From Daucus carota subsp. sativus (lineage: Eukaryota > Streptophyta > Magnoliopsida > Apiales > Apiaceae), in the NCBI RefSeq assembly GCF_001625215.2, contig NC_030385.2:42247598-42311597 (forward strand): a stretch of 64,000 nt of DNA, read 5' to 3'. A model generated the notes under the pieces. The model saw only the letters and a program-made list of their open reading frames with translations. It did no database searches and was not told the DNA's origin. Of the stretch, positions 1 to 64,000 are shown one piece after another. The position numbers and the translations under genes were made by a program. Each line of letters opens with the position of its first letter. Within the stretch, counting starts at the first letter, position 1.

Positions 1-1267
1 TAAAGTTAAAAATCAATACAATTTTAATGATTATTTTAAAAATATTATTACGACTAATGTTCATGAATCTACCAGTCGGTCACCATCATGTTTTAATATC
101 AAGTTCAAGCATAATATGATGCAACACATAAGGATAGAGTGAAAATATCAAAAAACTAAAGAAGATAAGAACAAAAATATATTTTTGCAACTAATCTCTA
201 AACATGAATGAAGTCGAGAGAAGCATCTCGGGTTTCGATCAGCTTGTTCCATAATTCACCGCTCTTTAACGTGATAAACTTTATATGTAACCGTCGACTA
301 TTTATAGAGATATACAGTATAATGTCGGACAATGATACCATATCATTATAATTGTTGAAAATACGCCTCTAAATAACATATATGAGGATTATACTAAATT
401 AGAATACTAAAACTCTTTTATTCTTTAATTAATCTCAGTCATTCATTACTTTTTTAACCGAATGATAGATTACAACGACTATAAAAAATATTTTACTGCA
501 CTGAGCCCAACTCAACGTAACAAATATAGCAATATTATATTATATTCGCTCAATCCCATATCATATGACCTTTTCTGACTAGTACAAACTTTAAGAAATA
601 GATATCTGACTTAAGGAAAATAAAAATAATGTATACATTGTAATAATTTTAAATGTATTATATAAATTATAAACAAAAAATTCATTTCTTTGGATATATA
701 TCTTAAAAAAGTGGCTCGTGTAAAATGTGAAAAATAGAATATGAATTCAATGAGAATTGAGATCTTGTTTGGCTTACTTAATTTTTAACTTAAGTATTTT
801 TTTTAAAATAATTGATACTGAACAACTCTTAAATAAATATTTATTTTTACAAAATACGTGAATATGTATGCCCAAATAAGTATGTCTAAACATAGAGTGA
901 TGTTTTGCACAAAAGCAACTAAGTTATCATTAGCACATTCTCAAAAAAAAAGTTATCATTAGCAATATATTGATGCATAAATCATGTAATAATTATAATT
1001 AAACGTTTATATCTAAATTTTCAAATTAAAAAGTAAAACAATAAGTAATTTAGAACCGAATATAGAATCAAAATAAAATAAAAGAACGGACAAATATTAT
1101 ACGAACAAAAAGAAAAAGTTCATTCAGTTAATGCATTTAATGCAGTGATGGATGAAAGTCGGAAAGGAGTTCGATGTGGAGTTGGATGTCATAGTGGGCC
1201 CCTTCTAAACACGTGGTAATGCATCAGAAACAAACGGTGAAACCTGGAAGAAATAGGTGGCAATATA
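1..1267. other. AT-rich spacer and upstream region of the MKP1 gene
   Basis: No convincing reading frame or RNA gene is visible on either strand. The stretch is strongly AT-rich with short homopolymer runs. The last 150 bases become less AT-rich and probably hold the promoter of the phosphatase gene that follows, but I cannot point to a clear TATA box. Confidence 0.5.
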
Positions 1268-1311
1268 CGAGAGAGAGAGAGAGAGACAAGAACGAGAGAG
1301 AGAGAGAGAGC
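1268..1311 (+). repeat. GA microsatellite in the 5' leader of MKP1
   Basis: Two runs of GA dinucleotides, about 18 bases each, are split by a short interruption. They lie about 60 bases upstream of a plausible 5'UTR splice donor. GA-rich leaders are common in plant genes and can act as core-promoter or UTR elements; a regulatory role here is inference. Confidence 0.75.
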
Positions 1312-1366
1312 AGAGAGGGCAGTGGTGTCTCAGAGATTAAGAAAGAGACATTGGAAGAGTGATAGG

Positions 1367-1731
1367 GTATGTTAATTCTTGTGCTTCATCTTTTTATGCG
1401 AATTTGTTAATCTTGTAAGCCCATTTGTAATGGGATTTCAGTTTGTGTTAAAATCTCGAAATTTACATCAGTGTTCTTGTTCTTTAATCTTGTGTCTCAT
1501 TTGCTTATATATTCATTTTTGAGATTTTAGTTTTACACCTTTTGTTTGTTTTGTATACATGTTCTTAGTTTATAATGTATTCATTGTTGATTACTTGTTT
1601 TGTTCTCTTTTATATGGTAAGAATTTGGTTTACTGTGTTTTTCTCTTTGATGACTAAGATATGTTTTGATTGTTTGTAAATACTAGCTTGTTTGTAATTA
1701 GTAAAGATTGCGTTGTTATTATTGGTTGTAG
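1367..1731 (+). other. Probable 5'UTR intron of MKP1
   Basis: A GTATGT donor follows the GA-rich leader and a TTGTAG acceptor lies 52 bases before the ATG. The sequence between is T-rich, as plant introns are. A leader intron fits a plant signalling gene, but the splice is predicted by eye only. Confidence 0.5.
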
Positions 1732-1783
1732 ATAGTTTTGGTGTGCTTGTTGTTGGTGTTAGTCTGCTTGGCACAATTCCGGA

Positions 1784-4313
1784 ATGTTGGAGAAGGACGA
1801 TCCTGCCACCGATGATGGTGCTGGTGGTGCTGGTGACAGTGGTGCTTCTTTTTCTGAGACTTTTCTAGCTCAAGCCCCCCAGAAAACATTTTCACGGTCT
1901 GATTCAAGAACCATGGTACCATCTCATGACCTGGATGGTGGGAATGAAAGTTTGGATCAAAATGATGATAAGGGTGGGGATGGTAGGCTTAATGTCCATT
2001 CGAATCTCAGAACACGGGGACGTATCAGGAGTAAGTCGCATTTGCCGCCCTTGCAGCCACTGACAATTTCTCAGGGACAGTCAAATGTGTGGCCAGGACC
2101 TGGTGCTGATGATGTTAGGAAGTTGCTTCCATGCACACCAGGTGGGAGATATACGAGTGATGGAGGTGAGCGATCAAAACTTGATTTGTCATCTGGTACT
2201 GGTAATCTGGATAAGAATAGTGGGCTTTCTAAGAAAGACAATATTGCTATGTTTGATAAGGAATGTTCCAGGGTTGCAGAACATATTTATCTTGGGGGCA
2301 ACGCAGTTGCCAGAGATAGGGAGATGCTATTAAAGCATGGAATCACCTATATTTTGAACTGTGTTGGTTTCGTCTGTCCAGAATATTTTAAGACAGATTT
2401 CGTGTATTATACTCTGTGGTTACATGATAGCCCCTCAGAAGATATCACTAGCATATTGTATGACGTATTTGATTACTTTGAATATGCGAGGGAACAGCAG
2501 GGACGTGTTTTTGTTCATTGTTGTCAAGGGATCTCTCGTTCACCATCTCTGGTGATTGCTTACCGCATGTGGAGAGAAGGTCAAAGTTTTGATGAAGCAT
2601 TTCAGAATGTTAAGGCAGCTAGGAAAGTTGCTGATCCAAATATGGGTTTTGCATGTCAGCTGTTACAGTGCCAGAAAAGGGTGCATGCTTTTCCTTTGAG
2701 TCCTAATTCGTTACTGAGGATGTACAGGGTTGCTTCTCACTCTTCGTATGATCCGTTGCATCTTGTGCCAAAAATGCTAAATTCTCCTACGCCAGCTGCT
2801 TTGGATTCTAGGGGTGCATTTATTATACATATACCATCTACTATCTATATTTGGATTGGTTTGAAATGTAATACTATCATGGAAAGAGATGCAAGAGCAG
2901 CTGTTTGCCAGATGGTTCGATATGAGAAATTAAAGAAATCCGTTGTAGATATAAAGGAAGGACTTGAACCTTCACACTTCTGGGATGCTTTTTCCACTCT
3001 GCTTCCTCTAATGGAAAAATCCTGCGATGGGGTGGATGTTACTGAGTCATCAAAGAACATTATTCCAGGCGAGAGACAAGTGAGTTCGTACACTGTCGAA
3101 TTTGAGGTATTTCAGAAAGCAGTTGTTGGGGGATTTGTTCCTCCATCTGGAGCATCTGAGACTGACAATGAAACACACCTTCCTGTCAGAGAAAGCTGTT
3201 GGAGTACTCTAAGGCTTAAGCATATCTGTGGCAGCATGGAGGAGTTTGCTTCAGCATCAAAACCATCTTTATCCGGATTCTATCCAGACTCTGGGTCGGA
3301 ACTCCGTGCAGAAAATTGTCCTAACCAAAATCAACTGGTTGTATATAGGTGGCCTGGTTTGGAGAAGATGGTGACATTTAGTTCGGCTGATTTGGACTCC
3401 AAAGATATATTCATCCTTGTCTCAGCTTCAGGCTTAAGAACTTCAATGGAGCATAGGGTTCTCTATTTCTGGGTAGGAAAAAGTTTCAGTAATGATAATG
3501 GAAAGAGGCTATTAAAGGCAGACCATGATATTGGTGTGTTAGAAGAGATTAACTGGAATGAAGTTTGTGTGGATGTGATTAGTAAAATGGGCTTGCCCAA
3601 CGACACTGAGTTCAAGGTACATCCTAGCATCCTTATATCTACTTTATCTTCCAAATGTGTTAAGAAAGTTTTACCCATAATGTTTATAGAATTGTAGAAT
3701 AAGTGGATAGAATACTTATCATACCATATAGGAGGCTTCACCACTATTTACATGTATAGATACTTTACTTGTTTATTTTCTGTTTCTGACAATCTGTGTT
3801 CATTGTTCAAGGAAACTTTTCCTTTGCCTAGATTGATTTCCAGATAATATAACATATCGTCCCTGAGGACAACCAATTCGGCCTTTCACACTCGATGAAT
3901 AATATTATATGACATATTTTGTCTTTCCAGACTTCTCTTTATTTAGCATCTTGACTTTATTCTTAAGAGGAAAGTGCACCCACATCACTTCAATACAGAC
4001 CTGCAGCATACTGCATATATATCATAATTCACAAACATATAACTGGTCTTTTCAAGAATATTTAGAATTTTGTGGATTGGTGAACTGTTTGAGTTCTTAT
4101 TAGAGTTTGTACTGCGTGCATTTGTCTAGCGCTTGCATGACTATATGATTCCTTATTTCTTTTCTCTATTCTTTGATATACATTATATTTGCTGTGAGTT
4201 GCGCTATATGTTCTACATACTGATTGTTTTATGTCTATATTGGATATTGCAATCAGATTGTGAAACAAGATGAAGAACCTGAAGAGTTTCTTGCGCTATT
4301 GGATTCTTTGTAA
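1784..4313 (+). CDS. MKP1: MAP kinase phosphatase 1 (dual-specificity phosphatase with gelsolin-like region)
   Basis: The gene has two coding exons, 1784-3616 and 4257-4313, joined in phase 0 to give 629 residues. The product removes phosphates from threonine and tyrosine of MAP kinases and in plants damps MPK3/MPK6 stress signalling. The dual-specificity phosphatase domain spans roughly residues 155-300 and carries the HCCQGISR signature with catalytic Cys246 and Arg252, followed by SPSLVIAYRMWREGQSF. A gelsolin-like segment (GAFIIHIPSTIYIWIG) starts near residue 344. Reading through the donor would give a longer but unrelated tail; splicing instead adds IVKQDEEPEEFLALLDSL, which matches the family C-terminus. 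The protein is about 150 residues shorter than Arabidopsis MKP1 (784): the Ser-rich linker between the gelsolin-like region and the C-terminal RWPGLEKM segment is nearly absent. The N-terminal FWRSASW-type motif is also degenerate (TFSRSDSRT). All catalytic residues are intact, so it is probably functional. Confidence 0.9.
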
Positions 4314-5608
4314 ATTGAAAATCTTGCCTGGTTGACGATGTGCACAATCCAGTGATCTCGCATTTGTCCGTTTCTTCAGCTTTACATAGCATGTGGTTGA
4401 AACTTGTCCAGCATTCCAGTGAATCCAACCGAAGATCTGGCGTTGGTGCATGAACTAATTTCAACTTAGTTGCTTACTGTTTCATAAAATTTGGTTTACA
4501 AATTTGACGCTGGATTTGGATTTAAAAGTTTTTTGGTCAGTTTGACCAGACTTAAGTATATATAGAGTTTATAAACTTTCTGTTTTCATATATTGCTAAT
4601 TGCGTGTTTTGAATATAATATCTTAATAATATTATTTGAAGGCTATATATAATCTGATATATAGTTATCTTATACTTGAAAACCCGCTTCACTATTCAAG
4701 ATCTATCCAATCCACATGGGAAAAAATATTGGGGTTTAGAAAAACTCTGGTCCTTTCAAACCTTATAATCTGGATCACTTCATTCCACTGTTATCTGGTT
4801 CTTAATTAATTAGACATTTAGAAAATCTAAAGTACTATTATGTTTCGTGTAGTTTAATTCCTGAAAGAGCTAGGAGATTCGACGTAAATACTACATTGTT
4901 AATTGTTGTATATAAAGAATCTTTGATTTTGGATGATAATTTCAGTACTGTATCCGGAAGTTCTGAACTTCGGTAGTTTCACTGCTTGATGCCAAGTTCT
5001 GTTGGGTGTAACTTACAGTGTTTTCAATATCAGTAGCTGCAGTTCATCATGTGACAATGTGAGCCTTTAATATTAAGGTACTAAACAGATGTATGAGTTT
5101 TTGTGCCTGGTACAAATTTACAGAATATTTTGGAATCGCTGTAGGATTGTCAAGTGAAATTATCTGTTGTGGAGTTGATATGAAGGATTGAAGTTCAGAA
5201 GTAATTTAGCTTATTTGTATTCCTGGTCTTTAGCAACTAGAGGAATGCCGCAATGGTTTCTACATCATATTATTCACTGCTAGCTTCCTATTCCGCGCTA
5301 TTGTTTCTCCAGCTCATGAACTTAGCTCGGCTGTAATAGGTAATTAGTGTTACATACACATATTTCGACAGTTCTAATAAACACTAATCTAGTTCAGTCA
5401 GATACATGTATAGTTTTTGCCTAGGGTTACATTAATGTTTTAAGAAATTGCCCATGGTCTTATACCCTCACCGTTAAACCCTTTTGGTTGAGTAATCTAA
5501 AACAACATTTGCAGGCTGCAGCACTAGTAAAACTGGACAATTCATTATAATTATGATCTAAAAAGTGAAAACTTCTTCCTAGAATTCAATGTACATTGGG
5601 GGCACAGG

Positions 5609-5820
5609 TAGGGGTGACCCGAAACCCGACCCACCCCGAAACCCGAAATCCGATTTACTGAGACGGATACCCGAAAATCACCCGACGGAACCGAAATGGA
5701 TCCGAAATTAGAATTTCATTTGTAATAATTTCAGTTCAATTTTAAATGATTTTAGCTTGACCCGAAATCGATCTGATTGCTGACACGAACACGACATGTT
5801 ACCCGAAATTGCCACCTCTT
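5609..5820. mobile_element. hAT-like MITE rich in CCCGAAA motifs
   Basis: The ends form an imperfect terminal inverted repeat: TAGGGGTGAC at the left and the reverse complement of AAGAGGTGGC at the right. TAGGGGTG-type ends are typical of plant hAT relatives. The 8 flanking bases (GGCACAGG and CGCACAAG) match at 6 of 8 positions, as expected for an old 8-bp target duplication. The interior has repeated ACCCGAAA-type motifs on its left side and no coding capacity. Confidence 0.5.
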
Positions 5821-6133
5821 CGCACAAGATCAAATCTTGTGTTATGAAATCTAGAGTTGATAAGTTTAGCCAGATTACATCCAGACAGTTTCATTTTTTG
5901 CAATAATTTTGGACAATGACATGTATAAATTATAGGAGTACTCTATAAAAAATTAACGAAAAACAGCAGGCAAAAAAGAAAAAACAAGAGAGATGAAAGG
6001 AGAATACTTTTATTCATGTATTCATTGAGTAAATACAAACTACACGGCCTAAATACGAAATTATATAACTTGCTAGCTATATCAGAAATGCGATCTTCAT
6101 CCTTATCAGAAATCCAGGCGTCATAAGTTGCCT

Positions 6134-6228
6134 CATGTTGAGTTGGGGTGTATGGCAGACAAATATGGACCGATCTTTGCAATCAAACTCGAGAAAATCA
6201 GAAGTGTGCTGCTACGGGTTTCAAATCC
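6134..6228 (+). pseudogene. Possible cytochrome P450 (CYP82-like) N-terminal fragment
   Basis: One frame reads LGCMADKYGPIFAIKLEK, which resembles the ADKYGPIFAIKLG block near the N-terminus of plant CYP82-type P450s. Nothing downstream resembles the rest of a P450: no heme-binding FxxGxRxCxG or ExxR motif is present nearby. It would be a short relic carried by duplication or transposition. The match is short, so chance similarity cannot be excluded. Confidence 0.4.
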
Positions 6229-6571
6229 GAACACAAACACATGATGCTGCTCCGACTTTGAAATCCTATGGGGTTCCTCATGGCTCAACTGGTATGCTCT
6301 CCTATTACAATGATTTACAATATTCTTTCTTTTCCTCATGATTTTGAGTGGAATTGCGAAAGGTGTTGACTTTAATCTTGTTTGTTTGTGGGTATTTGTT
6401 TGCTTGTTTAATCCTTGTGTTTTGTTTGGTTTCTGGTGTTTTTGGCGATTTTTCGTGTTACATGTGAGACGCTTTGTTCGCTTCGCATACGACGAGGCAA
6501 CTTGACTGATAGTACAGCGGTGGTGGCGGTGACGGCGATTTCAGAACCGGATCCCGTTTCAGAAAGGAAAG

Positions 6572-6723
6572 CGCGCTAATTGTGCCTTAATTGAGGGCGG
6601 TAATTGTGCCTCTTTATTGAGGGCGTAAATTTTGCCTCAATTATTGAGTGTGTAATTTGTGCCTATTTATTGAGGGCGTTAATTGGGCCTTATTTAAGGG
6701 CGTTAATTGTGTCTTAATTAAGG
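6572..6723. repeat. Degenerate minisatellite, about six units of 24-27 bp
   Basis: Successive units follow the pattern GCGNTAATTGTGCC, then an AT-rich stretch, then TTGAGG. About six copies are visible, with the central AATT, GCC and GAGGGCG blocks best conserved. The units differ in length, so the array is old or imperfectly duplicated. Confidence 0.65.
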
Positions 6724-7737
6724 ATATTAATATTTTATTATTATGCCTTAATTAAGAGCTTAATTGTCTCAATCATGAGTTATCATGATTGTGGGAATAT
6801 TTTGATGTAATCTGTTAAATATATCGACTTATATTCTTCTTGTTTCTCTTGTTTTATTTTCAGGATTCTTGGAAGAAGACCGGTTTTCTTTTCGGACATT
6901 AAAGCTTTTTGTCTAAATTTCCCCGGTCATCTTGCATGTCCGACGGTTAAATAATAAGCTTTCTTGAATGAAAGAATTATCACGGTGAATTGCCGATTCT
7001 CGTTGAGATTTATTCTCATTTTCAAAAAAAAAAAAAAGAAAAGAAAAAATAAGACCAAATACATAATTAATGTAGCGGATACAGGCAACATAAATATTCC
7101 TAGTCATCATATAGATTCGAGATTTATTTAAAATTTAAGGCATTTATATATTCAGACACTTAAAATTTCAAGTGAATATTGGAAAATAAAAAATACTATA
7201 GATCCCAAAAATAATCCCAATTTTTTCCCATATACATATATATGTGCGTATGTATAATCAGTAACTTATTATAATGATAAAAATATATGCGTCTACAAGT
7301 TAAACTAGACGTGTCATGGCATTTCAAAATCTTTCAGGAACAGTATTATTATTTTTTTAACTTAACACTTCTTTTTAATAAACAAATATAAAGAAATCCA
7401 AAATAACACGATTTAACATGTAGTATTAACGATGTTTGTTCGAATATATTGCATCTTTCAAATTATACTCTTTTGGTACCTCTCATTTTTTAATATTTTT
7501 TTTCACTGCTTGACATGCACTTTGGTGCGCTTATTAAACATAATTTTATAGTTTTTTTTAAAATGTAAACATTAAATTTTTATTAAAAAAATAAAATTTT
7601 AAAAAAATTATGAAAATATACTTTATACCGACATTAAAGTGTGGGTCATGTGCTTAAAGAATTGAGCTGGGGACACAGAAATATGCCGATATACCCTCCA
7701 GACCAAGAGGGCCAAGTAGTATAAGATCTAAATGTAA

Positions 7738-7762
7738 GCCCAATAAAACAAGGCCCAATAAA
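7738..7762 (+). promoter_or_regulatory. Paired GCCCAATAAA motifs upstream of ADF
   Basis: Two copies of GCCCAATAAA start at 7738 and 7753, about 90-110 bases before the ATG. GCCCA (site II-like) boxes are common in promoters of plant genes active in dividing tissue. The role here is inferred from position and motif only. Confidence 0.35.
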
Positions 7763-7850
7763 CTCTCGTCATCGTCTCAATACAAAATACATACATATAC
7801 AGTTTTACACACAACACAAAACAACTCTCCTCCATCACGACTCCTAAACT

Positions 7851-9209
7851 ATGGTCAGTTCATTCTCCTTGTATCCTTAATTCTGTTATTCCTGTAGTTT
7901 TTTTATTTGATTCTGTTTTGTTTAGATTCTTCAATTTGACGATCTGATTTTTAATTAACTTTTTTGATTAATCTGATTGTGTATAGGCTTGTTTCTAGGG
8001 TTTATATTTGCTAGAGATTAATTTTCTCGATATCTGTTTTCCGACTTCGATTATAGTGCTGGTGTTTAGTTTGTGAATGTTTTTGTTACATATTGCTAAT
8101 GTCGATTTTTCGTAGAATAGAGTCATGTTCCGCTACAAACTATTTTAGCTAAGTCTGTTAAGTAAGCTACCTGATAGAAATGACTAGTTTGTGATTTGTG
8201 GCATATGTGCTGTGTGCATTGTCAATAGTTGAAATGAATTATGAACACCTTGTGGAGTAGGCGTTGTCGTCCTGTTTAACGTAGCCAATACTACTCGAGC
8301 AACTGGGAGCTAATCTTTTTGTGTAGGCACTAGGAAGTGCTGTCAATTGTGCCTTTGTTGATGAAGTTATTAAAAAGTTTTGTTTCACTACAATTGTCTG
8401 ATAATGACTGAATGTAATTTCATGTCGATTTTGAAATCGGTGATGCTTTGATAAATTCTATATTATAGGAATAAGGAGATATATTGCCTGAGATCCTATG
8501 TTTGTTTGTTTATATTTTTTAAGTGGAACTTTAAGACATGGTCGTGCTTCTAAAATGATATATTTAACTGTTCTGTGGGATATGGTTGCTATAATGTAGG
8601 TCAACTTTCGGGTTGATTGACAATTATGTGAAATATGTAGGCGAATGCGGCATCTGGTATAGCTGTACATGATGACTGCAAATTGAAGTTTTTAGAACTG
8701 AAGGCTAAAAGAACTTACCGCTCGATTATTTTCAAAATTGAAGAGATACAAAAGCAGGTCACTGTAGAAAAGGTTGGAGATCCAGCTGAAAGCTATGAAG
8801 ACTTCGCTGCAAGCCTCCCTGCTGATGAGTGTCGATACGCTGTTTATGATTACGATTTTGTGACCCAGGAAAATTGCCAAAAGAGCAGGATTTTCTTCAT
8901 TGCTTGGTAGAAACCTTCCTCCACATTATATACTAAAATTATAAGTAATCTGTTGTGCAGACTAGGCAGTACTTCTCATTTATATTCCTGCGTTTTTGTC
9001 TTGTTATTTTATTTTTGTTAAAGGTCTCTGACTCTCTGTGTTTTTTTTGTTATTAAAGGTCTCCAGATACGGCTAAGGTGAGAAGCAAAATGATTTACGC
9101 AAGCTCCAAGGAGAGGTTCAAGAGAGAGCTTGATGGTATTCAGGTAGAGTTGCAAGCCACTGATCCTACTGAAATGGACATGGATGTGATTAAAAGCCGA
9201 GCTGCCTGA
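7851..9209 (+). CDS. ADF: Actin-depolymerizing factor (ADF/cofilin)
   Basis: Three coding exons, 7851-7853, 8641-8906 and 9059-9209, give 139 residues, the normal plant ADF length. Exon 1 contributes only the ATG, an arrangement known throughout plant ADF genes, and is followed by a 787-base intron. The protein binds G- and F-actin, severs filaments and raises turnover in the cytoplasm. It begins [18 protein letters not shown] with the regulatory Ser6, and contains [25 protein letters not shown] and [19 protein letters not shown], the last forming the long actin-binding helix region. The Trp codon of FIAW is split by intron 2. The C-terminus [20 protein letters not shown] is typical. A near-duplicate of the exon 3 acceptor lies 35 bases upstream and would shift the frame if used. 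Confidence 0.95.
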
Positions 9210-9798
9210 GCTGTCTATTTTTTCCGGTGGTTCTATGCCTTTCACTAATGTTGAATGTCTATATATGTTGTGTGGAACTTAGTAGGTGTTTAGGTATAGT
9301 ATCGCTCTTATCTGTGGAACCTTTTCCTTGTCGAATATTTCAGAATCTCAAGTATGTTATATACCATGAATGTTATGTTTTCATCTTCAAGGCGAGCAAA
9401 TGGCTTGTGTACATTATGCCATGATCATTATCTTTTAATGATGAGCAAACGTTTTCGCTAAAGTTTCTATGGCAGAGTTTAGTATTCAGTTGTACCAAGC
9501 ATGTTAATTTCGTTTTAAGTACCTATTGCAATTTGCAACCAGGCCTATTGATAGAGATGAAAGTCTGTTTGAATGACGATCACTCACAAAATCATGTACT
9601 AGCACTAAATTTTACCTTGCCCATGGCAATTGTCTTTCTGAAATTCTGCTTAGAAACCAAAGAATTTTTCTCAGAAATTACCCTGTGGCACATGATTTCA
9701 TGTGACTTGTTTCATTTGTTAAACTTGAAACTACTAACAGAATTAACTAAAATATGATGTATATTGGAAAATCTTTTTTTTTTTTGGGGTTTGGGTGT

Positions 9799-9831
<33 letters not shown>

Positions 9832-10259
9832 TAAACGCATTCAGTTTATGCCATTTTCAAATAAATAATGCAAATTTTTGTTATCTAAATATTATATTAT
9901 ATTTACGTATCTAGAAATAAAAGTTCATTTTCAATTTCTCAAACATTTTTCACAATTCAAAGCATAAGCGTTAATATTTTGTCACATTCCTATATTCCTT
10001 CCATCCACGATGTTACAATTCATTTTTTTAAAAAGAAATTAAAAGCAAATAGTCACCTTGCATCGACTCGTACGATGCCACTGACTGGCTGTGGACTGTC
10101 AACCAGCTTTGTGTTCTGATTAACAGCTACTACATTTAATCAAAGCTTTAGAAAAGGTCGAAGAATACAACAGAAAAGCATACATACATCGATGACAGAT
10201 CTCACAAAACTATATGGATATATATAGTTACTTTAAGTTTTAACCTGATTTTTCAGTGA
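9210..10259. other. Spacer between convergent ADF and the plastid-type gene
   Basis: This holds the probable ADF 3'UTR, then AT-rich sequence and the long guanine run at 9799-9829. The two flanking genes point towards each other, so both 3'UTRs lie here. No additional gene is visible. Confidence 0.5.
9799..9829. repeat. Homopolymer run of 31 guanines
   Basis: Thirty-one consecutive G bases follow a run of T and a GGGGTTTGGGTGT stretch. Such a tract can fold as a G-quadruplex and is also a common site of sequencing or assembly length error. Confidence 0.9.
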
Positions 10260-13234
10260 TCAATCCTTGTAAGGACTCTCACTTTCTTGATCCCTCAAGA
10301 GACCAAGAAAAGCAAGAAACCCGAAAAAGAAGAAACCACCTGACCAACCACCTCCACCTCCCCCGCCACCGCCGCCATCACCATCATCACGAGGAGGGAA
10401 CCCATCTCCACCATCATCAAGATCCGGAGACTTCTCCTTCCCTATGATTGAACATTTTAGAATGATGTTATCAGTACAGCTAATTTTGTTAAAAGAGAAG
10501 TTAAGTTTTTATGATTAACTACATAGATAGGAGAGAAGTTCTATCAGCAAGACATGTATCAGAACCCACTAATTTTGCTATCATAATTGCTGACTTTATT
10601 ACTTTATATTCATCCCACCCCCTCCCCCCCCAAATGAAAAATAGCACCCAAAACAGAATAAGAGCAAGAGATAATAAACCGATAAGGAGCTGGTATCTAA
10701 TCTTGGAACTGAACCCTAAAAATATTGTTGCTTGTCTCTGTTAATAGGTGCTTTTGATATATAGGCTCCAGCCTATATCATCATTCCCTATGGCTTCATA
10801 TTTAGAAGTCTCAAGTGCATTACAAGTTATATACTACCGAAGAAATGCACTCTAACATGACTGCCATTTACGAGGCAAAATTACCTTGTATTGGAGCAAC
10901 AGTGATGGTAGACGACTGTCGTGTTACAGTTTGGGTCTGCTCTGCTGAACATCTTGCATTCTGCATAAAACATAACTGACGTCAAGATCTAGTTTACTCA
11001 ATTTTCTGTGTCATTGACTTGCTAAGCAGACTAACTACTCCTATAAGCTTTTTTTTAAAACTAATTTCTCATCTTTTATTAATAAAAAATAATACAAATT
11101 CTTCTTTTGCAATTTTCTTTTCGATCCAGAAAGATTCTACCTAAGTGGGTTGGGTCAGCAAGGTAAGGAGACAGAAAGATGCATATATATTTCCTCTGAC
11201 ATACTAAATTCTAATTATGGGCCCTCAAGGCATGCCAAGTTGCCAACACATTGTTATTTACAGAAGACCATATGGTTTTTCGGTTGAGAGAAATAGAAGG
11301 CAATAGCACAATTTTAATATAAATGATATGATGCCCATTATATCTTATGGCTGGTAGTTACAGCAACTAATTGACTATGTGTGTAACTGCATGTATACCA
11401 TTTACATCTTGCAAATCAAGTTTTTACACAATAGAATAATAGATACTGAAAACTGCATCCCTGTTACTTAACTTGATGATGTACATACATGACAATAAGC
11501 ACATGGACCTCAAAAAAATAAAAATAGCACAGTTACTACCTATATGCAACTCATATTTTTACATGATTTTATACATGCTCTTGATCTGTGAAAACTGAAA
11601 ACACTATATTCATATTTACACAAATTTATATGATGATTGATTACTTGATATTTCTCCAAACTGATAGCAAAGTGAACTTACAAGGGCAGCAGCGCATATT
11701 ACTGAGGCAGACCTTTGGCTAGAAAGAGAGATTGCTCGTCTTCCATCAGATAGATTTGTAGAAAGGGAACAGAACTTTAATGGGTCATTGTCAGAAAAAA
11801 GCGAACTACATCTTAATGAACAATGCTCAATAGGCTTAATTTGCCTGCTGACTGCGCCAACTGTGTAACATCAGAATATGGTCAAGCAAATATCTATCAT
11901 TATTTAGCCACAAAAAATAAAAAAAAAATATAGGAAGTATCTTCTAAATTTTCTACAGAAAAATCCAAAATAGGTTGTATCCAGCAATAATTACTATGTT
12001 ATTCCAAATTTTGCAGTGCTCAGTGTTTAGCAGAAAATGAGAAACACTTAAAGTAACAGTTGTGTGCTTATCGAACTGCCTTGGCAATGCAATTATACAT
12101 ATATTTGTTACTGTTAAATAAAGAGAATCAATCCAAGTTGAGACATGCAAGTCTGTTCCATAGCTGACATAAGCAAGAAGAGCCTCCTAGAGTGTAAGTG
12201 CAAACCACAAAGTGAATCATGCTAATAGAAGCACATTATATAAAAATGAAAAAATCAACACACATATACTTATCTATCTATATTATCTATACTAAACTAT
12301 AATAACCGAACATATACATAGTTTGTAGTTTGGTATGGTACTTATTTTTGTTTCTTTTAATCACATCCGTTAAAATTTTCAATTCAAATTGATTTAACCG
12401 TTAGATACAATACTAAAAAAAACATTTAGATGTCCAAGGTTAAATCTCACCAATGACATATTAAATTTTAAATTTTATAATGTTAATTTTGAGGATATAA
12501 TGTTATTCTAGAAACTAGAAATCATTCTCACAATCACTATTTATAACTACAAAAATAACCCGTTCATACACTATTAATCACAATATAGTATAATTGTAGG
12601 AGGTCCGTGATAATCAATATACTATAATTGTAGGAGGTCCATGATGGTAGCAAGTGATGAGATGAGGTGTGCGTTGGTGGTAAATAATTACTAGTAGCAA
12701 CGACTTATGGTGGCAAGCAGCGAACAGAGATAGGCAATCGAGTGGTTTTAGGTGACGGTGGAAGCAATGGAAGGGGTTGATAATGATGCGAAGAGGTTCA
12801 TCAATGTAGTATGAGTAAAGATGATGATGATGATATATGTTGTATATATGTGTATATATATATATCTATATTTGTGAGATTTCTTATATAACAAATAGTG
12901 ATTTGTGATGTACAAACGAATGATACTAGTTACTAGTTTCTAGGCTAATTTGGTGTCTAGTATATATATTACACTATCGGCTAACAAACAAATAGTCAGC
13001 TTGTCAACCGGTTACCAGTCGGTCTGCAATCCGGGTACGTGACAACTTTGCCAACCTGCCACAACTTTGTGGTACTTGAACTTGAGGAGAAACATAGTTG
13101 GTGAGCTCTTAAATTTATGCAACCAACAAAATGTCATATGTACTTAACAGGAAACTTTTAGACATAAATACGGCTTACATACCTTGCGGCAGTGCACCCG
13201 GGCTAGCGATGGAATTCGCAATCAACGAATTCAT
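10260..13234 (-). CDS. Small plastid-type glycine-rich membrane protein (possibly YELLOW LEAF 1-like)
   Basis: Four coding exons on the minus strand, 13183-13234, 11682-11860, 10885-10960 and 10260-10441, keep phase and give 162 residues. The first 80 or so residues are rich in Ser, Ala and Arg and poor in acids (MNSLIANSIASPGALPQ, later RRAISLSSQRSASVICAAAL), as in a chloroplast transit peptide. An acidic stretch (SPDLDDGGDGFPPRDDGDG) leads into nine glycines, then WSGGFFFFGFLAFLGLL, a likely single membrane segment, and the tail RDQESESPYKD. This layout recalls a plant family annotated as YELLOW LEAF 1, a plastid protein linked to ATP synthase, but I am recalling that without a search. A noncoding first exon probably ends at 14595 (donor GTATAT); its frame is open into the coding exon but holds no ATG, so I start at the first ATG in exon 2. 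Confidence 0.75.
12286..12960 (+). mobile_element. Possible small non-autonomous Helitron in an intron
   Basis: The segment starts TCTATACTAAACTATAATAA after an A and ends in CTAG before a T, as expected for Helitron insertion between A and T with TC and CTRR ends. A short palindrome, ACTAGTTACTAGT, lies some 30 bases before the right end where a Helitron hairpin belongs. Inside is a tandem duplication of about 40 bases around GTAGGAGGTCC. No coding sequence is present. The terminal signals are short, so this is tentative. Confidence 0.35.
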
Positions 13235-14594
13235 CTTGGTGTACAATATGAGTGAGAGCACACCGGTCACCTGAATACATAAGATATTTTTATCACGATA
13301 GAGCATTTATATAAACTGCAATAACGAAACAGCGCACATGCCAATATGAATTTAATGGCACAAAAAAAAGTACAGCTATATGCTAAAAAAGAGGCTAATT
13401 AAAGAAATATTTTTGTGAAAATATTTTAGTTTTTGGATATCTTATGTTATATAAAGCACAAGAATCCAAATATTTTTACATAGCAACTAAAACTTCTTTA
13501 TCTCGTGAAAAATATTAGAATTTGATATCTGATAGGGCATACTAGTATGGGAATTCTGTTATCCTAATATTGACAGCCATATAATTCTTAGATGCTTCAT
13601 TAATGTTTGGTTCCTTTACCATCAGCAAAATAAAGTCTCTTTCCATCATTCATGTTACACCACAAAAGATCCTCCCTGAAGGCCTAAACTGTGTGTCGAT
13701 CCAAGGATGATAATTATTAAGCAACTCCATTAAATTCTAATTTTCTAATAGTCCCAGCTCCACATATTTATTAAATCCCCATTTACGATGTAAATTATGA
13801 GCTGGAAATACACTGACTAATCTGGTTGTGCTTGCTTCACTACCATCCTTTTCAAAGATTGAAGCCTTGATCGGATAAATAGTAGGCAATAGTAAACAAA
13901 CTGAATAACAAAACCTACGGAACTAGAGCTAGTGGGTCTTTCTATGGCAGGACTTGGGAATTATATGGCTTAGCTCTTTGTTCATTGAGCCTGAACATAC
14001 AATTGAGTACACAAGCTTGTAGTTGCTACTTGCTAGGTTCATGAGTGATGGAGCATAATTAATAAACCACCGGAACGTCTATCTAGGTTCAGATGCGCAC
14101 ATTTCGTTTATTTGGTTAGGTCTTCCAAAAAGAGGAACTTGGGATTTAACTGCTGGTTTAGCTGGCATAATCTAGCAGTCAGCACAGTTCATTTACTGCT
14201 GCGAGCTTTATGCAGCCAATAAGGTGACAAAATTATCCCTTCAACACAACATAAGTATCGAAAATGATCTCGAAAACCCACAAAAACCACCAAAGCCAGG
14301 ATCTTGCAACTTGCAAGTCTAGTATACAAAGCTAATAGCTTGAAATACTTCAAATTTCAGTAGTACTCTAATCAATCAAACTAAAATCTTTATACCGCCA
14401 GCTCAAAATCTTATCTAATTCTTGAAACATAAAATCAAAACCAGCACCAAAAACCCATATCAATAAATCGATCAAACATCAATACCTCATTTCCTAAAGA
14501 AAATTAAATAAATATTGCAGATACAAATAAAATAAAATTACTAATTCAAATTGAAAATTTCTAAACTAAAACGAATAAACACACACGCATATAC

Positions 14595-14700
14595 CTGCTG
14601 TGATGAATTTTGATCTCCGCCCAGATATCGTCTTTTGGGAAACCCGGCGTCGTGAAATGCAATGTCCTCCTGTATGGAGTTCTGGCTTATCTCCAGTGAA
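14595..14700 (-). other. Probable noncoding first exon of the plastid-type gene
   Basis: Read on the minus strand, this block ends AATTCATCACAGCAG just before a GTATATGCG donor at 14594, and its composition is richer in G and C than the flanks. The frame that joins the coding exon is open over at least 27 codons here but contains no ATG. It is best read as 5'UTR. The transcription start is not determined. Confidence 0.5.
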
Positions 14701-15461
14701 ATTAATCAATTATTTATTTAATGTATTCTATATCTGACGGGAATTGAGGAGCGAATTAATTTAAAAGATTATTTTATATAATTTATTAATTTGATGTATT
14801 TCGAGTTATTCTTTGCGTTAAAATTTTTGATCGATAAAATCTTATATGAAATCATAGCTTTGATATATTATTTACGTTATAATTTTATCGTAATATAGTG
14901 AAGAGGTACGGGTGATTGTGATTCAACAAAAATATATGAAACAAGTACTTGTTTATGTATATATTATTTTCAAGATATTTTCATGAAAACATGTCATATA
15001 ATTTACTTTCTGTCGAAGGTGTAGATGTCATATATATTTTTATTATTAAATTAACATCTTTCTTTCAAAAAAAATGTACTAACACATTTTATTAAAATAT
15101 AAAAAAAAATATCAAGGAATCTCCTATAATTCACATTGAATTCAAACTATTTTATAACAATAAGAAAAGAATCACTAGTAAATCTCCTTACCCTATCTTA
15201 TATTTTTATAATGAATCATCATATTTACAATCTTTCTCTTTGTATTTTAAATCATCTTTTCAATGATGAATATAAATTTTTAATGATAAAATATTTTTTT
15301 ATTATATATCTAACTAAAGAGATTTCAGTATCTCTTTGGGGTAAATTTTATTATATTTTTATTTATATAGTTTTTTATTTTACTTATCATATTTTGTTTA
15401 TCTACATAACATCTTTTTATATTTTTTTCCCTATTTCAATTTTTTGATGATTAAAATCTTT

Positions 15462-15590
15462 TAGCATAGTGGTAAGCATCTAATTCTAACAATCGATATT
15501 AAAGCAAGGTTGGGTGTTCGAAACCCAACTGTGCGTCGCGCTTGTAATGTCCTAAGTATAAGGAAACGAGGTTGCAACTTCTCTACAAAT
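15462..15590 (+). mobile_element. tRNA-derived SINE-like sequence with a partial second copy
   Basis: A polymerase III A-box-like stretch, TTAGCATAGTGGTAAGCATC, is followed about 50 bases later by a B-box-like GGTGTTCGAAACCC. This spacing is that of a tRNA-related SINE head. At 15594-15622 the A-box region recurs as TTTTAGCAGAGTGATAAGCG without a B box, as if a second copy were truncated. It does not fold into an obvious complete tRNA. Confidence 0.5.
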
Positions 15591-15642
15591 TAAGATTTTT
15601 AGCAGAGTGATAAGCGTCTGATCCAGACAATAACTAACTAAC

Positions 15643-15960
15643 TAAAATTTTCAATATGACTTTAAAAAAATTGTATTGTATAAATAATAATTATGAACCG
15701 TTTCAAATACTAACTGATCGATTAAATATTTTTGAAAGAAAGCGTCTCGACTAACAACCAACCAACTAAGTTTTTTTTTTTTTTTTTTTTTTTTGCCAAC
15801 AAACCAACTAAGTTTTTAATATCATTTTAATAAGATTGTATAGATAGCAATCATAAATCATAAACCGTTTCAGATATTAACTGACCGATCAGAATTTTTA
15901 ATGAAACCGTTTTAAATAATAACCGACCAACTAAACTATTTAATGTAATTTTAATGTGAG
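15643..15960. repeat. Three degenerate direct repeats of about 120-170 bp
   Basis: The motifs AACCGTTTCAAATA, ACTGACCGATCA and TTTTAATATCATTTTAATA recur in the same order three times with drift. A poly-T run lies between the first and second copies. This looks like an old transposon or satellite remnant. Confidence 0.45.
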
Positions 15961-16038
15961 TATAATAAGATAGTATAAATTGTAATGAGTAACCGAATAT
16001 TTAATTATTAAAAAGAAGTTGCTTTTTCTTTTTTCCTA

Positions 16039-16296
16039 CTCCCTCCGTCCCAAATTAACTGTCCAGTTTGATTTTTTGATGGTCAATTTGACCCAACTTT
16101 GACTGAAAAATATGTATATTAAATAATTGAATAAAATTATGAAATATATATCATTGAAAAGATTATTAAATCTATTTTAGAATATATTTTTCAGTTTTGT
16201 AAAATTGTAAAAGAATAATTTTTAATTTTCAGTCAAAGTTGGGTCAAATTGACCATCAAAAAGTCAAACTGGACAGTTAATTTGGGACGGAGGGAG
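16039..16296. mobile_element. Stowaway MITE in the cyclin T1 upstream region
   Basis: The element opens with CTCCCTCCGTCCCAAATTAA and closes with its inverse, TTAATTTGGGACGGAGGGAG. The inverted repeats extend for about 60 bases, through GACCCAACTTTGACTG and its mirror. It is flanked by TA on both sides, the Stowaway (Tc1/mariner) target. The near-perfect arms suggest a fairly recent insertion. It lies about 760 bases upstream of the cyclin T1 ATG. Confidence 0.93.
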
Positions 16297-16619
16297 TATA
16301 CTTTTTAACAAACTCACACAAAAATTACACACTTTGAACCCATCATCAATGATCATGCACTTCAGACATTTATTAATCCAGATAAAACTTTATATTTTTG
16401 ATCCTCATACATGAAAAAGCCCCACTCTTCCAACACTTGAAGTTTGGGGAAACCAAGCCCTACTCTTCCATTAGTTTCACTCTCCTCATCCCCAATTACT
16501 CACATACATTATTTCTCCATATCTCTTATCTATTGATTCATACATACATACTCAATTATACATACATATCACCCATTTCTTCGTCAAGTCTTCAACTTTC
16601 TGCAGTCGCGCGATTCGTT

Positions 16620-17033
16620 GTAAGAATCAACTACTTCAATTCTCCAATCTTGGTAGTTTTTTTGATTATTTTTTCCGTGTTTTCCGTATTTTTTTTCAAT
16701 TGAAGTTAACTAAATTCAGCTTAGTTTTTATGTTGATGATTAAAGTTTGCTTCTTTTTTGATTAATTCATGTGGGTTTGTTGTGATTTATCGAATCTAGA
16801 GCTCAATTGTTATGTTGCTTTTTCGGAATTAAAGTTCACATTTTTTATCTGGTTGTGGTTAGTGTGCACTTTTTTTGTTTGATTATTTTTGTGTTTTTAC
16901 AAAATGATGCTCTGAATTATCAAATAAAAAGGTGATCTTTTATGTTGTTTTTTCAAGATTAAGCATTTCTTAGGTTAAGATTACTGTGTACTTTTTCGTT
17001 TGATCATGTTTGTGCCCCTTATTATACGTATAG
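16620..17033 (+). other. Probable 5'UTR intron of cyclin T1
   Basis: A GTAAGA donor follows a GCGCGATTCGTT leader and a GTATAG acceptor lies 25 bases before the ATG. The interior is T-rich. Predicted by eye. Confidence 0.45.
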
Positions 17034-17058
17034 GATGAAGTTGTTATTTATCGAGTAG

Positions 17059-20000
17059 ATGGCTGGGGTATTGTCGGGCGATCCTTTACAACATGGATTG
17101 TATGAAGGAGGATCTTCTTACAGTAATAATCAGTCGGAAGATGGAAGTGGTGGTGGTGGACAATGGTATTATTCCCGAAAGGAAATTGAAGAAAATTCTG
17201 CTTCTAGAAAAGACGGGATTGATCTCAAGAAAGAGACTTATATGCGCAGGTCTTATTGCACTTTCTTGCAAGACTTGGGCATGAGGCTTAAAGTGTATGT
17301 CCTACTTTATCAAATATTAATTATTTGTTTAATTCTGTTACATTCTTGTTTTTTTGCTCTTTGTGTTTTAGTTTACTATAATTATTTGTTGTTATTTACT
17401 GTAGACTAATTATGTCACAAATTATCGTCTTTCACCTGTAATTCTTTAATAGATCAAAATTTTCAATCTGATATGTAAAAAAGTTTATTTCAGTGATATA
17501 ATTGTGAGTTTTTACACTTCTTACACTTACATTTATTTTTCCCTATTAAATGTTGTAATTATATCACAATGCCAATTTAAATTGTAAATTTGGTCGATTC
17601 TACTCTTCAAAGTCAAACCAGGATAACAATAGGACAACTAATTTGGCTTTTGAGCTGGTTTGAATTTACTTTTGTTAGAGACAATGACCCTTTTTTTTTT
17701 TTAATAAGAGACAATTTTGGTCAATTGTATGAAAAACGACACATTTTATTGTGCAAGGCTGTTTTTTCTCAAAAGCCGGAGAGATGAAAAGTAAAGAAAC
17801 TATAATGAAATATGAGCAACAAACTTTCTACATGATGATAAGTCTCTCTGATTAATTTCTATTGACATGATTATTATTATGCAAATTTGCTGAGATATTT
17901 CTTATATAAGTAGTACTAATTAATGATTTTGCCATGCAGCTCTAACAATGCTTTTAATAGCCTCTGGCATTAATTTGAATTAATGTGTTGCACTTGCCTT
18001 TTTAATCGTGTTTTGATTTGTTAAAACAAATATAATGATGGTCCCATCACTGATGTATGGCGAATATTACAAATGCAGACCCCAGGTAACAATTGCTACA
18101 GCGATAATTTTTTGTCATCGATTCTTTCTTCGTCAGTCTCATGCAAGGAACGACAGGAGGGTAAGTCCCCCATTATTTTATATAATCATAATCTCTTTAA
18201 ATTCTTACGATAAACCTCAATCATTATGTTATTAAAAAATATTACGCATTATGTTATTAAAATATTGCACTGGGACAACAAATTGGATTAGAAAATGCTG
18301 ATCAAGTGGAATAGGAAGGGCAAAAATGACAATGAAGCCGGTTTTGTTTGATGATAAGGGTGACAATAGCAACAGTTGTAAAGCCTTTCTTGAGAGATCA
18401 TGTAGTTGTTTCCTTAAGAAAGGCTAAGGGTGGAATTAGTTTGGAGGACAAGATTTGTTCACATTTGCAGGCAGCTTGAATAACATGCATTGTAGTTGTC
18501 AACTTGCGTATTTACTGTAGGATTTGAGATCATGATACTATGAAATTCATCCCAAGTGTTACCTGATGGATAAGCAAGATACCACTAGTTGCAGGCCAGT
18601 CATTGTGCAGTATAATTTTTTTTTAGTCATGTTTTCCGTCATGTTCATGTAATGCTCCCAGTCCTATATAAATTTAGGTTTATTTGCATTAATGATACTT
18701 AAAAGAAAATAATAAATTTAGTTCTTTATATTATAGTTATATTAAGACATAAGCTTATCTGCATATTAACATCTATCGTCTAATTGTTAATACAGTTGAA
18801 TTTAGATATAAATGTACAGGCAAAAGATTCTGAGAGAACTCCTTTTATTCAGAAAACGGGACAACCCCAGTGGTAGTCACTGATTGATGTTTAATCAGAG
18901 GTCCATGATAATTAGAGCAATCTAATGATTTAAGTCTAAAACAGCATATAAGTAGTATTAAGATATTATATATGTACATGATTGTCAATGTGTTCAGTTA
19001 ATTTGTGCACTTGATTTCAACTTTCTATTTTCTTTCATTCATGTATTAATTAATTTGCAACTGCACAGGACAACATATATGTTAAGTTTTTATTAGATTT
19101 AGATTCTGATTGCTGTTTTTCTTTAATCAAGTTGTAGTCACATGTTAGAATTATTTCTTAATTTATAAATAACTCAAATGCAACTCAATAAAAAAAATTT
19201 CAAACTATTTTGAACAAAAATAATCTTATACAGATCTTACTTCATGCAACTTATAATCTCCTATAGTCACCGAGTCAACAATACATTTATGCTCAAAATT
19301 TGAAGTTACATATATTTAGAATATAGTTATAAATGCATGATAGAATCTCAAACATAATCGGATACTTTTTTGTTGTACCTAATCAACACATATCCGAATC
19401 TTTAAAATTGTAATATAATAACTTGCTTTCGCTGACTAAATTATATTGTAAAATGCTACTCCCTCCGTTCCTATATAATTGTCCACATGGCTTTTGCACA
19501 CAACTAATATTTGGTATTTCCTGCTCTCTTATAATGTCTTGCAGACCATAGCAACAGTATGCATGTTCCTCGCAGGAAAGGTTGAAGAAACACCTCGCCC
19601 GCTGAAAGATGTCATCCTTGTTTCTTACGAAATTATACATAGAAAGGATCCTGATGGTGCACAGAAGATAAAGCAAAAGGTTTGCATATTTTTTCAGTTC
19701 TATTTTGTACTAACTCATGCTGAGATATCTGGGGGTTTAGCTTACAAATACCCCTAGTTCATGGAGTGCTGTGTGGCGTATTTCGTGAAGTTGAGGTCTT
19801 TTTGTTTCTGTTTCTGTATAATTAGTTCTTGGATAAAGTGACTTGTCATTACACTTCTGGAAAAAAAGCATTTATGATTAAAATGATGGCATGATGGATT
19901 ATAGTCAGCTGGCATAAAGCTTGACTTCTTAGCTTAATTATAAAGTCAATTGGCAAGTATATGTAAGCCTGGACAAATAAGTAGCAAGGCTTCCCTTGTG

Positions 20001-21859
20001 ATTTGTCTTGATTGCTTCTTATAATTTACTGCCTATTTTCTTCTCTGGGCTCAGATAAAGGGGGACAAATATTTTTTAAACTTAACTCATTAATGCCTAT
20101 AGAGACTTCGCAAAAAGTGTAAGCCTGTAAATTGGTGAAGAGTAGTATAATTCCATTGCAGTTATTATATGTAACCATGTTTATCACGCAGGAGGTTTAT
20201 GAACAGCAAAAAGAGCTAATTTTAATGGGAGAAAGGGTTGTACTTGCTACTCTTGGTTTTGATCTTAATGTGCATCATCCGTACAAGCCCCTCGTAGATG
20301 CTATAAAAAAATTTGGAGTAGCTCAAAATGCACTGGCTCAAGTTGCATGGAATTTTGTGAACGATGGGTAATATGTTGCTTATATACTATAATTTCTGCC
20401 CATCTTGGTCAATATTGATGCATATTCCTGATCTAGAAAAGCGGCATGCAGGCTTCGGACATCTCTGTGCTTGCAGTTTAAGCCTCACCATATTGCAGCA
20501 GGTGCCATCTTCCTTGCTGCTAAATTTCTCAAAGTAAAGCTCCCACATGATGCTGAGACAAGTTGGTGGCTAGAGTTTGATGTTCATCCACTCCAGTTGG
20601 AAGGTCGGTGTCTTGCCTTTTCTTTCTTTGTTATATATATTGTTCTCAGTTAATATTTAGGTTTGAACTTAGGGTGGTCAGTTTAATGCATATCTGGTAC
20701 TATGCAGGCATTTTTAGATCTTGTTGCTAAACTTTATACATTTCGTGATCATGTCTTCCAGTAGTCCAACAGTATTGAAATGATTTTAGGTTTTTGTGAA
20801 TGTTAATGGACTTCTTTTTTTCTCGCAGAGGTTAGTAATCAAATGTTGGAACTTTATGAACAAAATAAAGTGCCACATTCTCAGACTAGTGAAGTTGAAG
20901 GCAGTGCTGTTAGTGTACCCACACCAAGAGCCCCAACAAAAGCTCCTCCCACAACTGAAGAGCGTCTTGTAATAAACAGTAATTCTCAAGGTAGGGGCGC
21001 TACTTCAAAAACTGGACTTGTGAAGTCAGGGTCATCTCGTCCAGCCCATGACCAGTCATATCTTGACATTAGTGATGCTCCTCCAAGGACAACACCAAAC
21101 GGGAACAGTGACTACGCAAGCACACATATAAATGGCCAACCAGACCAGAAGGGAGATATTATGGTTAATGATGGTCAGTTTTTTGGCTCTGAATCTTTTC
21201 CTCACCAGGGTAACCCTGAAGAAGTTCAGGGTGGTTCAATGTATGATACTGAGGGACATGACGGGACAGATCTAGAAAGAAATGATGGGAGAAGTGGCAC
21301 AAGGGTAGCAAAAGACTTCAGGGACAAATGGAACAGCCGTTACAAGGATCATAGAGATGGAAAAATTGGCCACTCACCAAGGGAAGCAGTGATAAATATT
21401 GATAAAAACAAGGTAAAAGCAGCTCTCGAGAAACGGAAAAAGGCGCGTGGTTCTACAACGCGAAAAACAGACTTCACAGATGAGGATGATCTGATTGAGA
21501 GGGAGCTAGAAGATGGCATTGAACTAGCTGTTGAGAGCGAGAAGAGCAGGTCTAAAAGAGAGCAGAACTGGTCCAGTGATGAATATGGGCATCACTCTAG
21601 AAATCAGGACGAGGACGGAGACGGCGAACATGAAACGAAATGGCAGTCGCCATTAAAAAATGAATTTGACAATGTAGAAGAAGGGGAAGTGCCAACTTTT
21701 GATGATACAGGCAGGTCATATCAGTCATCAAACATTCGCAAAAGAAAGGCTGGAAGCCCGCTTGACAGATCTGTGGTGGGAAAGCGCCATGAGTATATGA
21801 CGTCTGTATCCAATCAACATGATCATGACAACTTTCAAGAAGATAGAGGTGGCTGGTGA
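17059..21859 (+). CDS. CYCT1: Cyclin T1 (P-TEFb cyclin subunit)
   Basis: Six coding exons, 17059-17294, 18079-18160, 19545-19679, 20192-20367, 20452-20603 and 20829-21859, stay in frame and give 603 residues, the size of plant CYCT1;4/CYCT1;5. The protein partners a CDK9-type kinase (CDKC in plants) to phosphorylate RNA polymerase II and promote elongation in the nucleus. The cyclin fold covers about residues 38-270: [66 protein letters not shown] and [20 protein letters not shown] are all strongly family-like. The long last exon encodes an acidic, basic and Ser-rich C-terminus ending [13 protein letters not shown], with a [10 protein letters not shown] basic block. Intron 2 (1384 bases) carries a single Stowaway-like end about 85 bases before exon 3. 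Confidence 0.95.
19459..19490. mobile_element. Single Stowaway-like terminal repeat in cyclin T1 intron 2
   Basis: TA followed by CTCCCTCCGTTCCTATATAA matches the Stowaway end. I could not find the facing inverse end within the intron, so this is a fragment or a heavily decayed copy. It lies just upstream of the exon 3 acceptor. Confidence 0.55.
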
Positions 21860-23250
21860 GGCTTTCAGAAAAGGATCGGAAAAAATATGTTCAGGAAAAT
21901 GATGCTTTATGTGCCTGCTGGATGAAGATTGTTTCCCTACACACCACCACCACCACCAGAAGATGCTCTATGTATGTTACAAAGAATCAGAACTATTGAT
22001 GTGCAGGATATGATATGCATGTATAAAGATTGAACACACAAGGTTTTATTTCAGGAGTATTCTCCTGCAAAAAGAGACATTGAGAACTTAGAAGCTGGTC
22101 TAGGTTATTTATAAAGTCTTCAGGATTTTTTACCTTTTATAGTCATAGTTGCGTAATTAGGCACAAGTCCACAAGGAAGATGAATGCAATTCCGTGGAGT
22201 GATTTACTTAATAATATGGTGTCTGCTTTGACTATAGTTTTTACTCCCCAATTGGTGATGTATGTCTGTACTCCTAGACTAAACAGCTTCATTACATTGT
22301 TTTAGGGGCCTGGAGTTTTATATTCACCCTCCTGGTCGTTAGGCACAAGTTTTCTGCCATGTTTCAGTTATGGTACACTATATGGTTTTCAGCTAAAAAA
22401 GATGAAACAATGAAGATATGGTCTTCCTTGCCCAATAGGACACTGCAGAAATTTTTGAGTTTCTTTTTCTTTCTTTTTTGGGTGGGGAAGTGTGCCTTGC
22501 GAGAAGCCGTGGAGATTGCACTGAGAAGGGAAAGGCCAACTGAGGCTACACAGGTCGCATCACGCATGTCAATGTAGGATGATTCCATGTTTTAGGTTGC
22601 ATTAGATTTAAAAGATATTTGGTTTATGGTTAATAACTCCTGTAAGGAATTGGAACTTCAAATCTCATGTATAAGTGTTTGGATTAGTTATTTGATTGTA
22701 TGGGAATCTCAATCCTTTTACATGGTTAAGTCATACTCTTCCCATCCCTTAGAGTTTTCCAAACACCCCTGAGTAGCATTACTTACATTAGGAATATGCT
22801 TACCCAGAAAATCTAATAAAGCGCTTAATTTAAGGTGCCTACTTATATAAAAGGTTTTTTTTATTGCGTGCTCAGTTATTTGTTCCAACTTGTAGCCTCA
22901 TGTAAATAAGTAATGGTCTAAAAAAGACAAACAAACTTATTTTAATTGCAAATCAGAAAATTTTAAATTAATAAAAAGGGTTGAAAAAAACTAGGAAGTA
23001 ACTTAGACATGTTAGTATTTAAAACTAAACCTCAGAAAAAAGGGGTAAGGATTTTGTACACTTTTACAACCAAATTTCCTAGCAACTATTTTACAACCTC
23101 AGAAACAAAAAGAAAAAGGGTCAACGCTAAATGGGTGGGATGAAAAGGCAGAGACCAAAACTGTGTCACTAGTAGAAACAACTAAACAAGAACTATACAG
23201 ACCTTTTTAGCCTACTCCAATTGAACTTGTTAGTTTCCTGTCATAAAGAA
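21860..23250. other. Spacer between convergent cyclin T1 and the large minus-strand gene
   Basis: The first part is probably the cyclin T1 3'UTR. Short open frames at 22359-22588 on both strands have no recognisable motif. The region otherwise appears empty. Confidence 0.5.
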
Positions 23251-23267
23251 GAATTCAGATTGGTGGC

Positions 23268-23892
23268 CGCTTCACAAGCTCCGGTCCCTTACCTGTCGAA
23301 GAATCAAATTGCTGCATCAGCTTGCCTCCGTTTCCTTCAAGTGAAAGCCTTCATATACCGAGACCTGCCTGCAGGAGTTGGCCCATGAACATGAAAATTT
23401 GTTTGTATAAAGCTGGCATTACAAACAGAGAGAATACTATTATCATTTCATGATACAAAAAAAATTCTTGAACTTATTCTGGAAAATAGGAATCCTTGAT
23501 GGAAACACACTTCAATCACTACATAAAAGGATACATAAAAACAAAAAAAAATCTCTGAAAACCCTGTCAGAGGCAGACGACATTTCCAGGCAAAGCTTTA
23601 AGATAAGAGTTGTACCTGATGATGGTCCGAAGATCCGATGCTTCCAGTAGGAAATTGGGTAATCTGTGCATGCCTCTGGAATAATTTTCCTCCAGTACCC
23701 ATCCTGATATAAATCTACATATCAGTTTCAGGTCTTTTTAACTTCGCTCCCTGAAGTGATCTCCCATCCCAATATATAGAAGTATCAATTTTAAATTCCC
23801 TCTAGGGTCAGTAATAGGTTGCCCTTCTGAGGAATGCATAATCATCAACATCCCTTGCTAAATCAGCTGGATAAGCATTGCTGTACACACAA
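23268..23892 (-). other. Coding-like segments downstream of the large gene (3'UTR or extra exons)
   Basis: Three minus-strand blocks have splice-like borders and protein-like frames. One reads ADLARDVDDYAFLRRATYY then a stop (near 23805-23880). A second reads MGTGGKLFQRHAQITQF and ends at a CATCATCAG donor (about 23619-23704). A third continues VSVYEGFHLKETEAS then a stop. They may be 3'UTR exons, alternative exons of the large gene or a small decayed gene. I cannot assign them. Confidence 0.25.
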
Positions 23893-24002
23893 GATTAAAG
23901 TAGTGCCTGCTCAAAAAATCATGACTTCAATTACAACCGCATCAACTACTTGCCAGCAGCATTTTCCAAGATGAGCAAAAATTCACAACCCAAATCGACA
24001 AA

Positions 24003-27000
24003 TCACTCATTTAATAACTGAAGTATCCCTCGCATCTGAAGATACGGATTCTCCAACAACTTTTCATTGTTGCTCTGCAAAGGAGTAGCAAGAAAACACA
24101 GAAACGTCAGATACTCAAACCTACAAACTGCTGCTTATACAGAAAAAGATTATCTATAATTTAGCAAAAAAAATAAAAAAATTATCTAGTAGCAGAACTA
24201 GTAAATTAAAGCAGATGACAGGTAAAAAAGGCACTTGTTTCTTTTTCTTTAGCCCTTGTTCCAGAAGTTACCACAATAAATTCTACTCAAAGCTCAAAAA
24301 ACAAGAGCTTTACTAAATATTCAGTTAAAAACTTTTTCTTTTGCACAATAGATTTAGTATACATGACTATATACTAAAGTGCCCCACCAAGTTCTCGCTG
24401 TTACCATATATCATTCATCCAGTGACTTGCAAAGTTGCAGAGGCAGCATTATCAAAAATGCACACTATAAGCCATATATGCAATTGTAAGAGATCGAAGT
24501 ACCAGAGTGTTCGAATACTGTCAGAAGTTTAAACCAAATTCAAACTAGAAAAAGGTCCCACCTGCTGAGCTCTATAAACAAGGTTTGAAAGCATCCGTTG
24601 GTAACTTTCTGGTTCTTCTGTCATCATTCTCTGCAAAATAAATCTCATATGTTAATTCGTATTAACCAGGAAAGAGAACATGAAAACAATGGAAGGCTGT
24701 AGAAAATAAGAGATAGTTTGCCTTTAGAAGGAAAGTTGAAGAGTAATATGCCACCCTAGAGTCTGTATCATCCAAGAGCTCCCTACCAAATACAGCAAAA
24801 AAGAAGAAGTTAGATCTTTATACTACTTGAGATCCTTTGTCTAAAGTACCCAACTGCGAAGATACCTAAAGAAATCGTCACCACCAACTTCTTGGAAAGC
24901 AGCAGGTTCAGCAGTGCATTTGCCAACTAAAAGTAAGAGAAGTGTTGCTCTTATATCAGATGTGGCACCAGGAATGTTTCCTCTACCTTTACTACCAACA
25001 GAAACACCTAATGCGATGTTGTCTGTTGCTGCACTGGCAAGTTGGATCAAAGGCCAGTAAAACAAAGCAGCAGGGACTCGTGCAACCAATTGCATGGGTA
25101 CAACAGCTTGTCCTCGGAGTAGTAGGGCAGCCATTGATGCCGTCTCACTTGTTAAAGTATCATTCTTGCTACCAAATTTGTTTTTTGTATCCTCCATGGG
25201 ATCCTCCCCATATAAAGTTCCTGGATTAGCATCATCATGCAGTGTATCTCCACGTGACATTGAACTTGATGGGAGGACTTTCAGGCACAGTTGAGAAAAT
25301 AGAATATAGCACATCTGTGGACAAAAGGCGGAAAAATAATATATAATAAGACAGCTACTAACACTAACACCACCAAAAAGACAATTTTCGTCCAAATATA
25401 GCACTACAAAGTTTTACCCGTACATGTTTTGAAGATTATAAGTAACATTACTAATAAGAAGTAAAGTAGAGAAAGAAATATCACCCGTAAATAATTAATA
25501 ATAAAAATCTTGAGTTCTGTTGCAATCATACTCTTAGAAACTAAAATAATATAAGAAATTCTAATTCCAACAAAAGTTACTAATACATTTTATAAAGTAT
25601 TATTCTCAAAATTGCATCTCAAAACCCACTAATTACATATATTTGTCCAAAAAAGTGGTATAACCATTAACAGTTGATAAACACGGGATCAAACAGTGAA
25701 CCATGTTCTGATTTCTCATTAAGAGGGGAAGTAGGATGAAGTAGTGCAACAAAATAAATTAGATATATCTTATGTGGGGCTTTTTCACAATAAATTCAAC
25801 TTAAAGTATTTTACTTGTTCATTTTAAAGTTATAAATTTTGTTCGGATAAGATGACATGACAACATTACCGTCGATCAAGTTCAACAAAATAAGTCTACT
25901 TTCTTTGAAAATTTACCTTCAAAATGTTTAGGCGGTCTGTCTCGTTTATCTGAGCCACCAAGGACAATGCAGTACTCATCACATCTATTACTACACTTGC
26001 TTTCTCAAGACGACTCTTTTCCTGTAATTGATCAGACACATCATTGCCTAGATGCTGGATCTTTTTCTCATCTAACAAAAATTTGCATCTTACAAGAAGC
26101 CTATCGAGAACAAATAGAAAGCCCCATCTGATGAGGTTATTTTTTGACTTCAGGAGTCCACATAAAAGCCAAATTGATATGGGGACTTCCAGATCCTCTG
26201 AATAATCATTGACACCAGCAAGAGCGATCTTTTGCTGCAAGTTCTTTACATTTGACCATATTGCGTCCTTCTTATCACTGATTTCTGCCATGAGCAAATC
26301 ACCTAACCATAGATACCCATTTTGGCGATACGGAACCCTTTCTGAATGAAGGAGAGAATGTAAAGTGGCCCATGCAAGTTTCGCTTTCATGCAAACATCA
26401 TTTCTTAGAACCCCATCCTCTATACTTTCCAGATAAGTATGAGATTTAGAGATATGTCTCAGGTGGGTAAACTCTGTGTCCAAATTAGAAAGTGAACGAA
26501 CAAGGGTATCAAACTTCTCAATAACCTTTTCTAGGAGCTGCGAAGAGAAGTTCAAATATAAATATAAGAAAACACATTCAAGCAAACCAGGACATAAACA
26601 AATCATCAGCAGGTAGTGCATCTATTCTGCTACCAATCAAAGATCTCATAGAACCAATAGCCCTAGAACCACAGGATTAATTATATATAACTAAACAAAA
26701 GAAACTGCAAAAAATTAAACTATCCTACTAAATTCATGCAATATTGGCTATGACATCAGATGTAAAAATAAATTTGTTCCCCTGTATTTATTACTAGAAA
26801 ACATATAGTATATTTTTGTTATCTTTTAAAAATTACCAAATTTCTCGAGTCTTGGGAAATAAATAATGCATTGCAAGATTACCATATTCAGTCTATCACA
26901 GTTGGCATATCTGGACAAGGCAGCAGCTACTGATCTTCTCAAGAGGTCCCCAACGCCATCCACCCCAAGCCTGACAGAAATATGTAAAGCTTCGGGTGCA

Positions 27001-30000
27001 TCTGCGAGAGTAAGCAATGTTGCAATAACTTGACTCTCGTCATCACTGTACTCAGAAACTCCAGTAGCCAAGCATGCCTCGTTTATTTGATGCAAAACAT
27101 AGTCGAGAAGAATCATGTACAGATTTCTCCTGTCATCCCTAAGATTTGCAAGCACAAACTGCACATAGAAGGCAACTCAATGAAATCTCATACAATTCTG
27201 CAATGACCTAAACTTAATGAAAGAATCTCTTCCGACCATTATCTTCAACCTAGACCTTTCACCAATCACTTAAAAAAATTCTCATACAATTCTGCAATGA
27301 CCCTCTTTCTGGTTTCTTCACTTTCTCCATCTCATTTCAGTTTAAAGTATTATGCCTCTTAAAAGTCCATCCCACTAATTTATTAACTCTATATATAACA
27401 TATCTGAGCTATATTAACACATAAATATATTCTAAACGCTAGTAACTGCAAACTCTAAACCAAGTCTATTTGACCTTTAGAAGCCAGAATGGTCAACTAT
27501 TTATTAATAGAGATCATATTCTCGTATCACAGGAACAAAAAAGAAAGACTAGTTCCATACCTCTATGTAGACAAATTCGATTCCTCCGATCAGATCTACC
27601 TGCTCGACAAGTATTCTAGGACTAGCCAAAGTTGAAGTCGTAGGTCCATCAGGAACTTCGTAAAGCATGTTTGTTAACATGCATATAAGCTTGCAATGGA
27701 CAATTTCTGCCCAGGAGTTCCTTCTGCTAACTTGTATAAGAACCTTAATTACCTGCAAATAGACAGTTCGAATATTGATTAACTATATTTTTCAAGTATA
27801 ATAGTTACAGCTTGTCTGTTTTGTAACTCATCATTAAACAGGAATGAGTGCTAAATGAACAATCATAACCATACAACATGTAATTGGAAAAAAAAAAAAT
27901 ACACGGTGCACAAAATTATCCTACATACTTCATTACATCAAAACCTGTAAGTTTGCAATGTCTTAATAGCAGAAATATGATCACAATTTAGTTTATTAAT
28001 CTAACTGACCAGAGGTGCTTTAAACCTATAAAGTCAAGTGTTCAAAGACACTTCCACGGGAAAATGAAATGGAAAGGATGAATCAAAATAGTTCTCCAAC
28101 TGAAGCTATTAATTAGTCTCTCTCTTTCCAATCAATATAATTTCCATGATCCCATTATATGTTGCCTGTAAAAATCAATAAATATGCCCACTTTATCTCT
28201 TCTTTTTGTTTAACCTTATATTCTGAAGCTGATGCTGCTTACTACAAGACTTTTATTATCAGAGTCGCAAAGTTAATAGCAAGTGAACACAACATATCTT
28301 CATTATAGTTATCCACCACTAGCAAAAAATTTCTTAGAAGATATTTGTAAAGTAAAGTCTGGATCACCAACATAATTATGTTACCACACTAGTTAAAAGG
28401 GATATGGCTGCATTGAAGGATAAAACAATGAAAATACTGACTTACTCTTGCGTCAAGACCCTCTAATCTGCTCCTGCGGATTTTTCCCCTATGACAGACA
28501 AAATAGAGTAAGCAGCTCAGAGCAGAAGCCCAAATAGATTCTTCCTTCTCTTCTATCTGAGGTAAGTAGGTAAAAATCCCTTAGATGATAAAATATGTAA
28601 GTGCCTATTAGGACAACATGATAAGAGATGACCAACTTAATGCAGCACCTGTGATGAAAATTTAAGAATATAACATATATAATGCAGCACATCTGTGATG
28701 AAAATTTAAGAATATAACATATATTTGAAAAGATGACAAGCCCATTCCATGACTTTGTAACCCCCCCCCCCCCCCCCCCCCCCCCCCAAAGTTCTACACT
28801 CTGCCGGAAAAAAGTACCTTGATGCAGTTCACACAACATATAGCCTCCTTTTCAGCTAATTTATGTAATAAATAAAACAGACATGGACACAAGTGGTGCA
28901 TTCAGTTTACATATTCCAGAACAGAAGTAAATACTTCACTATTATGTCACATAAATATGCTCAAATGTTATTTTACAATAAATGCTTTAAGCGGACAAAA
29001 TTGCATGTCATCATCAAGCAGTCTTCAAGAAATGCTTACAAATGTATAACCAACCGGGCCCATACAATTAAATAATTCATAATAAACTTCAATGTTATCT
29101 ATTGGCCCTATTTGGCAGTTAGAGGTTGGGGCTATATTAGAGGTTTGACCATGTTAATCCGCTAATATTAGTGTTTGGTAGTTAATGAATTGAAATAGTG
29201 GTTTGAACACAAAAAGCTACTTGGAGGAGCTTTTTGGATTAGAGGATTGACATGTGTCTAGTTAAAGTACAAAAAAAAAAAAATCAAACAGCTATTTACC
29301 AAACAATTTCACACGAAACAGTTAATTCAATCTGCTAGTCAAGACAACTACTTTAATCAACTAGTCAAAACATCTACTTCAATCCACTAACAGTTAACCT
29401 CTAATTTTCAAACAGGACCATTGTATTCTCGCCTTGCATATGTTCAGGAGAATATCATCTTTTTTTATGATTTGGATTATAAGGGGAAAAAATGGCGTAA
29501 TCTAGACTACCTGAACAAGATGTAGTAGAACCTCGTACAATATACCCAAAATCCAAGACTCAAACTTATCGATAGCTGAGGAGTTCGCTGTCTTGTAATA
29601 GTCTGGCTTTACTGTTCCTTGATTTGCAAGTTGTGTTTCGCTATCGAGATATGGTTCATGGGAATATTCTTCTTCAATAGTGGAAGCATCATCTGCTACC
29701 AAAGGCTCCAACAACTGAGCGTGCACTCCAAGATTTAAAATCAAATCAAAAGCACGAGATTTTGAGTCTAGAAGAGGAGAATTAAGCATTTCCTGAAGAT
29801 AAAATTCATAGCATTAACACAATTATATAACTATTAATTATATATATTAGATATATAAACAGTAATATCCAACTGATCATTTATAATAACAATACGAAAT
29901 TGAGAAAGTTTCACGACCTCTAGCATTGACAGAGTCAGAGGAGCCGCTGTTGCAGAATCCATAACGTACCTACAGAACCATGTTGTTCCACATTAATTAC

Positions 30001-33000
30001 AGGGGAAGGAAAAAAAAAAGAGAAAAGAACAGTCATGCCATATAACTTTAAAATTCAGTATATTAATCTGACTGAACCTGTAGTCTACTGCGACAATTAG
30101 GACAACAATTGTCATATTTGACAGGTTTTTTAATGTATTCAAACATCTACAGCAAGGAAATGAGTGGGGTAACCTTTCCATATATACTATATGGAATTTG
30201 TTGGTACCTTATCATCATGACCTTTTTCCCAAAAAAAAAGCTTAAAAACAGCTGTAGCCACAAACATAGGCACCCATGAGAACATAAAAGGACTTTAAGG
30301 ATAGCAAGAAAGATGTTAAGATTACATTAAAGGATGATTGATATTATTTTCGACTAAAGAGACCGAGACAACTCAAAACTTCGAATAATCATTTATAGGA
30401 AGCCTAAAAGTGTCACACGAGGAAGCTTATAGGCCAACTATTTAACCTAAAGATAAGCGATGTTGCATCTTTCCAGCAACCTATATTTTTACTGTTAAAA
30501 TTTGTATATGCCATGGTACAACAGAGAAAGAAGAGGAGGCATTCGGCATGCTATCTAGTGTCTAGACAAAATTGTTAGGGCGACGGTCAATTCACTCGAA
30601 AACCAGAATATTGGTACAAGATAGTGTAGGAACACAAAAGAACATAGTTAACAGAAAAAATGAACGAAGCAATACAAGCAAACAAATTATGTAAGACATA
30701 CATGTCAATAACAAGTTTTATAAGGACGCTCACGGCAACATCCATCGATGGCTTTCCACTGCTGCTACTTAATTTAGACGTCATGGTCATCAGGTTAGCG
30801 GTCGGAGAAGGTGTTGCTGAGCATACAGCAGCAATGACCTCACACACCTCCACAGAATTTAACTTTAATGGTTGCTGTTCACTGAAATATATATACAAAA
30901 AGAACATATATATATTAGTAGATATAGTCAGATGTAGTATGGAGTTATACCATGGCAACATGGTGACTTTCCTGAAAATGTTTCTTTTATATAAAGCTGC
31001 CCAACTCTTTTTGCCCGGAACATACTATTATTAGGCATCCACACGACAGTAAAATTGATAATGCAAACACTTGCATAACTCCTCATCTATGACACAGAAA
31101 ATAGCATAAATTTAGGAATAACTTATTTACAGTTTAATATATACCTGTAATGGCGGTATTGAAATAGTGGTCGAGGACGTGGGCGGTAAGTGCTCACATG
31201 TGAATCTTCCCTGCAAACAAGTAACATGATTCTCAAATTGTTTATAATAGTTAATAGGGTCAAAGAGGTACTGGGAAAGTGCCTGTGGAGCTGAAGGGAG
31301 AGAATCTATAGTTTAGAATTTGGAACTAAGCTTAGGAACTTTGAAGCTTAGAAATAAATTGTTATGCTTTGGATTTTTTTTCCGAGTTCATACCCTAAGC
31401 ATGCAAGTTTCTAATCAAATCTTCTAATTTCTGAAATCATATGTTGTACAAAAATTACTGGATCCAGCTAGTGTGTAAGTTTTCTTGCCGGGAAATGTAA
31501 ATCAGTATTACATTTTCGGGTTATGTGTAAAAGCGATTTAAAGTAGATTGTTGAGGAGCCTTTGAATGAAGCAAATTAATTTTTGTCCTTATGCGACATC
31601 CTTATTTGGATAGAGATCATTGAGAGTTGTATCTTTAATCCAAGTTTTGGTATCTTCAATGATGGACAAAACCTTTATCACGCTTCCAGCTGTGGCAGTA
31701 TATTTGAGTTTGATTTTTTAATAAATTAATTGATAATGGACAAAGTCACACAGTTCCATAATACCCTACTTCAGCATTAGTACTCGGTGGTAATGCCAGT
31801 ATTAATGCTGAAGTAGGGTATTTTAGATTCGCACATTTAATGACAATACGTCACCAGTTAAGGATATTATTGCCTTGCTAGTTTTGTTTTCAAAATTTTG
31901 TTATTACTGTGTCTAGAGATGCAATATTTCATCCTTAGTGATTTATAGATCGTAATTTATAAGGATTTAAGCCCATACTTAACCTTAATAATTGTAAAAG
32001 CCCAAACATGAAACAGAGGAAACATGCTACCAGTACAAAACCAAGAACTCGAAATGTTATGTTCAAAATATAGAGGCGACGACCACTATTTGCTAAAGGT
32101 TGTACAGTCTAATTTCTTTCGAATTCATGATCATATCCTACTACAAAAAAAAAGTGCAATAGGACAATGTTCTTACTATAGAAAATTGCAATGATCAATA
32201 ATTGTTTCCCCCATTAGGTTACATATGGGGATGAAAGTTTATGAGTTGCCCAACCTCCCAGTACTTGCTTCTTAACAGTTACAAAATTAAACGTATTTTT
32301 CGTAATTCTTAGCTAAAATGGTTTTAAAGCTTATGAAATAGCAAATTCTTAGCTAAAAGGTTTTGGTTTAAAGCCATTAGAGGTCTTATAAAAACCCATG
32401 TAATGTGGAAGGCTTTGAGAAATTTTGTAGAATATGAGAGAAGTGCTCTCACAAGCATTTCTTTACCTCCAACCCCACTCCTTGATTCTTCTTTCTGTAT
32501 TTTGTTACTATTATCTTTCTAGTTCTCTCTCATAACACGCTATATATGCTTTAATCTCTAATTATAGGCAACTTTAAGATTCAAACATATGTAACTCTAA
32601 GTTCCAACATCAACATGAACCAAATTTTCACTTAGCCCGAACATATTCTTGACTGAAAATACATGTCAATATCCCCATATTAGCGTCTTTTAAGGTGGTT
32701 ATTTGTCAGTTGTACTACTGAAAGAATATAAAAAATAGGACAGATAGGAAAGTAATATATTTAACAATGACATTATTAAGTAGTAATTTTCAAAGCAGCA
32801 GGTTTGAGTAGAAAGGACATGCCATATTTGTAGAGAGCCTGTCTTAGAGCGTTTAGATGCTGTTATTGCTCTCATATGGGCACGGGCAGAGGCGGAGTTC
32901 GTTACAGTTGTAAGCAATGAAGTCTGGAGCAATTTATCAAAGTAGGGCATATCAACTGCCCCAAAACTTCTCCAAAGTTCACCCTTCATTTTGGCTTCCA

Positions 33001-36000
33001 TGTCTCCAACAAGGAGTGCAGCCGCACCAACTTCAAGAAAACTGTGTTTGCTTACCTCTTGGCAATTCATAATATGTTCACTGCACAAATAAGTTAGCCA
33101 ACACATTATATAACATAAACCTGAAATAAATGACAATGAACAAATTATGCTGTAGAACATAATTAGTCCAAGCAAATTATTAACACTACAGTGACATTTA
33201 TTATCTACCTATCAGGAGAAAGCAGTGATAATCGCTGATGTCCTTGCCAACGCCATTTGAAAATATCAAAGGCTATGAACTCGAGACCTTCTATACCGTC
33301 AACTGTCTCGATAATCGGTGAGTTTGAAACAGAAGCAGCTGATCCTTCTTTGAGATCTGAAGAGTCTTTAGCACCAGCAGGGTTCAGGTGGGAATTGAAA
33401 GACTTGCTCAACAGAGATGACAACGACGGGAGTAATTGCCTTGATGTTGCAGGAACACCAGTAAGAGCAGCAGGTTCAAATGATCGTTTTGGGACATGTT
33501 GAGCCACTAGAGAACGAACATAATTTAGAGATTTAACAAGTGCTCCTGATGCAAAACTTGACACGGGCAACGGAGATATATTTGAAGATGTTGCTGAAGC
33601 TCCAGATTTACTTGAAGATCTCGACCATGTTGACAACTTCCTAGTGGGGCTAATATTACACTCGCCAATTATGCTCACACAAAACCGGTCTATCTGTAGT
33701 AATGTCTCCTCACTTGGCTTATATCTGTAATAATTGCCAGCATAATTAACTTTCTTTTTTCATGTTTATATGCAAGGCTGGCTATTAACCTGTGCAGTCA
33801 GCCAAACTGCACAGGGCCCCCAGTCTAGGCCCAGGTATACATGTTAAATTTATTGGACAGAATAAACCCAACTCTAGAAAAAAGAAGAAGACACATAAAT
33901 AAAACATAAGAGTGTTTGGTGATTACTAATTTTTTATATGATAAAATATGTAAATTATTGTTAAGTTATGATCAAAGTAATAAAAATCAAAATTTTTTGT
34001 TAAGGATGTACTGAGATGCGGTGTGAATTTTTCTTCAATAAAAGGGTCCAACATTAAAGTTTAGCACAAGGCCTCTTTTATGATTGAGCAGGGCCAGTTT
34101 ACATGCATATCTTTGTTTATATCACTGTCCCTGCCAAGATAACTCTAGAACACTAGTTTTTATATAGGTGCTAAGCCCCTGACTGTCTAAATACTACTTA
34201 GGAGTGAAGCTAGTAAAAGGTGGAGAGAGAACAATGTTGTGGTAGTATAATGTATAGTACCAAATGTTCCGTGTGAATCTCAAAATGGAAATTTACTTAT
34301 TAGTAATCAACCTTTAAAAACTAGCATATGGCAAATTCACTACCTAGTCTCTCACAATGGAAAACATATCAATGATTAAATTATGTAACTATATTTTCTT
34401 CAAGTGCTATAATTCCAAATAACACTTTAATGCATAATTGTACATGTTCTGCACATGACACTACTTTCTTTAAAAAAATCATTATATAACAGTAGAAGAA
34501 TAAGAAAACCAAATAAAATGTGCAAAAATTATACAGATGATAATAAGCAGAGATTAGAAAAAGAAAGGGAGGAATGAGAACTAAGACAGGTCACGATAGT
34601 GAGAAGCTATGGGCCGGTTTAATTAGAGAGAAATTGTTCTAGTTTTTTATCTCTCATTTTTCTAAATTTTCTACATAAAAATCTTCTTTACAAAACTTCT
34701 AAAATACGGGAAAACATGTTCCAAATTCTTTGAAGTCTCCTGCCAAGAGAAGTAAACATACATATTTCTTTGAAGTCTCCTGCCTGGTTCGGTAGTAGGT
34801 AAATTAAATAATAACCCATTTAAGAACATCATGCATGCATCTATATGATTTAGTCTAACAATTCGAATGTGGACAACGAGAGGTACAAAAAAATGTTGCA
34901 TTTTGTACGACGATGAAAATGCTAGTGAAAAATAAATTATTTTTTATTTTTTTGTGAACAAAAAATCTAAGTTAATATATATAAAAGGAAGGTGCTTTTG
35001 GATTTTAAAAGTAACAAAGTTATGAATGGGCTGCGAGACAGAAATGTATTCTTAAAAGAATAATATTCATAAAACATCTAAAATTCCTGAAAGGGTATAA
35101 ATGGGTTTAACCTAAAATATAACCTCTACTTGTAATACTCACATTGCTTTTCAGTTTTTAAACTATAGTATAAAGCTATACGGAAAACACTTAAATATAA
35201 TCTAAATCAGATTACTAAAACTTTCTAAATTATAGCTAAAATTAAGAAACAATGTTTTGCCATATTATACAGTTTAAATATGAAAAACTGAACTATTGAA
35301 CATGTTTCCAATTTATTTTTATTTTCTAAATTTTCATCTAAGAACTGGGGAAATAAACAGGCCCTATGTCGTTCACTAAAGTCGCTCAGGGAGTTGTTAG
35401 TCACAAAGTTCAAAAAACGGACCAGGGTTTATCATCATAACCCAGATTAAATTGGTTGGATCCAAATATATTTGAGTCTGGTCAAATAGATCTGGAGGGT
35501 TAACCCAGGCATCAAGGACTCTACGAAATTTTTTAATGCCAGGACGCCATGTTCTAAGCCATAATAACACTAAAGCTAATAATTGTTTTAAGAAATGTGA
35601 AGATATTAAAGATCCAAATTTGCCTTGCAGATTCAAAATCCAGGGAGTAAATGTTCATATATACATACAAACATGCACAGTTAACATTAAATAAATTTCA
35701 ATAATAATAAATACAAACTACGTAAACAAGATGAATTTCAATGATAAGCACATTTAACATTACATAAATGAATTAAGCCTATAATTCTAGGAATGCTTTT
35801 AAGCAATGGATATACATTTTATCAATGTAAACAAAAACAGAAAGATATAGGATTAATATGTAGACTTACCGTAGAAGATACCGTTTCAGGAGTGCCACGC
35901 ACCTTGTTACTACAGCTGGGCTGATGCACAGGATGTACTATTAGTGCAAGAGGATATAAACAGATTCTAGTGCACATATAATAACTATAAAGTACAATAC

Positions 36001-37165
36001 CAGTAGGAAATAGCTTAAAAAAGATTTCTGCATCAAAAGATAACGCCTAGCTTGCAAATGTATTTTAGATATAGCATTCCATGAACCTTGCTCAAAATTT
36101 GTCAGTAATAATTATAGATGTACGGCTAGAAAAGTAGTTTATATCTTCAGATGAATTTCTATTCAGAGGAGAATTTCATATAAAATAAACAAAGATGAAA
36201 TGTGGCATACCCACTGCATAAAAAGAATGATTATCATGCACAAACCACTAAGAAAAAATAATTGCAAGCTACCTTCTCTCCCTCTCTGCAAGTGTATGTT
36301 CTATGATTACACTGTAAGCCAAGTCGGTGGTCGTTTGTGCAGCCAGATAATCCTGCCAAAATAAATTTAAAAAATCTTACTAAATATAAAGCAAGCATTA
36401 AACACCAGTGAGAAGCTTACATCTACTTGACATATAATCCGAATACATAATCCTGGGAAATTAATGCCAAACCAAACAATACACGTTTTTATTATGTTTT
36501 CCATATACAAACACAAGCATGGAATGCCAATAACTACCTAGTTACATCATATACCATAAACATCCAAATAATCTTCAAATCACAACAAACAGAAATCATA
36601 TAATATGTATAACTATCCAGTACAAAGCATCTGCAGTAGTACATGTTCAAAATTGTCCTCTTCAATGACCTAATTACAATTTACCATTGTGTTTGTTCAA
36701 AATTGTCTTCTTCAATGTCCTAATCACGTAAAACTACATTAGATGTACTAAGCTCACATATTCGTGCAATTTCACATTTCCAACACTCTTTCAATAATCG
36801 CCACATTTTCCACAATAATGTCAGATACATCAGTCAATCAAATTGTACATCGACACAAAAAAAAAAAAATCACATGATCAACTGGCTAACACACACACAC
36901 AAAATTTCACTAACAAAACAAATTCCAAGCCCTAAGCTCCGAAAAAACCGGATAAAAGGAGGCGAAATCGAACCCTTAGAATGCGAAACGCTTCGGAGGC
37001 AACGGCGGAGGGATTGCCGGGATGCGACAGCGACAGCGAATCCGCGACGGCGCGGCGGAGCGGCTCCGGCGGTTTCTTGACCGACGACGATCTCAATCGC
37101 GACATACTCCCGAGCTGTAACCTGGAGCTCCCGGGGCTCCGATTGGGACTGTAACTCGTGGCCAT
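24003..37165 (-). CDS. Large conserved plant protein of unknown function, 17 exons
   Basis: Minus-strand exons are 36974-37165, 36273-36352, 35870-35920, 33209-33724, 32823-33080, 31145-31210, 30702-30881, 29918-29969, 29511-29792, 28446-28556, 27561-27752, 26883-27158, 25917-26537, 24866-25314, 24722-24782, 24562-24630 and 24003-24074. All joins keep phase and give 1175 residues. The N-terminus is Ser/Arg-rich (MSRLRSSSVKKPPEPLRRAV), then comes a mostly alpha-helical, Leu-rich body (DYLAAQTTTDLAYSVIIEH, GALVKSLNYVRSLVAQHVPK, VSVLIKLVIDMYV, VIATLLTLADAPEALHISVR) suggestive of ARM/HEAT-like solenoid folding, and an acidic TIEEEYSHEPYLD loop. From memory it matches a single-copy land-plant family (Arabidopsis At3g12590-like) with no assigned function. 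Two introns have GC donors (after exons 5 and 15). Introns host two MITEs and a poly-C run. I see no catalytic motif, signal peptide or membrane segment. Confidence 0.85.
28640..28726. repeat. Tandem duplication of about 43 bp in an intron
   Basis: ATGCAGCACCTGTGATGAAA and the following AT-rich bases through TAACATATAT occur twice in a row with a 2-base difference. The duplication sits in the intron between exons 9 and 10 of the large gene, just before the poly-C run. Confidence 0.75.
28761..28787. repeat. Homopolymer run of 27 cytosines
   Basis: Twenty-seven consecutive C bases lie within an intron of the large minus-strand gene, so the transcript would carry a G tract. Such runs are prone to length errors. 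Confidence 0.9.
29104..29419. mobile_element. Tourist/PIF-Harbinger-like MITE, copy 1
   Basis: Ends are GGCCCTATTTGGCAGTTAGA and the inverse of GGTCCTGTTTGAAAATTAGA, flanked by the 3-base repeat ATT. Inside, GAGGTTTGACCA and CAATCCACTAACAG motifs are shared with the element at 41951-42281. It is 316 bases, noncoding, and lies in an intron of the large gene. The 3-bp target and G-rich ends fit the PIF/Harbinger group. Confidence 0.75.
31760..31822. repeat. Perfect 20-bp inverted repeat (hairpin) in an intron
   Basis: AATACCCTACTTCAGCATTA is followed after 23 bases by its exact reverse complement. A transcript of either strand could form a stable stem. It sits in the GC-AG intron between exons 5 and 6 of the large gene. 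Confidence 0.85.
34611..35364. mobile_element. Tourist/PIF-Harbinger-like non-autonomous element, 754 bp
   Basis: The left end GGGCCGGTTTAATT and the inverse of the right end, GGGCCTGTTTATTT, form a terminal inverted repeat. Subterminal blocks (CTAAATTTTCTA, GGAAAACATGTTCC and their inverses) extend the symmetry. The 3-base sequence TAT flanks both sides. It lies in intron 3 of the large gene. An internal 48-bp direct duplication around TTTGAAGTCTCCTGCC is present near 34729-34790. No open frame suggests a transposase. Confidence 0.65.
36644..36724. repeat. Direct repeat of 31 bp in intron 1 of the large gene
   Basis: TGTTCAAAATTGTCCTCTTC plus AATGACCTAAT recurs 50 bases downstream with two changes. 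This is a local tandem duplication with no further signal. Confidence 0.7.
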
Positions 37166-38530
37166 AATGTAAGTATAGTTGTGTGTGTATGTGATTGAAA
37201 TTTGAAAGCGAGAGAGAAGTGAGTGTGATTGAGCAATCGAGATTATTATTGAGATGTAGAAGAAGAGATGTTTGAATAATTAATTATTATTCCGACTTGC
37301 ACAAAATGTGATAATCTACGTAACGGTTGTGTATGTATACTGCTTGTACAGCTGTAGAAGAAGTGGTCTGCTTTATAGCTGGCATCTGACGTGGACTTGT
37401 CGTTGTGATGGCCGTAGGGGTGTTTTCGTCCAACTAAAATACTGTGATGTTTTTATTTTTAAATTATTAATGCATTTAATTGGAAAATAGTAGGAAAGAA
37501 AGCACAAATTTAGAAATATATTAAAATTTTATTTTGGATTAAAAGGACATATTTCAATGTTTCATCGAGGGGGGAGTATCAAGTATGGTTGTCCTTGTGA
37601 CAAAAAAAAAAGTATGGTTATCCCATGCTTACAAATTAATATATTGTTTTTTATTTGTTTTTAGGGACGATTTGCTAGAATTGATTTTCACCGTAACAAA
37701 ATCAAAATTTAAGAAACAAAAACTTATGTGGAATTGGTTTTCATGTGAATCAAAAAAATTTCGATAAAAACTTATATTAAATTGTAAGAACATGTAAAAA
37801 TGGCACAATATGTTTCATTCATGAGAGATTTTATATTATTAGCCTTACACGTGCGGAAGTACGAGCACTACTAGTATTGAAGGGAGATCTCCCATGGTAA
37901 AAGCCCTTAGTTAAAATTATCTAGATGACACTTATTTGGCATCTACGTGTCACTTTTAAGGATTATGTAAAAAATTTGGAATTTCAACCCTCTCTTCCTT
38001 TAGCAAAAAATATAGTCAACTATTTTTAGTTGGCTATATTCGTCGATCAAGAAAGCCTTCAGATATAGTTTTACATAAGCATGAATATAAATAACCTCAT
38101 TGGAATAATTACTAGACCCTTTAACAAAAAATTTACATATTTAATATAACCAATGAAAATAGCCATCCCATCTTCCTAGTTATTCTTTCTATCTCTGATT
38201 TTGAAGTCTGTTTTCCTGTACCTTCCACTAGTAACGGAAAATATTTGGTTGCCTTTAATTGCGTTGTCACAAAGCAGGAACTATGGAGGGCCATCATCAA
38301 ACTATTATAATGGTCATCTTCTCAATTTAAAATTCTCTTCTTGAAACATAAACTAAAAAAACTAGAACAGAGATTTCCAGGATCTCTTGACATGTATCTG
38401 AGTAGAAAAATATGGCAGAAAGAGATTCCAGCAATCTCTTGAAAACAATCCTATAAAAGTTTTCCACAGTCTGGATCTTTTTTAGAATCAGTCTCAACCT
38501 GTTGACTATAGTAACTGCTGTCTGAACTCA
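37166..38530. other. Spacer and promoter region of the large minus-strand gene
   Basis: The bases just beyond 37165 form the 5' leader of the large gene, with a GAGAGAGAAG stretch. The rest is AT-rich and ends in the probable 3'UTR of the zinc-knuckle gene. No gene, SINE head or MITE with two matching ends was found. Confidence 0.45.
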
Positions 38531-40570
38531 TCAATAATACCTACGAGACCCGCGATCAAACAATCTTCTGGAAGGGCATTCATATTCTATGTGACCCATT
38601 CCACCACAATTATGGCAGATCATTATGGACACACAGTCACGGGATATGTGACCAGGATGTCCGCAAGTATGGCAGATAATGTCACGGAAAGGCCCTCCAA
38701 ACATTTCTGGTTCTGGCAAACTCCCCTTGGGACATTGGCGAGCCACATGACCCGATATGTAGCATAAGTTGCATACAGGTTCATTGCTACAATCACGGGC
38801 AAGGTGACCAGTTTTGCGGCAGTTGTTGCAAGCTTTCTCATTGGTACAGTGAGCAGCAATGTGGCCTGCCTTGTAGCAGTTATTACAAAGCCTTGAATCA
38901 TAAGTTGGCAAGCTTGGGTGAAAGCAATCACGGGCTAGGTGACCCATCTTGCCACACATATGACAAACTGGATCATTGGGGCATTCACTCGCCAGGTGTC
39001 CTGGTTCTTTACAATTCCAACACATTGTTGTGGAAGTGCACTCAGCAGCAATGTGACTGAGATGAAGAAAAGAGAAAAGAATAAATATTTGAAGAAAGAA
39101 AAGTAATACACATTCTATAATTAACACCATCAAATTAGTATCACACTGATGTTTCCAGTCTTCTATTCCTTTCCTAAATTAGCAGTGGAAACCTCATTAT
39201 GGTTTCCACCGCAATTATTCCCACAAAAGCTATGGACTGTGACAACAGCATGCTTATACCCATTCATGGTGGATAACACTTCAATTTATTATGCAGCTAC
39301 AGAGAATACAGAAACCTAATTTACTGAAAAGCATGGATTACAGTTCCAGAAGGGAGAAGATATGTATACCCGGGAAATCCACAATTGTTGCAAACAGTCA
39401 CATTTGGACAATCTCGAGCGAAATGACCTGGCCGCTTACACTTGTTGCACAAATAATCTTGCCTAGAAGATAAAAGCATCTCTTGTAAGCCAAAACAATT
39501 TAATTTCTTTTAAAAGGCAAATCTCATGTACTTGGGGAGAAGTTTGTAAATCACATATTTAGATCATCAAATGATGCATTTTGCCCTTCATTCAAATCCA
39601 ACACATATTCATCATTTGGAGGACATAAAGAGTGTGCCGAATTAGCATAGGTTTACACCTTATTTAATAGAATAACAAATGCATCTACTTCACACCATCC
39701 TAAAAAATCCTGCTGCCACACTAGAAGAACTATAAGTATCATCAGACTAAGGGTCTCATTGAAGAACAACATATAGTTTTCCTCCAAGTACAACAAAAGA
39801 GTCTTCCCATTTTAAAACATATAATTTACAATAGTTAAAGTTCTACCATAGGCAACAAATTACAATATAATAAGTAATTAAGAATGATGTACATATGTAA
39901 AGCTAAACAAAACGGTGAGTATTAGAGAAAAAATACGATGAAATTGACTTTTACAAGTTGCTAGCTACAAATGCCTAAACTGTCTTATTCATGGAAGGCG
40001 GAACACAAATGCTTAGTAGAAGGATAACAAGTAATCTAAGCAAGCGCCGGGAATGAGATGCAAGACAAGTGTCAGGATTAGCCAGGTATCTCTAGTACAA
40101 GAGACAACTTTATAACTGGTAAGAAACCGATACTAATGCATGAGAAGTCTGCTAAGAAGTCTACTAGAAGTTGCAGGTAGCGATCGAAAAGTTGGCTAAG
40201 AACTATATATACTAGTTCAACTGTAACTTTTATTGTGTTGCTTTCAGATAGGATATATGAGAAGGTTTTTCAGGTTAACTACCACCAAAACTAATCTCTC
40301 TAGTTTCTATCTGCAAATTCAACTAGGCTTTTCTTCGTTTATAGGCTCTGTTCTTTATCAACTTCTCCACATCTTCCTCATACGAATTCTCAACTCAAAT
40401 GCATGCCATGACAGAAACAGAATTGCTAAAGCGAAGAAATAGAAGAATAACAAAAGATTAATATTATGATACCTTCTTTGGTCCCTCCTGTACGGTGCAT
40501 CACGATAGTGCTCTCGATCACGGCTACGGAACCTCCTGGACCGTGGTGAACTTCTCCTGACCGGGCTCAT
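38531..40570 (-). CDS. CNBP/HEXBP-like protein with nine CCHC zinc knuckles
   Basis: Three coding exons, 40473-40570, 39370-39462 and 38531-39056, give 238 residues. The N-terminus is arginine- and serine-rich (MSPVRRSSPRSRRFRSRDRE) and is followed by nine CX2CX4HX4C knuckles, for example CNKCKRPGHFARDC, CWNCKEPGHLASEC and CNNCRKTGHLARDC. The second knuckle is split by intron 2. The protein should bind single-stranded RNA or DNA, like the CNBP/HEXBP family, in cytoplasm or nucleus; its targets cannot be read from sequence. The tail RLFDRGSRRYY matches plant members. I placed the exon 2 acceptor at CTAG/GCAAG because it alone keeps the first knuckle in frame. A 5'UTR intron (40572-41408) precedes the ATG. 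Confidence 0.92.
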
Positions 40571-40571
40571 A

Positions 40572-41408
40572 CTGAATTGTTAAATTGCTACAATTCTTCT
40601 AAGCTATATGAAGTAAAAAATCTTATCCAATACCATCAGCACCAAAATGTGCCTACATCAATATAAAATAGAAACTGTCGGAAACCAAGGTCAGCGAATC
40701 ATCTCTAGCTAAAAATTACCAAAAATTTTAAACAACCTAAAAGCACGTAATCTCAATTCATAACAACGACTCACAGAAAATAATCAAGGAAACCTTACTT
40801 TACTGCACAACATAACTACATAAGTATCACTAATTTCCTAATATAATCAGCCAAAGAAAAAACCGCAAGTATCAGTACAGAACACCACATATTTCCATAC
40901 GAAGATAATAATTTAGACTTAATCGATCGCTGAAACTATAAATTCAGTCTAATCACTGTTCTCATTTAGTATATTGCCCACTGTTTCCAAATCAGTCCAA
41001 CAGATTATTGACTACTTCCCTTTCTGCCGATACGCGTTGTTCAAATACATATCCAATGTAATAAACCGAGTACTCGTCCCTAATTACGAAATTCTGGTCC
41101 GAACTTAACAAAAACACCCTACATTTGTCATAATAATACCTTCCACACAAACCTCGAAAAAACGAATAAAACAATCAATCACACAGTAGAATTCGAAAAC
41201 AATTGATCGAAGATCAAAATAACAGCCTCCATAAATCATTATATTTCACTTACATTCAAACAATTACAGCACTAACAATGTAATTAATTGAGCTTCAGTA
41301 AACAATAACACATAAATCTCTCACAGACACAGCGTTATGATGATTAAATGAAGCATTTGAAGAAATAATACGAGTGGCGCATCAGGTATAAACGGAGATA
41401 AAACATAC
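40572..41408 (-). other. Probable 5'UTR intron of the zinc-knuckle gene
   Basis: On the minus strand a GTTTCATCAG leader is followed by a GTATGT donor, and a CAATTCAG acceptor lies one base before the ATG. The leader contains CTAGGGTTT, a telobox-like motif frequent in genes of the translation and RNA machinery. Confidence 0.6.
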
Positions 41409-41449
41409 CTGATGAAACGAAACCCTAGATCAAAGCAGTTGTAATCTGT

Positions 41450-42603
41450 GTGTTTATAACAAACTCGGGCTTTTTAAGCTTGTTACGCTGTCGTATCAAT
41501 TATGCATGCGTGTTCTTTCTTGCCCTCTATTATTCTCTCATTTCATTTATTTTGTTAGTTCATTTTTTTAAAAATTGTTTTAATTTTATTTGGCGAACTT
41601 ATATTTCATTTATCTGCGGGCGAACAAGATATTTTAGATAGTTACTACTTTAATTACCAATTATTTTAATAAATTGATTTCCTCTTCAAATATTCAAGTA
41701 AAAATTAATCTTAGTTATATATTTTCCTCAAATTCAAAAGTACGTGATAAACGATAACAATGATATTGCATATAAATTGTTAATTGAATTTAATATTAAA
41801 CATTTTATAAAATTTGTTAATTCGTAAGATATTTTGTTTTAATAACACTAGCTAATATTTTAAAAATAAGAAATCATTCTTTTTCTCCTGTTTCAAAAGA
41901 AGCTAGGTGAGAGCATCTCCAATAAACTCTTAAAATCACTCTTAGATATAGACCATGTTTAGAAGTTAGAGCTTTGGGGTAAAATTAGAGGTTTGGGGTG
42001 AGTTAGAGGTTTGACCACTAGAATCCGGTAATACAAGTGTTTGGTAGTCAGCGGATTGAAATAGAGGTTTGGACCCAAAAAGCTAATTTTGAAAAAGCTA
42101 CTTTGAGGAGTTTTTTCGGTTAGAGGTTTTGGTTTGTGTCAGAAAAAGCTAATCAATCAGCTATTAACCAAACAGTTTTACGAGAAACAGCTAATTCAAT
42201 CCGCTAGTCAAAAAATCTATTTCAATCCGCTAGTCAAAACATCTAATTCAATCCGCTAACAGCTAATCCCCAAACAAGGTCATAATATAAGTTATTAGCT
42301 CTTATCAATTTAGTGTACATTTACTCCAACAATACTCCTTACATTCACTCTTCATTTATTTTTATATTATTAAAAGTAAATTGAACTCATAAAAAGACAA
42401 ACGAAAGTAGAAAGAAATAGAGGATGTGGAACAAAAATTATAATAAAATACTTAGTAGTTAAGAGCTATGTAGTGGCTGCTATAAGTGAGGAGAGAGAAG
42501 AAAGTCTTAAGCTTTTAAAGAACTTTTAAGAGTTTTTTGGAGTTCAAAATTTAGCATGGCTTATTTTTTAACTTAAAAGCTCAAATAAAGATTCTATCGG
42601 AGA
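41450..42603. other. Spacer upstream of the zinc-knuckle gene
   Basis: Apart from the MITE at 41951-42281 this is AT-rich sequence without a supported gene. Confidence 0.5.
41951..42281. mobile_element. Tourist/PIF-Harbinger-like MITE, copy 2
   Basis: Ends GACCATGTTTAGAAGTTAGA and the inverse of GACCTTGTTTGGGGATTAGC are flanked by ATA on both sides. Internal motifs (GAGGTTTGACCA, CAATCCGCTAGTCAAAA, CAATCCGCTAACAG) match the element at 29104-29419, showing they belong to one family. It is 331 bases and noncoding. Confidence 0.78.
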
Positions 42604-43696
42604 TGGCTGAGATCATATTGATATTCGTCTTTGCAGCAATAACTGTAATACTAGGTTTGCTTCAAGGAAAAATGGTTCGACAGAATAGGTAACATGCGCA
42701 AGACTCTCACTTCCATTCTGTACCTCCTTCCATTACCTTCAAAACAGTAATGCGATTTTCAATGAATTTTCACGGCTTTCCGATCGTTTCTTAAACTATT
42801 GAAAGTTGAGTTTTGTTTCTCTGTCAGCAAATTTAACAAATCAATGGACAGGAATAATTTGGATTTAACTTCACACATATTGCAAATGCCACCAAGAACT
42901 TCTCCTGCAACAATAGAATCGGAAAAGGCGGCTTCGGAACTACTTCGACACCAGTAGTCCCACGGATAAGAATTTCACTTGTGACTAATCTTTGTTTCTG
43001 CTAAACAAACAAATGTATTTTCTTCTGTAGGGAGGTTGGAAGGACAGGAAATAGCTGTGAAGAGGCTCTCGAAGGATTTGAGACGAGGAGTAAAAGAATT
43101 CACAAATGAAGTTTCATGCATAGCTAAACTTCAACACAAATCTAGTGAGGCTTCTTGGCTGCTGCATTGAGAGAGGGGAGAGGCTTCTGATCTATTAAAC
43201 ATGCCTAGCAAAAGCTAAGGTGTCTTTATTTTCAGTAAAATCCTATCAAAAACTGTCATGAGTTGTAAATTTAGCAACGAAGTCATTACTCCAACACAAA
43301 AGAAAACTGAATCTATAGCTTCGGTGTATCATTGCTGGAGATCACAAGTGGGCAGAAAAACAAATGATGTTATCATCCAGAACACAATCTCAACCTTACT
43401 GGACATGTAACTATGTAAGTGCACTCAGATTCAGATAGGCTTGCCTAAACAAATGCATCAACTAATTTCTTAGGTATGGAGAACCTTTAATGAAGGTAAG
43501 CTCGGGGACTTTGCTGCTAGTCTGGTTATTGTGCATGCAGGAATATTTGGAAGATAGGCCTAACATGTCATCGGTGTATCAAATGCTGACAAGTAATAAC
43601 GCATTTCCCAGTCCTAAACAACCGGGAATTTTCTTTACGAGAAGAACGAGCAATATGCCAAAAAGCAAACAATCAATTCAGAAAGTACTTTCTTAG
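42604..43696 (+). pseudogene. Decayed S-domain (G-type lectin) receptor-like kinase
   Basis: Only scattered pieces of a receptor kinase remain, in order. A membrane segment (AEIILIFVFAAITVILGLL) lies at 42604-42690. A glycine-loop remnant, NRIGKGGFG, lies near 42912. The ATP-binding lysine block, [20 protein letters not shown], lies at about 43040-43100. The C-terminus EYLEDRPNMSSVYQML through SPKQPGIFFTRR ends at 43696. The ectodomain, the catalytic HRDLK loop and the DFG region are missing, and a stop follows the juxtamembrane piece unless spliced. RPNMSSV and PKQPGFF-type endings are diagnostic of S-domain kinases. It cannot encode an active kinase. Confidence 0.75.
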
Positions 43697-44267
43697 AATG
43701 GAATAGTATGAACGAGATATAGATAAGGAAACAGACATAAAGAACAACAAAATCTGAAGATAGCAGGAGATATAGGTCGCAAAACAGTCAATTATTGATA
43801 TAGGCAAATTCAGCAGCCAAACACTTGAGAGTTCAGCCTCTCAGACACAACAAACAGTCATAGTTACACACAAACATAGCAAGAGAACAGTTGGAGTTCG
43901 AAGTAACATAGTAAAAGTTACACAGATTGACTTATGCGCACACTTCAAACAAAGAACAAATTTGACATTCCTTAGAGCAGCTGGTTCATTTTAGAAATAG
44001 CTCCATGCCTCTAACGCAGAGTAGCGACCTACCAGAACATGAAAGCCCTGGAAAACAAAGGGTAGGGATTTACACATCCGAGTGAGAAACAAACCACATC
44101 CCTTCCATCAAATAAACTTACTAATGATAAGTAAGATTAAAAAAACCCACAAAACCAAGCAAGTTGACATCTTCACATAAGTAGAATTTCTAGAAATTCA
44201 GTTCCTTGTAAAGAAACGCAAAACTACCTGCGTCAGAAAGGCAGGAACAACAGCAGTCGGAGACTCT
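43697..44267. other. Spacer and probable 3'UTR of the homeodomain gene
   Basis: No gene is visible. The minus-strand homeodomain gene ends at its right edge, so part of this is its 3'UTR. Confidence 0.45.
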
Positions 44268-46446
44268 TCAGATCCCTGAAGAACCAGCTTGATGTCCTGC
44301 AAAAGCCACCCATTGCATTTTTTGTTAATTGTTCCAATATCTGCCCTTGTAACTCGACAAAGACAAACATCAAGACAAGAAAACAAGAGGCCCACAGGCC
44401 ACACCTTAACATTATGCATCCTCCCGGAACCAAGTACTTCCATTTCTATACTACTACATCTTTTTAACCTAATATGATATATTTGTTAATTAATTGATTG
44501 CTTTTACCTTGAGTGGACGGCACTGAAGAGTTTCCGTTGGAAGTACGAGCAGCTGCAGGCCAAGATAGGTAAGAGTTGACTATAGACTCAGAGTTTGATA
44601 CCTGCAACAAATTGTTACGCAAATTAAGAAGATATAAAAACTGTCAATTGTACTTATTGTACATCTAGCAACAAGAGCGTTTACTGAATTAACAAGAGTT
44701 GACTATGTACTTATTGTTCATATGTCGGCTGATATCAACCTGACTAACAATGCGTCAAACATTAGCAATCAAATGCCCTATTATAAACATGACCTTAAGA
44801 ATAAAATTCACAGATTATAAATGAGTTTATGAACCTGAAAAAGTTTGCAACCCTAGTTCCCAATAACAGATAGAAACCGACAAAACACATATGATTAGCA
44901 GTTGGAGAATTGTTCTACTAACCAAAAATTACACTGTTGTTTCTTACACTCATACTGCAACTTCAGTTACAACTTACAATAGTAAACATGTTTGCTGTTT
45001 CTTCAAAGCATCTTTAGTGAGGAGTTTAACAAATGTATTTTAAAAGAAAAAGAACCTTTTGTCGCTTTTTTATTATCTTCATAATGATGATCAAAGGGAG
45101 AGACTTGAATTAAATCACCAAAAGCTAGCATTTGAATGCAATAAATTATAGACATGACTCAGAGAAGAAAAAGAATGTAAAGATCAAAATCATTCAATGA
45201 ACCTGACAAACTCTTGCAATCCTTAGTTTACTGTAACAAATAGAAACTGAAAAGCTTATTATATAGCATTTGACAAATTCTAAAGTAGCCAAGAATCACA
45301 CTGTTTCAGCACAAAGTCAACAAATTAACTGATTTTGGAGATTACAACGAGACAAGTGGTACCCAAATAAAATAGAAACAGATGCATCTGTATGATTATT
45401 CTAATTCTAAAAGCAAGCACCTGCAGTAGTTAGAAATAAGACATACATTTTCCAGTAGTTTCAGAATATATTCTTTCTCCTTGTGCAACTGCTGCACCTC
45501 GCAACGAAGATAATCATGTTTCAACAGAAGTAGCCACTTCTCTGCAGATATCTTCACACTCTTAGAATCAGATCTTTGAACTTCCAAAGCAGGAAAAGAT
45601 TCAAGTGAAGCCTGTATAGAAAAGTAAGCACATGTTACCAGTAAAGTATTATAAACCTAACTGTAAGAAGAAGTACTTCTCTAAATATGCATACATATTC
45701 CAGCAGCTTGTTAAGATACTTCTTCTCTCTCAGCAACTCCTGCACCATACCATGAAGGGAATGATTTTCTAAAAGCAGCAGTCTCCCAATTGCAGCCATC
45801 TGCTCATTCAGCAAATTAAACTCACAGGCGATTTTTTTCTTTTTCTCAACAATCCTGTAAAAGGTAGAGGGGCAAAAAGAGCTAGAATAAATCATTTACT
45901 CCTTCCGGTCCTGAAAACTATGAAAAAGATCGAGATTCGAGAACAGAAAAAGGGGGAGAACAGTAAATTTGGAAATTAATTAATGACAAATCAAATTAAT
46001 TTAAGCATGAAAAGTGACCAAGTAGAAACAGTCATCCAACAGTTTGACCTTATTAAAAAGATTTACATGAACTTCGCAAATTATAGTTGATAAACAAACT
46101 CATAAATCATACCAAGCAATGATAGTCATTCCTGAACCAAAAAAACTTTACCTAAACAGACTGAATAACATATACAAAGCAAGGATGGTCATTGTTGAAA
46201 CAAAAACCCTTACCTGCGGGTTTCAAACCAGACATGGATCTGCTGCGAGTCAAGGTTAGAAAGAACAGCATTCTCACGAATCATTGCAATCCTCATATCA
46301 TGACTTGGTTTCTGACACTCCACAAACAATTGCTCAAGAACCGACACCTGATCAGCTGAGTACTGCATAACCTTGTCCCAAATTTCTTGAATCTCGCCAT
46401 TGCATGTGCTATAGTTCCCAAAACCATGATCTCCCTGCATCTCCAT
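44268..46446 (-). CDS. Shortened HD-ZIP III-like homeodomain-leucine zipper protein with altered recognition helix
   Basis: Five coding exons, 46214-46446, 45695-45854, 45447-45611, 44508-44601 and 44268-44296, keep phase and give 226 residues. HD-ZIP III factors are nuclear regulators of vascular and leaf polarity of about 840 residues. Here residues 23-84 form a homeodomain related to that class (YSADQVSVLEQLFVECQKPS, then DSQQIHVWFETRR), followed by a zipper-like helix to about residue 131. The helix-3 core reads WFETRR where nearly all homeodomains have WFQNRR, so Gln50 and Asn51 are replaced by Glu75 and Thr76. The START and MEKHLA domains are absent. Exon 3 holds a second Leu-rich helix (WLLLLKHDYLRCEVQQLHKE) resembling the end of exon 2. 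The tail after residue 186 is Ser-rich. DNA binding is doubtful; a dimerising regulator is one possibility, a decaying gene another. The first ATG in frame was chosen. Confidence 0.75.
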
Positions 46447-48660
46447 TTTGAACCTTAAACTCAAATTTACAGCTACGGAATGGGTGGATATCTAGAGGTA
46501 AAGCTTAAAACTGAAGTAGTAAATTATAAACCAACTGCTGGTTTATATGAAACTGCCTGGTCCTTGTGGATTTCGCTGCTGGTTTTATTAAAGGGGAACG
46601 TGTAACGATAAGATCAAGATTAATTTAGTAAAAAGATTGCTGAAACGGTTGGGAGTTGGGTATGTTACAATTTGTAACAGTCACATTTTGTTGTTTTTTG
46701 TGGGATTGCTAAGCATCAGTAAATTGATTTTGTCTTTTGCTTGTGCCACCACTAAAAATAACAATACAAGGACACCTATATTCGACCCCATCATCTTCTT
46801 GCAGACAGCTGTCAAAACCATGAACAAAGAGTAAACTAGACTAGAAACACTTCAATTTCCATACAACTTCTATCAAATTTTCTTTAACACAACCTTGGCA
46901 GCTAGAAATAAAACCCAGGTTTAATCATGCTTCTAGTAATTAAGAAGGAAAAATGTAGAAACACACACAGTTTCCACCGCCTGTCCAGGGTTGAGCCCTG
47001 CGGACTTAAACACACATAATCAAAACAAAACCCCAAACACTATTGTTGTGTTGTGTGTTTGTTGTTTGGTTGAAGTAAATGAAATGAAATTTGTACTATT
47101 AAATGTGTAAACCTAGCCAAATGGAGCATACATGAAGGAATCATTCATGATTGTCAGTCATTAATCCATTCTATTCTTAGCAAATTAAACTAGAGTTCAA
47201 ACCTACCAATTGAAGAAGTGACCTTACTTCTACATCCTATTCTTTTCTCCACAGTTCTCTTCATAAATTTTGAACCCTTAATTTTTTTCCACTCTTCCCA
47301 TCTACCTTTATTTTCATCCTTGAATTTTGTCCATGATTTCATTCCATTCCATTTCCCCCAACCAAACAAAGTATATATTTTTTGCTTCACTGCATACTGC
47401 AGTACAGCTAAAAGTGGTTGTATTGTTTAGCAAAGGCAACTAATAAGGAACAAGATAAACTGAACATATAGTCGAGCCAAATACTCCTTTAACTTATTAT
47501 TAATTGAAGGAGATTTGGTCCGTAATATGATCACCGCTGACAAATTCAAATAATAAGTCCATGCCTATAGTTTTAATAATCCGAAGTTTATCTAAAGTAT
47601 TTGCTTTTTTACTTCTTTGCAATGTGATTTCTTCATACAAAATATAAAAACCTGTTAAGCGACCATATCAACTAAAACCTCAAGGTGCCAGGAAAAGGCC
47701 TTTTATTATGTTCTAAAATTCCCGTCACCGTCATTTTTGGGTTGAAGAGTGGATCACATTCGCCCATCTTCCAAGCCATAACTTTGTTTTCATGTACATG
47801 ATAAATTATGAGTTGTGATACTATTTTTAAGCGACAAGTTGACTTCAAACCCTAGGGAAAAACTTTTTTTACCTGGATCATCGTATTCTAACAAATCAAA
47901 TGATAATTATAACAAAATTGTGTGCAGGAAAATCACCAGTAACAATTACCAATTTATTCTTCGCGAAAGAGCAATCTGTAAGGACTGCTTCAAGAAGCAT
48001 AATTCTCAGAGCCTCATAATTTCTTGGAAATCAAGATCATACCAGGCTGATCGTTGTTATGAAGCTACAAAGGATGAGAGAGCATACGAGGGAGATGATA
48101 GAGACATTCAAGATCGAGTACAGATATTGATAAACACAGATTCACAGCGACCGAAGAACACAGCAATCAATTGCGACACAAACAGAGATCAAGATCGAGG
48201 GATCACAAACTCAAATACACAATTGAAACACAGATCAAAAGCAAAACGATCACGAATCCACAATCCATTTTTTAACTGCTTGCAAAATTAAGATGATCAG
48301 AATTAAGATAATTGATTATTATTTAAATTCCATTTTTTAAGTGCTTGCAAAATTAGTCGTAAAAAACGGAAATCAGACTTAACAAAGATTAATCTGAAGA
48401 TTAATTGAATTGAATTGATCAGGAATTAATCGGATTAATCGAAGATTTAATCAATTTAGCAAGTTGCAGAACAAAAATTTGATTAATTACTGATTTTTAG
48501 AACATAGATTTTAACGATATATTCTTGATCAATTAAATCTTTGGTACCCTTCAACATCCGTACTCTCAAAATTTCCAGTTTCCTTTCTTCAGAAGAGGCG
48601 AAAAGATAGGTTGTGGACTTGGAGAGAGTTTTTTACTTTGGAATTTTTACAAAGGATAAC
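46447..48660. other. Spacer between the homeodomain gene and the foldback region
   Basis: This contains the upstream region of the homeodomain gene and AT-rich sequence. A 158-codon frame at 47815-48291 has no recognisable domain, is low in hydrophobic patterning and sits in biased sequence, so I do not call it. A 30-base direct repeat (CCATTTTTTAACTGCTTGCA and neighbours) occurs near 48262 and 48330. Confidence 0.4.
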
Positions 48661-48662
48661 GG

Positions 48663-48686
48663 TCCACAGCAATCGATTGCTGTGGA
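48663..48686. repeat. Perfect 24-bp palindrome
   Basis: TCCACAGCAATC is followed immediately by its reverse complement, GATTGCTGTGGA. It lies just outside the larger foldback structure. Confidence 0.9.
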
Positions 48687-48694
48687 GGAGTTAA

Positions 48695-48913
48695 TAACAC
48701 TCAGTTTCTGGGCCGTTGGATGCATATCCAGCGGCCAAGATCATATTAAAATTTTAATATGTCCAGCGTTTTTTTAGCGCTGGTCGGGGATTATCATGTT
48801 CCGCTGTACATGGGAATCCCCGTCCAGCGCTAAAAAAGCGCTGGACATATTAAAATTTTAATATGATCCTGGCCGCTGGATATGCATCCAACGGCTCAAA
48901 AACTGTGAGTTTT
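48695..48913. mobile_element. Foldback element with long, internally palindromic arms
   Basis: The left arm (about 48695-48782) and right arm (about 48822-48913) are near-perfect inverse copies. They contain GGCCGTTGGATGCATATCCA, the palindrome ATATTAAAATTTTAATAT and an AGCGCT block. Between them CGGGGATT and AATCCCCG form an inner stem. No coding sequence is present. The layout resembles a foldback or Mutator-like non-autonomous element, but no target duplication was identified. Confidence 0.65.
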
Positions 48914-48922
48914 TTAACCAGT

Positions 48923-49013
48923 GCCTGGCAGTGGACATATTAAAATTTTAATATGATCCTGGCCGCTGGATATGCATACAACGGCTCAAAAACTGTGAGT
49001 TTTTTAACCAGTA
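48923..49013. repeat. Tandem extra copy of the foldback right arm
   Basis: The sequence from GGACATATTAAAATTTTAAT through TTTTTTAACCAGT repeats the right arm (48843-48922) with few changes, in the same orientation. Confidence 0.8.
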
Positions 49014-49025
49014 CCTGGCATACGA

Positions 49026-49137
49026 CTGCCAGGCACCTGGACCCCTTTACAAATAGAAACAATAGGGGTTTTTGTTTCCAACTGCTAGGCACCTGGACCC
49101 TTTTACAAATAGAAACAATGGGGGTCTTTGTTTCCAA
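49026..49137. repeat. Tandem duplication of a 56-bp unit
   Basis: The unit CTGCCAGGCACCTGGACCCC through TTTGTTTCCAA occurs twice back to back with a handful of differences. It begins where the foldback arm duplication ends, so the whole block looks built by repeated local duplication. Confidence 0.8.
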
Positions 49138-49348
49138 GAAGCAGCTTAGAAGCTGGTTATGACTTCTGTTTTTCTTGTCTCGTTTGTGTAAATAAGCATA
49201 AGCACTTCTAAAAAGCTGATAATGCTAACTTATATGTAAGAGTTTCTACTTCTTTTCCAAACACTTTATTAACTTATTTTCTCTCCCCTCGTATCCACCT
49301 TTTTAATTTTTTTTGAGAGAGAGTCATTTTTTTTAGTTTTACGGAACG

Positions 49349-49425
49349 GCCCAAATACCTCATGGCGTCACGTCACCAGTCTAATTTAAATTTTCTGGAC
49401 TAAATACTAAACAAAAGGCCCACTT
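49349..49425 (+). promoter_or_regulatory. GCCCA motifs upstream of OST4
   Basis: GGCCCAAAT starts near 49348 and AGGCCCACTT near 49416, with further TGGGC and ACCCAAT motifs before the probable leader exon. Repeated GCCCA boxes are usual in promoters of plant housekeeping genes. Position supports a promoter role; this is inference. Confidence 0.35.
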
Positions 49426-49699
49426 ACTTTACGTTTATTGAACTGGGCTAGAATCCGCGTCCAAAATATTATAAACCCAATTTTCATTTACCATATGGAT
49501 AAAATATAGAAATTCTATTTCTACCATTGACCTGTGGTGTGATCATCTTGCAATTTCACTCTCCCGAACAAGAAGCCTTCGAGTGTTGAAAAGCACAAAA
49601 AGGTTCGTCTTTCATCATATTTTCATCCAGTTTTCAATGTACTTATTCGATAGAAGAAGCCTTTATTTGTATATATACGAGTATCTATATCTGTGCAAA

Positions 49700-49829
49700 T
49701 TTATATGATTATTTGGATAATTATGAGATTTTAATTCATAGTGATTTCCATTAACGATCCAAAGCTTTATATGATTATTTGGATAATTATAAGTTTTTAA
49801 TTCATAGTGATGTCCATTAACGATCCAAA
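49700..49829. repeat. Tandem duplication of a 66-bp unit in the OST4 leader intron
   Basis: TTTATATGATTATTTGGATA through CCATTAACGATCCAAA is repeated once with a 66-base period and a few substitutions. Confidence 0.8.
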
Positions 49830-50633
49830 TGACACCTAGATTGCCTGATCACAACTACAATTTGTAATGTAATGCGGAATTTATTTGTAATGTATATGAG
49901 TTTCTTTTAGGCTATTTGGTTCTTGTGATTCTTGATTTACTCGGCATTTAGGATCCTCGCTGCAGATCTTGATTCAGGATTGGATTTAATAGGGGTAATG
50001 ATTAAGAATATCGTAGTTGTAGTTGGTGTTTAGTTGAATTTGCTGGAGTATCGAGATATTTGCCAATAAAATTTGCATACGACCGAGAGAAGGTAATTAA
50101 GTATCTTGACATGAAGAAAGTTTGCCTACTCTCTTAGAGCTAATGCACCAATGATAACAAATAGTTAATGCGGTAGATGGATTAACGGAGTATGATAATG
50201 CAACAGTTTTTAATTGGTCTATCAATTCGTTAGCCACTCCATTAAAAATTGATGGATTGATGAACCAATTAATGACCACTGCGTAGACAAAAGCCCATCA
50301 ATTCATTGATTCGGGGGACGGATTACCTATTTTGATTTGTAAACGCTATATGAAAAATAGCAAAATAACTGATTTTTCTTTCATAGTAACAAACTACATC
50401 AAGTAAACTAATGAAATAGGGGATTGACGGGGTTTAAATGGTGGGGATGCTCCCTTTGGTTAATTTTTTGGATGAAGGAGTAGTCAACTAAGTGGATGCA
50501 ATACTTGGTAGAGTATCTACATTCCAACTTTAGTATGGAAAAAAATGATTCCAGGCGCTGCTTCAAATTTCAATGCTGAGGAATACATCAATTTGTGTAT
50601 TGTTTTTCATGCTATGCTCGTGTTTGTGTAATA

Positions 50634-50868
50634 CTCCCTCCGTCCCACCAGGTTCTTTACGTTACTTTTTGGCACGCATTTTAATGCTCTTATAAAGTAT
50701 ACTAACATTATATATTTATTTTAAAAAAAAATCTCGAAAAAAAGTTTGACATTTAAACTTTTATTCAAAAAAAGAAAAACTTAAAAATACGTTATAGAAC
50801 TATATTTTACGAGAGCCTCAAAATGCGTGCAAACAGTGCACGTAAGCATCCTGGTGGGACGGAGGGAG
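50634..50868. mobile_element. Stowaway MITE in the OST4 leader intron
   Basis: Ends are CTCCCTCCGTCCCACCAGG and its inverse, CCTGGTGGGACGGAGGGAG, flanked by TA on both sides. It is 235 bases and ends 94 bases before the OST4 start codon. Confidence 0.93.
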
Positions 50869-50962
50869 TATGTATTTTTGCAGTATACGTCATCAAAATA
50901 TTTTATCTGATTGATGGTGAACTTTTCTAATCAGCTGACACTGGACTTGTTTTACCTTGCAG

Positions 50963-51076
50963 ATGTTTAATGATCAAGACTTGGGGTTTTTCGCCAATTT
51001 TCTTGGCATATTTATATTTGTTTCGGTAATTGCATACCATTTCGTGATGGCTGAGCCAAAGTATGAGGGCAACTAA
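50963..51076 (+). CDS. OST4: Oligosaccharyltransferase subunit OST4 (37-residue membrane peptide)
   Basis: This 37-residue frame, too small for most gene finders, begins [19 protein letters not shown] and ends [11 protein letters not shown]. It is nearly identical to plant OST4 homologues as I recall them. OST4 is a single-pass endoplasmic reticulum peptide that stabilises the STT3-containing oligosaccharyltransferase complex for N-glycosylation. The hydrophobic membrane helix covers residues 9-29, with acidic residues at the N-terminal end. The ATG immediately follows a TTGCAG acceptor, so the gene has an all-noncoding first exon. The C-terminal stop is followed by ordinary 3'UTR-like sequence. 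Confidence 0.93.
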
Positions 51077-52267
51077 GGAGTTGGTTGTCGATATGGATGG
51101 ATTGAGATGTCTTAATAATCTCTTATCCGAAAGTAGAACATGTTTATTATTTTTGTTGACTCGGACGTAATGATAGAGAATGGGAACATTTGTTAAGAAC
51201 TTCCAAGTCTGATGTTTGGTACCTATTACCTAGTATATTATTTAATCCTTTTTATCTTAAGTTTAAGGAGCTAGTTTTCAGAAGAACTTATACTTCATTA
51301 TATGACATGAATACTAGGTGTCTTGCATTTGTGTTTTCCTATAGTCAATAATTTCTCTTCAAAATATCGCTTTGTTACAAATAGCATGTTGGCTTTATGG
51401 TTGATGTCTTGATGTTATCAGTTAGTTGCTACTCAGTTTTTGTGCTTTTGATTTTTTATGATAGTAGCAGCCATCTCTCTGTGACCAAGTATTCAGCTGA
51501 AACTAGCCTTGTACTTGGAGCCAAGATTTATAGGAGTTGACATTGAATCTGATCGTCAAAACAATATATATGCAAGTATCTTTGCAAGTCCTATTGTAAT
51601 ATCACTGCCAAAAAGAACTTGTGAATACAGCTTAGGTCATGAACAGCTCACTCTTTGGCTCTGTGGGATAAATTACCATTACCATCACTTTTGGAATTTG
51701 TCTGTGGCTCTGTGCAGCTGATTTAGGTGTTTTCTTGGTCCTATTCTGTGTATCAATTAGTTTTATCTTGGATAGTATCTCTCGTCCATAGCTTTAACTC
51801 ATAAGCTATTAGCTGTTGCCTGTTTCCTACTTTTTTCCTTGTAGTTTGTTGTTTTGGAGGAGTCGGAAACCTACCTTTATCACGAGGAAGAGGAGCTAGG
51901 ATGAGGTTTTGCCTTTAGGTGACTGTTCCCAGCTCGGTTTTTTAGGAAGGAATATAGTTAATGTAACACAAGTTAGTTTTGCCCAAATTGAGCCATTAAA
52001 CAGCACTATAAGTTCCCCAGTTATCACATTCACAACATGTTTTAGCTTTTCATTATTTAGACCTTGATTATATCAGTAGTTCTGTACTAAGAATAATTGC
52101 AAGAAACAAATATCAGAATTTATATATAGGATAAGAGATCATAGTTGAGTTATAAAACCAAAACATCATCAGGATAGTAAAGTTATAAAACCAAAACATC
52201 ATCAGGATAGTAAAGTTATAAAACCAAAACATCATCGGGTAGATACGGAGACAACCCAGGTCCAGGT
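51077..52267. other. Spacer between convergent OST4 and the intronless E2 gene
   Basis: This holds the 3'UTRs of both genes. A 33-bp repeat occurs near the E2 end. No other gene is supported. Confidence 0.5.
52149..52240. repeat. Three copies of a 33-bp unit in the E2 3'UTR
   Basis: GTTATAAAACCAAAACATCA and the following bases recur at 52149, 52182 and 52215, the last slightly diverged. The array starts 27 bases beyond the stop codon of the intronless E2 gene on its 3' side. Confidence 0.85.
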
Positions 52268-52798
52268 TTACATCATCTCCTGTGAGCGTCTGACACAACG
52301 GGCAACTCTCTTCTTGAAATCAGCCCTTCGTTCCCTCCATTCAATAGCAGCTTCCACATTGGCCGGAGATTCATCATTAGGGCTCGACAACAATGATATA
52401 ATACTCAAGAGTATGCTCTCCACTGTATGTACAGGGTTCCAGCGCTCGGTGGCAGACTCATAGCCAAGAGGATCATCCCCGGGTGAGTGAAGTATCGAGA
52501 TGCAAACTTTTCCATCCTCGTAAATATTGGGATGCCATATCTCTGAAGTAAACCTCACAGTCGGAGGGTTGCAGGGGTAATCTTCTGGGAACGTCATAAC
52601 AGCATTGAAGAAACCTTCTTGATATAATGTACCCGGTGGCCCCATAATCGTGACACTCCATTCGAAGATGTTTGTTTCATCTATTAAGCCAGCAGAGAAT
52701 CCGTCTACCGGGTTTCTGCAGAGATCTTTCAGCTGTTTCTGGAGAAGAAGGTTTGCCTGTGATGACGAAGCTGTGTTATTTTCTTTTGATGAAGCCAT
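52268..52798 (-). CDS. Intronless E2 ubiquitin-conjugating enzyme (UBC7/UBE2G-type), probable retrocopy
   Basis: A single uninterrupted frame of 176 residues encodes a full E2 fold. The HPN motif ([19 protein letters not shown]) places the catalytic cysteine at residue 99, and the extra loop SPGDDPLGYESATERWNP is typical of the UBC7/UBE2G class, which works with endoplasmic reticulum quality-control E3 ligases. The six-exon relative at 55146-57928 on the same strand is closely similar throughout, ending RRSQEMM in both, but this copy lacks all five introns and has about eight extra N-terminal residues (ASSKENNTASSS). That pattern suggests retroposition or cDNA-mediated loss of introns. The reading frame and key residues are intact, so it may be functional. 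Confidence 0.92.
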   Translation of the reverse strand: MASSKENNTASSSQANLLLQKQLKDLCRNPVDGFSAGLIDETNIFEWSVTIMGPPGTLYQEGFFNAVMTFPEDYPCNPPTVRFTSEIWHPNIYEDGKVCISILHSPGDDPLGYESATERWNPVHTVESILLSIISLLSSPNDESPANVEAAIEWRERRADFKKRVARCVRRSQEMM

Positions 52799-53844
52799 GT
52801 TGATGATGATTCTCTCTGAGAAAACTTGAAAAACTTTAACAATGAACTATTCTACGGGAGTTTATATAGAGAAAGATGTAACCTAAATTAAATTGGATAT
52901 TAGCAAAGATTGATACAGAATTCGAATGGGAACAGAATCACCAAAGGATAAAACTCTGAGGAAACTGTATAGATACGTTTCTGAATTTCCCCATTAGGTA
53001 GGAATCTTACTTCATTAACAATACAAAATAAAAACCAATTCAGTGTCTGAATAATGGTTGGCTTCATTAGTCAATACTCCATTACCACGGAACAAAAACA
53101 ATGTTTGACCGACTTTCAAGAAATTGGTTTTGCACAGATAATATATAATGAAGTTCGTGACAATATCTATATTTTCAAACTTATTTTTTGAAATATGGTT
53201 GAATTTGTAATTGAGTTTGTAACGTAATTGATTTACCGTTGATTTTCAGATTATTACGTTGGAGATTGAATTTTTAGATTGTAATATAATTGATTTTCAG
53301 ATTAGTATGTTGGAGGTTGCAAACGAGATTGGATCTTATTTTTAAAAATAATTTTTATAATTCAAATATTTTTGGAAAAAAACCACCGATATGTTTCTCC
53401 CCGTGGCAAACACTTCCAAATTTTTGGTATTGAGGTATTCCGTACCCATGCTTTTAGAACAACTAGTTGAGAATCCGCGCGTTGCAGCAGCCTATAAAAA
53501 TTATATTAATGATTCAATATTAATATTTGTATCATAAAATAATTTTGTGATTGTCTATAAAAATTATATTAACATTTCAAAATTAATATCTTGTAGGATA
53601 AAATAAATTTATATTATAAAAATTTTGATGTAATATCAATACTAATATATAAAATTGAAAAATTGGACTATAATTCATGGTGAAAAAATGAAAATAAATT
53701 TATACATGTAATTAACAATTTAAAACACCGACGAATTTTAATTTTATTTGTGTTTTTTTAAAGTAATTATGTTCATACATTGTCACCTTCCGCCAATTTT
53801 TTTGGCTTGATTGTGCACAAAAACATCTAACTTAAATCCCTGAG

Positions 53845-54150
53845 GTTGTAGTATTGAGAGATTGGAGGTTGTGTTTAGGTGACCCAAAACCTTACGATCT
53901 ATAGGGGTATTTATAAGTACAGAGAGACTTGTGTGCTACCCTTTCCCATAATTAAATAATCTGAAACAAAATTAGATTATAACTTTCAAACTACTATATT
54001 CCGTAAATAATCTGAAACTTACTTCTAATATACCCGAAACTAAAAAATGTAATTCTAATTTTTGATATTTTTCATCCAAAAATTTCAAAAAATTAGAAAA
54101 ATAGAATGGAGCGATGTGAGAGGCGCCACCTACACGCCCCTCGCTTCTCC
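53845..54150. repeat. Direct repeat, copy 1 (about 306 bp)
   Basis: The block starts GTTGTAGTATTGAGAG and ends CGCCCCTCGCTTCTCC. It is about 85-90 percent alike to the block at 54460-54782 in the same orientation by eye. It contains a TATTTATA stretch followed by an AGAGAGACTTGTGTG segment. It shows no clear TG...CA ends, primer-binding site or flanking duplication, so its class is undecided. Confidence 0.75.
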
Positions 54151-54459
54151 ACCATATTTTTCTGTATACAAAGTAAATCATATAAAAATTAACAACAACA
54201 AACATGTCCGATGAACAAACAAATATTATAAAAAAATAACCAACAAACATACATCACTAATAGTTAATTTATGGATATCATCCATCAATATCATGTCAAG
54301 ACTATATTCTTTCCCATGTTTGAATTTGTCGACTCCCACATAGCGATTTATAACTACCATTGCTTGTAACAACCTTTATTTTTTTTAATATTATATAAAC
54401 AGCCTTCACTTATCGTTGCAGAAGAACGGCACCACCGAGTTAGAAATCAAGCAAGAGAA

Positions 54460-54782
54460 GTTGTGGTATTGAGAGAGAAGAGGTTGTGTTTAGATGATCC
54501 AAAACCCTACAATCTATAAGGGTATTTATAGGTGCAGAGAGACTTGTGTGTTACTCTTTACCATAATTAAATAATTCGAAACAAAATCAGATTAAAACTT
54601 TCAAATACTATATTCCATAAATAATCTGAAACAAAATCAAATTCTGAAACTTGCTTCTAATATACCCGAAACTAAAAAAGATAGTTCTAATATTTGATAT
54701 TTTTCATCCAAAAATTTCAGAAAATTAGAAAAATAGAACGGAGCGATGTGAGAGACGCCACATACACGCCCCTCGCTTCTCC
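54460..54782. repeat. Direct repeat, copy 2 (about 323 bp)
   Basis: This matches the block at 53845-54150, with a short internal duplication around AATCTGAAAC that makes it longer. The two copies are separated by about 310 bases of unrelated AT-rich sequence. Confidence 0.75.
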
Positions 54783-55145
54783 TTTATATAAGTATATTGA
54801 TTTTCACTTTTGGACAATTTTTATTTTATTTCAATTATTTTTCTTAAAAAGTGCATTATGTTGCCAAACATACTTACACAAACATTTTTCAAGAAATTAT
54901 TATACATATTTAGAAACAAATAACATTCCACACATTTTCTCCACGGATATTTAACCTTGCTCTTGTAGCTGAAAAAGAGATTTAAACAGGAGAGGAGAAA
55001 TCACCAAAGCAATTAACATCACCAATGTAAAAAAACAAATAAAAGGACAGAAAAAATGAATAAATATGAAGAACAGACAGGCCAAGGTGATGCAATGAAG
55101 AACTTTCAAGAAATATTCTGAAATGTGAAACAGTACACAGCGAGT

Positions 55146-57928
55146 TCACATCATCTCTTGAGACCGTCTCACACATCGGCCGACTTTCTTCTTGAAATCA
55201 TCTCTTCTTTCTCTCCATTCTTTCTGTGTAGACAATCAATATAAGACTCAGACTTAAACTCTTATGATCTAAAAACGGAATTACACCCTCAGCAAAAGAT
55301 ACCCTTGCATTTTGACAGGAAAGTACATTTGGTGAAAAATTGTCTCCATTAAAACACCAACCAACGACAGAATTGACTTGCTTCTATGTTATATATATTT
55401 GTTGAAAAGACCCCAAAAGAAGTATATGTTGGTCTTTACTTGGGAAATCTTTATAAAAAAAATAAGGTAAATAAAACTAACTCATAAAAAAATTTAAAAA
55501 AAATTAGCAAAGATAAGAAGACATTACCGCAGCTTCCACATTTGCTGGAGATTCATCATTTGGACTTGAAAGCATTGATATAATACTTAGAACTATACTC
55601 TCTACCTGCAAAGGATATCAACGTGATATTACAGGGTAAACATATAAAGTGAACAAGTAGAAGCTAAGAGTAATCGAGAACCAAGAACGGCTTTAATAAC
55701 CAAGACATATATATCATGTATTATTCATGTAGGTGCTTGCATATACATTTTTCGTGAAGCTGTTCCTATTTGGGGTGTGAATTTACAATGTAGAGTTAGA
55801 TCCATCACTCCCATTTCCACAAAACATAATAATGTAGGTACTGGCAGCCGCAGGACACCCAAGTAAGACTCCACTTGTTTTGCACAAACTATAGTGTTTG
55901 TTTTAGTCCAAAGATTGATATATTTTCAGTTTGAATAAATTCCTAAACACAATGTTATAATATTAGGAGAAACTAAGTAACTAACTTTCACCCTTTAATA
56001 CTCAAAACATAATCTCTTGCTTGTTCATTCTTATCACAGCAATATATATTTTCCTGTGCAAGTTAATCCCTAGGAAAACAGAATCAACATCATAACTAAG
56101 TTACTGATACATCAACACAGCAACTGGAACTTCAAAACCTATAAACCTCTAAACCGTTCTATGTCTAAGGAAAATGGGTTCTGTGAAAACCTCTAAAACT
56201 TGATCAATGTCCAAGGAAGCTGGGTTCTGTAAAAACGTCTAACTTAATAGCCTCAGATTTTGTATTTTTGCAAGGTCGATAACAAAAATTCAAATACTAA
56301 CACACACATTTGCTCCCAACGAGGTCGAACCCTAGACATTTGTAACCAAGGGAGTAGGGATATCTATTAGGCTAATCCTCGCACATAATCTTTTATTCCA
56401 AAACCAACTAAAGATTGGAATCGCCACTATTCTACACTCAAATATTGGTTTTTCTTGGTCCCTCTAATACCAAATGTCGTCGATATAGATAGGTTGCTAA
56501 CTAGAACTTAGATAGAGGGGAATAATTTATTTCGCAAAATTTGTAATTTCTCTACCAACATTTGGTAAAGCCAGTACATCGTAATATTTGATTTTTCTTG
56601 GTCCCTCCATTACTAAATGCTGATTCAATTAAATAGATTATTACCTATAGGAGCGCAGAAGAACATATAGCATTGCAGTTCTAAATAGTTTTTTCCACAT
56701 GAAATTCGAGACATTTATTATTCCAAAAGTGCAAATTCAAACTGGTCTCTCCATGCATCTTATACTGTAATAGCATTTAGCAATGCCACCTAAACACTAA
56801 CTAATAGGTCAATGTAGAAAGCCAGAACACGTAGACAATGACTAGTTTGTTCAATGCACATGTAGCCCAAGGATATAAAAAACATCATAATCACTTTTAA
56901 CATACTGTATGGACTGGGGTCCAGCGCTCACTAGCAAGCTCATATCCGTTAGGATCATCACCCGGGGGATGAAGTATGGAGATGCAAACCTTCCCATCAG
57001 AGTAAACTGCAATTTATGTAACAGAATTTTAACAAAAAAATTTACTATAGATAAAAGCTTACATATTATGTAAGAACTGCACAAAGAAGATACGAACCAT
57101 TGGGGTGCCATACTTCTGAGGTAAACCTCACAGTAGGAGGGCTGTTTGGATAATTCTGTGGGAACGTCATAATAGCATTAAAGAAGCCTCCATCACTGCA
57201 CAGATAAATATGTTTAAAATATTATTTATCACAAGTAATATTCAAGAGACACTTATCAATTCAAACCAATAACTACCAACAAAACAAGCTGAATTTGCTT
57301 TAAAAAACAATCTTCAAAAGAGGTAACAACATTTCAAAGTTAATGCTAAACATACATGAAACTGTTAATACCAATGTAAGAAAATCCCTAGCTTAACCAA
57401 TGTAGAATAACTATCTGCCACAAACTAATTACAAGAACACATAATACTTGAACAATATGAAATCCACATCTACACCATTCCCAAAACTAACAAATTTCTA
57501 CTTAGAACTAAGCAATGAATTATCACAAGTGAAAGCCAATTAATACAAAATAAAATCAAAGAATAGTAAGACCTCAATTCAATCACCCATAAAAACAAAA
57601 ACTTCACAAAACAATCAAATTCCAACTTCACTACACACAAACACCAAAAACAAATAACAAAAAACTCACTATAAAGTATCTGGTGGCCCAATAATTGTCA
57701 CACTCCACTCAAAAAGATTACTTTCATCAACCAAGCCAGCTGAAAACCCATCCACCGGATTCTTACAAAGATCTGAAATTGAAAATCAAGAAACCATATA
57801 TAAAAAATCAAGAAAACCCATAAAAATTCAATAAATCAAGAAATAAAGTGGTGGGGTTTAGTGCAAAATAAAGAGGTACCCTTGAGTTGCTTTTGCAAAA
57901 GGAGGCTTGCTTGTGATGGTGAAGCCAT
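55146..57928 (-). CDS. UBC7: E2 ubiquitin-conjugating enzyme, UBC7/UBE2G-type, six exons
   Basis: Exons 57880-57928, 57670-57772, 57098-57195, 56906-57006, 55528-55605 and 55146-55223 keep phase and give 168 residues, the normal size for the class. The protein accepts ubiquitin from E1 on Cys91 ([16 protein letters not shown]) and is of the type used in endoplasmic reticulum-associated degradation. The 13-residue class insertion ([17 protein letters not shown]) is present. The N-terminus [16 protein letters not shown] and C-terminus [12 protein letters not shown] match plant UBC7/UBC13/UBC14 as recalled; I cannot separate these paralogues here. Its promoter lies to the right, beyond 57928. 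The intronless relative lies about 2.35 kb downstream on the same strand. Confidence 0.93.
56285..56385 (-). mobile_element. tRNA-derived SINE-like head in an intron of the E2 gene
   Basis: On the minus strand an A-box-like GGATTAGCCTAATAGATA is followed by a B-box-like GGGTTCGACCTC about 35 bases later. The spacing and motifs match a tRNA-related SINE. The tail is not clearly defined. Confidence 0.4.
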
Positions 57929-58385
57929 GGGGTCGAGTTACAGAAACTGTTGCTGTATGTATATGCGTAAGTATATATGTTGAGATTGCAAAGAAGATTG
58001 TGGGTTTTTATGGTGTTTTTATATGGTCTGATAAAGAGTTAAATCGACGTAACACAGTTAAACAAGTTCACATTGGAACAAATGATTAAACAAGTTTTCT
58101 TTTAACTTGCGTACTGGTTCACTGGATTCATGAATATAGTGTCTAAAAGCATAAAAGCACGTGCGAGGCACCGGCCTCTAGTTTTTATTATGTTTTAAAT
58201 AATTTTCATGTGTCATCATATTGTTCTCTTACGGGCTTTGAGTTTGTATTATGTTTTAAATAATATTCGTGTGCCATCATATTGTTTCGAGCGTAACTAT
58301 TACATTTTATTTTTTGACAAAATATGTAAATATGAAAAATGTAATATTTGCAACCTAATAGCATTAATAGTAATAATAAGTACTA

Positions 58386-58697
58386 TTCCCTCTGTCCCAA
58401 TTTATATGACCCTTATTCCTTTTTAGGATATCTCTAAAATAATGAACTTATTGTACTTACTATTTTTAAACACTACTTTTCACTATTACACCAAATACTT
58501 CTCTATTTTATACTTTTTTTTATTTAATAAACACTATTACACTCACGACTTACCTCCACTATCTCAAATCTATTATTAAATTTTGATATGTTCCACCACT
58601 TTACCCACTTTCCAACTAAATTTACTCTTTTTTTTATTACCTTTTTCTTAATCTCCGTGAAAGTTAAATAATGTCACTTAAAATGAGATGAAGGGAG
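58386..58697. mobile_element. Old Stowaway-like MITE
   Basis: The left end TTCCCTCTGTCCCAATTTAT and the inverse of the right end, CTCCCTTCATCTCATTTTAA, are alike and are flanked by TA. The arms are more diverged than in the other two full Stowaway copies, so it is probably older. Confidence 0.7.
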
Positions 58698-59974
58698 TAT
58701 ATTTTTTTAAAAAAATATGGATCAAAAACTACATTTGAACTGATATTTCTATATTCGAATTCGTTAGGATATAGAGACCATTATCAAATTATATATGATC
58801 AAAATTATATTCGAAATTAATACTGAAACTTTTGTATTTTAAATATATTATACCTCATTAAAAGTATCTGTAATTTATTGTTGAAATTATTAAATTATTT
58901 CAACTAATATACCATGATTTTGATGAAAACCTGTTCTTCATATGTGAATTAAGATAACCTAAATCATGATTAAATGAAGATGTGTGGTTCGCGTTGCCTT
59001 ACATTTATTTCTTCTTCTTTGAGAGCACGTTTGCATAATTGTTAAAGTGATACATGATGGAGCAAATCATCAACACATTCTTTTTAGTATATGTTGCACA
59101 CATCTTGTATAAATAGAAATTATAACATATGTTGTATGTAAAAAGACATATACCTTATTTTATTATAAAAGTATCAATTGAACTACTAACCGTGTAATTG
59201 CACCCGAAAAATTTCCGACACATTTGACGTGTCTTATCCTTTTATTTTTATGTTGACTTTTGATTAACAATATAGAATTTCTTTAAATTCACCTTCATAT
59301 CACAAGTTAAAGTATTTCATATACATATATCATCAAAATGACATCGTTTAGATATATTTTCTGACATAAAATTTGAAATATTGTCACTATTCTTATATCT
59401 ATAATTTTTTTTAAAAAGATTTACACATCAAATTCTGAATTCATAGTTTTAAATAAAAAAAATATTCTAAATAGGAATATTCTTTCAGTTATCTTATTTC
59501 GTGTTCTCCAAGATATTGTAATCTATTTATGAATCGTCTTTTATAATAAAAGAAATTAATATGACATAGTCCATTTCGAAAGCCTATCAATTTTCCTTTC
59601 AAAGATGCTCGCTTAAATCTCAGTTTTTGTGCTTATTTCTCACATTCATGACTTAAAATTTCTATAATATTGTATCGGTGCTCGTTTAAACTATTAAGTT
59701 AGATTTGAATTCGTTCATTTTTATTCAAATATGAATTATATCTATTTTTAGAAACCTGAATCATGACTCGAACCCGATTATTCATATTCTTTTTCAATTT
59801 TAAATTTATTTACATAAATAATTAATTTATAGATATTAATCTATCATGTAAACAATATACGAGACTTGACTGAAATAATAACTTATCTCAAATAAATAAG
59901 ATACGGAAACGAATATAAATACAAAAGTTTTAAAATATGTGGTTAATGCTTTTGAATAACAAGCTAATTGTTTG

Positions 59975-60045
59975 TGTAGTTCAAGTGGTTTGAGTGATGT
60001 ATTTGTATCGGAGAGGTCCTGAGTTCGAGTCTTATGAATAACATC
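59975..60045 (+). mobile_element. tRNA-like SINE head
   Basis: TGTAGTTCAAGTGGTTTGAG resembles an A box and GAGTTCGAGTCTT a B box, about 35 bases apart. It lacks a full cloverleaf, so it is more likely a SINE fragment than a tRNA gene. Confidence 0.4.
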
Positions 60046-61091
60046 TTTTTTATATATATGAGAAGAGGTTAGGTTCGGAGTTAGGCTCAGGTTCGGAGGT
60101 AAGTAATTTATTTGCTCAGGAGGGAGGCTTGTCACGAACGTGTTGGGCTATTATATATATAAGTAGAAAGTAGATATATTTTTTTATTGTTGTGTACTAT
60201 TATTGACTTGAATCGTTCATTGCTGTATTTGTTTTTTTTTTTTTGAATAATTGTATTTGTTTTTTATTAATCACCTTATAAAAATTCAATATAAATATTT
60301 ACATTATGTAGAATTCGAAAATTACAAATACAATATTAAAAATTATAAATACATTATTTGAACCTAGATGGCTAGATAAAGTAATAAGAAAGTTAATTAA
60401 AAATATATTCTAACAGATTAATAAACTTGGAGGATAAACAAGAACCAGAATTCAAGAATTTGGAATCATCGAACATAAATATTTACCACTACATTTTCAA
60501 ATTTAAAAAAAATTAATTTGATAACAAACGGTATCAATTCTACCACAAGTGGACTCAATATCAAATCCTTGCGTTTGTTGTGTGTATACTTTTTCTTAAC
60601 CTTCAGAATCTTTGTTACAATCCATTTTTGACATTTTGCATTTTGCTTGCATCCTTAATCCTTCGTGTTGTCTTGTAGTTTAGTTTTTTCACATTATACT
60701 TTTCATCAGTGTAGTATAGTATAGCCAACAGAAGGTTATATGGGTTCCACATGTAAAAGGGAAAAATGCAGGGACATTGTTGACAACAGTCAATAGTCCG
60801 GTGGTAGTACTGAGAATATCCCGAAACTTTACTTAACATAGCTTTAAAGGAGAAATTGCTCATCATAGCAGTACTCTGTCCAATGCTTAGAGTCTTCTGA
60901 AACACATATAGGTGATGCATATATGCATATTCAAGTCCAGTTATGCCAGATTTAACATAAAAATTCAGTTCGGCAGATATTTACACAAAAATGTCATATG
61001 ATGACAGGCTGCAGATATAATATAATATTCCTCCTTTTTTAAGAGGCATTATACCAACGTATGAGCCAAGAAGTTAATAGTTCTACCTAAC

Positions 61092-63460
61092 CTAGAGCGT
61101 AAGAATGAGGCCAATAGGACAATGATCACTACCACCAACATCTGGGAGAATATACGAGTCATAAACCTTGTCGGAGATGGACTCTGAAACAAGGAAGTAA
61201 TCCAAGCGCCATCCTGTTTCACAATACAAGAATTAATAAAGAATAGTAAACAGAAAGGGTTTAATCAGGGAACACTCAAAGTGCAGCGAAGTTTAGTACA
61301 CATTTCTGCTATACTAGGGAGTGATGAGCAAGTAATGTTACTTAACATCTCATCCTGTATAGGGTTGATACATAAAGACGTTGCTTCATTTTTCACACGA
61401 GCCTAGACTGATGGTTCACGGTTCTGCTATACTAGGGAGTAATAAGCAAGTAATGTTACTTAACATCTCATCCTGTATAGGGTTGTTACATAAAGATGTT
61501 GCTTCATTTTTCAAATGAGCCTAGACTGATATAACCATCGGTCATGTTTCAAAGAACCATTGACCGATTTTAATTTCAGCAAAGTTCATGACATACTAAG
61601 TGCAGCTTGGCAATCAACTCAGAAATATAAGGTTATCTACTAACAACAAAGATAAATTTAACATAATCAATTCACATAAAGTTATTATAACGTAAAAGCC
61701 AAATTGACAGGGCAGAATACATGTTTAAATAATCAACAGGATTTGGTCCAATACTTGCGTCTTTCCTATTTCAAAAAGTCGCTGCTCAGGTATTGTTACA
61801 GAAATGCAGTTTGCAGGTAAATTATCATTTTAACAACCAATGTGTGGGTTTGTGAAGAAATTGACTAGAATAAAATACTATTAAACAATACCTTTATTTG
61901 TCTTGCGTGCATTATGCCTGTAATTCCAGTAAGTATAGCCAACAACACCAGGATGCTGATTCCTAAACGTGTCAACGAAGCCATTTTTTAAGTAGTTTGT
62001 CTCGAATGACTGCCTTTCTTCAATCGTAAAACCAGCACTTCTCTTATTTCCCTGCATAGCAGAATAGATGAGAATAGATGATAGGTTAACAAGTTTATTA
62101 GCCAACCACTGGTGTTACCAAAAATAGTCGTGAAAACACAAAAACAAATCTTACCAATGTTTTTTAAAAAGAATTACAAATTTGAGAGATTGCATCAACT
62201 TTTTATTAAGAAGAATATTGATTGGAGGTCACATGCATCTCTCATATTTTAAATGCCAGTAATCGATTTAGTACATGCATCGTACCACTTGAGTTTTACA
62301 ATGAGTATTTGGTGCGCGGGAAAGAACCCTGATTTTCGTCTGGAACTTATTAATTATTGGATGTGAATATTTGAAGCTCTGAATATCAGATATGGCCTTC
62401 TAGGCCACTAGGATTTGCATGAACATGATTAGGTGATATGCATCTTATCACCAGAGTAGGTAATAGCTGCCTTTTCGTATATAGATGAACAGTATTATAT
62501 ATGCTGAACTTACTGCAGGATTATAAATATCGATTTCTTCATGCGCACAATTCAAATCTCCCGTTAAAATAACAGGCTTCATCTTCTCTAGCTCCTGTAC
62601 AAGGCAAGGAAGGCCGTCAACACAACATCAAATCAATTGAATAACAGTAGTAATCAATTTTCTAATTTAGAAGCACATGAGATATAAGCCAATATTGAAT
62701 CCTCCTTCTAAATCACATATTTTAGACAGAATTTGAAGACGAATAGTAAAAAAGAAAAAACAGGAGGATAAGAACAGAGGAATAAAAATCCAGATTTATG
62801 TTTACTAAATTAGTTTTAGGTTTTGCACAATATGGCCTTTGAACCTACATCTGCACGTCATTTTCAAACTGGAAGAACCAAGAGAAGAGGAAAACACATA
62901 ATAGAATACAAAATGGATTTTAAAAAAATTATATGTAAGCTGTCACTAAACACATGATAGAAGATTAATTGGCCGTAACTCACCAAATTAGCTATCCGTC
63001 ATACATATGTACACTATATGTAAGTGTAACATATCTTCAATGGGTGTGAGAGAGAAGCGAAAGATGCATGTGCAACTATGCAGCAATGTGAAACATTCTA
63101 TAGCAAAAAGAAAAAAAAGACTTACTTTCATGTAATTGCTTAGAGAAGTATCCCACTCAGTAACTCTGTATGACTAGAATTAAAAAAGTTTATTAGCGCA
63201 GATCAGTTTTTGTAAAAAAAAGTATGACTAAACATAAGGTAAATTAGATCTGGCTCCAAATATGATGAAACAACAAGGAATGAACCAAGTAAATGATTTA
63301 CTAATATTTCCATGCCACTTACCAGTCTTTTTAGACCATCACCTGAATTTGGAACATAACTACATAGCAAATAGAAAGAATCAAACTCTACTGTCACAAG
63401 ACGCCCTTCACTATCATGATCTGATATGCCAAGGCCATATCTCACTGAAAGTGGTTTTAT
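61092..63460 (-). CDS. APE1L: Exonuclease III-type AP endonuclease, 3' part (gene runs off the right edge)
   Basis: Minus-strand exons 63323-63460, 63126-63173, 62514-62594, 61892-62051 and 61092-61213 join in frame to give 182 C-terminal residues; the 5' exons lie beyond 63460 and probably past the window. The enzyme cuts DNA at abasic sites in base excision repair. Family motifs are [34 protein letters not shown] (metal- and phosphate-binding Asp and Asn), [20 protein letters not shown] and the catalytic [10 protein letters not shown] near the C-terminus. These fit plant APE1L (At3g48425-like). The exon at 63126-63173 is placed at TCATACAG because this alone restores SYRVTEWD. A coding-like block at about 63920-63978 was not assigned. 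Confidence 0.9.
61304..61530. repeat. Tandem duplication of a 109-bp unit in the last intron
   Basis: TTCTGCTATACTAGGGAGT through GAGCCTAGACTGAT occurs at 61304-61412 and 61422-61530 with about six changes. The copies are separated by 9 bases. No coding sense is apparent. Confidence 0.85.
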
Positions 63461-64000
63461 CTGCCAGAAACATCATAATAGACAGTCACATATGAACATA
63501 TATAAATATTCAGAAACAACTTCTGACTGAAATTTTACATCAGATATGTAAAGCAATTATTAAGATGCAAACTTGCTCAATCATGATTAAGTTTAGACTG
63601 TAGTCCTTATTCCTCGATGCAAAAAAATCAGTCAACTTTTTTGTTTAGTTAATTACAACTTCCATAGTACTCTTGGTCAATGATCATAGTGACCATATAC
63701 ATCATACATGTCTTCAGAGAGATTAATCACAATTAAGGCTACAAGATGACTAGCCGCCAACATAACTATCATGAAACTATTGATCTAAGATCATTCATTT
63801 GCTAACTGGAAAGAAAGAAACTTTACATAAAGTTGTAAATGAAATATATAAAAGGATGAGTATTCATAAATGTCAAGAATACATTTTAAATTTTATTTCT
63901 CACACCAAGTGAATATAACCTGATCCATCAGCAGCTCTTATGCCTAAGTGCCACGCATATATGGTTGAAGTGTGTTTACTGTGTTCAAGTGCTTCTACCA

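Follow-up and report, generated by a model that had tools for sequence, protein, structure and literature searches.

Is a homeodomain gene whose recognition helix reads WFETRR where WFQNRR is the rule still a working gene, and if so, what might its product do? The question is raised by a gene (hereafter the window gene) in the window, by which we mean the whole 64,000-nucleotide stretch of carrot DNA that was analysed (G000:C5:42247598-42311597, from an assembly of 441,086,747 bases in 11 contigs). The original prediction of a WFETRR homeodomain with Glu50-Thr51 was confirmed by the sequence of exon 1 and by the Pfam score, which at 33.9 bits for PF00046 passes the gathering cut-off of 22.9. 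The two residues are Glu75 and Thr76 of the protein, which we take to be homeodomain positions 50 and 51. To our knowledge Asn51 is near-invariant among DNA-binding homeodomains; it is present in all nine HD-ZIP III-type exons read in this genome, and WFQNRR was found in 9/9 other homeodomain loci examined (L001-L008, the best 8 of 113 homeodomain matches, and L028). The matches of the window gene to solved structures were weak (best E = 0.055) and were homeodomains.

The gene was proposed to carry a 226-residue frame over five exons, a proposal that stands in part: the frame, as read from the sequence, is open and all four introns are GT-AG, whereas exons 4 and 5 receive no support from relatives (Table 1). 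Exons 1-3 are free of stops, frameshifts and broken splice sites and have counterparts elsewhere in the genome. The first of them ends in ...SNLDSQQIHVWFETR(R), its last Arg codon (Arg53) being split by the intron. A whole-protein genome search, in which 43 candidates were scored, returned no counterpart of exon 4 outside the window, and none of exon 5 was found in the genome search; the C-terminus is therefore unsure, and the supported exons are those of the homeodomain and the zippers. That exon 4 corresponds to exon 3 of canonical HD-ZIP III genes was rejected, the similarity being insignificant (shuffle p = 0.6).

Table 1. Features of the window gene and other matches in the window (window positions)
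Feature	Position	Strand	Description
Exon 1	46446-46214	-	Start codon, N-terminal tail and homeodomain with recognition helix QQIHVWFETRR; intron placed and phased as in canonical HD-ZIP III
Exon 2	45854-45695	-	First leucine zipper in canonical register; 6/6 d positions hydrophobic (F M L L L L)
Exon 3	45611-45447	-	Second zipper-like segment, exon 2-like; 5/6 d positions hydrophobic
Exon 4	44601-44508	-	Putative; without support from relatives
Exon 5	44296-44268	-	Putative short last exon with stop codon; without support from relatives; no START-domain similarity found
Upstream region	46633-46870	-	72% alike to DNA upstream of L044 over 238 bases
Dual-specificity phosphatase with gelsolin repeat	1763-3697	+	Pfam match
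Protein with five zinc-knuckle (CCHC) stretches	38531-39178	-	Pfam match
Ubiquitin-conjugating enzyme	52268-52846	-	Pfam match

The earlier assignment of the gene to HD-ZIP III fits its nearest relatives and its intron. A genome search with the protein returned the window gene itself, relatives at C4:30.56-30.65 Mb and then nine HD-ZIP III-type homeodomain exons (E = 5e-11 to 3e-8), other homeodomain exons standing at E = 0.018 or worse; the best matches outside the five-gene group described below are thus HD-ZIP III exons. Exon 2 was found for seven of the nine, and in all seven an intron interrupts the Arg53 codon and the locus also matches MEKHLA; these canonical loci we take, by name, to be the REVOLUTA/PHABULOSA/CORONA class (HD-ZIP III) of this genome. 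The recognition-helix intron is identical in place and phase in the window gene and in these seven. Likewise, the homeodomain of the window gene has, as in HD-ZIP III, four extra residues between its ends relative to the Pfam model, and a zipper follows it directly in the same register. Identity to canonical HD-ZIP III homeodomains is at best 26/54, and in a tree of nine canonical and five derived sequences the two sets split at 100/100, the derived set showing strong divergence on a long stem branch; within it, a three-member cluster (L045-L047) is the one branching that is resolved.

Two HD-ZIP III-type loci deserve separate mention. At L048 (3724-3885; C3:37.90 Mb) the exon carries WFKNRK and has no GT at the usual donor, and the fetched 10 kb yielded no exon 2 and one weak START match (E = 0.42); judged by these features it is probably a partial pseudogene. 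The homeodomain exon of L049 (7153-6992; C5:4.21 Mb) encodes the same protein as that of L050 over 54 residues, and exon 2 and a credible START match were not found in its fetched 10 kb. Regarding a neighbourhood common to the C5 and C4 loci, one neighbouring gene was tried, which has its relatives on C6 and C7 rather than C4.

The window gene is not a full HD-ZIP III gene, as neither START nor MEKHLA was found. A START domain hidden downstream of it was rejected: of 11 canonical pieces (from L053) none matched the window credibly, the single hit (32254-32307, E = 0.44) being at chance level, while all 11 were found in the control locus L050. Similarly, 0/11 pieces were credible in the 9-10 kb fetched for each of L044-L047. 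Among 20 genome matches to MEKHLA (PF08670) none lies in the window and none on contig C4. The miR165/166 target site spans an exon junction in HD-ZIP III genes (compare the exon break in L053), so that the lack of any match in the window DNA at up to three mismatches to the site sequence is a weak test. Unlike HD-ZIP III, then, the window gene shows no START piece or MEKHLA match, has lost basic residues and Asn51 and carries a second zipper-like exon, for which a search of the canonical loci found no equivalent.

The gene is not alone. At least four further open relatives, L044, L045, L046 and L047, all lie on contig C4 with exons 1-3 open in each, and a genome search with the L047 type returned no additional members at E <= 1. 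Their recognition helices read WFENRR (L044), WFKKIR (L045 and L046) and WFTKIR (L047), so that Asn51, replaced by Thr in the window gene, is kept in one of the five (L044). The expectation that Glu-Thr would be conserved at positions 50-51 thus fails within this genome, as the ET of the window gene is EN in its closest relative, L044, and KK, KK and TK in L045, L046 and L047, respectively. None of the five genes has lost Arg53 or W48-F49. The window gene and L044 share Glu50 and their exon structure and, together with their identity, this suggests that they are sisters, a point that the tree does not settle; if they are, Asn51 would most simply have been lost twice. The DNA upstream of the two genes, which is alike (Table 1), is possibly a shared promoter. 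The unit of interest is the five-gene group rather than a single odd gene. At L046 we also observed, just upstream of the intact exon 1, a broken second copy of this C4-type exon (6904-6752), whose match stops before the recognition helix and is followed by a stop codon.

The strongest evidence on the nature of these proteins is the contrast between the homeodomain core and its DNA-facing surface. We defined the core as the 15 homeodomain positions that are hydrophobic in all eight canonical exons used (L048 left out). All 15 remain hydrophobic in the window gene, L045, L046 and L047, and 14/15 in L044. When the window gene, L044 and L046 were simulated neutrally to the same identity (400 runs each), a mean of 10.2, 9.2 and 8.8 core positions, respectively, stayed hydrophobic, and the observed count was reached in 0/400, 1/400 and 0/400 runs; the test spans the whole history since the split from the canonical genes, not recent time. 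Of 11 conserved basic positions, by comparison, 6 are retained in the window gene, 4 in L044, 2 in L045 and 3 each in L046 and L047, a loss at about the level of drift, the neutral expectation being 6.2, 5.2 and 5.0 for the window gene, L044 and L046. The net charge of the homeodomain, +5 or +6 in seven distinct canonical sequences (L048 included), is -1 in the window gene, -2 in L044 and L046 and -3 in L045 and L047; as charges this low arose in 23/400, 18/400 and 16/400 neutral runs for the window gene, L044 and L046, the negative charge, taken by itself, lies within reach of drift. The main result is that the hydrophobic core has been held and the DNA-facing charge released, which is also true of L044 even though it keeps Asn51.

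It is conceivable that these are DNA-binding factors of changed specificity, in which Glu50-Thr51 (K-K and T-K in relatives) would read other sequences, with contact through Arg53 and the zipper. Arg53 and W48-F49, kept throughout the group, and a recognition helix that varies around a constant core would agree with this, whereas the net charge is negative in 5/5 homeodomains, 5 to 9 of the 11 conserved basic positions are lost and the Asn51 of DNA-binding homeodomains is, as far as we know, near-invariant; we consider such a role improbable.

The zippers were examined in registers anchored on matching Leu, and the p values for the d positions are uncorrected for that choice. In exon 2 the d positions are hydrophobic in 6/6 cases in the window gene (permutation p = 0.0014), 5/5 in L044 (p = 0.01) and 5/6 in each gene of the cluster (p = 0.03-0.04). 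The corresponding values for exon 3 are 5/6 in the window gene (p = 0.008), 5/7 in L044 (p = 0.01) and 4/6 in each of the cluster genes (p = 0.08-0.11). The a/d core of the window gene has kept its class at 9/11 positions as compared to 10/29 elsewhere (p = 0.009). The two zipper exons resemble each other in the window gene (score 63; mean 24.7 and maximum 51 in 1000 shuffles) and in L044 (score 64; shuffled maximum 35), and the likeness is weak in the cluster (p = 0.019 for L046, 0.18 for L045 and 0.16 for L047). Where class III zippers have N N N V N at their a positions the window gene has N G N V K, keeping three of five with changes of N to G and N to K, and pairing with HD-ZIP III partners is consequently not assured.

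These changes bear on a further alternative, that of a homeodomain-zipper protein that folds and has taken on a new role outside HD-ZIP III regulation, such as the binding of other proteins or of RNA. The long stem branch with its strong divergence, the second zipper-like exon and the two altered a residues would all suit such a protein, yet the zipper register and three of the five a positions are kept and nothing positive points to another partner, and we regard this alternative as quite unlikely. The original prediction of a dimer-only regulator fits the data and is partly supported: conservation in the zipper favours its core, and the losses extend beyond Asn51 to basic residues in 5/5 genes. 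Folding, dimerisation and antagonism are what we infer.

Whether the window gene itself has remained under selection is less clear. Selection is supported over the five genes together, with a one-ratio omega of 0.48 (p = 7e-6 against 1), and the pair of the window gene and L044 gives 0.40 (p = 1e-4; dS 0.87, dN 0.34), or by exon 0.37 for exon 1, 0.18 for exon 2 (where dS, at 2.95, is near saturation) and 0.51 for exon 3 (p = 0.08). Omega is 0.30 on the branch of L044 (p = 0.001), 0.55 on that of the cluster (p = 0.10) and 0.58 on that of the window gene (p = 0.38 against 1), and a model with four omegas does not improve the fit over a single one (p = 0.40). Along the branch of the window gene the homeodomain alone shows no sign of constraint, its omega being 2.96 (p = 0.71 against 1). 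A dN/dS below 1, proposed earlier as a check of a kept function, is thus seen for the group and for the pair and not for the gene's own branch, where omega is indistinguishable from 1; this lack of a branch-specific signal belongs to the weakest point of the case.

The introns add a further caution. Between the window gene and L044, identity is 81% in intron 2 (window 45612-45694) and 66% in the exon 3 that follows, indicating that the exons beside this intron changed faster than the intron itself. Accordingly, synonymous divergence may overstate neutral divergence, the dN of the pair (0.34) exceeding the difference in intron 2 (~0.19). The cause may lie in positive selection on the zippers, in gene conversion or in constraint on the intron. 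Intron 1 has an identity of 0.66 compared to 0.65 when shuffled, and an alignment score of 165.5 compared to 117.9 (sd 9.2). As proof of selection on the window gene in its own right, the pairwise dN/dS is weakened both by the branch model and by the comparison of intron 2.

The above raises the alternative of a young pseudogene. The group would long have been functional, and the window gene would be a copy that lost constraint recently, its Glu-Thr being a sign of decay in a frame not yet broken. The omega on its branch and that of its homeodomain, the Asn51 kept in L044, the broken extra copy at L046 and the unsupported exons 4-5 would all be in line with such decay. In opposition to it, exons 1-3 are intact, as are 15/15 core and 6/6 zipper d positions, and the upstream DNA is common to the window gene and L044. 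In addition, the neutral probability that 217 codons (31 of them from the unsupported exon 4) stay open is 0.071, 0.025 and 0.0095 at 0.1, 0.15 and 0.2 substitutions per site, and as the branch of the window gene measures about 0.17-0.19 per site (one third of the branch length), neutral change along all of it would leave the frame open in about 1-2.5% of cases. We view the pseudogene as unlikely, though a serious contender.

The explanation that we favour, while granting it somewhat less than an even chance, is that the window gene belongs to a group of at least five open HD-ZIP III-derived genes encoding proteins that would dimerise, probably without normal DNA binding, and that perhaps antagonise HD-ZIP III. 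Its basis in the sequences is that the homeodomain core and zipper core are kept, basic residues are reduced, START was not found, Asn51 is lost in four of the five and two of them, the window gene and L044, carry a second zipper-like exon. The proteins would fold and dimerise via the zipper or zippers, would not bind HD-ZIP III sites normally and could form mixed dimers with full HD-ZIP III proteins, and these dimers would bind DNA more weakly. They might thus serve as dominant brakes with a dead homeodomain, functionally like LITTLE ZIPPER (ZPR) proteins or HOPX.

ZPRs are reported, by Floyd et al. in 2014, to descend from HD-ZIP III. Like the window gene they are proteins without START and with a zipper; the zipper is their only recognisable domain (PMC3794426), and they bind REVOLUTA and inhibit its binding to DNA (PMC3794426, PMC6412583). 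In contrast, the window gene encodes a homeodomain and, in a further exon, a second zipper-like segment; because of its homeodomain it is not a LITTLE ZIPPER and at best works like one. The homeodomain-like domain of HOPX (homeodomain-only protein) of animals is without residues required for DNA binding, and the protein, which does not bind DNA, antagonises the transcription factor SRF (PMC3876040). The absence of DNA-binding residues is what the window gene would share with it, as judged by sequence; HOPX comes from an unrelated lineage, has 73 amino acids and targets SRF rather than its own parent family. A truncated ATHB17 (delta113), an HD-Zip II protein expressed in maize, is described as dominant negative and as forming heterodimers (PMC3988052). 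The window gene may resemble it as a truncated HD-Zip with dominant-negative action, whereas ATHB17 delta113 is a transgene product of class II that still binds DNA and lacks a repression domain, not DNA contacts.

Among the papers listed on carrot or Apiaceae HD-ZIP, START-less HD-ZIP III, Asn-less homeodomains and dominant-negative HD-Zip, none describes this gene group in its title or in the opening lines of its abstract. It is conceivable, though less likely than not, that the group represents an independent multi-gene set of HD-ZIP III inhibitors in a plant lineage: a folded homeodomain of inverted charge that does not bind DNA would be combined with two zippers, and the genes would have multiplied in a cluster and would still be diversifying; this would be a LITTLE ZIPPER-like origin at an intermediate stage, the homeodomain being kept as a scaffold. 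HD-ZIP III proteins control leaf polarity, meristems and vascular tissue. If this reading of the group is true, the HD-ZIP III family would repeatedly yield its own inhibitors, here through a second, parallel set of brakes, and the group would show how a transcription factor loses DNA binding and yet keeps its fold, in a crop that relies on vascular growth for its root.

Elsewhere in the window, ten open frames were scanned against Pfam and three of them match (Table 1). A palindromic MITE-like repeat at 48652-48931 has dozens of copies, 76-90% alike, genome-wide and on both strands, a lower bound given that 40 of 2657 candidates were scored.
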